A DNA stretch of 42,487 bases, taken from assembly GCA_012270555.1 (NCBI GenBank), contig JAAXIC010000007.1, forward strand, positions 1-42,487, written 5' to 3'. How positions within the stretch are numbered: position 1 is the stretch's first letter; each line of letters begins with the position of its first letter. The notes below the pieces were generated by a model, which saw nothing but the letters and a program-made list of their open reading frames with translations, did no database searches and was not told the origin of the DNA. This stretch comes from Chloroflexota bacterium (GTDB taxonomy: Bacteria; Chloroflexota; UBA11872; VXOZ01). Below, in pieces: positions 1-42,487 of this stretch. The position numbers and the translations under genes are program-made.

Positions 1-277
1 AAACTACTTTGACGACACGCCCTAGCGTGTAACGACCGGTTGCAGGACCGTTGGGGTTGTCTACGTCTTCCTCTAGCGTGGCAACAATTCTCAGCAGTTT
101 CTCTTGCGGCTCTTCGAAGGTCAAGCTTGGCTGGTAGTAAAGACCGCTAAACGAAAACGTACGCCATATGAGCGCGGCCACCTCCGGTTGGCTGGGCAGA
201 TCAGACGATGACCTGAGTGGACCGCAGCCGGCCGCCAGTGCTGCTGTGCTCGCTATCAGTGCTCGGCGAGTAAGCAC
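1..277 (-). CDS. Extracellular solute-binding lipoprotein, 3'-truncated by window start
   Basis: The reading frame is open from a GTG at 277 to the window edge, giving about 92 N-terminal residues. A purine-rich RBS (AAGGGAG, plus positions 284-290) lies about 6-8 nt upstream and decides this GTG start. The N-terminus reads LTRRALIASTAALAAGC, a Tat-like twin Arg followed by a lipobox with Cys18, so the protein should be an exported, lipid-anchored surface protein. It matches the N-terminus of the gene just upstream in the same direction (shared twin-Arg leader, lipobox, and an EED-NPNGPA-RYTL block), so the two are tandem paralogues only 25 nt apart, probably co-transcribed. By analogy it would be the substrate-capturing part of an ABC carbohydrate importer. 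The C-terminal part, and any permease genes, lie outside the window. Confidence 0.82.
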   Translation of the reverse strand, partial: MLTRRALIASTAALAAGCGPLRSSSDLPSQPEVAALIWRTFSFSGLYYQPSLTFEEPQEKLLRIVATLEEDVDNPNGPATGRYTLGRVVKVV

Positions 278-302
278 GTTGCCGCTCCCTTCATATCTGC
301 GG

Positions 303-1586
303 TCAGCTTTGTTCTTGCAGCGTGGAACAGGCATCGTTCACTACGGTGAGAATGTCGTCACCCCTGGCTATACCCTCCTCTAGGGCTTGCATGGCACCCC
401 ACGCGGCTCGGCTGAAGGGTATCGCACGTCCGTGTTCCATAGAATGCTGGAAAGCCGCGATCTCCGCGGGGCGTAGTGTCTTGCGAAAATCGCCCAACCG
501 GGCGACCGCTTCCTTCTGCGCGGGCACTTCCACAAAACGCTGCATGACGCCAACCAGACCCTTGAGCGCCTTGAACGCGACCTCCGTATTCTGGGCCCTA
601 GCGGTGATGGCGATGCCCATGTTTCCAATCACCGGCACGCTGTGCCGCTTGCCCTGCGGCAACGCTGCCCAGCGGTTCTCGGAACTCCAGCTACCTTGCA
701 CTGAGGAAAAGAACATCCCCGGCCACGAGTGTGCATTGAAGACACTCCATGCGTCGAAACTCGTCACGGGGGGAGAGACCTGATGGGTGTGTATCAAGTC
801 GTGACAGAACTGCAGCGCTTCAATTGCTGCCGGCTCTAAGAGCCGACACTGCATCGTCGCTGGGTCAGCCAACTCCGCTTCGTTCTGCCACAGCGCCCAC
901 CAATAGCCATGATGCTGCGTGAGCAGTCCCCAGCGCTGCACCTCTCCGTTTTCATCTCTCTCGGTCAGTTTCTCGGCGATTTCCAGCATGTCATCCCAGT
1001 GCCAACCCTCGTTTATCCTACTCACGTCATCTTGGGACAGGGTTTTCGGGTCGTAGTGGATCAGCGTTGGACTTGCATCCACCGGCAGAGCAAAAAGCCC
1101 GCCATCCGACCGAAAGTGGTCAAGCAAGTAGGGGTATACCGCTTCGGTGAACTCCGAACCGTCGGTTGCTATGAACTGGTCTAGGGGCAGTATCACGCCT
1201 CGCTCCCCCAGCATCTGGGCCAAGAGCGGCGGCACGGACAGAAGGTCTGTCTCCAAGCCGCCATACCACGCAATGATGTCATCTATGCTCTGCAGCGGGG
1301 GATCCGCGTTTTCCGAGCGCACGAAGCGGGATGTCAGGGTATAGCGTGCCTTTGCAGGTCCATTCGGATTCTCGATGTCCTCCTCCAGCGCCGCCACTAT
1401 GCGTTTGAGCGCTTCTTCAAGACCATTCGGCCCGAATCCCCGTTCGCGGAATCCTCCATACGCCTCCGATATCCACGTCAGATCGATTGTTCGAGGCTGG
1501 CCCGGCACGGAGAACGACGATTCGAGAGAGCTGCACCCAGCCGCCAGGGCCGCCGTGCTTGCCATCAAGGCGCGTCGTGTAAGCAT
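303..1586 (-). CDS. Extracellular solute-binding lipoprotein (ABC carbohydrate-type)
   Basis: A 427-residue protein looking like a family-1 extracellular solute-binding protein, which captures sugars or oligosaccharides outside the membrane for an ABC importer. The start is placed at the ATG at 1586 because the next residues, MLTRRALMASTAALAAGC, form a compact twin-Arg/lipobox signal with Cys18. An upstream TTG at 1634 would add 16 residues before the signal and is less likely. The middle has aromatic-rich segments typical of sugar-binding proteins (for example HHGYWWALWQNEAEL and WPGMFFSSVQGSW). A second paralogue follows 25 nt downstream on the same strand. No permease or ATPase gene is visible in the window, so the transported substrate cannot be named. 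Family assignment rests on signal type, length and overall pattern. Confidence 0.8.
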   Translation of the reverse strand: MLTRRALMASTAALAAGCSSLESSFSVPGQPRTIDLTWISEAYGGFRERGFGPNGLEEALKRIVAALEEDIENPNGPAKARYTLTSRFVRSENADPPLQSIDDIIAWYGGLETDLLSVPPLLAQMLGERGVILPLDQFIATDGSEFTEAVYPYLLDHFRSDGGLFALPVDASPTLIHYDPKTLSQDDVSRINEGWHWDDMLEIAEKLTERDENGEVQRWGLLTQHHGYWWALWQNEAELADPATMQCRLLEPAAIEALQFCHDLIHTHQVSPPVTSFDAWSVFNAHSWPGMFFSSVQGSWSSENRWAALPQGKRHSVPVIGNMGIAITARAQNTEVAFKALKGLVGVMQRFVEVPAQKEAVARLGDFRKTLRPAEIAAFQHSMEHGRAIPFSRAAWGAMQALEEGIARGDDILTVVNDACSTLQEQS

Positions 1587-1735
1587 TGTAGGTACCCTTG
1601 TTAAGGGTCTTGCCCTTGGCGCGTTTGCCATCAACGCATACCCGTTCTGCCTGTTTTCTTGTCCATCAATAGTATGATAGCATATTTAGTCAATCACCTA
1701 AGACAGTACAGCTTGCCTTGGTAGGGTAAAGGACT

Positions 1736-1910
1736 GTAGCGCGGGGGCTTGTCCCCCGCTCCGGATGGTGTCCAGGAAACACTCCCCTCTGAAGTACGCG
1801 CGGCTTGATGAGAGAAGATGGACTCCCGCTTGCGCGGGAGTGACGGATGAATTACGGCGGCTGATTGTGCGGTAGGGGCACGATATATCGTGCCCCTACT
1901 ACTCTGAACG
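1736..1910. repeat. Three-palindrome repeat cluster, copy A
   Basis: The 400-nt gap 1587-1986 holds no gene but carries three successive palindromes. The first is GCGGGGG/CCCCCGC (1741-1759, 5-nt loop). The second is ACTCCCGC/GCGGGAGT (1822-1841, 4-nt loop). The third is a perfect 28-nt palindrome at 1872-1899 with arm GTAGGGGCACGATA. A diverged copy with the same order and spacing lies at 3110-3283. Both sit just downstream of the paralogous acetyltransferase genes. They may act as transcription terminators or be REP-like mobile repeats. Confidence 0.85.
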
Positions 1911-1986
1911 GAATCTGCGGCAAGGAAGATGATGAACTCTATCCAAAGGAACACGTAATTGGGGGGCACTTGCGCTCGAGGGCAAC

Positions 1987-2961
1987 TTACCGCCGCAGCC
2001 AGCATTGCACATCACGCTTTTGGCCCATTGACATGACCCAGTCCGGCCAGGAAGATTGCGGCGTGAAGCCATGAGCGTGGAGCAGGTCGACTTTCGGTGA
2101 ACCGCGCTCAGCGTAGGCAAAGACCGGTCTTGCCGGCAGCGTGAGAGCGGCAAAAAGCTCTGCCGCCGCGTGCGCTGCCGCCGGATGCACGAAGAGGTCG
2201 AGCAGCGCCGCCGCCTCGCGCCAGATCGGATCGTCCTCAATGCTTGCCCAGCCCACGACCAGGCCGGCCTCGTTTTCCAGCATGCGCACTTCGACGTTGC
2301 GCTTCCCCGCCTCCTGATCGCGCTTATACGCCACAAATTCCCCTTCAAAGTTTCGTTGCCCCCAGATGCGCCGCGCAGCGTGACGGAGATGGTCGCCGTG
2401 GGGCTGTACGCAGAGCAGATTGAGCAGCGGCCAATGCTCCCAGCGCAGTGGCGCGACGCCGGAGAGCGCCGCACGCCAGAGTTCCTCCGTTCTCTCTGGC
2501 CGCGCCCAATACCACATCCGCCCACTCCCCGTACCGACGCTCCGGAATCCGAAGCGATGATAGATCCAGTAGGGCGGGGTTTCAAAGCCGGTGCCGAGCG
2601 TGAGCGCCCGCCCGCCGCGTGCGCGAAAATCCTCCATCAGCGCGGCCGTAATGCAGCTCGCGATGCCTTTGCGCCGCTGTTCGGGAGTGGTAAAGACATG
2701 GCCGAGGATGCCAATGCCGCCGTGTTCTACCGTCATGATGTTGCCGACCGCCTCCCCGTCGACCACGCCCAAGTAAAAGCGGGTTTCCAGCGCATCGAGC
2801 GGTCCCGCGATGGAGCGCGCGATGTGCCAGTGCACGTGGTCGCGCTTATGCACAAGCAAGCGCTGCACGTCCGCGGCCCAGCTTTCCTCCGGTTCCTCGA
2901 CCAGCAGGCACTGCATTCGTTCTCCGGTCTTGAGCGTAGTTCTAGCTAGTTGGCGCACCAT
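1987..2961 (-). CDS. GNAT-family N-acetyltransferase, double-domain, copy 1
   Basis: A 324-residue acetyltransferase-like protein. The N-terminal GNAT domain covers roughly residues 20-150. The acetyl-CoA pyrophosphate-binding motif is EQRRKGIAS (about residues 94-102), followed by the usual YWIYHRFGFRS segment. The C-terminal half (about 200-320) looks like a second, degenerate GNAT fold ending in a LLHAHGF motif, without a clear Q/RxxGxG/A loop. The acceptor substrate is unknown. The next gene upstream in the same direction (3372-4346) is a close paralogue of exactly the same length, so the pair is a tandem duplication. The start MVRQLAR is chosen because it is conserved between copies with a GGAG about 13 nt upstream. 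An alternative ATG at 2916 (MQCLL) has a better-spaced GGAG in this copy only. Confidence 0.85.
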   Translation of the reverse strand: MVRQLARTTLKTGERMQCLLVEEPEESWAADVQRLLVHKRDHVHWHIARSIAGPLDALETRFYLGVVDGEAVGNIMTVEHGGIGILGHVFTTPEQRRKGIASCITAALMEDFRARGGRALTLGTGFETPPYWIYHRFGFRSVGTGSGRMWYWARPERTEELWRAALSGVAPLRWEHWPLLNLLCVQPHGDHLRHAARRIWGQRNFEGEFVAYKRDQEAGKRNVEVRMLENEAGLVVGWASIEDDPIWREAAALLDLFVHPAAAHAAAELFAALTLPARPVFAYAERGSPKVDLLHAHGFTPQSSWPDWVMSMGQKRDVQCWLRR

Positions 2962-3109
2962 CGGTGAACCGTCGCTCCTCGGGTTTCACTAAGTAGCTAC
3001 CTGTCAGGGCGTCCACACTCACATCTTGCCGTCAAACGCTAAATGAGCGCAAGAAGCCCTGAGCCCGATTGATGCATTCTTACCCAAGATCAAGCCTCTC
3101 TAACGAGCC

Positions 3110-3283
3110 GTAGCGCGGGGGCCTGTCCCCCGCTCAGGATGGTGTTTAGGCAACACTCTCCTCTGAAGTGTGCGCAGCTTGACGAGAGAAGATGGACTCC
3201 CGCTTGCGCGGAAGTGACGGATGAATTATGGCGCTGATTGTGCGGTAGGGGCACAATGTTTCGTGCCCTTACGATTACTCTGC
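3110..3283. repeat. Three-palindrome repeat cluster, copy B
   Basis: This is the diverged copy of the cluster at 1736-1910 and lies in the 410-nt gap 2962-3371, which has no other supported feature. Its palindromes are GCGGGGG/CCCCCGC at 3115-3133 (perfect), ACTCCCGC/GCGGAAGT at 3196-3215 (one mismatch), and a decayed version of the 28-nt palindrome at 3245-3272. Homology with copy A continues through the following 90-100 nt into the 3' end of the acetyltransferase gene, so the repeat moved with the gene when it was duplicated. Confidence 0.83.
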
Positions 3284-3371
3284 ATGGTACCGTGCAGCAC
3301 GGCACGGAAGATAGCGATTTCAACCCTAGGAACACGCAATCAGGCGGCCGAATACTGCGCCCAAGGCCAAC

Positions 3372-4346
3372 TTACCGCCGCAGCCAGCAGTTCACGCCGC
3401 GCGCTTCGCCGCCCACTGGAAGCCAGTCCGGCCAGGAGGCCTGCTGCTCAAAGCCGTGGGCAAGGAGGACATCGTTCTTCGGCGAATCCATGTCGGCGTA
3501 AGCGAAGATTGGCTTCGATGGCAGAAGCACGGCGCTTAGTAAGTCTTCCGCCGCCTCCCATGCCGTGGGATGCATGAGGAGATCGAGCAGCGCTGCTGCG
3601 CCGCCCCACAACGGATCGTCTTCCAGGCTGGCAAAACCCACGACCAGCCCCGCCTCGTTTTCCAACACGCGCGCCACAATGGATGAGTCCTCAGCCTCTA
3701 GATCGCGCTTGTACTGCGTGAAGTCACCTTCAAAATTGCGCGGCCCCCACAGGCGGCGCGCGGCGTGTCGCAGGCGGTCGCCATCCGGCTGTATGCACAG
3801 CAGATTGACCAGCGGCCAATGCTGCCAAAGCGGAGAGGCAACGCCGGTGATCGGGGCGCGCCAGAGGTCTGCCGCCTGCTCCGACTGACCCCAGTACCAC
3901 ATGGCCCCGCTGCCTTCGACGATGCTCCGAAAGCCAAAGCTATGGTATATCCAGTAGGGTGGCGAATCATACCCCGTACCCAGGGTAAGCACCCGACCGC
4001 CGCGCTCGCGAAAGTCTCGCATTTGAGCGGCCATGATATGGCTCGCGATGCCCTTGCGGCGCTGATCGGGACGCGTAAAGACGTGACCGAGGATGCCGAT
4101 GCCGCCGTGCTCCACCGTCATGATGTTGCCGACGGCCTCCCCGCCGACCACACCCAGGTAGAAACGCGTCTCCAGCGCATCGAGCGGTCCCGCGATGGAG
4201 CGCGCGATGTGCCAGTGCACGTGGTCGCGCTTATGCACGAGCAGGCGCTGCACGTCTGCGGCCCAGCTTTCCTCCGGTTCTTTGACCAGCAGGCACTGCA
4301 TCCGTTCCCCGGTCTTGAGCGTAATCCTAGCCAGTTGGCGCACCAT
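3372..4346 (-). CDS. GNAT-family N-acetyltransferase, double-domain, copy 2
   Basis: A 324-residue paralogue of the downstream gene at 1987-2961; long blocks of the N-terminal half are identical (for example DHVHWHIARSIAGPLDALET). The acetyl-CoA loop is DQRRKGIAS near residue 96, and the C-terminal half again looks like a second, weaker GNAT domain. The reading frame stays open upstream to 4418, but ATG 4346 aligns with the start of copy 1 and has GGAG about 13 nt upstream, so the shorter form is preferred. Divergence is greatest in the second half, which suggests that the C-terminal half sets acceptor specificity (inference). No neighbouring pathway gene hints at the acceptor. Confidence 0.85.
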   Translation of the reverse strand: MVRQLARITLKTGERMQCLLVKEPEESWAADVQRLLVHKRDHVHWHIARSIAGPLDALETRFYLGVVGGEAVGNIMTVEHGGIGILGHVFTRPDQRRKGIASHIMAAQMRDFRERGGRVLTLGTGYDSPPYWIYHSFGFRSIVEGSGAMWYWGQSEQAADLWRAPITGVASPLWQHWPLVNLLCIQPDGDRLRHAARRLWGPRNFEGDFTQYKRDLEAEDSSIVARVLENEAGLVVGFASLEDDPLWGGAAALLDLLMHPTAWEAAEDLLSAVLLPSKPIFAYADMDSPKNDVLLAHGFEQQASWPDWLPVGGEARGVNCWLRR

Positions 4347-4575
4347 GCGTGATCTAAAACTCCTTGATCTGATTCTGCACTCATTGCAAGCACAACACAC
4401 CCGCACCCATCGGGTCAAATAACGGCCTCCGCCTCACGAAACAACACCCTACGCGCAGGACTCGCGCTAGCCCCGGGACTTCCCCACAGGGGCGGCATGA
4501 TTGGACTTGCTCAACTTTGATAGCCCAGTCTTTTCCATTCGTGGCAGCCTAACTCTCCCGTTCGTGCAACCCGCC

Positions 4576-4637
4576 TTCCCGTTCACCTTTCGACCCTTCG
4601 GCAAGCTCAGGACAGGCAAGCTCAAGGCGAACGGGAA
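4576..4637. repeat. Palindromic intergenic repeat with 9-bp perfect arms
   Basis: Perfect inverted arms TTCCCGTTC (4576-4584) and GAACGGGAA (4629-4637) enclose a 44-nt core containing CTTCGGCAAGCTCAGG and a partial direct repeat of CAAGCTCA. It belongs to the CCGTTCG...CGAACGG type of bacterial intergenic palindromes; a related copy lies inside folC at 17958-18005. It sits in the 387-nt gap 4347-4733, where I see no gene. Confidence 0.75.
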
Positions 4638-4733
4638 GTCTACGCACGCGTCCTATCAGGTCACACGCCTATCGGGCTACACAATGTACTATCATATAGA
4701 GTGACATAGCCATACCACAGAGGTTGACCTGCA

Positions 4734-5438
4734 ATGAACGAATCCGCCCAAAGCGACTCCCGCCCAAAACGCGAAAACCCACTGCTCAGCATCCTCCTCA
4801 ACATCGTCATCCCGGTAATCATATTGATGCGCTTCAGCAGCGACGAGTGGTTAGGGCCGATGTACGGTCTTTTGGTCGCGCTGGCGTTCCCTTTGGCATA
4901 CGGCATCTTCGACTATTCGCAGCGGCGTACGCTCAACTTTCTTCCCATTGTCGGCATCGTCGGCATCCTCCTCACGGGCGGTATCGGGTTGCTCAAGCTC
5001 GATCCCGGGTGGATCGCCGTCAAAGAAGGAGCCGTGCCGCTTGTCATCGGCATTGCGGTGCTCGGCTCACTCAAAACCCGGTTCTCACTGCTCTCCGTCC
5101 TCTTGAACCAGGTCATCGACAGCGTTGCGGTCAACGCCGCGCTCGACGCGCGCGGCACGCGTCCGGCCTATGAAAAACGCCTGGTGAACGCCACGTTCAT
5201 CGTGGCGGGGTCGTTCTTCCTCTCCGCCGTCTTGAATTACGTTCTCGCGCGCCTCGTCGTGGTCAGTCAACCCGGCTCCACGACCTTCAACGAAGAGTTA
5301 GGCAAGATGACGGCCCTGAGCTTTCCCGTGATCTCCGTGCCGGCCATCATCATCCTCTCCATAGCCATCATCTACACCGTCGTCGGCATCCGCAATGTCA
5401 CCGGCATGGAGCTGGAGCAGATTTTCCGGCAGCGCTAG
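4734..5438 (+). CDS. VC0807-family integral membrane protein
   Basis: A 234-residue protein resembling the VC0807 family of inner-membrane proteins of unknown biochemical function. Several hydrophobic segments are visible, around residues 17-33, 42-58, 68-86, 100-112, 152-172 and 200-222. Family-like blocks include NPLLSILLNIVIPVIIL near the start, GILLTGGIGLLKLDP, and AVPLVIGIAVLGSLKTRFS in the middle. The start ATG at 4734 has AGAGG about 10 nt upstream. The gene stands alone on the plus strand after the acetyltransferase block; the next gene begins 123 nt later. There is no strong functional clue from its neighbours. Confidence 0.78.
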   Translation: MNESAQSDSRPKRENPLLSILLNIVIPVIILMRFSSDEWLGPMYGLLVALAFPLAYGIFDYSQRRTLNFLPIVGIVGILLTGGIGLLKLDPGWIAVKEGAVPLVIGIAVLGSLKTRFSLLSVLLNQVIDSVAVNAALDARGTRPAYEKRLVNATFIVAGSFFLSAVLNYVLARLVVVSQPGSTTFNEELGKMTALSFPVISVPAIIILSIAIIYTVVGIRNVTGMELEQIFRQR

Positions 5439-5561
5439 GCCGCATTGACAACTGCACTTATTCGCAGGTCGCGCATGTCAATTGACGGCGCAAGAAGGGT
5501 GCGCCTATACTCGCTTTGAGGAGAGAGTCTCGCGTGTACCACAGGAAGGGATGATCCCCCG

Positions 5562-7667
5562 ATGGCAACGTCCACTGCACCGTACGCCGCCGACACAATC
5601 CCCGCAGATATGCTCCACACCTACTTGATCCAGCAAGCCCACGTGCTGTTCGACCATGCGGAAAAGGAGCGTGCCGCAATCCAGACACAGGAGCAGTGGG
5701 AGCGGCGGCGCACCCAATTGATGTCTGCCTTCCAGCAAGCAATTGGACCGTTCCCTGAGCGGACCCCACTCAACACGCGCGCGGTAGGCAAGCTGGAACA
5801 AGAACGGTACACCATCCACAAAATAGTCTTCGAGAGCCGTCCCCGTTTCTACGTGACCGCACTCGTCTATGTACCCAAGCAGCACGCCGCGCCTTATCCC
5901 GGCATCCTCTTCCCGCTCGGCCACAGCCGCAACGGCAAAGCGTGGGACAGCTACCAACGCACACCGGCCGGATTCGCCGAGAAAGGCTACCTCGTGCTGG
6001 CGTACGACCCCCTCGGCCAAGGTGAGCGCTGGCAGTACTGGGATCCGGTGAAGAAGGATTCCGCGTTCACCGCGTCCACCCGCGAGCACAGCAACATGGG
6101 CGCGCAATGTTTGCTGCTCGGGATCAATCTCGCCCAGTACATGATCTGGGATAGCATCCGCGCCCTGGACTATCTCCTCTCGCGGGACGACGTGGATCCG
6201 GAGCGGATCGGGTGCACCGGCGTATCGGGAGGCGGGACGAATACGGCACAGTACGTGCCCTTCGACGACCGCGTGACGGCGGCTATGCCCACGTGCTACA
6301 TTGCGGGGTTTCCCGCGCTGCTGGATAGCGTCGGCCCCCAGGACGCCGAGCAGAATCTCTTCGGGCAACTGGCCGTGGGCCTCGACCATGCGGAGTACCT
6401 GACGTTGATGGCGCCGCGCCCCCTCTGTGTAGGCGCTGCCACCGGCGACTACTTTCCGCTGGCGGGTGCGCGCCAATCTGTCGAGAGCGCGAAACGCGTT
6501 TACGCAGTCCTAGACGTTCCCGACCACCTCGCGCTGGCCGTGGCGGAGCAGAACCACGGGTACCATCTCCCCATGCGCCAAGCCGCCTATGCGTGGTTCA
6601 ACCGCTTATTCGACAAAGAAGAGGAAGGCAGCAACGAGACGGAGATCACGCTGGAGCCGGATGAGACGCTCTGGTGTACGGAATCGGGCAACGTCTATGA
6701 ATTGGGCAGCGAGACCGTGTTCACGCTCAACCGCAGGCTCCTGGCAGGTATGGACCCGGCACTGCCCGAAGTCGGCACTGAGAGCGAAGCCGCCAAGTAC
6801 CAACAGGTCGTGCGCGAGCGCGTGCGCCGCGTGCTATCCGCTTCTTCGTTGTCTGGCGACTTAGATCTCACGCGGGTCACTCTCGACGCCAGCGAACGTA
6901 TGCAACGCGAGCGCGTCGTCTTCGAATCGGAGCCCGGCATCCTCATCCCCTGCGTCCTGCGCACCCCGGTCGGTGCCCAGGAAGACACGGTGCTGCTCTG
7001 GATAGACGAGGCGGGCAAAGACTCGGAGAGCACCGGCGTGTTGCTCGATGCCCTGGCGGTGCGCGGCATCACCTCCTTGGCGCTAGACCCGAGAGGTCTG
7101 GGAGAAACAGGCTTCCCAATCACGGACAACCCCGCTACAAGCGACAACGGGCACATCAGCCACAAAGTGGCGTATATGGGATTCTTGCAGGCGCGTCCCT
7201 TGTTGGGAATGCGCGTGCAGGACATTATGCGCGGCATGGACGCGCTGGCAGCCATCCCAGCCACCGCTGCCAAGAACGTCGTGCTCGGAGGCTGCGGGGG
7301 CGGCGCTCTGCTCGCGCTGTTTGCCGCTGCCCTGGACCAGCGCGCGACGGGAGTTATCGCTCACGAGTGTCTGGCCTCGTACCGCTGGCTCGTGGAGAAT
7401 GAATACTACGCGTACGATGCGTCTTGGTTCCTCTTTGGCGTGCTGCAAGAGTTCGATATCTGTGACGTAGCGGCGCTCGTCGCGCCGCGTCCCCTCGTGG
7501 TCTGGACGCCCCACAACCACCAACGGGAGCCGGTCAGCATGGCAACACTGCTGGCGGCGTGTGGACGTACGACCGCTGCCTACCGCGCGTACAACGCACC
7601 CCAGGCACTGCGCTACCGCGAAGATGCCATGACGTCCGCGCGACTGGCACACGAGTTGGGCGTGTAA
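5562..7667 (+). CDS. Two-lobed alpha/beta hydrolase (acetylxylan-esterase/dienelactone-hydrolase type)
   Basis: A 701-residue protein with two alpha/beta-hydrolase lobes and no signal peptide, so probably cytoplasmic. Lobe 1 (about 80-350) has the nucleophile elbow GVSGG with Ser222, an oxyanion-type PLGHS segment near 118-122, a likely acid around Asp296 and His332 in NHGY. These match acetylxylan-esterase-like hydrolases acting on ester substrates. Lobe 2 (about 445-700) has a DPRGLGE strand and the elbow GGCGG, where Cys578 stands in place of Ser, and no obvious NHGY-like His. It may be a degenerate or Cys-dependent lobe. The start ATG at 5562 follows GGAAGGG by about 11 nt. The natural substrate is unknown, and the gene is not in a clear operon. 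Confidence 0.82.
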   Translation: MATSTAPYAADTIPADMLHTYLIQQAHVLFDHAEKERAAIQTQEQWERRRTQLMSAFQQAIGPFPERTPLNTRAVGKLEQERYTIHKIVFESRPRFYVTALVYVPKQHAAPYPGILFPLGHSRNGKAWDSYQRTPAGFAEKGYLVLAYDPLGQGERWQYWDPVKKDSAFTASTREHSNMGAQCLLLGINLAQYMIWDSIRALDYLLSRDDVDPERIGCTGVSGGGTNTAQYVPFDDRVTAAMPTCYIAGFPALLDSVGPQDAEQNLFGQLAVGLDHAEYLTLMAPRPLCVGAATGDYFPLAGARQSVESAKRVYAVLDVPDHLALAVAEQNHGYHLPMRQAAYAWFNRLFDKEEEGSNETEITLEPDETLWCTESGNVYELGSETVFTLNRRLLAGMDPALPEVGTESEAAKYQQVVRERVRRVLSASSLSGDLDLTRVTLDASERMQRERVVFESEPGILIPCVLRTPVGAQEDTVLLWIDEAGKDSESTGVLLDALAVRGITSLALDPRGLGETGFPITDNPATSDNGHISHKVAYMGFLQARPLLGMRVQDIMRGMDALAAIPATAAKNVVLGGCGGGALLALFAAALDQRATGVIAHECLASYRWLVENEYYAYDASWFLFGVLQEFDICDVAALVAPRPLVVWTPHNHQREPVSMATLLAACGRTTAAYRAYNAPQALRYREDAMTSARLAHELGV

Positions 7668-7715
7668 AACCGGGGAACAGACGCCCGGATGCCGGCGGAA
7701 GCTACCTGGATCAAA

Positions 7716-8390
7716 ATGAAAAAGAGGAACCAGTTGCCTGGGAACGCGGGCGTCCCGCCCGCCTCCCTGCCGTCTGCCACCCTTGAGCCACGCGGTTGGC
7801 ACTTTCGCGGCTATCTGCCACACTTCGACGGAGGCACGATCCCGCAGATGGTAACCTTCCGGCTTGCCGGAACATTGCCGTCAACCGTGCTCGATAGATG
7901 GAACCAAGAGCTTAGCTATCTTAGCGAAACGCACAAAAAGACCGCCTTGCGCCGCCGGCTTGAAGCGTACCTCGATCAAGAAACCAAAGATATGCCTTTA
8001 CGCAACCCACAGCTTGCGGCGGTGGTAGAAAATGCCTTGCTCTATTTCGTTAATGCGCGCTACCATTTGCACGCGTGGGTTGTGATGCCGACACACGTTC
8101 ACGTGCTCTTTACTCCAATAGCAGGGCATGCCGTTTCCACAATTATCCATAGCTGGAAGTCGTTTACGGCCCATCAAGCGGTCAAGAGATTCGGCTGCTC
8201 CGCGCCATTTTGGAGCCAGGATTACTTCGACCGCTTTATCCGCAATGAGCGTCATTTCACCGCAGCCCTTGCCTACATAGAAGCCAACCCTGTGAAGGCC
8301 GGTCTCTGCCAACGCAACGCGGACTGGCGGTTTGGCAGCGCGTATGCGCGGGTGGCAAATGGATTCAATTGGTATGAACGAGAGATTTGA
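7716..8390 (+). CDS. REP-associated tyrosine transposase (RayT, Y1/HUH family)
   Basis: A single-strand HUH transposase of the REP-associated type, which cuts and moves REP palindromes by a Tyr-DNA linkage. The HUH motif is MPTHVHVLF (both His visible). The catalytic Tyr is in SQDYFDRFIRNERHF, followed by the family block YIEANPVKAGL. The conserved core starts at about RGYLPHFDGG. Upstream of it the N-terminus reads GNAGVPPAS and is translated from a REP copy (7737-7762). An inverted REP copy sits 120 nt past the stop (8511-8536), so the gene has a REP on each side. ATG 7716 is chosen with GGA 5 nt upstream; the in-frame ATG at 7689 would add 9 residues. The protein is about 224 residues, the usual size for the family. 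Confidence 0.9.
   Translation: MKKRNQLPGNAGVPPASLPSATLEPRGWHFRGYLPHFDGGTIPQMVTFRLAGTLPSTVLDRWNQELSYLSETHKKTALRRRLEAYLDQETKDMPLRNPQLAAVVENALLYFVNARYHLHAWVVMPTHVHVLFTPIAGHAVSTIIHSWKSFTAHQAVKRFGCSAPFWSQDYFDRFIRNERHFTAALAYIEANPVKAGLCQRNADWRFGSAYARVANGFNWYEREI
7737..7762 (+). repeat. REP element, left copy, inside the transposase 5' end
   Basis: A 26-nt REP with stem GCGGGC (7746-7751)/GCCCGC (7757-7762), loop GTCCC and leader CCTGGGAAC. It matches the reverse complement of 8511-8536 at 24 of 26 positions. It overlaps the transposase reading frame and encodes the LPGNAGVPPA stretch. Such REP pairs are the presumed substrates of the transposase between them. Confidence 0.88.
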
Positions 8391-8510
8391 CGTGAACGCT
8401 GCAATGCCGCGCCAGCGCTCCACCCAGCGCCGCGAAGCCCAAGCGCCGCAATGGGTAGCTGCTTTAAGTGCGACGGTGGCCCGTGTATGGGCTCGTGTAT
8501 GGTAGCCTCT

Positions 8511-8536
8511 GCGGGCGAGACGCCCGCGCTCCCAGG
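8511..8536 (-). repeat. REP element, right copy, inverted
   Basis: Stem GCGGGC (8511-8516)/GCCCGC (8522-8527) with loop GAGAC, followed by GCTCCCAGG. Read on the minus strand it matches the left REP at 7737-7762 with two differences, giving an inverted pair around the transposase gene. It lies in the 176-nt gap before the inositol-monophosphatase-like gene, which also holds two copies of GCGCCGCAATG-like sequence (near 8440 and 8542). Confidence 0.88.
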
Positions 8537-8566
8537 GACTCGCGCCGCAATGCGTAAAGGTAACTC

Positions 8567-9358
8567 TTGATTATGCAATCGCCACCCGTTGCGGTCGCAG
8601 TGGCCGCGGCTCAGGAAGCCGGGGCGTACTTGCGTGAAAACGCGGCCAATGCTGCGATTGTGGTGACCAAGGGCCGGGGCGACTTCGTTACCGGCCTCGA
8701 CCTCGCCGTAAACGACCTCGTACAGGAGCGAATCGGCACCGCATTTCCCGATCACCACTTCCTGTCCGAAGAGCTTGCCGCCCGCCCGCTCTCAGAGGAA
8801 CCAACGTGGATCGTCGATCCAATTGACGGTACCCTCAACGTTGCCAATCGCTTTCCCATGTTCACGGTGAGCATTGCGTTGGTAGAGCGCAAGCGACCGG
8901 TCGTCGGCGTGGTGTACGATCCCCTCTTGGACGATCTCTTTGTGGCGGAGGCAGGCAAAGGCGCGACGTGGAATGGTGAAAGCATCACGGTTCGCCGTGA
9001 CGTTGCCTGGCACGACGCGCTGCTCGGCTTCGACTTAGGGCACAACGAGCCGGCCTCCTCGGAGAGTATGGCACTTGCGGCAGCGCTGCGGCCCCAGGTC
9101 GCTGGGCTCCGCATTACTGGTTCGGCGGCGCTTGCCCTCTGTTATGTTGCGGCAGGACGCCTGAGCGGATTCTTTCACCACCGATTGGAACCTTGGGACA
9201 TGGCAGCCGCGCTGCTCATCGTGCAGGAAGCCGGCGGCGAATATGTCGCAATGAACGGTTCTCCTGTAACCTCGCCGCAAGTTGGCTCCGTGATCGCGGG
9301 GAATGCGGCAATCGTAACCAAGATTAGAGAAGTCGAGCGGGCACGCCGCAAAACCTAG
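8567..9358 (+). CDS. Inositol monophosphatase family protein
   Basis: A 263-residue Mg-dependent, Li-sensitive-type phosphatase (IMPase/FBPase/CysQ fold). The metal-site blocks are visible: SEEL near 67, WIVDPIDGTLNVANRFPMF around 80-99, and EPWDMAAALLIVQEAGG near the C-terminus, which supplies the last metal Asp. The substrate cannot be separated between inositol-1-phosphate, fructose bisphosphate and 3'-phosphoadenosine phosphate from sequence alone. The best-spaced start is TTG 8567, 6 nt after AAAGG; ATG 8573 is the alternative and is 12 nt away. The next gene, uppP, begins 19 nt after the stop, so the two are probably co-transcribed. Confidence 0.9.
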   Translation: MIMQSPPVAVAVAAAQEAGAYLRENAANAAIVVTKGRGDFVTGLDLAVNDLVQERIGTAFPDHHFLSEELAARPLSEEPTWIVDPIDGTLNVANRFPMFTVSIALVERKRPVVGVVYDPLLDDLFVAEAGKGATWNGESITVRRDVAWHDALLGFDLGHNEPASSESMALAAALRPQVAGLRITGSAALALCYVAAGRLSGFFHHRLEPWDMAAALLIVQEAGGEYVAMNGSPVTSPQVGSVIAGNAAIVTKIREVERARRKT

Positions 9359-9377
9359 ACGGAATCCAAGGACGTTG

Positions 9378-10250
9378 ATGCCAATTCAGATGATTTCCCT
9401 TGCCGCCGGGGCGGCCAACTGGTGGGAAGGTGACGTAACCGCCGCCGCCATTCTGGGGATAGTGCAAGGAATCACCGAATTCCTGCCAATTTCCAGTTCC
9501 GGCCATCTGGCCATCCTGCCCTGGGCATTCCAGTGGTCGTCGCCGGTGCTGAACAGTCTGCCGTTTGCGGTAGCGCTGCACGTGGGCACGCTCCTTGCCG
9601 TTCTCATGGTCTTCTGGCGTGACGTATTGTCGCTAGCCGGTGCATTCTTAAGGTCTTTGCGCGACCGGAATATCCAAGCCGAGCCCGAGCGTAAGCTGGC
9701 ATGGCTGCTCGTGCTCGCCACCCTGCCCGCGGTGGTCGCCGGCCTCCTGCTCGAAGAGGCCGCCGCCACAGTCCTCCGGTCGCCCTGGATCATCGCCGTC
9801 GCCCTCGCCGGGGTCGGCATTATTCTCTGGGTAGTGGACGCTCGGCATAGCGGTCAAAAAGGACTGGACAGCCTTGGTTGGCGGGAGGCCTTGCTCATCG
9901 GACTCGCGCAAGCCCTGGCAATCGTGCCAGGCGTCTCCCGCTCCGGCAGCACCATCACCATGGGCATGCTGCTGGGCTTGAGCCGGGTGCAGGCGGCGCG
10001 CTTCTCCTTCCTGCTCATGGCCCCGGTCATCTTCGGCGCCGGCGTATGGGAAGCGCGCCATCTCGATAGCGCCGCCTTGAGCGGCAACGGCGGTACGCTC
10101 TTCATAGCGGGTTTTCTCAGCGCGCTGGCGGTGGGGTATCTCTGTATCCACGTCTTTTTGCGCTATCTGCAACGCGGCCGCCTCTGGCCACTGGCGCTGT
10201 ACCGCATTGGCTTGGCGGCAATCATTCTCGTGATGATCGCCACACGCTAG
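9378..10250 (+). CDS. uppP: Undecaprenyl-diphosphate phosphatase UppP (BacA)
   Basis: A 290-residue polytopic membrane phosphatase that recycles undecaprenyl diphosphate to the monophosphate carrier lipid for peptidoglycan and other wall polymers. Both signature blocks are present: GITEFLPISSSGHL near the N-terminus (catalytic Glu and Ser cluster) and GVSRSGSTITMGMLLGLSR in the middle (conserved Arg). Seven or eight hydrophobic segments are visible, as expected. ATG 9378 lies 5 nt after AAGGA; an overlapping TTG at 9375 is less likely. It follows the inositol-monophosphatase-like gene by 19 nt in the same direction, which suggests shared transcription. Family blocks and length are standard. 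Confidence 0.95.
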   Translation: MPIQMISLAAGAANWWEGDVTAAAILGIVQGITEFLPISSSGHLAILPWAFQWSSPVLNSLPFAVALHVGTLLAVLMVFWRDVLSLAGAFLRSLRDRNIQAEPERKLAWLLVLATLPAVVAGLLLEEAAATVLRSPWIIAVALAGVGIILWVVDARHSGQKGLDSLGWREALLIGLAQALAIVPGVSRSGSTITMGMLLGLSRVQAARFSFLLMAPVIFGAGVWEARHLDSAALSGNGGTLFIAGFLSALAVGYLCIHVFLRYLQRGRLWPLALYRIGLAAIILVMIATR

Positions 10251-10362
10251 CATTTACGCGGCACTAACCATTCGCTATACTGAATGTCTATCCCCTGGTG
10301 CGAATGGCTCAAATCCATGAACCGATGAGCCGATTCTCTATCTTTCGACGTGGAGTATTGGA

Positions 10363-11391
10363 ATGCGCATTGGCATATTGAACGTTACCGGCTATGCCGG
10401 ACTGGAGCTCATCCGGCTGCTGGCCTGGCATCCGGAGATGCAGATCGTCGCCATCACGGGACGCAGCCAGGCCGGCAAGAGCCTGGGAGAGGTCTTCCCG
10501 TTTACGGGACTCTTTCCTAACGGTGGCCTTGCCGCGATGACGATCACGGAAGACATCACCACCGAGGTGGACCTCGTCTTTTCCGGCTTGCCCCACAAGG
10601 CCTCGGCGGAGGCGCTGCTTCCGTTTATTGAGGACGGCATACCTGTCGTAGACATCGCCGCGGATTTTCGCCTCCACGACCCGGAGACCTACCAGGAGTG
10701 GTACCAAGAGCACCCGTGTCCGGAGTATTTGGAGAGCGCCGTCTTTGGCTTGACCGAGTTACACCGAGAGGAAGTCCAACAAGCCAAGATCGTGGCGAAT
10801 CCCGGCTGCTATCCCACCGGCGCCATCTTGGGTCTTGCACCGGCCCTAGCAGAACGTCTCATTCCTCCTGCCGTAATCGTGGATGCCAAGTCCGGCATCT
10901 CCGGCGGCGGTCGCAGCCTTACCCTCACCAATCACTATTCGGAAGTTAATGAAAGCGTGGAAGCCTACGCGCTGCAGGGTCACCGGCACATGCCCGAAAT
11001 CGTGCAGGAACTCAGTGAAGTGGCGGATACTGACGTGCAAGTGACCTTCGTTCCGCACCTCATTCCCATGACCCGCGGCATCCTGGCGACCTGCTACGCC
11101 ACACTCGCTCGATCCGTTACCCAGCAGGAAGTGGACGACCTCTACCACGCCCGCTACGCCGACGAGCCGTTCGTGCAGGTGCTTGCGGTCTCACCCAAGA
11201 CCAAATGGACCTACGGCAGCAACCACTGTCTGATTCATCCGGTGGTGCACGAGCGCACGGGGCACCTCATCGTTACTACGGCCATCGACAACCTGGTGAA
11301 GGGCGCCTCCGGCCAGGCGCTGCAGAATGCCAACGTCATGCTCGGCTTGCCGGAAACCATGGGACTGGAAGCCAAGCCGTTGTTCCCTTAG
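10363..11391 (+). CDS. argC: N-acetyl-gamma-glutamyl-phosphate reductase ArgC
   Basis: A 342-residue NADPH-dependent reductase that converts N-acetylglutamyl phosphate to the semialdehyde, the third step of arginine synthesis. The N-terminal Rossmann segment is GILNVTGYAGLELIRLL. The catalytic Cys149 lies in VANPGCYPTG, and GHRHMPEI supplies the conserved His. The start ATG has GGAG 9 nt upstream. The other arginine gene in the window, argJ, is 3.7 kb downstream with a divergent-strand gene and a hydrolase between, so the arginine genes are clustered but not in one operon. The gene ends at a strong palindrome facing a convergent gene. Confidence 0.96.
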   Translation: MRIGILNVTGYAGLELIRLLAWHPEMQIVAITGRSQAGKSLGEVFPFTGLFPNGGLAAMTITEDITTEVDLVFSGLPHKASAEALLPFIEDGIPVVDIAADFRLHDPETYQEWYQEHPCPEYLESAVFGLTELHREEVQQAKIVANPGCYPTGAILGLAPALAERLIPPAVIVDAKSGISGGGRSLTLTNHYSEVNESVEAYALQGHRHMPEIVQELSEVADTDVQVTFVPHLIPMTRGILATCYATLARSVTQQEVDDLYHARYADEPFVQVLAVSPKTKWTYGSNHCLIHPVVHERTGHLIVTTAIDNLVKGASGQALQNANVMLGLPETMGLEAKPLFP

Positions 11392-11407
11392 CGACGTTCT
11401 TCCAGTT

Positions 11408-11430
11408 CCCTCTCCCGTCGCGGGAGAGGG
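11408..11430. terminator. Hairpin between convergent argC and ligase-fusion gene
   Basis: CCCTCTCCCG (11408-11417) and CGGGAGAGGG (11421-11430) form a perfect 10-bp stem with a 3-nt loop, followed by TTAGGGTGAGGG. This type of palindrome is widespread in bacterial intergenic DNA. Its place between convergent stops suggests that it ends transcription from both sides, but no U-tract follows, so it may simply be a repeat. Confidence 0.6.
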
Positions 11431-11449
11431 TTAGGGTGAGGGAGAACTT

Positions 11450-13927
11450 CTACAGCCCGCGCACCGCCTGTTCGAGCATTTCCGTCGCTTCCAGGTAGTC
11501 GGTGCCGGGCGCGAAGACCAACGGCTTGCCAAACTGCACTGTCACCTTGCCGCGCGCCGGGAACGAAGCCCCCTCATAGATCCCTTCCTTCACGAGCGAG
11601 ACGCGAATCGGCACGACCGGCGTGCGTGATTCCATGGCCACGAAGCCGGTGCCGGGCTTGAAGGCCTTGATTTCACCATCGGTCCGATCGCCTTCCGGAA
11701 AGATCAGCACCGACCACTCGCTATCGAGCAAGCTACCCAAGTTTTCCAGGCTGCGGCGCACCGGACCGAAGCGCGCGAACGGAAAGGTATTACCCAGGAG
11801 CGGACTAAAGCGCTGCCACCAAACTGACGAGAAGTAGTTGTCGGCAGCCGCCGCAATCGCGAGCCGCCAGCGTACCGACGCCGGCAAGCTCAGCAGGATT
11901 ATCCCGGCGTCCAGCTTGAGATTGTGATTAGCAGCGTAGAGCACCGGCCCGGAAAGGCCGTCGAGGTTTTCCTTGCCGTCAACTTGAATCTGGTAGAGCA
12001 GCCGTACGCCGGGATTGACGATCACGGAGTGGAGCACAGCGCGCGCGGCCCGACACCACCCCGCGCGGCTCCAGCCGGGAAACCGCTCATCTTCGGCGGC
12101 GCTGCCCTGCGCGAGCAGAGTTTCCAAGTCTCCAACAGTCGTTTCCGGGTGCACCTGGGTTTCGTCGATGTAGACGCCGAGTTCCTGCTCGATAGCGGAC
12201 AGCAACTCGACCCGGCCGAGAGAGTCCAGGCCGATATCCGCGCCCAAAATGCTCTCCGCCTTCACCTCTGCGGGTGAGACCTCGCAGATACGCACGATCA
12301 ACTGCTCCAGCGGCGTTTGTTCATCCCCCGGGACCTCCGCCGGCGCTGCGGCGGCCTCGGATTTACCCTCCGCATCGGCAATAAGGCGCTCCAGCACGAG
12401 GTTCTTCTTCACCTTGAGCGTGTGCGTGCGGGGGAACTCCTCTTCCGGCCAGATGGTGAAGCCCCTGATCTGCTGATGAGCAACAAGTTGTGGGTTGACT
12501 TCCGCCACCACAGCACCGCCATCGGAGCCCTCGTTTGGAATGAGCGCGGCGTGCACGTCCTCACCGCCGCTGGGGCTCGGCATCCCTACCACCACCGCAT
12601 CCTGAATTGCCGGATGATTCTGAAGCCAAGGCTCGATGTCCTCCGGATAGACGTTCTGGCCGTTGGCCAAGACGATGAGGTCTTTCTTGCGGCCCTTGAA
12701 ATAGAGGAAGCCGTCCTCATCGATGTGGCCCAAGTCGCCGGTCTTGTACCAATCGCCGTCGAACGATGCCTGCGTAATCTCCGGCTGCTGCCAGTATCCC
12801 GGCGTCACGTTTGGCCCACGCGTCTGGATTTCCCCGTCCTCCGCGATCCGCACCTCCTGGCCCGGCAGCACCTTGCCAAGGGCGTCCAGCTTCTTGTAGC
12901 GAAAACTGTTGCACGCAACAATCGGCGCCGCTTCCGTCGTCCCGTAGCCTTGCAGCACGATGACGCCCAGCGCCTCCCATTTCTCAGCCAGAGGAGGATC
13001 CAAACGCGCGCCACCGCACATCACAAACAACAGCTTACCGCCGAAGCGCTTATGCACCTTGCCAAAGAGCTTGCGGCGCAGCCACACCGGCAGGCGCGGC
13101 GCGATGCTGAGGATCTTGGCGAGTTGTTCCTTCTTGCCGGTGCGTTCCGCCTCCCGCTCGATGGCGTTCATGAAGAGTTCCAACGCCTGCGGCACAAGCA
13201 CGATGCTGGTGATACCGTTTTCTTGCATTGTGCGCACGAGGATGCTCGGCTGGCGGCTGGCGGGATACACCACGCGGCCGCCGCCAACGAGCGCCGCAAA
13301 GTGGCCCACTGTCTGCTCCAGCATGTGACTTAACGGCAAGATGGAGAGCAAGCGCCAGTGGGGCTGCGGCGCCACCTCCCGGCAGCCGGCAACCACGTTG
13401 GCAACGATGTTCCCGTGGGTGAGAATCACGCCTTTCGGCGCGCCGGTGGTGCCGGACGTGAACATGATCTCGGCAATGTCGTCTGCCGTTACTTCCACAC
13501 GCGGCGGCGGGGACGTTTCTTCGTGCACTATACCTTCCAGGTCTTCGATATTCAGGTGCGGCAGCGCGTCTATCGCCGCGTTCTCCGGCGTAAACTGGGA
13601 GACGAAGGCGAACTTCGGCTCCGTCTGGCCGAGCACGCCGGCAACAAATTCCGGCGCGCTCCGAATGTCGAACGGCACCGCGATAGCGCCCAGCCGCAAG
13701 CAGCCAAAGAGCGCGACCACCCACTCCGGTCGGTTCGGCGCCCAGATGACGACCCGGTCGCCCTTGGCGATGTCCCGACCGCGCAGGTAAGCCGCCACCT
13801 TGCCGGAGGCTTCCCAAAGCTCGCGGTAGCTCCAGCTACGCACACGGATGCCCGGCTTGATGACCAAGGCAGGTGAATCGCCAAAGCGGCTCGCCGCAGT
13901 CTCCAAGAGATCGTTGAGGGTCTGCAT
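11450..13927 (-). CDS. AMP-dependent acyl ligase / acyl-carrier domain / PlsC acyltransferase fusion
   Basis: An 825-residue three-domain protein. Residues 1-515 are an AMP-forming acyl ligase: P-loop FTSGTTGAPKG (156-166), GYGTTE (327-332), YKTGD (394-398), GRKKDLI (412-418) and a C-terminal Lys region near 505. Residues 535-610 are an acyl-carrier domain with the phosphopantetheine Ser569 in GLDSLG. Residues 640-825 are a PlsC-type acyltransferase with HX4D (His668, Asp673) and FPEGDR (743-748). The order suggests that one chain activates a fatty acid, loads it on its own carrier and passes it to a lysophospholipid, an Aas-like function with reversed domain order. The acceptor is an inference. 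It is a single gene convergent with argC, and its ATG start is the first in-frame one. Confidence 0.93.
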   Translation of the reverse strand: MQTLNDLLETAASRFGDSPALVIKPGIRVRSWSYRELWEASGKVAAYLRGRDIAKGDRVVIWAPNRPEWVVALFGCLRLGAIAVPFDIRSAPEFVAGVLGQTEPKFAFVSQFTPENAAIDALPHLNIEDLEGIVHEETSPPPRVEVTADDIAEIMFTSGTTGAPKGVILTHGNIVANVVAGCREVAPQPHWRLLSILPLSHMLEQTVGHFAALVGGGRVVYPASRQPSILVRTMQENGITSIVLVPQALELFMNAIEREAERTGKKEQLAKILSIAPRLPVWLRRKLFGKVHKRFGGKLLFVMCGGARLDPPLAEKWEALGVIVLQGYGTTEAAPIVACNSFRYKKLDALGKVLPGQEVRIAEDGEIQTRGPNVTPGYWQQPEITQASFDGDWYKTGDLGHIDEDGFLYFKGRKKDLIVLANGQNVYPEDIEPWLQNHPAIQDAVVVGMPSPSGGEDVHAALIPNEGSDGGAVVAEVNPQLVAHQQIRGFTIWPEEEFPRTHTLKVKKNLVLERLIADAEGKSEAAAAPAEVPGDEQTPLEQLIVRICEVSPAEVKAESILGADIGLDSLGRVELLSAIEQELGVYIDETQVHPETTVGDLETLLAQGSAAEDERFPGWSRAGWCRAARAVLHSVIVNPGVRLLYQIQVDGKENLDGLSGPVLYAANHNLKLDAGIILLSLPASVRWRLAIAAAADNYFSSVWWQRFSPLLGNTFPFARFGPVRRSLENLGSLLDSEWSVLIFPEGDRTDGEIKAFKPGTGFVAMESRTPVVPIRVSLVKEGIYEGASFPARGKVTVQFGKPLVFAPGTDYLEATEMLEQAVRGL

Positions 13928-14139
13928 GCCGCTCTCCTTAAGTATTCATCGGGAGATGATAATGCGAACTCTACGGGATATTATACGCACCGCCTCGGCT
14001 GGTGAAAACATTGGTTTCGGGAAACCGACCGCGCTGTGGTACGGTTGAGAAGACGCAGTCCTGTGCAAGCGCGGCGCGGCTGATGGTTACTTGCGCACGG
14101 AAGCGGGATACTACTTGGCGCAGGGAGTCCGATAGATCA

Positions 14140-14856
14140 GTGCTGGACATTCCTTTCTTGGGGCCGATCACAATTGCTCCCGGAGTGCATCAATTGCGCG
14201 CGTTGGGTGCCCGTGTCACGGTGCTGGAAGCGCCTGACGGCGCGGTGCTCGTCGATACGGGCAGCCGGGGAAGCCTACACGTCATAGCCGCCGGTTTGAA
14301 GGCGCTCGGCGTGGCGCCGGAGCAGGTGCGGCTCATAGCACTGACGCACTGTCACCCGGACCATGCCGGCGGACTTGCGGAGCTCGTCGAGTTCACCTCC
14401 GCGCCGGTGGCTATTCATCACACCGAAGCCGGCATCGTACGCGGCGATGAGCCCGCGCCGAGTTTCCTGCGCCGGCAGGCCCTGCAAAACGCCCACCCGC
14501 TCTTCGCGATGTTCAGCAGCCGCCCGGTAGCCGTGCGCTACCCGCTGGAGGACGGCGACGTGCTGCCCGAAAGCGAGGGCGTGCGCGTCATCCACACGCC
14601 GGGCCATACCGAGGGCAGCATTTGTCTCTATGTCGAGTCGGCGAAGGTGCTCCTTGTCGGCGACGCGCTCCAATTCCGCTTCGGCAAACTGCTGGAACCT
14701 TCCTGGCTCTTCACCCGCGACCCCGAACTGGCGCGCACCTCTCTTGCCAAACTGCTTGACGTGGACTTCACCACCCTCTGCTTCAGCCATTTCCCGCCGA
14801 TCCAGGAAAACGCGCGGGAAATGCTTACGGAGTTCCTTCACGACGACAAGGACTGA
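14140..14856 (+). CDS. Metallo-beta-lactamase-fold hydrolase
   Basis: A 238-residue MBL-fold hydrolase with the binuclear zinc motif THCHPDHAGG (His70, His72, Asp74, His75), a later GHTEGS supplying another His, and GDAL. The length and pattern fit the glyoxalase-II/PqsE-like small MBL group, but the substrate cannot be named. The reading frame is open upstream to 14002, yet that extension has no family similarity. The GTG at 14140 follows GGGAG by 12 nt and starts right at MLDIPFLGPI, typical for the fold. The gene stands between the divergent fusion gene and argJ with 233 nt before argJ, so it is probably transcribed alone. Confidence 0.88.
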   Translation: MLDIPFLGPITIAPGVHQLRALGARVTVLEAPDGAVLVDTGSRGSLHVIAAGLKALGVAPEQVRLIALTHCHPDHAGGLAELVEFTSAPVAIHHTEAGIVRGDEPAPSFLRRQALQNAHPLFAMFSSRPVAVRYPLEDGDVLPESEGVRVIHTPGHTEGSICLYVESAKVLLVGDALQFRFGKLLEPSWLFTRDPELARTSLAKLLDVDFTTLCFSHFPPIQENAREMLTEFLHDDKD

Positions 14857-15089
14857 AGTCCTCTCGTCAGGACACGCAGCTTGGCGTCCAACTCTACAGG
14901 GTCCGTATCCCACGCAGCCCAACGCGCTCTCGTGTATCATCATAAGGTGCCGCGCGGCAAGCGGTTTGCACTTGCGCTGCGGCAGAGCGCAAGACCCTTG
15001 CTATTGGCTGTTTTCTAATTGTCAGATTTCGTAGGCATGTTTAAGGCAGATGCCCAGTTAGACAATCGCGTAGTGTAAGGAACAGATTC

Positions 15090-16313
15090 ATGGCAGAAGA
15101 GCTCGCGGAAGGACTGGTAACCGGCGGTGCAACGCGTCCGGCCGGATTTCTGGCAGACGGTGTGTTTTGCGGTATCAAGGAAGTTGATCCGACAGGCGCT
15201 AAGCGCGACGTAGGCTGCTTGGTCTCGGAACGTCCCGCGACCGTGGCCGGCGTCTATACGAAGAACGTCGTCAAAGCAGCGCCGGTGCTCCTCGACCAAG
15301 AGCGCATGCAACGCGGAACGACCCGCGGCATCGTGTATTGCAGTGGCAACGCCAACGCGTGCACCGGCGACCAGGGCATGGCGAACGCGCGGGAGATGAC
15401 AGCGCTGCTGGCGGCGCAAATCGGCGTGGACGCGGAGGACATACTGGTCTGCTCCACCGGCATTATCGGCCACCAATTGCCCATGGACACGGTGCGGGCA
15501 GGGATTGCGCGCCTCGCGCCGGCCAAAGAACGCCATCGGGATGCTGCGACCGCCATGTTGACCACCGACGAGTGGCCCAAAGAAGGGGCGGCTCTGTTCG
15601 AGGCGAACGGCATCACGTACGCGGTCGGGGGCATGTGCAAGGGCGCGGCCATGATACACCCCAACATGGCGACCATGCTGGCCTATCTCACCACCGACGC
15701 ACCAGTGGCGCAGGGTTTCTTGCAAGCCGCCTTGCAGCGCGCGGTGGATGACTCGTTCCACATGATCAGCGTCGATGGCGATACCTCGACCAACGATACG
15801 GTGCTGGCGCTGGCGAACGGCGCGGCGGGCGGGCCGGAAATCACCGGCGGCGCGGCGGGTGAAGCTTTTGAAGGCGCGCTGCGCGCCGTTGCGGTCTTTC
15901 TTGCCAAAGAGATCGTGCGGAACGCGGAGGGCGCCACCAAGATATTCGGCGTAGAGGTGCGCGGCGCCGCCACGGCGGAGGCCGCCCGCGTCATTGGCCG
16001 CAGCGTGGCAGCCTCCAGCCTCGTCAAAACCGCTTTTCTTGGCTCGGACCCGAACTGGGGCCGCATCATGTGCGCGGCGGGCTACAGCGGCGTGGACTTC
16101 GATCCCAATAAAGCCTCGCTCTGGCTGGAAGACATTCTCCTATTTGAGAACGGCACCCCCACCGACTTCGATGAGGATGCCGCCTCTGCCTTGCTAGACC
16201 GAAAACAGTCCATGTTCATCCTCGACCTGGCCGACGGCGACGCCACCTCCACCGCCTGGGGCTGCGATCTTACCACCGAGTACGTCATCTTCAACAGCGA
16301 CTACCGCACGTGA
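15090..16313 (+). CDS. argJ: Bifunctional glutamate N-acetyltransferase / N-acetylglutamate synthase ArgJ
   Basis: A 407-residue enzyme that transfers the acetyl group from N-acetylornithine to glutamate, so acetyl is recycled in arginine synthesis. ArgJ proteins cleave themselves before a Thr that becomes the nucleophile; here this is Ala194/Thr195 in HPNMATMLAYL. Other family blocks are CSTGIIG near 121-127, KGAAMIH just before the cleavage site, DPNWGRIMCAAGYSG, and DLTTEYV at the C-terminus. The usual ...GMIAPNMATM is slightly altered to AAMIHPNMATM. ATG 15090 has AAGGAA 8 nt upstream. The gene is in the same direction as argC, but separated from it. Confidence 0.96.
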   Translation: MAEELAEGLVTGGATRPAGFLADGVFCGIKEVDPTGAKRDVGCLVSERPATVAGVYTKNVVKAAPVLLDQERMQRGTTRGIVYCSGNANACTGDQGMANAREMTALLAAQIGVDAEDILVCSTGIIGHQLPMDTVRAGIARLAPAKERHRDAATAMLTTDEWPKEGAALFEANGITYAVGGMCKGAAMIHPNMATMLAYLTTDAPVAQGFLQAALQRAVDDSFHMISVDGDTSTNDTVLALANGAAGGPEITGGAAGEAFEGALRAVAVFLAKEIVRNAEGATKIFGVEVRGAATAEAARVIGRSVAASSLVKTAFLGSDPNWGRIMCAAGYSGVDFDPNKASLWLEDILLFENGTPTDFDEDAASALLDRKQSMFILDLADGDATSTAWGCDLTTEYVIFNSDYRT

Positions 16314-16459
16314 GAGTTTGACGATTTCGGGAATTGCAACCAACTATCGGGAAACGCAACCTTCGACTCTCCGCCTTGGCACGCGGGAGAGCTTCGGGTA
16401 GGTATCAGAGGGAGATATGCTTTTGCTATTGTCCGAAGGTATGCAGAGGTCTCCTAGGG

Positions 16460-16607
16460 TTCAACATCTTTGCATTGATGGGTAGGAGCGCCGGTAGCAC
16501 AGGTTTGTAACCTGTGTCCAGCCCTCGGTTTGGCGTGCTCGCTCCACACTACGGCAAGATGGCGCAGGTTTCAAACCTACGCTACCCATCAATACAATCG
16601 TGTTGGA
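16460..16607. mobile_element. MITE-like miniature element with 26-bp terminal inverted repeats
   Basis: The outer arms 16460-16485 and 16582-16607 are inverted repeats with about 20 of 26 matches; the inner 16 nt (starting TTGCATTGATGGGTAG) match at 15 of 16 positions. The 148-nt element has an inner palindrome ACAGGTTTGTAACCTGT and a second GCAGGTTTCAAACCT motif, and no coding capacity. Its right end stops 3 nt before the stop codon of the histidine phosphatase gene. No clear target duplication was found. A non-autonomous mobile element is the best reading; a long terminator-like hairpin is the alternative. The rest of the 297-nt gap 16314-16610 has no other supported feature. Confidence 0.65.
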
Positions 16608-16610
16608 CTA

Positions 16611-17237
16611 CTAGTAGATAGTGCTCGCGGCTGGGATGCTGGTGACGTGATGAGAGTCATTCCACAGGATGAGGGTTGGGACTGTCTCGTGCCAGTCAAC
16701 GATGGACAGGCTGGCGTGCGCCACGTTCACCTGCCAGTAGTGCTCAAGAGTGAGGCCAAAGAGATGGCAGAAGTACATTCTGAGGCCCCCACCGTGCATC
16801 ACGACCGCCACCGTCTCTCCCTCGTGGCGATGGACTATGCGGCGCAAGGCAGCCTGGGTGCGCTGGTAGAGCGCGGGGCCGTTTTCGGCTCCAGCCGGCG
16901 CCCACTGCGGATTGTGTCGATGCTGTTCCCAATCGGCCGTGTTCCCCATGAGATCAGCCAGCCGCTGACCTTCCCAAGCGCCATAGCCCCGTTCGCGCAG
17001 ATCGCGGTCGCGCACCGCGACAAGATCGTGGAACGCTCCAATCGCTTGCGCAGTGTCATAGCTGCGCGCAAGATCGCTGCAGTAAATGGCGCCAAGCGAC
17101 TCCGCGCGTAGGCGCTCTCCAATCGCTCTTGCCTGTGCCTCGCCTTCCGCGGAGAGTGGAGGATCCTGTTGGCCTTGAATACGTCCCTGGCTGTTCCACG
17201 TTGACTGGCAGTGGCGGACAAGCAAGAGCCTTACCAT
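16611..17237 (-). CDS. Histidine phosphatase family protein (phosphoglycerate mutase/CobC-like)
   Basis: A 208-residue phosphatase with the RHx motif LLVRHCQSTWN (catalytic His9 and Arg8), a later RERGYGAWEG block (acid Glu) and VVMHGGGLRM supplying the second His. Family members remove phosphate from many small molecules, and alpha-ribazole phosphatase (CobC) is one of them. The start is set at ATG 17237, where the MVRLLLVRH core begins; a longer frame to 17318 would overlap folC. It lies 22 nt downstream of folC and is the last gene of the cbiZ-folE-folC series. With cbiZ in the same operon, an alpha-ribazole phosphatase role is possible, and a folate-precursor phosphatase role is another option. 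Both are inference. Confidence 0.88.
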   Translation of the reverse strand: MVRLLLVRHCQSTWNSQGRIQGQQDPPLSAEGEAQARAIGERLRAESLGAIYCSDLARSYDTAQAIGAFHDLVAVRDRDLRERGYGAWEGQRLADLMGNTADWEQHRHNPQWAPAGAENGPALYQRTQAALRRIVHRHEGETVAVVMHGGGLRMYFCHLFGLTLEHYWQVNVAHASLSIVDWHETVPTLILWNDSHHVTSIPAASTIY

Positions 17238-17259
17238 CGCAATCGTCTCTTGTGCTTCC

Positions 17260-18825
17260 TTATGCTGGTCTTGCACCGGACAAATCAAGCGGGGGATCAA
17301 GTTCCTCGGCGAGACCAAAGACTTCCCGTGCCTCCGCCGCCACGAACAACGAACCCGTTACACACAAGACATCCTCAGTGCCCATGGCGTTCATACCTAT
17401 CGCAAGAGCCTGATCCACACCATCGGCGACAGTTGTCGGCACTTTGTCTTTGGCGGTCGCTGCAATTGCACCAGGTTCCTGAGCACGCGGATGGCGCGAC
17501 CTCGTCACCACAAGCTCATCAATTGACGGCAACAAAGCCTCCAGCAGTCTGTCGGAACTCTTGTCTTTATTCGTCCCGAAAACGCAGAGAATCCTACGCC
17601 CAGGATAGTGCTCCGTCAGGGTCTCGCACAAACATGCCATGGCATCAGGCGTGTGCGCGCCATCGGCGATAACCAGCGGCCGGGCCGACAACAGTTCAAA
17701 GCGGCCCGGCCACCGCACGGCTTCAATGCCGGCGCACACTGCGTCAACGGATAGGGGCATTCCTTGGGCCGCGAGCACATCAACCACGGCAAGGGCAACG
17801 CTGAGATTAACCCGCTGGTGGCGTCCACACAGAGGAAAACGCACTTCTCGCTGCTCCCCCAAAGCCGTGACCGCGCACACCTGCGCTGGATACTCCATGT
17901 CGGGTAGCTCTCGAGCAGCTATGGGAGCAGTCGAATTGTCACAGGTTGGTGGCAAGTCCGTTCGTGGTGAGGCGGCACGCCCAGTCCCTGTCGAACCACG
18001 AACGGACGGTCTTTCGACTAAATCAGAGCCAGCCCCGTATTGAGTACAGGGGCAATCGCCAGAGTAAGCGCTGGCCGCGTCGTCGCATGGGCCGGTCATG
18101 GTAATCGCTTCACAGCGGCTTTTGTTCGCCGCAATGATCCCGGCGCCGCGTTTCGCACAGACTTCCCTAAACACGCTTATTACTTCCGCAGGATTCGGTG
18201 CATGCACCAAGACACCGTTATTCTTAACAATCCCCGCTTTCTCCTTAGCAATGGCAGTGAGGGTGTCGCCAAGAATTGCAGTATGCTCCAAGCTGATTGA
18301 CGTGATCACGGAGACCTGCGGCGTGATGACGTTCGTTGCATCGAGTCTCCCGCCCAGACCCACCTCGACGACGGCCACATCCACCGCTGCTTCCGCAAAG
18401 CAAAGGAACCCCAGGGCGGTTGCCAATTCGTACGTGGTCGGATTGCCCAGATCAGGATGCTCGGCCTTGAGCGTCTCCACGGCGCCAGCTATCCGGCCAA
18501 CCAGGCGGGAAAACGTCTCTGGACTAACCGGCCGGTTGTCGATGCGCACCCGCTCGCGAAACGTGTGGAGGTGGGGCTGGGTATAGAGACCGGTGCGCAG
18601 GCCGGCGGCACGCAGCACGGACTCCAGAATCGCCGCCGTAGACCCTTTGCCCTTGCTGCCGGCCACGTGAATGCTGGCAAAACGCCGGTGGGGATTGCCG
18701 AGGATACGCAGCAATGCGCCAATGCGGTCCAGCGTGAAGCGCGGCGGGGAGTCTACGCCATACCCGATGCCGCGCTCCCAGTCGATGAAGGAGTAAAGGT
18801 ACTTGAGCGCCTCGGCGTAATTCAT
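17260..18825 (-). CDS. folC: Bifunctional folylpolyglutamate/dihydrofolate synthase FolC with in-frame insert
   Basis: A 521-residue Mur-ligase-family enzyme that adds glutamate to dihydropteroate and folates. The P-loop is GSKGKGSTA (56-64). Further blocks are GLGGRLDATNV (156-166), SLEHTAILGDTLTAIAKEKAGI, and NLSVALA and DGAHTPDAM in the C-terminal domain. Typical FolC proteins have about 420-440 residues. Here there is a poorly conserved insert at about 236-310 (Cys/Thr/Pro/Gly-rich), and within it residues 274-290 are encoded by a 48-nt palindromic repeat. The frame stays open, so the gene is probably functional. It starts 6 nt after the folE stop and ends 22 nt before the histidine phosphatase gene. 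Confidence 0.93.
   Translation of the reverse strand: MNYAEALKYLYSFIDWERGIGYGVDSPPRFTLDRIGALLRILGNPHRRFASIHVAGSKGKGSTAAILESVLRAAGLRTGLYTQPHLHTFRERVRIDNRPVSPETFSRLVGRIAGAVETLKAEHPDLGNPTTYELATALGFLCFAEAAVDVAVVEVGLGGRLDATNVITPQVSVITSISLEHTAILGDTLTAIAKEKAGIVKNNGVLVHAPNPAEVISVFREVCAKRGAGIIAANKSRCEAITMTGPCDDAASAYSGDCPCTQYGAGSDLVERPSVRGSTGTGRAASPRTDLPPTCDNSTAPIAARELPDMEYPAQVCAVTALGEQREVRFPLCGRHQRVNLSVALAVVDVLAAQGMPLSVDAVCAGIEAVRWPGRFELLSARPLVIADGAHTPDAMACLCETLTEHYPGRRILCVFGTNKDKSSDRLLEALLPSIDELVVTRSRHPRAQEPGAIAATAKDKVPTTVADGVDQALAIGMNAMGTEDVLCVTGSLFVAAEAREVFGLAEELDPPLDLSGARPA
17958..18005. repeat. Palindromic repeat inserted in-frame inside folC
   Basis: Perfect 11-bp arms CCGTTCGTGGT (17958-17968) and ACCACGAACGG (17995-18005) span exactly 48 nt, a multiple of three with no stop in the folC frame. 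The end motif CCGTTCG matches the arm of the intergenic repeat at 4576-4637, so both look like members of one intergenic palindrome class. Insertion in the folC spacer region explains part of the enzyme's extra length. Confidence 0.8.
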
Positions 18826-18831
18826 CAGGAA

Positions 18832-19452
18832 TCAGCGCTGGCCCGTGGCGATGGCCATGAACTCGTTGCGCGTGCGCGGGTCCGAGAGAAAGAGACCGCG
18901 CATTGCACTCGTAATCATCCGGGATCCGGGCTTCTGGATGCCGCGCATGGCGATGCACATGTGCTCTGCCTCCACCACCACCGCCACGCCCTGCGGTTTG
19001 ATCACCTTGGCAATGGTCGCGGCGGCATCATCGGTGAGGCGTTCCTGCAGTTGCGGCCGCTTCGCCAGTGTTTCAATGACGCGGGCAAGTTTGCTGGCGC
19101 CCACGATTTGGCCGCTGGGTATATACCCCACGTGCGCCATCCCCCAGAAAGGCAGCAGGTGATGCTCGCACATCGAGAAGAACTGAATGTCCTTCAACAC
19201 CACCATGCCTGCATAGTCTTCGTGAAAGCTGGCATCGATGGCGGCGGCCGGATCGCGGGAGAGCCCGGAAAAGAGAAACTCGTATGCTTGCGCGATGCGG
19301 CGCGGTGTCTCGCTCAGTCCTTCACGGGCCGGATCCTCACCAATCGCGAGTAAGATCTCTTCCACGGCGCGCTCAATGCGGCGCGTGTCGACTCTCGACT
19401 CTGTTCCAATACCATCTGCCTTTTCCTGGGTATTTGATGTCTTTCGCTGCAT
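18832..19452 (-). CDS. folE: GTP cyclohydrolase I FolE
   Basis: A 206-residue enzyme that turns GTP into 7,8-dihydroneopterin triphosphate, the first step of folate synthesis. Zinc ligands are visible as Cys95 in SMCEHHLLPF and Cys166 in EAEHMCIAMRGIQKPGS, with His98. The N-terminal 20 residues are variable. ATG 19452 is the first in-frame start, with only a weak AGGG about 12 nt upstream. It follows the cbiZ stop by 30 nt and precedes folC by 6 nt in the same direction, so folE and folC are in one operon with cbiZ upstream. The folB, folP and folK steps are not in the window. Confidence 0.96.
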   Translation of the reverse strand: MQRKTSNTQEKADGIGTESRVDTRRIERAVEEILLAIGEDPAREGLSETPRRIAQAYEFLFSGLSRDPAAAIDASFHEDYAGMVVLKDIQFFSMCEHHLLPFWGMAHVGYIPSGQIVGASKLARVIETLAKRPQLQERLTDDAAATIAKVIKPQGVAVVVEAEHMCIAMRGIQKPGSRMITSAMRGLFLSDPRTRNEFMAIATGQR

Positions 19453-19482
19453 GCGATTCTTACCCTAAACTCCTTAGAGCGG

Positions 19483-20214
19483 TCAGTCTACGTGCTGCGC
19501 TTGCAGAGCGCGGGTCAATCCCTCATGCACCGTCTTACCCACCAGATAGCCAAGCTGCGTCGTAGGGCCCGCCTGCCGAATCCGTTCGCCTTTGCTCAAA
19601 CAGCCGATAATGACGCTATCGGCTGGAGCTCCCGTAGCGACGTATCCTTCGCTTGTCGTAACGCGATTTTCGACGAGCGCACGTACTTTCGCTTCGGTAG
19701 CGGTAACCATCGCACTCACCATCGCGCCCATGGAGAGGCTTGCGTCAGTGAGAATGATTATGTCAATGCTTTCGCTGGTACTTCCTTCCCCCGGCTTCGT
19801 CTTTCCCGCAGAGCACCGTGTCGTTAGGTCCGCAATGAGCAAGGCAGTTAGCTTCCACTTCGCTGCTGCCTCTGTTACTTGAATGCAGCTTTCAGCAGCG
19901 GCAGTCGTGAGCAGGCCCACAAAGGGCTCATGAATACCCGCTTCCATTGCCCAATCATGCAGTTGCTGCTCTGGGTCCACTGACTGCTGTTCTGTCTCAA
20001 CAGACATCGCTACAATGTTGCGCGTCAACGCCAGATCGTCCCCGACGTTTGCACAACCCAAGACGCGCAAGGGAGTACTGCTGGAGACACGAAGCACGTT
20101 GGCAGACCGTGTAAGCGTGACATCTTCGAGCAGGCTCTCACCATCGGAGGCTGGATTCATCACCGCTCGCTTGTCTAATAATTCCACACCAAAGAGAGCA
20201 TACGCACGAAACAT
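19483..20214 (-). CDS. cbiZ: Adenosylcobinamide amidohydrolase CbiZ-like
   Basis: A 243-residue protein whose C-terminal two thirds fit the CbiZ family, which cleaves the amide bond of adenosylcobinamide or pseudo-cobamides so that cobyric acid can be recycled with another lower ligand. Matching blocks are HEPFVGLLTTA, LTDASLSMGAMVSAMVTATEAK, YVATGAPADSVIIGC and the C-terminal LGYLVGKTVHEGLTRAL. The AG-rich stretch in the middle is replaced by a Ser/Thr/Gly linker (about 155-165), so the match is distant. ATG 20214 is chosen over a longer frame to 20235. It is the first gene of the operon with folE, folC and a histidine phosphatase, and a promoter-like sequence lies upstream at 20248-20276. 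Confidence 0.78.
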   Translation of the reverse strand: MFRAYALFGVELLDKRAVMNPASDGESLLEDVTLTRSANVLRVSSSTPLRVLGCANVGDDLALTRNIVAMSVETEQQSVDPEQQLHDWAMEAGIHEPFVGLLTTAAAESCIQVTEAAAKWKLTALLIADLTTRCSAGKTKPGEGSTSESIDIIILTDASLSMGAMVSAMVTATEAKVRALVENRVTTSEGYVATGAPADSVIIGCLSKGERIRQAGPTTQLGYLVGKTVHEGLTRALQAQHVD

Positions 20215-20247
20215 CGCGGGCCTGCAAGGGGGCACTGTGCTGACCTC

Positions 20248-20276
20248 AGTATTCTATGGGCCACCTACCTTGTCAA
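20248..20276 (-). promoter_or_regulatory. Probable sigma-70-type promoter for the cbiZ-folE-folC operon
   Basis: On the minus strand a perfect -35 TTGACA (plus 20271-20276), a 17-nt spacer and a -10-like AATACT (plus 20248-20253, 4 of 6 consensus) lie about 35 nt upstream of the cbiZ start. A TAGAAT also occurs at a 14-nt spacing. The consensus -35 supports a promoter; the -10 is imperfect. Confidence 0.5.
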
Positions 20277-20474
20277 CCTACGCTCGGCCTCGATCAGGGG
20301 AAGGTGCAAACCAGGCGAAGACTGCATTTCTGGCGCGATTCCATGCGGGATAGAGGACGTTTCCCTTTAGCTCTTGGCAACGGTTGTGCACGTTGCGATA
20401 GCATAATTTCAGCCAACGACGTATCATTATGACAGCAAGGCTATTTACCTTAGACGTTGGGAGCCCCAAGACAA

Positions 20475-21506
20475 ATGCAACGCACTACACTCACCGTTGC
20501 CGAGTTACGCCAAGCCATTGACCAGCTTCCGCGTGTGCACCTCGCCGTGCTACCTACGCCGTTGGAAGAAGCCGCGCGTCTCTCCGATGCGCTCGGGGGA
20601 CCACCCATCTTCTTCAAGCGCGATGACCTCACCGGACTTGCACTCGGTGGGAATAAGACCCGGCATCTCGAGTTCATTCTAGGCGAGGCTCTGCAGCAGG
20701 GGGCGGACACGATCATTACGGGGGCATCGATCCAGTCGAACTTTTGCCGTCAGACCGCTGCCGCCTGCGCCAAGCTCGGCTTGCGCTGTGTCCTTTATTT
20801 GAACGGTGAAGAGCCTAACGTGCCCCAGGGTAATCTGTTACTCGACCATCTCGCTGGCGCGGACGTGCGTGTCGTCCAAGTACGGCAGCTTCCCGATCTC
20901 ATCGCGCTCTGCGAGGAAGCGGCAGTTGCGGAACGCCAGGCGGGCCGCAACCCTATCGTCGTGGATTTGTGGCACGGCATTGCCAGCTTGGGTTCGGTGT
21001 CATATGTCGATTGCGCTCTCGAGTTGAAGGAACAGTTAGAAGAACTCGGCCTGTTGCGTGCTTCCATCTATCTCTCCTCCGCCACTGCTACCCAAGGAGG
21101 ATTGGAACTGGCGGCGCGGGCGCTTGGTCTCGATTGGCAGATTGTCGGCATCAGTCCTATTCGGACGGATCTCGTGCCGGCGGAGGTGGTAGCAGACCTC
21201 GCCAACGAAGCCGCCCAGCGCCTCAAGCTCGACGTGTGCGTTTCCGCAGCCGACATCGAGAACCAGGAGCAGTACATCGGCCCTGGCTATGCGCTCCCCA
21301 CGACTGAGTCCCGCGAGGCACTGGAGTTGGTTGCCGAAACGGAAGGCCTTTTTCTCGACCCGGTGTATACCGCCAAAGCCATGGCCGGCCTCATCGACCA
21401 TATCCGTTCGGGAGCGCTCGATCCCTCGCAGCCCGTGATCTTTTTGCACACGGGGGGCACGCCGGCCTTGTTCGCTTTCAATGACTGGTACGTACCTTCA
21501 GAGTAG
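20475..21506 (+). CDS. PLP-dependent D-cysteine desulfhydrase / ACC deaminase family enzyme
   Basis: A 343-residue fold-type-II PLP enzyme. The PLP Lys61 is in LGGNKTRHLEF, preceded by FFKRDDLTGLA. The family signature GASIQSNFCRQTAAACAKLG follows. HTGGTPALFAF near the C-terminus holds the phosphate-binding Gly-rich turn. Members include D-cysteine desulfhydrase, ACC deaminase and L-cysteate sulfo-lyase; sequence alone cannot separate them. ATG 20475 has GGGAG 11 nt upstream; a TTG at 20457 would add six residues. The gene is divergent from cbiZ and 30 nt before an RDD membrane protein. The D-aminoacylase-type gene downstream could supply D-amino acids, which gives a weak thematic link. Confidence 0.88.
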   Translation: MQRTTLTVAELRQAIDQLPRVHLAVLPTPLEEAARLSDALGGPPIFFKRDDLTGLALGGNKTRHLEFILGEALQQGADTIITGASIQSNFCRQTAAACAKLGLRCVLYLNGEEPNVPQGNLLLDHLAGADVRVVQVRQLPDLIALCEEAAVAERQAGRNPIVVDLWHGIASLGSVSYVDCALELKEQLEELGLLRASIYLSSATATQGGLELAARALGLDWQIVGISPIRTDLVPAEVVADLANEAAQRLKLDVCVSAADIENQEQYIGPGYALPTTESREALELVAETEGLFLDPVYTAKAMAGLIDHIRSGALDPSQPVIFLHTGGTPALFAFNDWYVPSE

Positions 21507-21536
21507 GGCCAAATCAAGGCCTGAAAGGCAAGCCCT

Positions 21537-22130
21537 GTGTCGACACCAAATGATGGGACTATACCCGGCAAGCAAATTGCCGGACTACCGCTGGCGCCTC
21601 TAGAGAAGCGGATCAAGGCGGCACTGTGGGACCTACTCTTCTTTGTATTCGGGCTCGCCGCCGCGGCGATGTTGGCGGTTACGGCGGTCATAACCGGTGT
21701 CCTCATCCTCGGGGTCTCTGTTGGCGAGGTAACCGAAGACACGGTCTATCCCGATGCCGCCATCATCGTGCCGTTTGGCTTGGCCATTCTCATCATCGCG
21801 CTGGCGCCGTATATCTACTTCATTCAAGTGCCGGCCGAATACAGCGGAACCGCCGGCATGCGCTTGGTGGGCGTCCGCGCCGTCACAATCGATGGGGAAC
21901 AAATGAACTGGCGGCAGGCCGCCACACGGGCGCTCGCCATGCTTGTATCGATTGCGGCACTCTGCGCCGGCGCGCTTTGGATGTTCAGAGAGCCGAACCG
22001 CCGCACGTGGCACGACCTAGCGGCGGGGACATTTGTGATTGAAGATGTGTACATACCGAGGCGGCTGAATCTCGACCCCTGGGATCCGATTGAAGAAGAG
22101 GAAGAATTGTCGTCATCGGGATCGTCATAG
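21537..22130 (+). CDS. RDD-family membrane protein
   Basis: A 197-residue integral membrane protein of the RDD family (function of the domain not fixed; some members are linked to transport or stress). It has hydrophobic segments around residues 30-60, 75-95 and 125-145. The family blocks are an Arg-Ala-Leu-Trp-Asp start (KRIKAALWDLLFF), TAGMRLVGVRAVTIDG, WRQAATRAL and NRRTWHDLAAGTFVI. The C-terminus is a Glu/Ser-rich tail (EEEEELSSSGSS). It begins at GTG 21537 with AAAGG 8 nt upstream. It follows the PLP enzyme by 30 nt, so they may be co-transcribed. Confidence 0.86.
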   Translation: MSTPNDGTIPGKQIAGLPLAPLEKRIKAALWDLLFFVFGLAAAAMLAVTAVITGVLILGVSVGEVTEDTVYPDAAIIVPFGLAILIIALAPYIYFIQVPAEYSGTAGMRLVGVRAVTIDGEQMNWRQAATRALAMLVSIAALCAGALWMFREPNRRTWHDLAAGTFVIEDVYIPRRLNLDPWDPIEEEEELSSSGSS

Positions 22131-22204
22131 TCACCGATTTGGCACGTTACTTTGCCACATCTGGAGAAGTGAATCCCCGGTTCCGGCGCGGAGAGGAATG
22201 AAGA

Positions 22205-23791
22205 ATGTACGACGTGGTCTTTGAAAATTGCACGATAGTTGACGGTACAGGCGGACGGAGGTTCGTTTCGGACGTAGCGGTCCAAGGTGGAAAAATAGCT
22301 GCCGTCGGCACGCTAGAGCACGCTGAGGCCGAGCGGCGGGTTTCTGGCAGCGGCAAGGTTTTGGCTCCAGGCTTCATCGATATGCACACGCACTCGGACC
22401 TGCCATTACTCGTGAATAACAAAGCCGAAAGCAAGATACGCCAAGGCGTTACCACAGAGGTGATTGGCAACTGCGGATTCGGCCCGGCGCCCCTCACTGA
22501 AGCGACGAAGCCGGAGATTAGCGGCATGAGCACGTTTCTCGCCAAGGGGAGCGAAGCGCTGGGGTGGGAATGGCTGACCTTCGGCGAATACTTGGACGCC
22601 ATGGACCGGAACGGAGCGGCCTTAAACGTCGTGCCGCTCGTCGGCCACGTACCGATACGCATGGCGGCGATGGGAGTCCAACGACGTCACGCCGAGCCGG
22701 AGGAGATTAAGGCGCAGCAGCAACACCTTCGCCAGTCGTTGGAGGATGGCGCCTTTGGCATGTCCAGTGGTCTCATCTTTCCGCCCAGCTCCTATGCGGA
22801 TACGGAAGAACTCGTCAGTCTGGCCAACGTATTGCATGAATACGGCGCATTGTACTTCAGTCACATTCGCGGCGAGGGCGATACGCTCTTGCGCGCCGTC
22901 GCGGAAGCCATCGAGATTGGTGAGCGCGCAGACGTGTCCGTAGAGATTGCCCACCATAAGGCGACCGGCAAGAACAACTGGGGCAAGGTGCACGACGCGA
23001 CCATGCAGAGCGAGCGCGCCCAAGCTCGCAACGTGAACGTCAACTTTGACGTCTATCCCTACACTGCCGGCAGCGGCGGGCTGGACCAGGTGGTCCCCAA
23101 TTGGGCGAAAGAAGGCGGGACGGCAGCTATGCTCGCACGTCTCAAAGACCCGGAGACATACGCCCAATTGCGAGAGGAGGCCGCTGTATCATTCGGCACA
23201 TGGGAGAAATTCTATTTGGTTTGGATTGGCAGCGACGCCTACCGGCAGTATGAAGGGCAGGAATTCACCGCAATTGGCGAGAGCCTAAAGATGGATCCCC
23301 TCGACGCCGCCTTTCACCTCATCAGCGAAAGCCGGAACCAAGCTTCCATGTTGGCATTCTCAACGAGCGAGGACGACGTGGACTTCATGCTGCAGCACCC
23401 GCTCGGCATGGTGGGTTCCGATGGTTCGAGTCTGGCCCCGTACGGTCCCCTGAGCCAGGGAGTGCCCCATCCCCGCAACTACGGCACGTATCCCCGGATA
23501 TTGCAGGTCTACGTGCGCGAGCGCGGCGTATTGACGCTGGAACAGGCGATTCTCAAAATGTCGGGCGCGTGCGCGGAAAAACTTGGACTGACGACAAAAG
23601 GCTTTGTTCGCAGCGGCCTCGATGCCGACCTCGTCCTCTTCGACCCGGAGAACGTCACGGACAACGCAACCTTTGGCGACCCGCACCAGTACCCTTCCGG
23701 TATTGACCTGGTCATGGTGAACGGCGAGATTGTAGTCGAGAACGGTGAGCACACCGGTAAGTTGCCCGGCAAGGTGCTGCGACGGAATTAG
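22205..23791 (+). CDS. N-acyl-D-amino-acid deacylase (D-aminoacylase)-type amidohydrolase
   Basis: A 528-residue amidohydrolase-superfamily enzyme of the D-aminoacylase branch, which removes N-acyl groups from D-amino acids. Metal and active-site residues are readable: HTHSD (His61, His63, Asp65), Cys90 in GNCGFGP, HIRGEG (His220), EIAHHKATG (His250) and SDGSSLAP (Asp406). HPRNYGTYPR is the usual substrate-side block. The N-terminal and C-terminal small beta-domain pieces (DVVFENCTIVDGTG; DADLVLFDPENV) are present. ATG 22205 has AGAGGAA upstream. The gene follows the RDD gene by about 75 nt. It may scavenge D-amino acids together with the D-cysteine-type enzyme upstream (inference). Confidence 0.92.
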   Translation: MYDVVFENCTIVDGTGGRRFVSDVAVQGGKIAAVGTLEHAEAERRVSGSGKVLAPGFIDMHTHSDLPLLVNNKAESKIRQGVTTEVIGNCGFGPAPLTEATKPEISGMSTFLAKGSEALGWEWLTFGEYLDAMDRNGAALNVVPLVGHVPIRMAAMGVQRRHAEPEEIKAQQQHLRQSLEDGAFGMSSGLIFPPSSYADTEELVSLANVLHEYGALYFSHIRGEGDTLLRAVAEAIEIGERADVSVEIAHHKATGKNNWGKVHDATMQSERAQARNVNVNFDVYPYTAGSGGLDQVVPNWAKEGGTAAMLARLKDPETYAQLREEAAVSFGTWEKFYLVWIGSDAYRQYEGQEFTAIGESLKMDPLDAAFHLISESRNQASMLAFSTSEDDVDFMLQHPLGMVGSDGSSLAPYGPLSQGVPHPRNYGTYPRILQVYVRERGVLTLEQAILKMSGACAEKLGLTTKGFVRSGLDADLVLFDPENVTDNATFGDPHQYPSGIDLVMVNGEIVVENGEHTGKLPGKVLRRN

Positions 23792-23809
23792 CGGTTCACT
23801 TTAGAGCCG

Positions 23810-24550
23810 TTATACACCAAAGGCCAGACGTTCGATCAAGGACTCCGGCAAGTCTGCCGCGCGCATCTTCCGCTGGGTCGTGGAAACGTCATACGCTACG
23901 CGGTGCAGTTGGAACTCGCGACTCTCGGCATCATATATGCCAAACGCCGCATTCGGGTTGTAGTCACGCGGCTGGCCGACGCTGCCGGGATTGATGATCA
24001 TCCGCATGCGACCGTCCAAGGGCAGCGGTTCGCCCGGTTGCAAGACTATTCCATGGACTTCCTTCAGCGAGTCCCTGCCGGCCTCAATAAAGACGGTCGG
24101 CACGTGCGTATGACCCACCAGGCAATACGTTGTAGAGAAGTAGGGAAAGCACCTCTCTGCCTCGGCAGCGCGAAAGAGATACTCCTGTGTAGGCGCTCGC
24201 GGGCTGCCGTGGACGAGAAGGAAGTTCCCTTCCGTAGCTGTATCCGGTAATTCGGATAGGAAACGACGGCTATCTGCATTCAATTGCGTTGCCGTCCACT
24301 GCGCGGCATAGGCGGCGTGGGGATTGAATCCCGCAGCCGTGCGTTTGCCGCAAGCCACCCAGTCGTGATTGCCGGCCACGGCAACGTGATCGTAGCACCT
24401 GATCGCATCAATACACTCGTTCGGGTTCGGCCCATAGCCGACAAGATCACCCATGCACCAAAGCTGCTCGAACGGTTCGGCGGCTGCGATCACCGCATTG
24501 AGCGCTTCCAGGTTAGCGTGCACGTCCGCAATGATGAGATAACGCGAAAC
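23810..24550 (-). CDS. Calcineurin-like metallophosphoesterase with unresolved start codon
   Basis: A metallophosphoesterase of about 246 residues with all later motifs: GDLVGYGPNP, AGNHDW, VHGSPR, VGHTHVP and INPGSVGQPRD. The first metal motif, DxH, reads ADVHANLEAL. Its Asp lies upstream of the first canonical start in the frame, the GTG at 24523 that encodes the Val of DVH. Upstream, in frame, the sequence reads SRYLIIADVH, exactly the family N-terminus. A well-placed GGAG (plus 24557-24560) stands 6 nt before a GTT codon (24548-24550), not a standard start; an in-frame stop lies at 24560-24562. I place the start at this codon because the metal-binding Asp needs it; a base error or rare start (GTT, ATC, ATT) would explain it. 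The substrate is unknown. Confidence 0.82.
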   Translation of the reverse strand, partial: VSRYLIIADVHANLEALNAVIAAAEPFEQLWCMGDLVGYGPNPNECIDAIRCYDHVAVAGNHDWVACGKRTAAGFNPHAAYAAQWTATQLNADSRRFLSELPDTATEGNFLLVHGSPRAPTQEYLFRAAEAERCFPYFSTTYCLVGHTHVPTVFIEAGRDSLKEVHGIVLQPGEPLPLDGRMRMIINPGSVGQPRDYNPNAAFGIYDAESREFQLHRVAYDVSTTQRKMRAADLPESLIERLAFGV

Positions 24551-24622
24551 TGTGTGCTCCTATGGTTACTTTGTTTCAAAGAACGGGGCCTGAAACCGCA
24601 AATCATGAGCATACAGACACCG

Positions 24623-24916
24623 CTACGAGAATGGAATGAAATCAATCTCACGGTCGATGACGTCCATCTCCAGCGACAGCCCGGTGATGTAGTTCGTCAC
24701 TTTGTCGAGCATCGCATTCGCGTGGCGCGTATCCGTGCTCACACAGGTTACGCCGATGACGCACGAGGCCCACACATCCTGATCGGCGACTTCCGCAATT
24801 GCCACGTTGAAACGCGACCGCGTGCGATCGACGATAGCCCGCACGACGCGGCGCTTCTCCTTTAGGGAATCGGCTGCGTAGAGCTGAAAGGTGAGTTGAC
24901 ATACTCCAATGATCAT
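24623..24916 (-). CDS. DUF503 (YlxP-like) small protein
   Basis: A 97-residue protein of the DUF503 family, small cytoplasmic proteins sometimes associated with ribosome-maturation genes; the biochemical function is not known. Family blocks are MIIGVCQLTFQLYAADSLK, the KEKRRVVRAIVDRTRSRFNV run, and VAEVADQDVW-like AEVADQDVWASC. The start is ATG 24916, where the family N-terminus begins; a longer frame to 24955 has no family match. No clear RBS precedes it. The metallophosphoesterase follows about 70 nt downstream in the same direction. The gene is not next to infB or rbfA, where homologues often lie. Confidence 0.85.
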   Translation of the reverse strand: MIIGVCQLTFQLYAADSLKEKRRVVRAIVDRTRSRFNVAIAEVADQDVWASCVIGVTCVSTDTRHANAMLDKVTNYITGLSLEMDVIDREIDFIPFS

Positions 24917-25000
24917 GAGAAAGAAGAGCGAAACGCAAAAACCATGAGAAGGCACACGTGTGAATCACGCCTTGCAAATTCAGTAAAGAGAAAACGGGGG

Positions 25001-25074
25001 TCGGGGTGCCCGGATTTGAACCGGGGGCCTCATGGACCCAAACCATGCGCGCTGCCAGACTGCGCCACACCCCG
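25001..25074 (-). tRNA. tRNA-Pro (anticodon UGG)
   Basis: A complete cloverleaf on the minus strand: acceptor CGGGGTG/CACCCCG, D-stem GCGC/GCGC, anticodon stem CATGG/CCATG with loop TTTGGGT (anticodon TGG), and T-stem CCCGG/CCGGG with loop TTCAAAT. The discriminator is A and CCA is not encoded, since the next bases are CCC. The surrounding gap 24917-25328 has no other gene except the terminator described below. Confidence 0.97.
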
Positions 25075-25261
25075 CAATGAAAGTCCACACTTGATTCTAT
25101 GCAGTCGGCAGGCCGCCGGTCAACTGCGCAGCTTTCACTAGGACAGAGAGCCACTCCCAATATCGATGCACTATCATGCCGCACTGCCACTCTTGGATGA
25201 AAGTGCGATGCCTCTATCGCCTCGCCAGCACTCTCCACAGTGAATGACAAACTAGCTGCAC

Positions 25262-25303
25262 ACAAGATAATAAGAAGAGGCACAGGCATAGTGCCTGCGC
25301 CTC
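25262..25303 (-). terminator. Rho-independent terminator of the sugar-binding lipoprotein gene
   Basis: On the minus strand an 11-bp stem, GAGGCGCAGGC paired with GCCTGTGCCTC (one G-U pair, arms at plus 25277-25287 and 25293-25303, 5-nt loop), is followed by a T-rich run (TTCTTATTATC). It lies 26 nt downstream of the lipoprotein stop codon at 25329. Confidence 0.78.
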
Positions 25304-25328
25304 TCCGCCCCAAAGCTAAGGATTAGCC

Positions 25329-26729
25329 CTAGCCGCTCATTGCGCTATCGAGTTCGGCTTGCTGGGTCGTCGCGAGCGTCTTCATTGCCTCTTCGGCAGT
25401 GATCTGCTCTTGCAAGACCTGGGCCGCGGCATCCAGGTACGCCCGGCGATAGTCACCCGCCGTCGCGATGGGCGGCCAGTAGGTCTCGCCGTACTGGGCC
25501 AACTGCAAGAAGACGTCAACATACGGCACGATGCGGTTGTCCGCGCCGACCTTGGCAATGTAGCCTTCCTTGAATTCGCCCAACTGGGCAATCACGCACG
25601 GGCCGTTGAGAGTCTCGTAGCCCATCTTGCCGGAGTTGTCGATGAACATCCACTTGTCGAACGCCCACGCCTCATCCGGATTGGCGGCGTTAACGGGAAT
25701 GGCATACATCCAGCCCTGCACCGAGTTGAAGCGGATGCCCGCTTCTGCGCCCTCGATCGTCGGCGGCAAGCCGATGCCATAGGGCAAGCCTTCTCCATTC
25801 GCATCCAAGCGGTCTTGCGCCCAGAAGCCGCTCGAGAAGAAGGCCAAGTTGCCGGTATACCACGGATATGCTGCGTGGTAATAGCTGCCGGATTCGCCGT
25901 GGAATTCGTTGATGGCCTCGTAGCCGCCCTGCTTCTTCGTCAACTCGGTGAGCCAGTTGAGCGTCTCGATGATCGCGGGATCATCCGGCGTCACCTTGCC
26001 GGTCTCATAGTTGTAAAACTCGCCACCAAAGAGGAAGGCAAGCCGTTCGCGGCCAAAACTCCGCCAATTCCAACCAAGGTGGCTAATCTTACCACCTTCA
26101 TTGCGATGGAGTTTGAGCGAGATCTCCTCCGTGTCCTCGAAGGTGTTCAGCGGGACTTCCGGATCTTCGCCAAAGGCCAAGTACATGTCCTTGTTCCAGA
26201 AGTAGACCACCCAGTCCGCGCCGCCCGGTACGGCGTAGAGCTTACCATTGAGGGAACTATCGTCCCACATCGCCTTGGTGAACTCTTCGCGGGTGTGCCC
26301 TGCCGCCGACATATACTCATCCAGCGGGCGAATGAGCTCATTGAACATGAACGGTCCCTGGAACACCCAGTTCGTGTAGTGGGTGTCCGGCGGGGAACCG
26401 GCGGCGATCGAGGCGATCAGCTTTTGCTCAATATCGCTTACGAATTGCCAGTCCAGCGCTATACCTGTATCGGCCTCAAAGGCCGGCCCATACGCGCCCA
26501 TGATGGTGGAATACGGCTCGCCCCACGCTGCGTTCCAAGCCACAACCGTGACCTGTTCCTTCTCCATCTCTTCCGCGGCAGGCTTGGCCTCTTCTTCGGG
26601 TGCCTCCATCTCCCCCTCGGCAGCCGGCATCGCAGCCGTACCGCAGGCGGCCAGGACAACCGCCGCAGTGCCACCGGCAGCCATAGCGAGGAAGCTGCGA
26701 CGCGTGACGTCAACATCCAGTTTTCGCAT
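25329..26729 (-). CDS. Tat-exported sugar-binding lipoprotein (ABC family-1 solute-binding protein)
   Basis: A 466-residue extracellular sugar-binding protein. The signal has a clear twin-Arg motif, TRRSFLAMAAGG, followed by a lipobox with Cys29 (LAAC), so it is exported folded by Tat and lipid-anchored. An acidic Ala/Glu/Pro linker (about 35-60) leads to the binding domain, with aromatic stretches such as TNWVFQGPF and YPWYTGNLAFF, and a C-terminal WMFIDNSGKMG region typical of family-1 sugar binders. It starts at ATG 26729 with AAGGAG upstream, a perfect -35 promoter at 26817-26845 and a terminator after the stop, so it forms a one-gene transcript. No permease is nearby. The GH15 glycosidase upstream is divergently transcribed and could act on the same sugars (inference). 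Confidence 0.9.
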   Translation of the reverse strand: MRKLDVDVTRRSFLAMAAGGTAAVVLAACGTAAMPAAEGEMEAPEEEAKPAAEEMEKEQVTVVAWNAAWGEPYSTIMGAYGPAFEADTGIALDWQFVSDIEQKLIASIAAGSPPDTHYTNWVFQGPFMFNELIRPLDEYMSAAGHTREEFTKAMWDDSSLNGKLYAVPGGADWVVYFWNKDMYLAFGEDPEVPLNTFEDTEEISLKLHRNEGGKISHLGWNWRSFGRERLAFLFGGEFYNYETGKVTPDDPAIIETLNWLTELTKKQGGYEAINEFHGESGSYYHAAYPWYTGNLAFFSSGFWAQDRLDANGEGLPYGIGLPPTIEGAEAGIRFNSVQGWMYAIPVNAANPDEAWAFDKWMFIDNSGKMGYETLNGPCVIAQLGEFKEGYIAKVGADNRIVPYVDVFLQLAQYGETYWPPIATAGDYRRAYLDAAAQVLQEQITAEEAMKTLATTQQAELDSAMSG

Positions 26730-26816
26730 AATGCCCTCTCCTTAGCGAGATGCCATGCTCCTGAAACCACTCCTAACCAATGCGAGCCCGTACTTGAGAC
26801 TCGCTTAGTTGGCGTT

Positions 26817-26845
26817 ACACTAGCACTTGAACTGCTATCTGTCAA
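26817..26845 (-). promoter_or_regulatory. Promoter of the sugar-binding lipoprotein gene
   Basis: On the minus strand a perfect -35 TTGACA (plus 26840-26845), a 17-nt spacer and an extended -10 (TGC followed by TAGTGT, plus 26817-26822) lie about 90 nt before the gene start. The 340-nt divergent gap 26730-27069 holds this promoter; I see no clear promoter for the GH15 gene on the other strand, only a TATGAT-like box at 27026-27031 with no good -35. Confidence 0.68.
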
Positions 26846-27069
26846 CCTGATTCTTAGTCTCCAGATGCCGTTGGCAACACACTGACTGAACCAACCCATA
26901 TCGGAAACTGAGATGTATACGGCTTAGCTTGTACGCGCAGGGTAATGGCCGCATGCGCGTCGGTCTTGCGCAGCCTTCGCTTTCGACCCCATTGCCCTGC
27001 GTCCTCGCACCTGTTTCGCGGCTGCTATGATATAACAATGCCACGGCTAGAACGTCTGGAGGTATGACT

Positions 27070-29049
27070 GTGCCGCGCGCGCTCACTATCGGCAATGGCA
27101 GCATGCTCGTCAATTTCGATGAGCACTATCGCATTCGCGATCTCTACTTCCCCAACGTCGGCGCCGACAATCATCTATCGGCCCGGCCCTCACGTGTCGG
27201 CGTTTGGGTTGCCGACCAGTTCTCTTGGCTGGGCGACACCGGCTGGGAGCTAGCGCCCGCCTTTCAAGAGTGTTCTCTGGTGACCCGCGCGCGGGCGTTT
27301 CACCCGCAATTGAACGTTGAAATCCAGTTCACGGACTGCCTCGACTTCGTGCGCAATTTGCTCATACGAAAGCTCCACGTCAACAATACCGGGGACATCG
27401 CGCGGGAGATTCGACTGTACTTCCACTATGAGTGGGAACTTTGGGGCCCCGATATTGGCGATACCGTTTTCTATCATCCGCCTACCCAGGCGCTCATTGC
27501 CTATAAGGGGCAGCGCTTCTTCCTCATGAATGCCACGGCCGGAGACAAGCCCGGGCTCAACGATTGGGCAACAGGGGTCTATACGGCAGAGGGAGCGCAG
27601 GGGTCGTGGCAGGATGCTGAGGACGGCTGGCTTTCGCGCAACGCCGTCTCCCGCGGCGAAGTGGATTGCGTGGGCATGCTCTCGCTAGGTGAGGTGCAAG
27701 CGGGAGAAACCCGCATGTGCTATCACTGGTTGGCAGCGAACACGAGCCTGGAAGCCGTATTGGATGACAACCGTCTCATACGGTTTCGTACGCCGGAAAC
27801 CTTCATTCACCGCACCCAAGAGTACTGGTCGTTTTGGGTGCGCAAACGCCAGAGCCCAACACCGGACATTCCGCAAGAGTTTTGGGACCTGTACAACCGC
27901 AGCCTGCTCACGCTCCGCACGCAAGTGGACAATTCCGGCGCAATCATCGCCGGCAATGATCCTGACATCGCCCGGGAGACCGGAGACACGTACAGCTATC
28001 TTTTTCCACGAGTAGGGGCGATTGCCGCCGTGGCGCTTGACCGCGCCGGGTACACGGACCTTACCCGCCAGTTCTACACGTTCTGCCGCCAGCTTCCCTC
28101 GCCGGAGGGATTCCTGTTCTCCAAGTACACGCCGCACGGCGCGGTAGGCAGCCTCAACCATCCGTGGGTGGACCCCGATGGCAGGGAGACGCTCCCGGTG
28201 GCGGCTGACAATACGGCGATGCTGCTGTGGGCGCTGGGTGAGCACTTTAGCTTAGATCGTGACTTCGACTATGTGCGCTCTCTCTACACCGATCTCGTGC
28301 AACCCGCCCTCGACTTCCTGCTTAGCCACCGCAATCCCGATACCGGACTGCCGCTGCCCAGTTTCGATCTGTGGGAAGAGACCTACGGCCTGCACGCCTA
28401 TACGCTGGCTGCTACGTGGGCGGGATTGCGGGCCGCCTGTACCTTCACCGCAGCCTTCGGACAGCCTGAACTCACCGCCGCCGCGGAAGAAGCCGCTACG
28501 CAGATTAGCCGCCAGTTCGATACACTCTTCTATGACGAGGAAACGGGGCGCTACGTCACCCGCCTCCGTATCTTCGGCACCCGTGAGCCAATTCCCGACC
28601 CCACCATAGACGCGAGCATCGCCGGTCTCTTTCTGTTCAGCATGATTTCGCCCGATGACGAGCGCATGCAGCGTACCATGTCCGCCGTACGCCAACAGCT
28701 CTGGTGCCATACGGAAGTTGGCGGTCTTGCCCGCTCGGAAAACGATCGGTTTCACCAGGTGAGCACGGACGTGGGGAATGTGCCGGGCAATCCCTGGGCC
28801 GTTACGACGATGTGGCTCTGCCGCTGGCACATCGTGCGTGCCCAATCCCTCGATGACTTGAAACCTGCGGCAGATCTCCTCCGGTGGGCGCAGCGCCATG
28901 CCCTCTCTACCGGCATGCTCGCTGAGCAATTCCACCCCTACACGCATGCGCCTTTGTCAGTAAACCCCTGCACCTGGAGCCACGCGGAGTTTCTGCTGGC
29001 GGTACAAGCGTATATCCAGCGTCACGGAGAGTTGGCCGGCCGCGTCTAG
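27070..29049 (+). CDS. Glycoside hydrolase family 15 (glucoamylase-type) enzyme
   Basis: A protein of about 659 residues with the GH15 layout. The N-terminal beta-sandwich domain opens with RALTIGNGSMLVNFDEHYRI, and the (alpha/alpha)6 catalytic domain follows. The catalytic acid lies in SFDLWEETYGLHAYT (Glu438 by the longer numbering) and the base region near the C-terminus in CTWSHAEFL. GH15 enzymes release glucose from alpha-glucans or act on related glucosides; the exact substrate is open. No signal peptide, so it is probably intracellular. The RBS GGAGG is only 1 nt before ATG 27064 but 7 nt before GTG 27070, so the GTG is preferred. It is divergent from the sugar-binding lipoprotein. Confidence 0.9.
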   Translation: MPRALTIGNGSMLVNFDEHYRIRDLYFPNVGADNHLSARPSRVGVWVADQFSWLGDTGWELAPAFQECSLVTRARAFHPQLNVEIQFTDCLDFVRNLLIRKLHVNNTGDIAREIRLYFHYEWELWGPDIGDTVFYHPPTQALIAYKGQRFFLMNATAGDKPGLNDWATGVYTAEGAQGSWQDAEDGWLSRNAVSRGEVDCVGMLSLGEVQAGETRMCYHWLAANTSLEAVLDDNRLIRFRTPETFIHRTQEYWSFWVRKRQSPTPDIPQEFWDLYNRSLLTLRTQVDNSGAIIAGNDPDIARETGDTYSYLFPRVGAIAAVALDRAGYTDLTRQFYTFCRQLPSPEGFLFSKYTPHGAVGSLNHPWVDPDGRETLPVAADNTAMLLWALGEHFSLDRDFDYVRSLYTDLVQPALDFLLSHRNPDTGLPLPSFDLWEETYGLHAYTLAATWAGLRAACTFTAAFGQPELTAAAEEAATQISRQFDTLFYDEETGRYVTRLRIFGTREPIPDPTIDASIAGLFLFSMISPDDERMQRTMSAVRQQLWCHTEVGGLARSENDRFHQVSTDVGNVPGNPWAVTTMWLCRWHIVRAQSLDDLKPAADLLRWAQRHALSTGMLAEQFHPYTHAPLSVNPCTWSHAEFLLAVQAYIQRHGELAGRV

Positions 29050-29092
29050 AAACAAGGTGGCGCAGGACTTACCCTCTAATTGATGGTAAGCC

Positions 29093-31129
29093 TCATTCGT
29101 CAGCCACCGGCACGAGACGCACGTTGAAATGGGCAACTTCGGTAGTCACGGGCGTCACGCCGCTCACGATAAGGGCGGCATGCTGCAATTCCTGACCGTA
29201 GTCATCTAACGAGAAAGAGACATCCATGCTGTCGTGCGCTCGCAGCATGACGCGCTCCACTGACGGCAGGCCGTCCACATAGCGTACAAGCTGTACGATA
29301 AAGTACTGCGGCAAGACGCCGTCCGTGCGGAAGAAGCCCCTCGCCTCCCAATCGCCGTCGGACTCCGCATCGTCGCTGAACTCGATGCCGCTAATGGAAA
29401 AGTCATCCACCAAGAAGCCCACACCGTTCACGGCATCATCGGTGACGTACTCGAAGCGGAGGAGTATGCGTTTGCCGACATAGTCGTCGAGATTTACCTC
29501 TTCATCGATCCATAGGGCAGCGTCCCCGCCACCGCTTTTGCCCGTAAACCCGTGGCCGAGGTTGTTTCCATTTGGGTTCTCCGTCGTTGTACTCATGCCC
29601 GGTAGAGTCTGCCACGTCTTACCGCCATCGGTTGAAGCCGCGACGTAGGCGTAATCAAAGTCTACTTCGATGTCATACCACGTCTTGAAGCGAAACACGG
29701 CAGTCACGGCATCCCGCAGATCGACCTCGCGCGTAAGGGAAGTGGCTGCCATGTCGGAGCGATTGCCCCACCAGACATGGGTGCCGCTGGGGGCAGTGGT
29801 AGGAAAGATACGTACCTGTGCCGCACCCCGAAAGTCCAATGTGTAGTTGCCCTGCGGTATGCGGAGGTCAACATACTTGGCCCCAAACTGTTTAACCGTG
29901 AGATTCTTATCCAGGGTCCGTCCGCGTGCAATCTCCTGAGGGCGCATGCGCGGCAAGCGCACATCGTAGTAATAGGCGCCTGCTGCCGGCCGTTCGTCGT
30001 CTATGTAGTTCGCCGCGGTCCAGTCGGCGAAAACGTCATTGAAGTCGACGGCGTACCCCTCACCCGCCAAGTACGCATCCACCGTTGCCTGGCCGCGCAG
30101 AGGCAACGCTATCAGCGTCCGCAGTTTTTCGTAGCCGCCGTAGTGCTGCGCGAAGTACTCCATGAAAAGATAGGCTGCCGCATAGTGCGGAAACACATCC
30201 CTTGGGTCCCTTGGATCGACGCTCCAATGCGTGAGCTGAACATCCGGGTTTGCCGCATACCAGGTGGCGATGCCACCCAGGCTATAGCCGCACAGCACCG
30301 AGGCGACCATCGAGGCCCCTTCGTTCAGCCATGTCTCCTGGGAGGCATTCTGGTTCCAGTGCACCATGTGTTGGAATTCGTGACAAAGCGTGGAGAGGTA
30401 GAATTCGGTTCCAGGACCGTATTCCTGCCCATCCACGTTTATGTAGAACATCTCGCGTTCATTGCTGAAGGGATTAACATCGCTTGGAAACTCATCGGCT
30501 GAAGAATAGTATCCTCCCACTCCGGGAATGCGGGCGTTGAGCACCGTGATCCTTGGATCGTTGTCTACGCCCGGACTCCACTCTTCTCCGTAGTATCTGC
30601 GCACAGTGGGGTAGATAGTCTCCTCAAACACCTGGATGGTCTTGTCGATGCCGGATTGAGGAATGTCCAGCCCCTCCTCCACATACATGTAGAGGTTTTC
30701 TGACTTGCCGCGCAGCTCCGCCCTAATCTGGTAATACGTACTGTTCGCGTCGTCGGCCACCCAAAACGTCTGCACCGTTCCCACTGCGTAATCCGGCTGT
30801 GCCGCGTTCACAATGCGGTCTACGTTTTGCGCGATACCTTTATAGCGCCTGCCCAGATCGAAGAGGTCGCGCTCCGGCTTCTCCGTTGCGAGAAGCCGTT
30901 GGAGGGTTTTCTCTGCCTGAGTGGCGGGCGCAAGCGGTTGGAAGGATTCAGCGGGAGGCGCAATGCCGGTCGGCTGCTCACCGTCAGGATAGAGTTCGTC
31001 CAGACCGGGTACGACCTGCGAGCACGCGACCATAAGGAACGAGGCCGCTAGCAACAGCGCAACGAATAAGGCCGCCATCTCCCGGCGGCCTTTGCACTTT
31101 GACAGCCCTTTAGTCCTGGGTATTCTCAT
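29093..31129 (-). CDS. Secreted zinc-metallopeptidase lipoprotein (immune-inhibitor-A-like)
   Basis: A protein of about 678 residues. The N-terminus has a basic n-region, a hydrophobic stretch (AALFVALLLAASF) and a lipobox MVAC, so it is a surface lipoprotein. The zinc motif HEFQHMVHW (His250, Glu251, His254) is followed by ETWLNEGAS, which gives the third-ligand Glu as in gluzincin-type peptidases. The C-terminal half has beta-rich, Asp-rich segments (GGGDAALWIDEEVNLDDYVG, VGFLVDDFSI) like those in immune inhibitor A. ATG 31129 overlaps the xerC-type gene by 20 nt; an inner ATG at 31078 is adjacent to GGGAG, which is too tight. It is convergent with the GH15 gene and probably cotranslated with the recombinase. 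Confidence 0.83.
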   Translation of the reverse strand: MRIPRTKGLSKCKGRREMAALFVALLLAASFLMVACSQVVPGLDELYPDGEQPTGIAPPAESFQPLAPATQAEKTLQRLLATEKPERDLFDLGRRYKGIAQNVDRIVNAAQPDYAVGTVQTFWVADDANSTYYQIRAELRGKSENLYMYVEEGLDIPQSGIDKTIQVFEETIYPTVRRYYGEEWSPGVDNDPRITVLNARIPGVGGYYSSADEFPSDVNPFSNEREMFYINVDGQEYGPGTEFYLSTLCHEFQHMVHWNQNASQETWLNEGASMVASVLCGYSLGGIATWYAANPDVQLTHWSVDPRDPRDVFPHYAAAYLFMEYFAQHYGGYEKLRTLIALPLRGQATVDAYLAGEGYAVDFNDVFADWTAANYIDDERPAAGAYYYDVRLPRMRPQEIARGRTLDKNLTVKQFGAKYVDLRIPQGNYTLDFRGAAQVRIFPTTAPSGTHVWWGNRSDMAATSLTREVDLRDAVTAVFRFKTWYDIEVDFDYAYVAASTDGGKTWQTLPGMSTTTENPNGNNLGHGFTGKSGGGDAALWIDEEVNLDDYVGKRILLRFEYVTDDAVNGVGFLVDDFSISGIEFSDDAESDGDWEARGFFRTDGVLPQYFIVQLVRYVDGLPSVERVMLRAHDSMDVSFSLDDYGQELQHAALIVSGVTPVTTEVAHFNVRLVPVADE

Positions 31130-31994
31130 CGTTCTCAGGCTCGGCGGCGCTTCGCGCTTCCGCAAGTTGAGCGTAGCGCTGCGTGGTGCTCGTGCTCGTG
31201 TGGCCGAGCATCGAGCGTACGCGCTGTAGGGGTACGCTGCCCTCGAGCGCGTGCGCGGCAAATGTATGGCGCAGCGTCTGGGGCGTAACCGCAGGCAGCC
31301 GCGCCGCGCGGGCATAGCCTTTCAGGATAAGCCAAAACCCCTGGCGCGTGAGACGCTGACCGCGATGATTGAGAAAGAGTGCTTCGCCGGAGCGCGATGT
31401 TTGCAATTGCGGGCGGCTCTCCGCGAGGTAGCGCTCTATAGCAGCCAAGCAGGTATCATCGATTGGCACTACGGATTGCTTGTTACGCGCGCGCAGAACA
31501 ACCTGCGGACTCTCTCTGTCCACGTCGTCTACGTCGATGCTAAGCGCCTCCGTAATGCGCAGGCCGGTGCTGTAGAGAAGTTGCAGAATGCTCAAATCGC
31601 GGAGTGCTTCCGGTGAGGACTTTTCCTCTGCGGCGGCAAACAGCGCTTTCACCTGAGCATGGGTGAGTACGGTTGGCACCATGCGCTCCACGTGGGTACT
31701 GCCGAGTTCCTTGGTCGGATCCTCAGCGACGATACCCTGCTCGCAGAGATAGCGGTAAAAGGAACGCACCGCGGCGACCTTCCGCGCCCGTGTCGATGCA
31801 CTATAGCCGCGATCCAAGAGGTCCTGCGCAAATGCTCCAACCCGGATGCGGTCTATCTGCCAGTTATCAACACCCTGTGCACGCAGGAATCTCGTCAACT
31901 GGGACAAGTCATTTTGATATGCGGCCCGCGTATTCGCTGACAGCTCTCGCTGCTGCATGATGTGATCGAGAAACGCAGAAATGGACTCTTCCAT
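31110..31994 (-). CDS. xerC: Tyrosine recombinase XerC/XerD-like
   Basis: A 294-residue tyrosine recombinase of the type that resolves chromosome dimers. The N-terminal SAM-like DNA-binding domain (residues 1-95) is followed by the catalytic domain with TGLRITEAL (first Arg), LRHTFAAH (His and Arg) and LGHTSTSTTQRY (His and nucleophile Tyr). XerC and XerD cannot be told apart here; the length and overall layout fit both. ATG 31994 has GAGGA 5 nt upstream. The 3' end overlaps the start of the metallopeptidase lipoprotein gene. No phage or integron features surround it, so a housekeeping role is the simplest reading. The 224-nt gap before pcm has no clear feature. Confidence 0.92.
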   Translation of the reverse strand: MEESISAFLDHIMQQRELSANTRAAYQNDLSQLTRFLRAQGVDNWQIDRIRVGAFAQDLLDRGYSASTRARKVAAVRSFYRYLCEQGIVAEDPTKELGSTHVERMVPTVLTHAQVKALFAAAEEKSSPEALRDLSILQLLYSTGLRITEALSIDVDDVDRESPQVVLRARNKQSVVPIDDTCLAAIERYLAESRPQLQTSRSGEALFLNHRGQRLTRQGFWLILKGYARAARLPAVTPQTLRHTFAAHALEGSVPLQRVRSMLGHTSTSTTQRYAQLAEARSAAEPENDENTQD

Positions 31995-32218
31995 CGTTGT
32001 CCTCTAGTCGGCCAATATTAGTGCCGGCTTCACTGTTACTGCATCCGGTAGGCTGGATGCCACTTTGCAAAGCCTACGCTGCGCGAAGCCTACGCCTCTT
32101 TTCCGCTATTCCTTGTGTGTGCTACACACGCTGTAGGCAACACGTCTTCAGGGAATTTGTGCACGGGGTATTTGGACTCCATGCTTTGCAGCATTATACA
32201 TGCAGCTAAACTGAGAGG

Positions 32219-32890
32219 CTACTCCCTGTCCTCGGGCCAGCCATATTCACCCACCAGCGGCACGAAGCGCACCGCGCCAAGATCACGTTGCTCAGTTTTG
32301 TTTTTCTTCCGCTGCAAGAAGAGGAGCGACTGGCTTTCACGACTGCCTACGGGAATAACGCACCGGCCTCCTTGCGCGAGTTGACCTAGGAGAGGCTTCG
32401 GGGTACGTGGCGCCGCCGCGGACACGATGATGGCGTCATAGGGCGCCTTACTCGGCCATCCTTTCGTGCCGTCGGAAACGTGAATCGCGTAGTTCGTGCG
32501 GCCTAGAGCGCACAGGCGGCGCTCGGCGCCGTCGGCGAGTTCCGCAAAGCGCTCGATAGAGACAACGTCTCGCGCCAAGCAGCAGAGAAGCGCCGTCTGG
32601 TAGCCGGAACCGGTGCCGATCTCAAGCACGTGCTCCTTGCCCGTCAGGGATAGCGCTTCCGTCATCAAGGCTACCACATACGGTTGGGAAATCGTCTGAC
32701 CCTCTCCGATGGGCAAGGGGTTGTCCCGGTACGCCTCGGAGCGCAAACTGTCGTCTACGAAATGCTCGCGGGGAACCTCCCCAATTGCATTGAGAATGCG
32801 CGTATCGCGAATCCCTTTTCTGCGCAGTGAGGAGGTCAACCGGATCCGTTGCAGCGTGGAAGAGTCTGTCGATCTTTCGCGCTCATCCAC
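32219..32890 (-). CDS. pcm: Protein-L-isoaspartate O-methyltransferase Pcm
   Basis: A 223-residue SAM methyltransferase that repairs isoaspartyl damage in proteins. Family blocks are IGEVPREHFV, the substrate-side GEGQTISQPYVVALM, the SAM motif VLEIGTGSGYQTALL, and the post-I block IIVSAAAPRTPKPLL-like VSAAAPRTPKPLLGQL. A short extension precedes the fold. The gene starts 2 nt after the stop of an O-methyltransferase gene in the same direction, so the two are co-transcribed and probably translationally coupled. The C-terminal ERED-like end is short. It is the last gene of the ppdK-OMT-pcm series. Confidence 0.95.
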   Translation of the reverse strand: MDERERSTDSSTLQRIRLTSSLRRKGIRDTRILNAIGEVPREHFVDDSLRSEAYRDNPLPIGEGQTISQPYVVALMTEALSLTGKEHVLEIGTGSGYQTALLCCLARDVVSIERFAELADGAERRLCALGRTNYAIHVSDGTKGWPSKAPYDAIIVSAAAPRTPKPLLGQLAQGGRCVIPVGSRESQSLLFLQRKKNKTEQRDLGAVRFVPLVGEYGWPEDRE

Positions 32891-32892
32891 AA

Positions 32893-33459
32893 TTAGCCCT
32901 TCTTGTACGTCACCTCTTCTCCCGTCCCAATGGGCACGAGGACGCTCACACAGTTTGGATGGTTTCGCGCCTTGTCGAAGTAGTCGGTCAGGTATTCACC
33001 GTGGGAGACGGCGTTATCGGCCACGATGACACCGCCCGGGGAAAGCCGGGGATAGATCAGATCGAAATAGGCCGCATAGTCTTCCTTAGCCGCATCGAGA
33101 AAAACGAGATCGTATGGTCCTGCGAGTGCAGCCAAGGTCTGTTTCCCGTCACCCTGAATCACGGTGATGATGTCCGACAAGCCGGCCTTGGCAAAATTCG
33201 CTTCGGCCACGGCGACTTTCTCAGCCTCGAGTTCCAGAGTAGTGATGCTGGCGCCGACAGCACGCGCGGCCAACCCAGTCCAGAGAGTAGAATAGCCGTG
33301 AAACATCCCGATCTCGAGAATGCGCTTGGGTTTGGTGATGTGCACCAGCACGTGGAGAAACTTGCCGGTTTCCGGGGGTACGCTAATCCGCACTTGGCCC
33401 CATTCTTCCGGCTGTTCTTCCAGCGCCCGCAAGAGATCGGCATCTGCAATTGAGCCCAC
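32893..33459 (-). CDS. Class I SAM-dependent O-methyltransferase (family 3)
   Basis: A 188-residue O-methyltransferase of the caffeoyl-CoA/catechol type. The SAM motif is EIGMFHGYSTLW, with acidic LELEAEKVAVAE following. The divalent-metal Asp lies in LVFLDAAKEDY and again in VIVADNAVSHG. Homologues methylate diverse hydroxyl groups, so the substrate is unknown. The start is GTG 33459, with GAGGAGGG upstream at good spacing. It is 42 nt after ppdK and 2 nt before pcm, so the three form an operon, though no functional link between PPDK and the methyltransferases is obvious. Confidence 0.9.
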   Translation of the reverse strand: MGSIADADLLRALEEQPEEWGQVRISVPPETGKFLHVLVHITKPKRILEIGMFHGYSTLWTGLAARAVGASITTLELEAEKVAVAEANFAKAGLSDIITVIQGDGKQTLAALAGPYDLVFLDAAKEDYAAYFDLIYPRLSPGGVIVADNAVSHGEYLTDYFDKARNHPNCVSVLVPIGTGEEVTYKKG

Positions 33460-33501
33460 GGTACCCTCCTCAGGAGTATCGAATTACGTCATGGCTATCT
33501 G

Positions 33502-36195
33502 TTATCTATCCGCAGCACCCTGTTTCTCAAGCGTTACTTGCGCCGCAGCGATGCGCGCCACCGGCACGCGGTAGGGTGAACAGGACACATAGTCCAGGCC
33601 GACGCCATGGCAGAAATAAATCGAACTAGGATCGCCGCCGTGCTCTCCGCAGATGCCCACTTCAAGATCAGGGCGTGTCTTTCTGCCTTCTGCGACGGCA
33701 ATTGAAACCAAGCGGCCCACGCCGTCCCTGTCGAGCACCTGAAACGGGTTCTCCGGCAGAATGGCATTCTCGACATAGTTCAAAAGGAACTTCCCTTCCG
33801 CGTCGTCACGCGAATACCCATAGGTGGTCTGGGTAAGGTCATTCGTGCCAAAGCTAAAGAACTCCGCGTGCTCCGCTATCTCCGCGGCCGTAAGCGCGGC
33901 CCGTGGCACCTCGATCATGGTGCCGAACTTATACGCCACACTGTCGCCTTGCTCCGCTTCCACCTTCTTTGCAACGCGCTCTAAGTCTTCTTGCAGCACG
34001 CCGAGTTCATTCGCGTGGCTAACAAGCGGGATCATGATTTCAGGATGAGGATCGCCGCCTTCTTTCTTTATAGTGAGCGCCGCCTCCAGAATTGCCCGCA
34101 CCTGCATTTCGTAGATTTCGGGATATTCGAGTCCCAGCCGGCAGCCGCGCAAGCCGAGCATGGGATTCGCTTCCCGCAAGGACGCGACGTTTTCCAAAAG
34201 CCGCTGCCGCTCCGCAAGCTGCTTTGGGTTTTCGCCAGTGGCCCGCAACGTCGCGACTTCCTCCAGCAACTCCGCGTAGTCGGGCAAGAACTCATGCAGC
34301 GGCGGGTCGAGCAAACGGATCACGACCGGCAGACCGTCCATGGCCCGCAGAATTCCCGCGAAGTCACCGCGCTGGATGGGCAGCAGTTTGTCTAGAGCGG
34401 CCTGGCGCTCACTCGAACTGCTTGCCAAGATCATCTGCTGCACGACGGGTAACCGGTCTTCCTCAAAGAACATGTGCTCCGTGCGGCAGAGGCCGATGCC
34501 CTGCGCGCCGTACTCGCGCGCCAGCGCAGCATCGCGCGGGTAATCCGCATTGGCCCACACTTCCAGGCGCCGAATTGCGTCCGCCCAACGGAGCAACTCG
34601 CTCATTTCCGCCGTGATTTCGGGCTGGATCAGCGGTACTTCACCCAAGATGACCTCACCGGTGCTGCCGTTGAGGGAAATGAAGTCCCGCTTATTTATCG
34701 TCACATCACCGGCCGTAAAGCGTTCGTGCTCCATATCAATACGAATCTCATCGCAACCGGCGACGCAGGGCTTGCCCAAACCGCGCGCAACCACCGCCGC
34801 GTGACTCGTCGCGCCGCCGCGCGCCGTCAAGATGCCTTGTGACGCAATCATGCCGTGCACGTCGTCGGGGCTAGTCTCCGGTCGCACCAGGATCACGTTG
34901 TGCCCTTGCCGGGCAACGGCTTCCGCCTCATCGGGATCGAAGAATGCCATCCCGACGGCAGCGCCGGGCGAGGCATTCAGACCCTTGGCAATGACGCTCA
35001 CCGCGGCCTCGGGGTCGATGCGCGGGTGGAGCAGTTGGTCGATCTGCTCCGGCTCGACGCGGGAGATGGCCTCTTCTTTACTGATGAGGCCCTCATTGAA
35101 CATATCCACGGCAATTCTCACCGCCGCGCTTGCCGTACGCTTGCCCGTGCGCGTTTGCAGCATGTAGAGCGTTCCCCTCTCGATGGTGAACTCCATGTCC
35201 TGCATTTCGCGGTAGTGGTTTTCGAGACGCTGGGCGATCTCAGCAAATTCCGTATAGATGTCCGGCCACACTTCCTGCAGTTTGGCAATGGGCAGCGGCG
35301 TACGTACACCGGCGACAACGTCCTCACCCTGCGCATTCTCAAGAAATTCGCCAAAGAGGATCGGTTCGCCGGTAGAGGGATTGCGGGTGAAGGCGACACC
35401 GGTTCCAGAGTCGCTGCCCATGTTGCCGAAGACCATCGCCTGCACGTTTACGGCGGTACCGAGAGAGTGGGGAATCTTGTGGAAGTTGCGGTAGTCGATG
35501 GCACGCCGGTTGTTCCACGAAGCAAAGACGGCCTCGATTGCTCCGTGGAGTTGGTCCAGCGGGGCAGTCGGAAAGTCCCTGTTGGCCTCGTTCTGAACAA
35601 TATCTTTGAAACGCCGGACTGCCTCTTGGAGGTGGGCTACGGTGAGGTCTACGTCTTCCTCTATCCCTGCCTCATCCTTAATAGCCTCTAATGCGTGCTC
35701 GAAGTGCTCCTTTTCTACCTCCAACACGACGTTGCCGTACATCTGGACAAAGCGACGGTACGAGTCCCAGGCAAAGCGCTCATTCTGCGTCTGCGCGATC
35801 ACGCCCGCGAGCGTGTCGTCATTGAGGCCCAGGTTGAGAATGGTGTCCATCATGCCGGGCATGCTGAACTTCGCGCCGGAGCGGACGGAAACCAGCAAGG
35901 GATTATCCACGTCGCCAAGCCGCTTGCCGGTCTTTTCTTCCAACTCTTTGAGCGCCTCCAGCACCTGCTCCCACATGCCGGCGGGGAACTGCTCGTCCGA
36001 CTCATAGAATGCGTTGCAGGCTTCCGTGGTCACGACGAATCCGGGTGGCACCGGCAGACCGGCGCGCATCATCTCGGCGCAATTTGCCCCCTTGCCGCCC
36101 AGCAGGTCACGCATGGTCGCGTCACCGTCTTCAAAGCGATACACCCATTTGTGCTGTGTCGCCACGTCTCTCGCTGCAACTGCCTCTTTTGCCAT
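33502..36195 (-). CDS. ppdK: Pyruvate, phosphate dikinase PpdK
   Basis: An 897-residue enzyme that interconverts pyruvate, ATP and phosphate with phosphoenolpyruvate, AMP and diphosphate. The ATP-grasp N-terminal domain (MRDLLGGKGANCAEM near 30-45, SVRSGAKFSMPGMMDTI near 103-119) leads to the swivelling domain with catalytic His465 in GGATSHAAVV. The C-terminal TIM-barrel holds GLCRTEHMFF and the active Cys in VGICGEHGGDP. The length is normal. ATG 36195 has GGAGG 11 nt upstream and is preferred over GTG 36213. A perfect extended -10 lies at 36276-36284. It leads the OMT-pcm operon. It could act in glycolysis or gluconeogenesis; direction is not decidable. Confidence 0.97.
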   Translation of the reverse strand: MAKEAVAARDVATQHKWVYRFEDGDATMRDLLGGKGANCAEMMRAGLPVPPGFVVTTEACNAFYESDEQFPAGMWEQVLEALKELEEKTGKRLGDVDNPLLVSVRSGAKFSMPGMMDTILNLGLNDDTLAGVIAQTQNERFAWDSYRRFVQMYGNVVLEVEKEHFEHALEAIKDEAGIEEDVDLTVAHLQEAVRRFKDIVQNEANRDFPTAPLDQLHGAIEAVFASWNNRRAIDYRNFHKIPHSLGTAVNVQAMVFGNMGSDSGTGVAFTRNPSTGEPILFGEFLENAQGEDVVAGVRTPLPIAKLQEVWPDIYTEFAEIAQRLENHYREMQDMEFTIERGTLYMLQTRTGKRTASAAVRIAVDMFNEGLISKEEAISRVEPEQIDQLLHPRIDPEAAVSVIAKGLNASPGAAVGMAFFDPDEAEAVARQGHNVILVRPETSPDDVHGMIASQGILTARGGATSHAAVVARGLGKPCVAGCDEIRIDMEHERFTAGDVTINKRDFISLNGSTGEVILGEVPLIQPEITAEMSELLRWADAIRRLEVWANADYPRDAALAREYGAQGIGLCRTEHMFFEEDRLPVVQQMILASSSSERQAALDKLLPIQRGDFAGILRAMDGLPVVIRLLDPPLHEFLPDYAELLEEVATLRATGENPKQLAERQRLLENVASLREANPMLGLRGCRLGLEYPEIYEMQVRAILEAALTIKKEGGDPHPEIMIPLVSHANELGVLQEDLERVAKKVEAEQGDSVAYKFGTMIEVPRAALTAAEIAEHAEFFSFGTNDLTQTTYGYSRDDAEGKFLLNYVENAILPENPFQVLDRDGVGRLVSIAVAEGRKTRPDLEVGICGEHGGDPSSIYFCHGVGLDYVSCSPYRVPVARIAAAQVTLEKQGAADR

Positions 36196-36275
36196 GCTTG
36201 CGCATACCTCCACATTGCCGTAATCGGATGGCGCGTCAATTGCGCCTCGTGTAATCGAAGGAGAATTCTAGGGGC

Positions 36276-36284
36276 ATTATAACA
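36276..36284 (-). promoter_or_regulatory. Extended -10 promoter upstream of ppdK
   Basis: On the minus strand TGT followed by a perfect TATAAT (plus 36276-36281) lies about 80 nt upstream of the ppdK start. No good -35 is seen, but the extended TGn supports promoter activity. The divergent gap 36196-36488 to lspA holds nothing else that I can support. Confidence 0.5.
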
Positions 36285-36488
36285 TGCTTCTTAATTGCCT
36301 CTCGTGCATTGGCCCCGCCACAGGCCAATACCGTTTCCACCTCACTGTTGATATGTCTCCCTCGTAGACGCGGCTATGGTACGATAGGTGCGTCTGAGGA
36401 CTGCAAAACGTGCTCGGGATTGGGCCCAACACCGGACGAAAGACCTCACCCTACGCCTCGGCGTACGACCAACCAACGGAGTCCGCCC

Positions 36489-36998
36489 GTGTCTGCATTT
36501 CTGCTGCAAATCAAGAGCAAACAAATAATCTGGCCGCTGCTGGTCACGGCTTTTATTATCGTCAGCGATCAGATCACAAAAGCCTTCATCGTGGAGTGGC
36601 TGAAGCCGCAAGGCACCGTTTCGATCATTGGGGATCTGCTGCGTCTCACGTTTGTTACAAACACCGGCGTCGCCTTCGGCATGCTCACGGGAATCCCGTA
36701 TGTCCTTACAATCCCTATCGTCATCTTGATTGGTGTCATCATCTACTATCTCGTAAAGACCTTGGGGCAGTCCTTCTTGCTCACGTTGGCGCTTTCCTTA
36801 GAGCTTGGCGGCGCGCTTGGCAACCTGATCGACCGCATTCGCCTGGGCTACGTGGTCGACTTTGTCAAAGTGCCCTACTGGCCGGCCTTCAACGTCGCCG
36901 ACAGTTGCGTCGTCATTGGCGCCATCGGCCTCGCCTTCGTCCTCCTCTGGCAAGACCGTCAACCCCGCGACGCAAACCCTGAATCGTCGCCTTCGTGA
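36489..36998 (+). CDS. lspA: Lipoprotein signal peptidase LspA
   Basis: A 169-residue membrane aspartyl peptidase that removes signal peptides from lipoproteins such as the solute-binding proteins in this window. Four hydrophobic segments are visible. The family motifs are NTGVAFG (58-64), GNLIDRIRLGYVVDF (catalytic Asp115) and FNVADS (catalytic Asp138). The frame is open upstream to 36309, but the family N-terminus starts at GTG 36489, which has GGAG 7 nt upstream. It is followed after 25 nt by the rluD-like gene, as lspA-rluD is a common bacterial pair. Confidence 0.95.
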   Translation: MSAFLLQIKSKQIIWPLLVTAFIIVSDQITKAFIVEWLKPQGTVSIIGDLLRLTFVTNTGVAFGMLTGIPYVLTIPIVILIGVIIYYLVKTLGQSFLLTLALSLELGGALGNLIDRIRLGYVVDFVKVPYWPAFNVADSCVVIGAIGLAFVLLWQDRQPRDANPESSPS

Positions 36999-37023
36999 CA
37001 CGTCAGCAGGTGCGTGCAACGCA

Positions 37024-37992
37024 ATGCCCACGATTTTTCTGACGCCCACCTGCGGTGATGAGGGCAAACGCCTCGACGTCTATATTGCCAACACTGAGCC
37101 GGAACTCAGCCGCTCGCAAGTGAAGCGGCTCATCACGGAAAATCGTGTAGACGTTGCCGGGCGACCGGCTGAACCGTCTACGCGCGTTCATGCCGGGGCC
37201 GCAATCACGATCACGGTGCCAGACACCACGCAGCCAAGCCTCAAGGCCGAACCGCTCACAGTGCTGATTCTGCACAGCGATGATGCGATCATCGTGGTTG
37301 ATAAGCCGGCAGGACTGGTGGTACATCCCGGCGCCGGACAGCCTGCCGGCACGCTCGTCAACCAACTTCTCAGCCGGTTTCCCGAACTCTTGAACGTCGG
37401 CGATTGCCTGCGTCCGGGTATTGTGCATCGGCTGGACAAAGACACCTCCGGCGTGCTGGTAGTCGCGCGCAGTCCTTCCGCCCACGCATACCTGGTGGAG
37501 CAATTTGCCGCGCGTACCGTGGCGAAGACGTACCTTACGCTCGCGGAGGGTAGTCCCGCGGTCGAGCGCGGCGTCATCGACGCGCCGGTGGGACGTCATC
37601 CCAAACGGCGGACGGCGATGAGTGTCGTGCGGGATGGCAAACCCGCGGTTACGCACTTTGCCGTACTTGAAGCGTTAGGCCGTTACACGCTCCTGCAAGT
37701 AACCCCGGATACGGGGCGCACCCACCAGATCCGCGTCCATCTGGCTGCCGCCGGTTTCCCCATCGTCGGGGACCCGCAGTATGGGCGCAAGACCGTGTTA
37801 CCGGGACTAGAGCGTACGTTCTTGCACGCGCACACCCTTGGCTTCGTGCACCCGACAACGCGGGAGCGCGTACGGTATCGGGCGCCGCTTGCCCTTGATT
37901 TGGCCGCAGTGCTGCAGCAAGTCGGGTGCGCCTGGAGCGAGCCCGCTCAGTTGACCCTTCACGACAAAGACCCTACGATAAGAAATCGCTGA
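37024..37992 (+). CDS. rluD: RluA/RluD-family pseudouridine synthase
   Basis: A 322-residue pseudouridine synthase that isomerises uridine to pseudouridine in ribosomal RNA. The N-terminal S4 RNA-binding domain (about 14-70, SRSQVKRLI) is followed by the catalytic domain with VVDKPAGLVVHPG, HRLDKDTSG (catalytic Asp138), and GRTHQIRVHL. The length and S4 domain fit RluD (positions 1911/1915/1917 of 23S rRNA by E. coli numbering) better than RluA. ATG 37024 is preferred over the longer frame to 36862, which lies inside lspA. It sits in the lspA-rluD-fabH run on the plus strand. Confidence 0.92.
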   Translation: MPTIFLTPTCGDEGKRLDVYIANTEPELSRSQVKRLITENRVDVAGRPAEPSTRVHAGAAITITVPDTTQPSLKAEPLTVLILHSDDAIIVVDKPAGLVVHPGAGQPAGTLVNQLLSRFPELLNVGDCLRPGIVHRLDKDTSGVLVVARSPSAHAYLVEQFAARTVAKTYLTLAEGSPAVERGVIDAPVGRHPKRRTAMSVVRDGKPAVTHFAVLEALGRYTLLQVTPDTGRTHQIRVHLAAAGFPIVGDPQYGRKTVLPGLERTFLHAHTLGFVHPTTRERVRYRAPLALDLAAVLQQVGCAWSEPAQLTLHDKDPTIRNR

Positions 37993-38029
37993 ACCCGGAC
38001 TTCACAGGCCACCAGCAAGCAGTCAAACT

Positions 38030-38974
38030 ATGTACGCACACATCACAGGGTGGGGCAAGGCACTGCCCGAACGGCGTCTGACGAATGCCGACCTCGAAAA
38101 GATGGTGAAGACCGCGGACGAGTGGATCGTCAGCCGCACGGGCATCCGCGAGCGCCGTATTGTTGCCGACTGCGATACTACGGATTCTCTCGGCGCTGCT
38201 GCCGCTAGCAAAGCGCTCGCGCGAGCTGGTGTGCAAGCTGAGGACGTTGATATGGTGATCGCCGCCAGTTGCACGCCGGAAGCGCTCTTTCCCAGCATCG
38301 GCAACCGCATTCAGGAACGGCTAGGGCTTGGAAACGCCGCCGCGCTCGATCTCAATCAGGCTTGCGCAGGCTTCATCCACGGGCTCGCCGTGGCGCAGGG
38401 ATTTGTCGCTTCACGCCAGTACCAGACGATCCTTGTCGTCGGCTCGGAGGTGCTTACCCGCCACGTCGATTGGACGGACCGCTCGACGTGCGTGCTCTTC
38501 GGCGATGCCGCCGGCGCCGTGGTAGTACAGGCGTCACGTGATCCCGGGGGGCCTTTGGCAATCGATCTGGGGTCTGACGGCACCGGCGGTGATCTGCTTA
38601 TGCTGCCGACCGAGGGGAAGCTGTACATGAACGGACGCGAAGTGTACCGCTTTGCCGTCACGGCTATGACGTCCTCACTGAAAGCTGCCGTAGAGAAGGC
38701 CGAGATCACGCTCGATCATATCGATCTCTTGATTCCGCACCAAGCGAACATCCGTATCATCCACTCCGCCGCCCAGACCCTCGGACTTCCACTGGAGAAA
38801 GTCTTCACCAACGTCGAAAAGTACGGCAATACCTCAGCCGCGTCGATTCCGGTGGCGCTCTGCGAGGCAATCGAAGCAGGGCGCGTCAAACCGGGAGACA
38901 CCGTGGCGATGGTCGCTTTTGGGGCCGGCCTGGCCTGGGGAGCGACCATTGTTCGGTGGACAAGCCCGGTCTGA
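38030..38974 (+). CDS. fabH: 3-oxoacyl-ACP synthase III FabH
   Basis: A 314-residue ketoacyl-ACP synthase III, which condenses acetyl-CoA (or a branched acyl-CoA) with malonyl-ACP to start fatty acid synthesis. The triad is readable: Cys112 in NQACAGF, His237 in IPHQANIRI and Asn267 in YGNTSAAS. DEWIVSRTGI near the N-terminus and FGAGLAWGA at the C-terminus are standard. ATG 38030 has no obvious RBS, and the gene starts 37 nt after rluD, so it may be read from the lspA-rluD transcript. No other fatty-acid genes are in the window except the acyl-ligase/acyltransferase fusion about 24 kb away. Confidence 0.95.
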   Translation: MYAHITGWGKALPERRLTNADLEKMVKTADEWIVSRTGIRERRIVADCDTTDSLGAAAASKALARAGVQAEDVDMVIAASCTPEALFPSIGNRIQERLGLGNAAALDLNQACAGFIHGLAVAQGFVASRQYQTILVVGSEVLTRHVDWTDRSTCVLFGDAAGAVVVQASRDPGGPLAIDLGSDGTGGDLLMLPTEGKLYMNGREVYRFAVTAMTSSLKAAVEKAEITLDHIDLLIPHQANIRIIHSAAQTLGLPLEKVFTNVEKYGNTSAASIPVALCEAIEAGRVKPGDTVAMVAFGAGLAWGATIVRWTSPV

Positions 38975-39064
38975 TATTCGGCGCGCGGAAGATAGAGCAG
39001 CCGCAAGACCGGCGCAAATGCTTCCCACCAACCCTCAGCCGGTTCTCGCCCGCGTTCTTTGAGG

Positions 39065-39694
39065 CTATCCGGGGCGAACTTCCCAGAAGTCCTTGCCCAA
39101 TGCGTCATAGGGCAGTCGGCGCTCGTCAGGGTCCTGAGCGTCAAACTGCTGGTTGACAAAGTAGAAGAGGAAAGCGTCGCTGCTCCCTAGATTGGCCGCC
39201 CCGTGTGCGACGCCGCGCGGAATGTAGAGGAGTTGACTGCGACCTCGCCCCAGAACGAACCGCAGCGTGTTGCCCGTTGTGGGGGAGTTTTCGCGCACAT
39301 CCCAGAGACCAACCACGAGCGCCTGCGACGGCGGCACAAACCAAAGGTCTTCTTGGTTGAAGTGCAGATGCCAGGCCTTGATGGCGCCCGCCGCCATCAG
39401 AGAACAATTGACTTGACGCACCTCAAATCCGTCAAGCCCCGTTAGGGCTCCTTCCACCAAGCGGCCCAGTTCCGTAAACGTCCCCCCATCTTCTACAAAG
39501 GTCTGGAGAGGCAGAAACTGCACGCCCTCAATCTGGGACGTGGCGCCGTATCCTTGACGGGAAACACTTCCGCGCACGTCTTCCCGGATATCGCTCAGAC
39601 CTAAAGAAGGCTCTTCCACCCGTGCCTCCGCTCGCGACCGGCAGGGCTGAAAGTCCTGCTGGCAAAGCTGTTCTTCTACTGAATTCTCGATCAA
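39065..39694 (-). CDS. dTDP-4-dehydrorhamnose 3,5-epimerase-like cupin protein
   Basis: A 209-residue protein whose last 150 residues look like the RmlC cupin fold: AGAIKAWHLHFNQEDLWFV holds the conserved His, followed by VGLWDVREN and LYIPRGVAHGAANL. True RmlC proteins convert dTDP-4-keto-6-deoxy-glucose to its rhamnose epimer; this one lacks a neighbouring rml operon, so the substrate is uncertain. The start at TTG 39694 is uncertain because the first 50 residues are not family-like and the RBS is poor. It is convergent with fabH and divergent from the sulfatase gene. Confidence 0.7.
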   Translation of the reverse strand: MIENSVEEQLCQQDFQPCRSRAEARVEEPSLGLSDIREDVRGSVSRQGYGATSQIEGVQFLPLQTFVEDGGTFTELGRLVEGALTGLDGFEVRQVNCSLMAAGAIKAWHLHFNQEDLWFVPPSQALVVGLWDVRENSPTTGNTLRFVLGRGRSQLLYIPRGVAHGAANLGSSDAFLFYFVNQQFDAQDPDERRLPYDALGKDFWEVRPG

Positions 39695-39912
39695 TCCAGT
39701 CGACTAGACTTCCACAAAGGTCTCGCTCCAACAATTGGGCGTCTGGACAATGAAGCTATCCGCTTCCGTTGCCCAGAGACAATGTGAATGATACGATGCC
39801 CAGCGCGCCACTCGCAACGATAGGTGTTAACCTTAACTGTCTTTACGTTGTGGCAAGTCCTGTCCCACGTGAGCGCCGACACAACCGGCAGAGAGAGCCA
39901 GTATCCTTCCGA

Positions 39913-41493
39913 ATGCCTCAATTTGACCGCCCGAACTTCCTCATCATCACCACCGATCAGCATAACCCGACGTGTCTGGGCTATGCGGGGCATCCGATCG
40001 TGCAGACGCCAAACATCGATGCGCTGGCGCAGCGAGGGGTTGCTTTTACGCGCGCCTATGTGTCCAATCCGCTTTGCACGCCGTCGCGGGCCACGCTCTT
40101 CACAGGCTTAACGACACGTGGGCACCGTGTCCGCACGAACGGTATACCGCTCGGCTATGACATTCCGACCATGCCGGCCGCGCTACGCGACGCCGGTTAT
40201 CAGACTCGCTACACAGGCAAGCCCCACCTGCGCACGAGCCTTACGCCGCCAAGCTTGCCGCTGGAGGAAGTTGACCCACAGGAATTTCCTGAGGCGCGGG
40301 ACTTATGGCACTCCGGTCGCATGCAGAGTTTGCCTACACCCTACTACGGCCTTGAAGAAGTCCGCTTCGTGAACGGTCATGGGCACGGGTCGTGGGGAGA
40401 GTACGTGACGTGGCTGGATAGGGAGCATCCTGAACACGCCCATCTCTTTCATGAGGCAGTGCCGCTCGATCCCCCCAGTCCGGCGCGGGAGACCTATGTG
40501 ACTTCCTATAAATGGGCCCTTCCTTTTGAACTGCACCCGATGACGTGGACGTGTGACCGCACAATTGAATACTTGAAGCACTTTGGACAAGAAGCCGGGG
40601 AGCCTGCGGACGACCGCACGCCGTCACGCAGGCCGTTCTTTCTCTGGTGCTCAATCGCTGATCCGCACGTGCCGCTCGCGCCGACCGCGCCCTTTTGCTA
40701 CACGTACGATTCCGCCGACATTCCACCGCCGAAGCGGCGCGCGGGCGAGTTTGACGACTTGCCGCCGCACATTGCCGAAATCTACGCGCGTCCTACGAAA
40801 GGCAGCGACATCGACCCGTACCGCAACGAGTGTGCTGCACACTACTACGGGCTGATCGAAATGATCGATGAAAACGTGGGCAGGGTCTTACAGGCCCTGC
40901 GGGATAGCGGTTTGGAACAAGACACGGTTGTAATCTTTGCCGCCGACCACGGGGAGGCCTTAGGCGACCACGGCATGTGGGGCAAGGGTCCGTATCACAT
41001 TGACAGCGTGATCCGGGTACCACTCATTTTCAGTTGGCCGGGCAAATTCGCGGCGGGCGCAATGTGCTCAGATGTGGTGAGTCTCCTCGACTTTGCTCCC
41101 ACAATTCTCGATATCGCGGGTGTGCCCATCCCTGAGGGGCCCAAGCCGCCCAATCGGGTTGGCGTGTCCGAGTTGCCGGCCTGGCCCGGACAGAGTCTCC
41201 TGCCGATTTTGACAGGCACGGATACCGCAACTTCAGGACGAGCCGTAGTGGAGGACGACCAGGACGATCTTGGACTGCGTTTGCGTACCCTCGTCACTGA
41301 GCGCTACCGCCTGACGGTGTACGCAGGTCAAACCTACGGTGAACTCTTCGACTTGCAAGAAGACCCGGACGAGTTGCAAAACCTGTGGGCTGACGTCGGG
41401 TACAGAGACGTTCGGACTGAGTTGGTTGCGGCCCTGCTCGACACGATCATTGCTACAGACCACGCGTTGCCGCGCCGCATGGGCACATCCTAA
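39913..41493 (+). CDS. Type I sulfatase
   Basis: A 526-residue sulfatase. The formylglycine motif CTPSR (Cys55 to Arg59) lies in NPLCTPSRATLFTG; Cys55 is the residue oxidised to formylglycine. Metal ligands include Asp15 in ITTDQH and the DHGEALGDHG block. No signal peptide is seen at the chosen start, so it may be cytoplasmic, where Cys-type sulfatases are modified. The frame is open upstream to 39769; ATG 39913 is chosen because the family core begins there at FDRPNFLIITTDQ. The substrate is not readable: arylsulfate, choline sulfate, sulfated glycan or a phosphonate ester are all possible. Confidence 0.9.
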   Translation: MPQFDRPNFLIITTDQHNPTCLGYAGHPIVQTPNIDALAQRGVAFTRAYVSNPLCTPSRATLFTGLTTRGHRVRTNGIPLGYDIPTMPAALRDAGYQTRYTGKPHLRTSLTPPSLPLEEVDPQEFPEARDLWHSGRMQSLPTPYYGLEEVRFVNGHGHGSWGEYVTWLDREHPEHAHLFHEAVPLDPPSPARETYVTSYKWALPFELHPMTWTCDRTIEYLKHFGQEAGEPADDRTPSRRPFFLWCSIADPHVPLAPTAPFCYTYDSADIPPPKRRAGEFDDLPPHIAEIYARPTKGSDIDPYRNECAAHYYGLIEMIDENVGRVLQALRDSGLEQDTVVIFAADHGEALGDHGMWGKGPYHIDSVIRVPLIFSWPGKFAAGAMCSDVVSLLDFAPTILDIAGVPIPEGPKPPNRVGVSELPAWPGQSLLPILTGTDTATSGRAVVEDDQDDLGLRLRTLVTERYRLTVYAGQTYGELFDLQEDPDELQNLWADVGYRDVRTELVAALLDTIIATDHALPRRMGTS

Positions 41494-41581
41494 GGGCGGA
41501 AGTCCCAACTAGCGCACATGTGGCTACGCGCGTGTGCATCGGCACCGGGTGTGCAAAACGAGATTCCCTGCCGGCTTCTTG

Positions 41582-41610
41582 TTGACACGGGAAACTGCAA
41601 ATGATAAACT
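41582..41610 (+). promoter_or_regulatory. Promoter of the str (rpsL-rpsG) operon
   Basis: Perfect -35 TTGACA (41582-41587), a 17-nt spacer and -10 TAAACT (41605-41610) lie about 54 nt upstream of the rpsL start codon. The position and consensus fit the main promoter of the ribosomal-protein operon. Confidence 0.72.
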
Positions 41611-41663
41611 CTATCTTTGCGTGTGTTGTGATCTCAGAGGTCAATACATAGTAGGTTTGAACC

Positions 41664-42122
41664 GTGCCGACAACCAATCAACTTGTACGGCGAGGGCGAA
41701 AGTCCAAGACCGTCAAAGGCAAGTCCCCGGACTTGCATTGGAACTTCAACGCCCTTAAGAATCGGTCCGTTCGCACCGATGGCTCGCCGCAAAAGCGCGG
41801 TGTCTGCATTTCCGTGCGCACACTGACGCCCAGAAAGCCGAATTCCGCTCTGCGGAAGGTGGCGCGCGTGCGGTTGACTAACGGCAGGGAAGTAACGGCC
41901 TATATTCCCGGTGAGGGCCACAACTTGCAGGAGCACTCAGTGGTTCTTATCCGCGGCGGCCGCGTAAAGGACGTTCCGGGCGTTCGTTACCATATAGTAC
42001 GGGGCACGCTAGACGCCGAGGGCGTGTACACGCACGCGGGTGCGCCCCAGGAGCGCAACAAGAGTCGCTCCAAGTACGGTACCAGACGGTCTCGACCGGT
42101 TACGGGTGCGGGTGCCTCTTAG
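41664..42122 (+). CDS. rpsL: 30S ribosomal protein S12
   Basis: A 152-residue S12 protein of the decoding centre. Standard blocks are [47 protein letters not shown] and [11 protein letters not shown]. Two details stand out. First, about 14 extra residues (around 24-38, [14 protein letters not shown]) precede SPQKRGVC, the place where Firmicutes S12 also has an insertion. Second, residue 57 is Arg where E. coli has Lys43, and residue 104 is Val where E. coli has Leu90 (KDVPG for KDLPG). GTG 41664 is the start; the C-terminus is longer than usual ([10 protein letters not shown] tail). It begins the str operon with rpsG next. Confidence 0.98.
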
Positions 42123-42227
42123 GCGCACACTCGTTGCGCTAAAGTACACGACGGTTAGTTTCTTACAGCAGTTGTTGGCCTCGACATCGAAGCTGACAAC
42201 GCTGTTGTGTGTAAAGGGCAGTTGAGC

Positions 42228-42487
42228 ATGCCACGGCGAGAGAAAGTGACAAAGCGGAGAATTCCGCCGGATCCGAAGTTTCGCAGTGTCACGTTGCAGC
42301 AGTTTATCAACAAACTCATGCAATGCGGCAAGAAGAGCACGACGGAGCGGTTCGTCTATGGCGCTTTTGACATCATTGAGTCGCGCACCGGCCGCTCCGG
42401 CTTGGATGTCTTCGATCAAGCCGTGCGCAACGTGACGCCCCTCGTCGAAGTGCGACCGCGCCGTGTCGGTGGCGCCACGTACCAGGT
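42228..42487 (+). CDS. rpsG: 30S ribosomal protein S7, 3'-truncated by window end
   Basis: The first 86 codons of S7, which nucleates the head of the small subunit. The N-terminus MPRREKVTKRRIPPDPKF is typical, and the blocks VTLQQFINKLMQCGKKSTTE, RNVTPLVEVRPRRVGGATYQV match the family. ATG 42228 has AAAGGG about 10 nt upstream. It follows rpsL by 105 nt, as in the usual rpsL-rpsG-fusA-tuf order. Confidence 0.97.
   Translation, partial: MPRREKVTKRRIPPDPKFRSVTLQQFINKLMQCGKKSTTERFVYGAFDIIESRTGRSGLDVFDQAVRNVTPLVEVRPRRVGGATYQ

Follow-up and report, generated by a model that had tools for sequence, protein, structure and literature searches.

A REP-flanked RAYT gene with a REP-overlapped start in a Chloroflexota genus, and relatives nested in frame in DNA methyltransferase genes

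The REP-RAYT-REP unit and its locus

The window, by which we mean the whole 42,487-nucleotide stretch of DNA analysed, is contig C35 of a Chloroflexota genome of 3.18 Mb in 56 contigs (G000). A compact unit lies in it between two co-directional genes, and consists of a RAYT gene enclosed by two inverted REPs. The features at the locus are as follows:

5562 to 7667, plus strand: upstream neighbour, alpha/beta-hydrolase or esterase-like (by eye), the same neighbour being found in the congeners read
7737 to 8536, no strand assigned: complete REP-RAYT-REP unit of 800 bp, its inverted repeats ending outward in CCTGGGA and TCCCAGG
7716 to 8390, plus strand: RAYT gene, TnpA_REP-like, with HuH motif THVH and catalytic Tyr in YIEANP; a longer frame starts at 7689
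7716 to 7766, plus strand: putative REP-coded leader MKKRNQLPGNAGVPPAS, predicted to be disordered
7737 to 7766, minus strand: left REP, with hairpin 7746-7762 (GCGGGCG-TCC-CGCCCGC read on the plus strand) and outer tag CCTGGGAAC; it sits within the RAYT open frame and is read PGNAGVPPA
8502 to 8536, plus strand: right REP, with GTAG head 8502-8505, hairpin 8511-8527 and outer tag GCTCCCAGG
8573 to 9358, plus strand: downstream neighbour, inositol monophosphatase-like (by eye), present in all six genomes of the genus

The original prediction of a transposase between two inverted REPs was borne out. The 26-nt inverted arms (7737-7762 and 8511-8536) are complementary at 24 positions (92%), and the 23-nt REP consensus occurs twice in the window at up to 3 mismatches, compared to 0.02 copies expected and with none of 100 shuffles giving two, so that two copies exceed the chance expectation. 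By the NCBIfam model NF047646 (84 bits, cut-off 80), the gene that they enclose is a RAYT. Its product scores 30.8 bits against Pfam Y1_Tnp and has the HuH motif, preceded by T rather than N or D, and the catalytic Tyr in a Y1 fold, for which the top Foldseek match is 4er8, the E. coli RAYT with a REP hairpin (E 1.8e-8; TM 0.71 by target). We rejected an IS200/IS605 insertion sequence as a candidate, since the protein scores only 21 bits with the NCBIfam IS200 model (cut-off 55) and is the single RAYT of its type in G000. The right REP hairpin starts 120 nt past the RAYT stop and hence is outside the gene; neither a promoter-like site nor a plus-strand terminator-like site was found near the RAYT. 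Relatives of the window protein were found in no phage record or viral contig, and in five plasmid records at below 60% identity in every case.

TnpA_REP was reportedly described by Nunvar et al. in 2010 as a HuH-Y1 gene with inverted flanking REPs. The window unit also resembles the REPtron as presented in PMC3733652, a HuH-Y1 gene between inverted REPs with a repeat overlapping its 5' end, and a flanking repeat that overlaps the 5' end of a RAYT is a category ('5'ov') listed by Di Nocera et al. (2013) in the same paper. Since REP-overlapped RAYT 5' ends and in-frame genic REPs are already in print (PMC3733652, PMC6006769), the window leader is of a known kind, and the window unit is a REPtron of the ordinary type whose gene start is overlapped by a REP. 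Perfect GCGGGCG-NNN-CGCCCGC palindromes number ten in G000, both window REPs included. Several of the others are parts of a longer composite repeat, and three of the ten (in C26, C41 and C48) sit at or near contig ends inside the composite repeat GAAGACGTCT...GGCGAGATGCAAACCTGCGCTACCGG, so that the assembly probably breaks at these repeats. G000 also has a second, more distant RAYT-like gene, split into two frames (C12:78568-78962).

A RAYT between the same two neighbours was found in three of five congeners (L024, L025 and L026, with 86-90% identity), that is, in four of the six genomes of the genus with the window included. The whole block is absent from the other two (G001 and G003), in which the neighbours adjoin with no RAYT and no perfect hairpin between them; a gain of the block within the genus is presumed, and not its loss from these two. 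Omega for the RAYT body is 0.134-0.284 in all six ortholog pairs, indicating purifying selection. All four orthologous genes retain the left REP; the right REP is perfect in three and imperfect in L024. GTAG is found a few bases 5' of the right hairpin in all four, and GGAG or another tetranucleotide at the left REP (by eye).

Start codons, leader and hairpin

The RAYT open frame extends to 8390 from a first ATG at 7689 or from the ATG at 7716, the originally predicted start. In-frame ATG, GTG or TTG codons occur at 7689, 7716 and 7734, and the next only at 7848, already in the conserved RGYLPHFDGG region. Because all such codons before 7848 precede or abut the left REP, any canonical start makes the REP coding, and read from TTG 7734 it gives LPGNAGVPPA. 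Residues 1-20 have a pLDDT of 48-49 in the AlphaFold model of the window RAYT, and the domain is well folded (mean 79.8). The left REP is free of stops in all six frames, but we rejected this as a special adaptation given that GC-rich composition suffices: 25% of the 30-mers of the window and 69% of shuffles of the REP itself are likewise open.

The leader is in frame in all four orthologous genes, as GNAGVPPA or, in L026, GNTGVPPA. The prediction that the left REP overlaps the start and is translated thus held as regards in-frame read-through of the gene's own flanking REP, but not for L025, in which no canonical start is present and therefore either a non-canonical start (for example, a CTG after the REP) would be used or the leader would be untranslated. 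Translation of the window leader is plausible; it is likely in three of the orthologous genes and doubtful in L025, because no ATG, GTG or TTG occurs there between the preceding stop and the domain. The ATG-plus-REP segment is tandemly duplicated in L024 and L026. In L026, the first copy forms a 21-codon mini-frame (MKKRNQLPGNAGVSPAALPAI, stop) whose TGA comes right before the second ATG, a candidate for translational coupling.

Translation could instead start after the REP, for example at CTG 7767, which is kept in all four orthologous genes, leaving the REP as 5' untranslated RNA that is open by chance. L025, with only CTG and no ATG, GTG or TTG ahead of the REP in frame, is consistent with such a start, as are the 42 of 72 standalone RAYTs whose hairpin is upstream of the nearer start codon and, in the part of PMC3733652 on REPs at ORF 5' ends, the view of Di Nocera et al. 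(2013) that many of these are not codogenic. On the other hand, ATG-AAA-A.. lies 21 nt ahead of the REP tag in three of the four genes, the duplication in L024 and L026 copied the ATG jointly with the REP (the first L024 copy reading ATA), and spacer lengths from REP to body vary by 0 or 6 nt, preserving the frame. Moreover, the REPs of the nested relatives described below sit within a far longer open frame, and by eye no clear ribosome-binding site precedes the CTG. An untranslated leader is possible but, in our assessment, not probable.

Leaders in the wider family were examined in 72 standalone RAYTs from the phylum search and from a named-genome scan of relatives in many phyla (best 80 of 509 confirmed loci), four more having too little sequence; L062 and L045 are one gene, both in the count of 72 and both omitted from the tree and junction analyses. 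A GC-rich hairpin is present within 250 nt upstream of 58 of the 72, compared to 231 of 1440 (16%) random 253-nt windows of these loci. In 24 cases the hairpin is within the open frame but a nearer start follows it, in 18 it is outside the frame, and 14 RAYTs have none. GVPPA-like leaders are present in all four orthologous genes but are not a family feature: in only 16 of the 72 does the hairpin come after the nearest usable start (or lack any start) and ahead of the domain, the arrangement seen in the window. A REP directly ahead of a RAYT gene is the rule, and a REP-coded leader an occasional product of close packing.

In RAYTs that have been studied, cleavage acts on single-stranded DNA. 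The suggestion that enzyme expression is under the control of the leader hairpin, through RNA folding or cleavage of the enzyme's own gene, was not upheld by RNA folding, which was unremarkable on both strands: the fold around the RAYT start is no better than those of shuffles (z -1.04, with 29 of 200 shuffles equally good), and the 7716 ATG is unpaired. The hairpin does start 30 nt 3' of this ATG and recurs in each of the four orthologous genes (the inner L026 copy having a stem mismatch), and in ISPpu9 structure in the mRNA leader reportedly governs the transposase (PMC8450116). Nevertheless, the position of the hairpin relative to the start is highly variable among relatives, and a role as unit end would equally predict its conservation, so that we consider control by the hairpin very unlikely.

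RAYTs nested in DNA methyltransferase genes

The phylum search returned RAYT matches within open frames of 1207 to 1554 codons, in which the RAYT lies mid-gene in a DNA methyltransferase and both host halves are in one frame. In total, 18 genes hold 19 nested RAYTs, and by record title or genome group they span nine phyla. Five of the genes are from 400 Chloroflexota genomes and the rest from the 80 named loci (best 80 of 509), among which 15 are nested, two being the same genes as in the phylum search (L110 and L098 correspond to L054 and L056, each counted once). Fifteen of the 18 are open throughout, contig ends truncate L080 and L086, and L111 was kept although its frame ends soon after the RAYT; L081, whose contig begins inside the RAYT, was left out of the count. 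In L081 (2-1816) the RAYT open frame continues into an aminotransferase via a hairpin-rich stretch.

By Pfam or PADLOC (PADLOC on seven), every one of the 18 hosts is a DNA methyltransferase. Thirteen, with 14 RAYTs because L089 has two, are HmaB of the Hma defence system or members of the DUF1156 family, three are type III Mod methyltransferases, one is a MmeI-like type IIG enzyme and one an Eco57I-like methylase. Defence genes encoding HmaA, HmaC or type III Res adjoin the host at all five loci examined (L063, L065, L087, L089 and L093), which hence are in apparently working operons. Chimeric bin assembly does not explain all nested cases, since these include one in a single-contig genome (G224) and one in the named Candidatus Viridilinea mediisalina. 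The RAYT family model has matches in 104 of the 400 Chloroflexota genomes and, among the matches listed, five open frames exceed 600 aa, all of them in these methyltransferase hosts; a 509-aa frame in G116 was not counted, its upstream part being arginine-rich and resembling a shadow frame. Among 76 standalone loci we found no out-of-frame RAYT copy in these hosts and no host fragment interrupted by the RAYT, and the only host match was an unbroken DUF1156 gene adjoining the RAYT at the one locus L045/L062. In these hosts, RAYT inserts were thus seen only in frame, which would be expected with host function preserved. The apparent bias towards methyltransferase hosts is drawn from sequence matches in Chloroflexota (those listed) and from the relatives of the window protein (best 80 of 509).

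HuH and Tyr patterns are conserved in 18 of the 19 nested RAYTs, the second copy in L089 having YLACNP. In the predicted structure of the L084 nested protein, which is poor overall (mean pLDDT 64.7, pTM 0.39), the RAYT forms a domain flanked on each side by a REP-coded stretch of low confidence (residues 458-477 and 658-670), and the best Foldseek match is again 4er8 (E 6.5e-5). By Pfam, the nested proteins contain only Y1_Tnp and host domains and no self-splicing Hint domain, and a nested RAYT as an intein was accordingly rejected.

The nested RAYTs are flanked by hairpins of the window type, often with the identical GCGGGCG-CGCCCGC stem, and with loops TCC or TCT upstream and GGG or AGA downstream. 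A perfect hairpin within 250 nt was found upstream of 13 of the 19, downstream of 17 and on both sides of 12 (compared to 16% of random 253-nt windows), and was absent upstream of six and downstream of two. The inversion of a pyrimidine loop to a purine loop, present in 8 of 12 nested and 27 of 49 standalone pairs, is a majority rule but not a universal one. The ends of the window unit, CCTGGGAAC and GCTCCCAGG, recur outside the nested hairpins: a GGGA, TGGG, GGGG, TCCC or CCCA tag is on the outer side of 10 of 13 upstream and 14 of 17 downstream hairpins, and on the inner side of one and two, respectively. The corresponding counts for standalone relatives outside the genus are 26/54 and 35/56 (outer) and 9/54 and 7/56 (inner). 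The unit therefore has definable ends. The closest empty homologs are ~76-89% identical in pieces with unalignable linkers, which leaves target-site changes and exact insertion junctions unreadable.

Origin and proposed mobility of the units

In a quick maximum-likelihood tree of 92 RAYTs, itself short and with weak support (13 of the 89 inner branches starred), nested and standalone RAYTs are interspersed, with 13 changes, and a single nested clade is rejected (p-AU 1.39e-5). Nesting thus has repeated origins; nested RAYTs of type III Mod genes form one clade. HmaB matches occur in 81 of the 400 Chloroflexota genomes, most full-length ones being ~930-1030 aa. Of 44 DUF1156-type frames with linker A (site A), five have a RAYT there, one has a REP pair without RAYT (L066), four have another insert, and 34 have neither insert nor hairpin. 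Linker B holds a RAYT in six of 25 frames and a hairpin in four of the other 19; three nested RAYTs (those of L055 and L111 and the second in L089) escaped the motif used for these linker counts. The open frame of L066 (4114-8310), with its REP pair in linker A and a RAYT in linker B, starts as an HmaA helicase fragment and continues as HmaB, and looks like a deletion fusion.

We consider it fairly probable that a compact unit entered the intergenic gap as a block and that the stop-free design of its REPs allows relatives to nest in frame. The REP-RAYT-REP unit would have entered the gap between the two co-directional genes in an ancestor of part of the genus, and would since have been maintained under selection. 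Since just 22 nt separate the end of the left hairpin from the transposase domain, ribosomes that initiate at the usual codons upstream would read through the hairpin, and the REP, stop-free in any frame, would code for a short disordered leader. Stop-free hairpins tight against a compact HuH-Y1 domain would likewise let relatives sit in frame inside genes, at permissive linkers of defence-system DNA methyltransferases, where the REPs would become flexible linkers and the RAYT would be translated as an internal domain, the host frame remaining open. The nested proteins would be made and active. The recurrence of in-frame units in defence methyltransferases, with several origins, speaks for unit mobility, and suggests that REP-RAYT-REP units may move without breaking the gene they enter. 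The broader proposal, that whole units are mobile in an intein-like manner, with in-frame insertion in permissive linkers of conserved genes (chiefly DNA methyltransferases of phage defence), translation as internal domains, a nuclease under selection, repeated spread between phyla and the window leader as the standalone form, appears to us evenly balanced.

Units might also have entered genes by homologous or illegitimate recombination between resident REPs, rather than by RAYT-catalysed transposition. At the corresponding sites, other HmaB genes do have lone REPs or a REP pair (site B of L054, site A of L066), so that a REP may precede, or remain after, a RAYT, and recombination at REPs would yield the same pattern without transposition. 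A resident REP is, however, not generally present, given the hairpin-free linkers in 34 of 44 frames at site A and the two hairpin-free empty loci of the genus. We regard recombination as rather unlikely; the RAYT itself may have moved the units. Still less likely, in our view, is that the nested RAYTs are domesticated methyltransferase domains, their HuH nuclease acquired for defence and not a mobile passenger. In favour of domestication are the identity of all 18 hosts as DNA methyltransferases, the adjoining defence genes at all five loci tested, the HuH/Tyr patterns kept in 18 of 19 and slow evolution: omega is 0.08 for the nested RAYTs of the type III Mod pair L086-L093, compared to 0.25 in the host part after the RAYT, and 0.076 compared to 0.21 for the HmaB pair L056-L087, five of eight RAYT pairs giving no value because synonymous sites are saturated. 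TnpA_REP has also been termed a domesticated transposase, in a passage of PMC8266576. Yet most HmaB genes have no RAYT, the nested copies are at different sites (two in one gene, L089) and mixed with standalone ones on the tree, and linker A also accepts other mobile-looking inserts.

As for mobility, sections of the 2021 RAYT paper (PMC8266576) state that there is no evidence of it for tnpA_REP, and those of Quentin et al. (2018; PMC6006769) likewise, a statement against which the nested units speak. In the open-licence PubMed Central literature, preprints excluded, we found no description of a RAYT lying in frame within a different gene. The part of PMC6006769 on data selection describes unexpectedly long proteins being dropped as fusions or annotation errors, a filter that would remove nested cases. 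The standalone RAYT genes treated in PMC3733652 differ from the present set in that here the overlap was traced through orthologs and relatives were found inside host genes. TnpA_REP of subclass 2.4, as outlined in PMC6006769, share with the window gene REPs that leave the transposase frame unbroken, but these are generally between the HuH and Tyr motifs, and not in an N-terminal leader as in the window; by motifs, the window protein looks closer to subclass 2.7 of that classification. Rickettsia palindromic elements and other intragenic REPs, as summarized within PMC3733652, are likewise palindromes in frame within functional genes, but these are repeats alone, whereas here a transposase lies between the repeats. 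With inteins and homing endonucleases the analogy is one of life style, a mobile gene in frame in conserved hosts at recurring sites; unlike with inteins, no splicing domain was found, and the RAYT would remain part of the host protein, held there by linkers that the REPs encode.

Recurring in-gene sites beside empty homologs make RAYT mobility testable, with the host gene as an in-frame landing site. Some defence methyltransferases carry an additional putative HuH nuclease domain, which annotation pipelines may remove as an apparent fusion or mistake, and peptides encoded by REPs may be genuine protein segments. Should the nested proteins be active in both functions, they would be a natural case of a transposase carried by a host protein with host function intact.

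Linker A of HmaB also has inserts of other kinds, of ~150-180 codons in L173, L174, L175 and L180. Those in L173 and L175 hold a 23S rRNA intervening-sequence protein gene (PF05635, E 6e-38 for L175) on the same strand in another frame, the host frame being open through the insert, in apparent overprinting. The DUF1156-type methylases L178, L184 and L180 have an in-frame DUF559 endonuclease-like domain (PF04480, E 1e-31 in L178; the others by eye) flanked by repeats translated PSPAGRGEG or PSPQGRG. In L176, the HmaB of G062, an intein-like insert of ~430 aa splits the catalytic DPPY motif (STDPPY/C...HN/CDNISYADLSDF, by eye).
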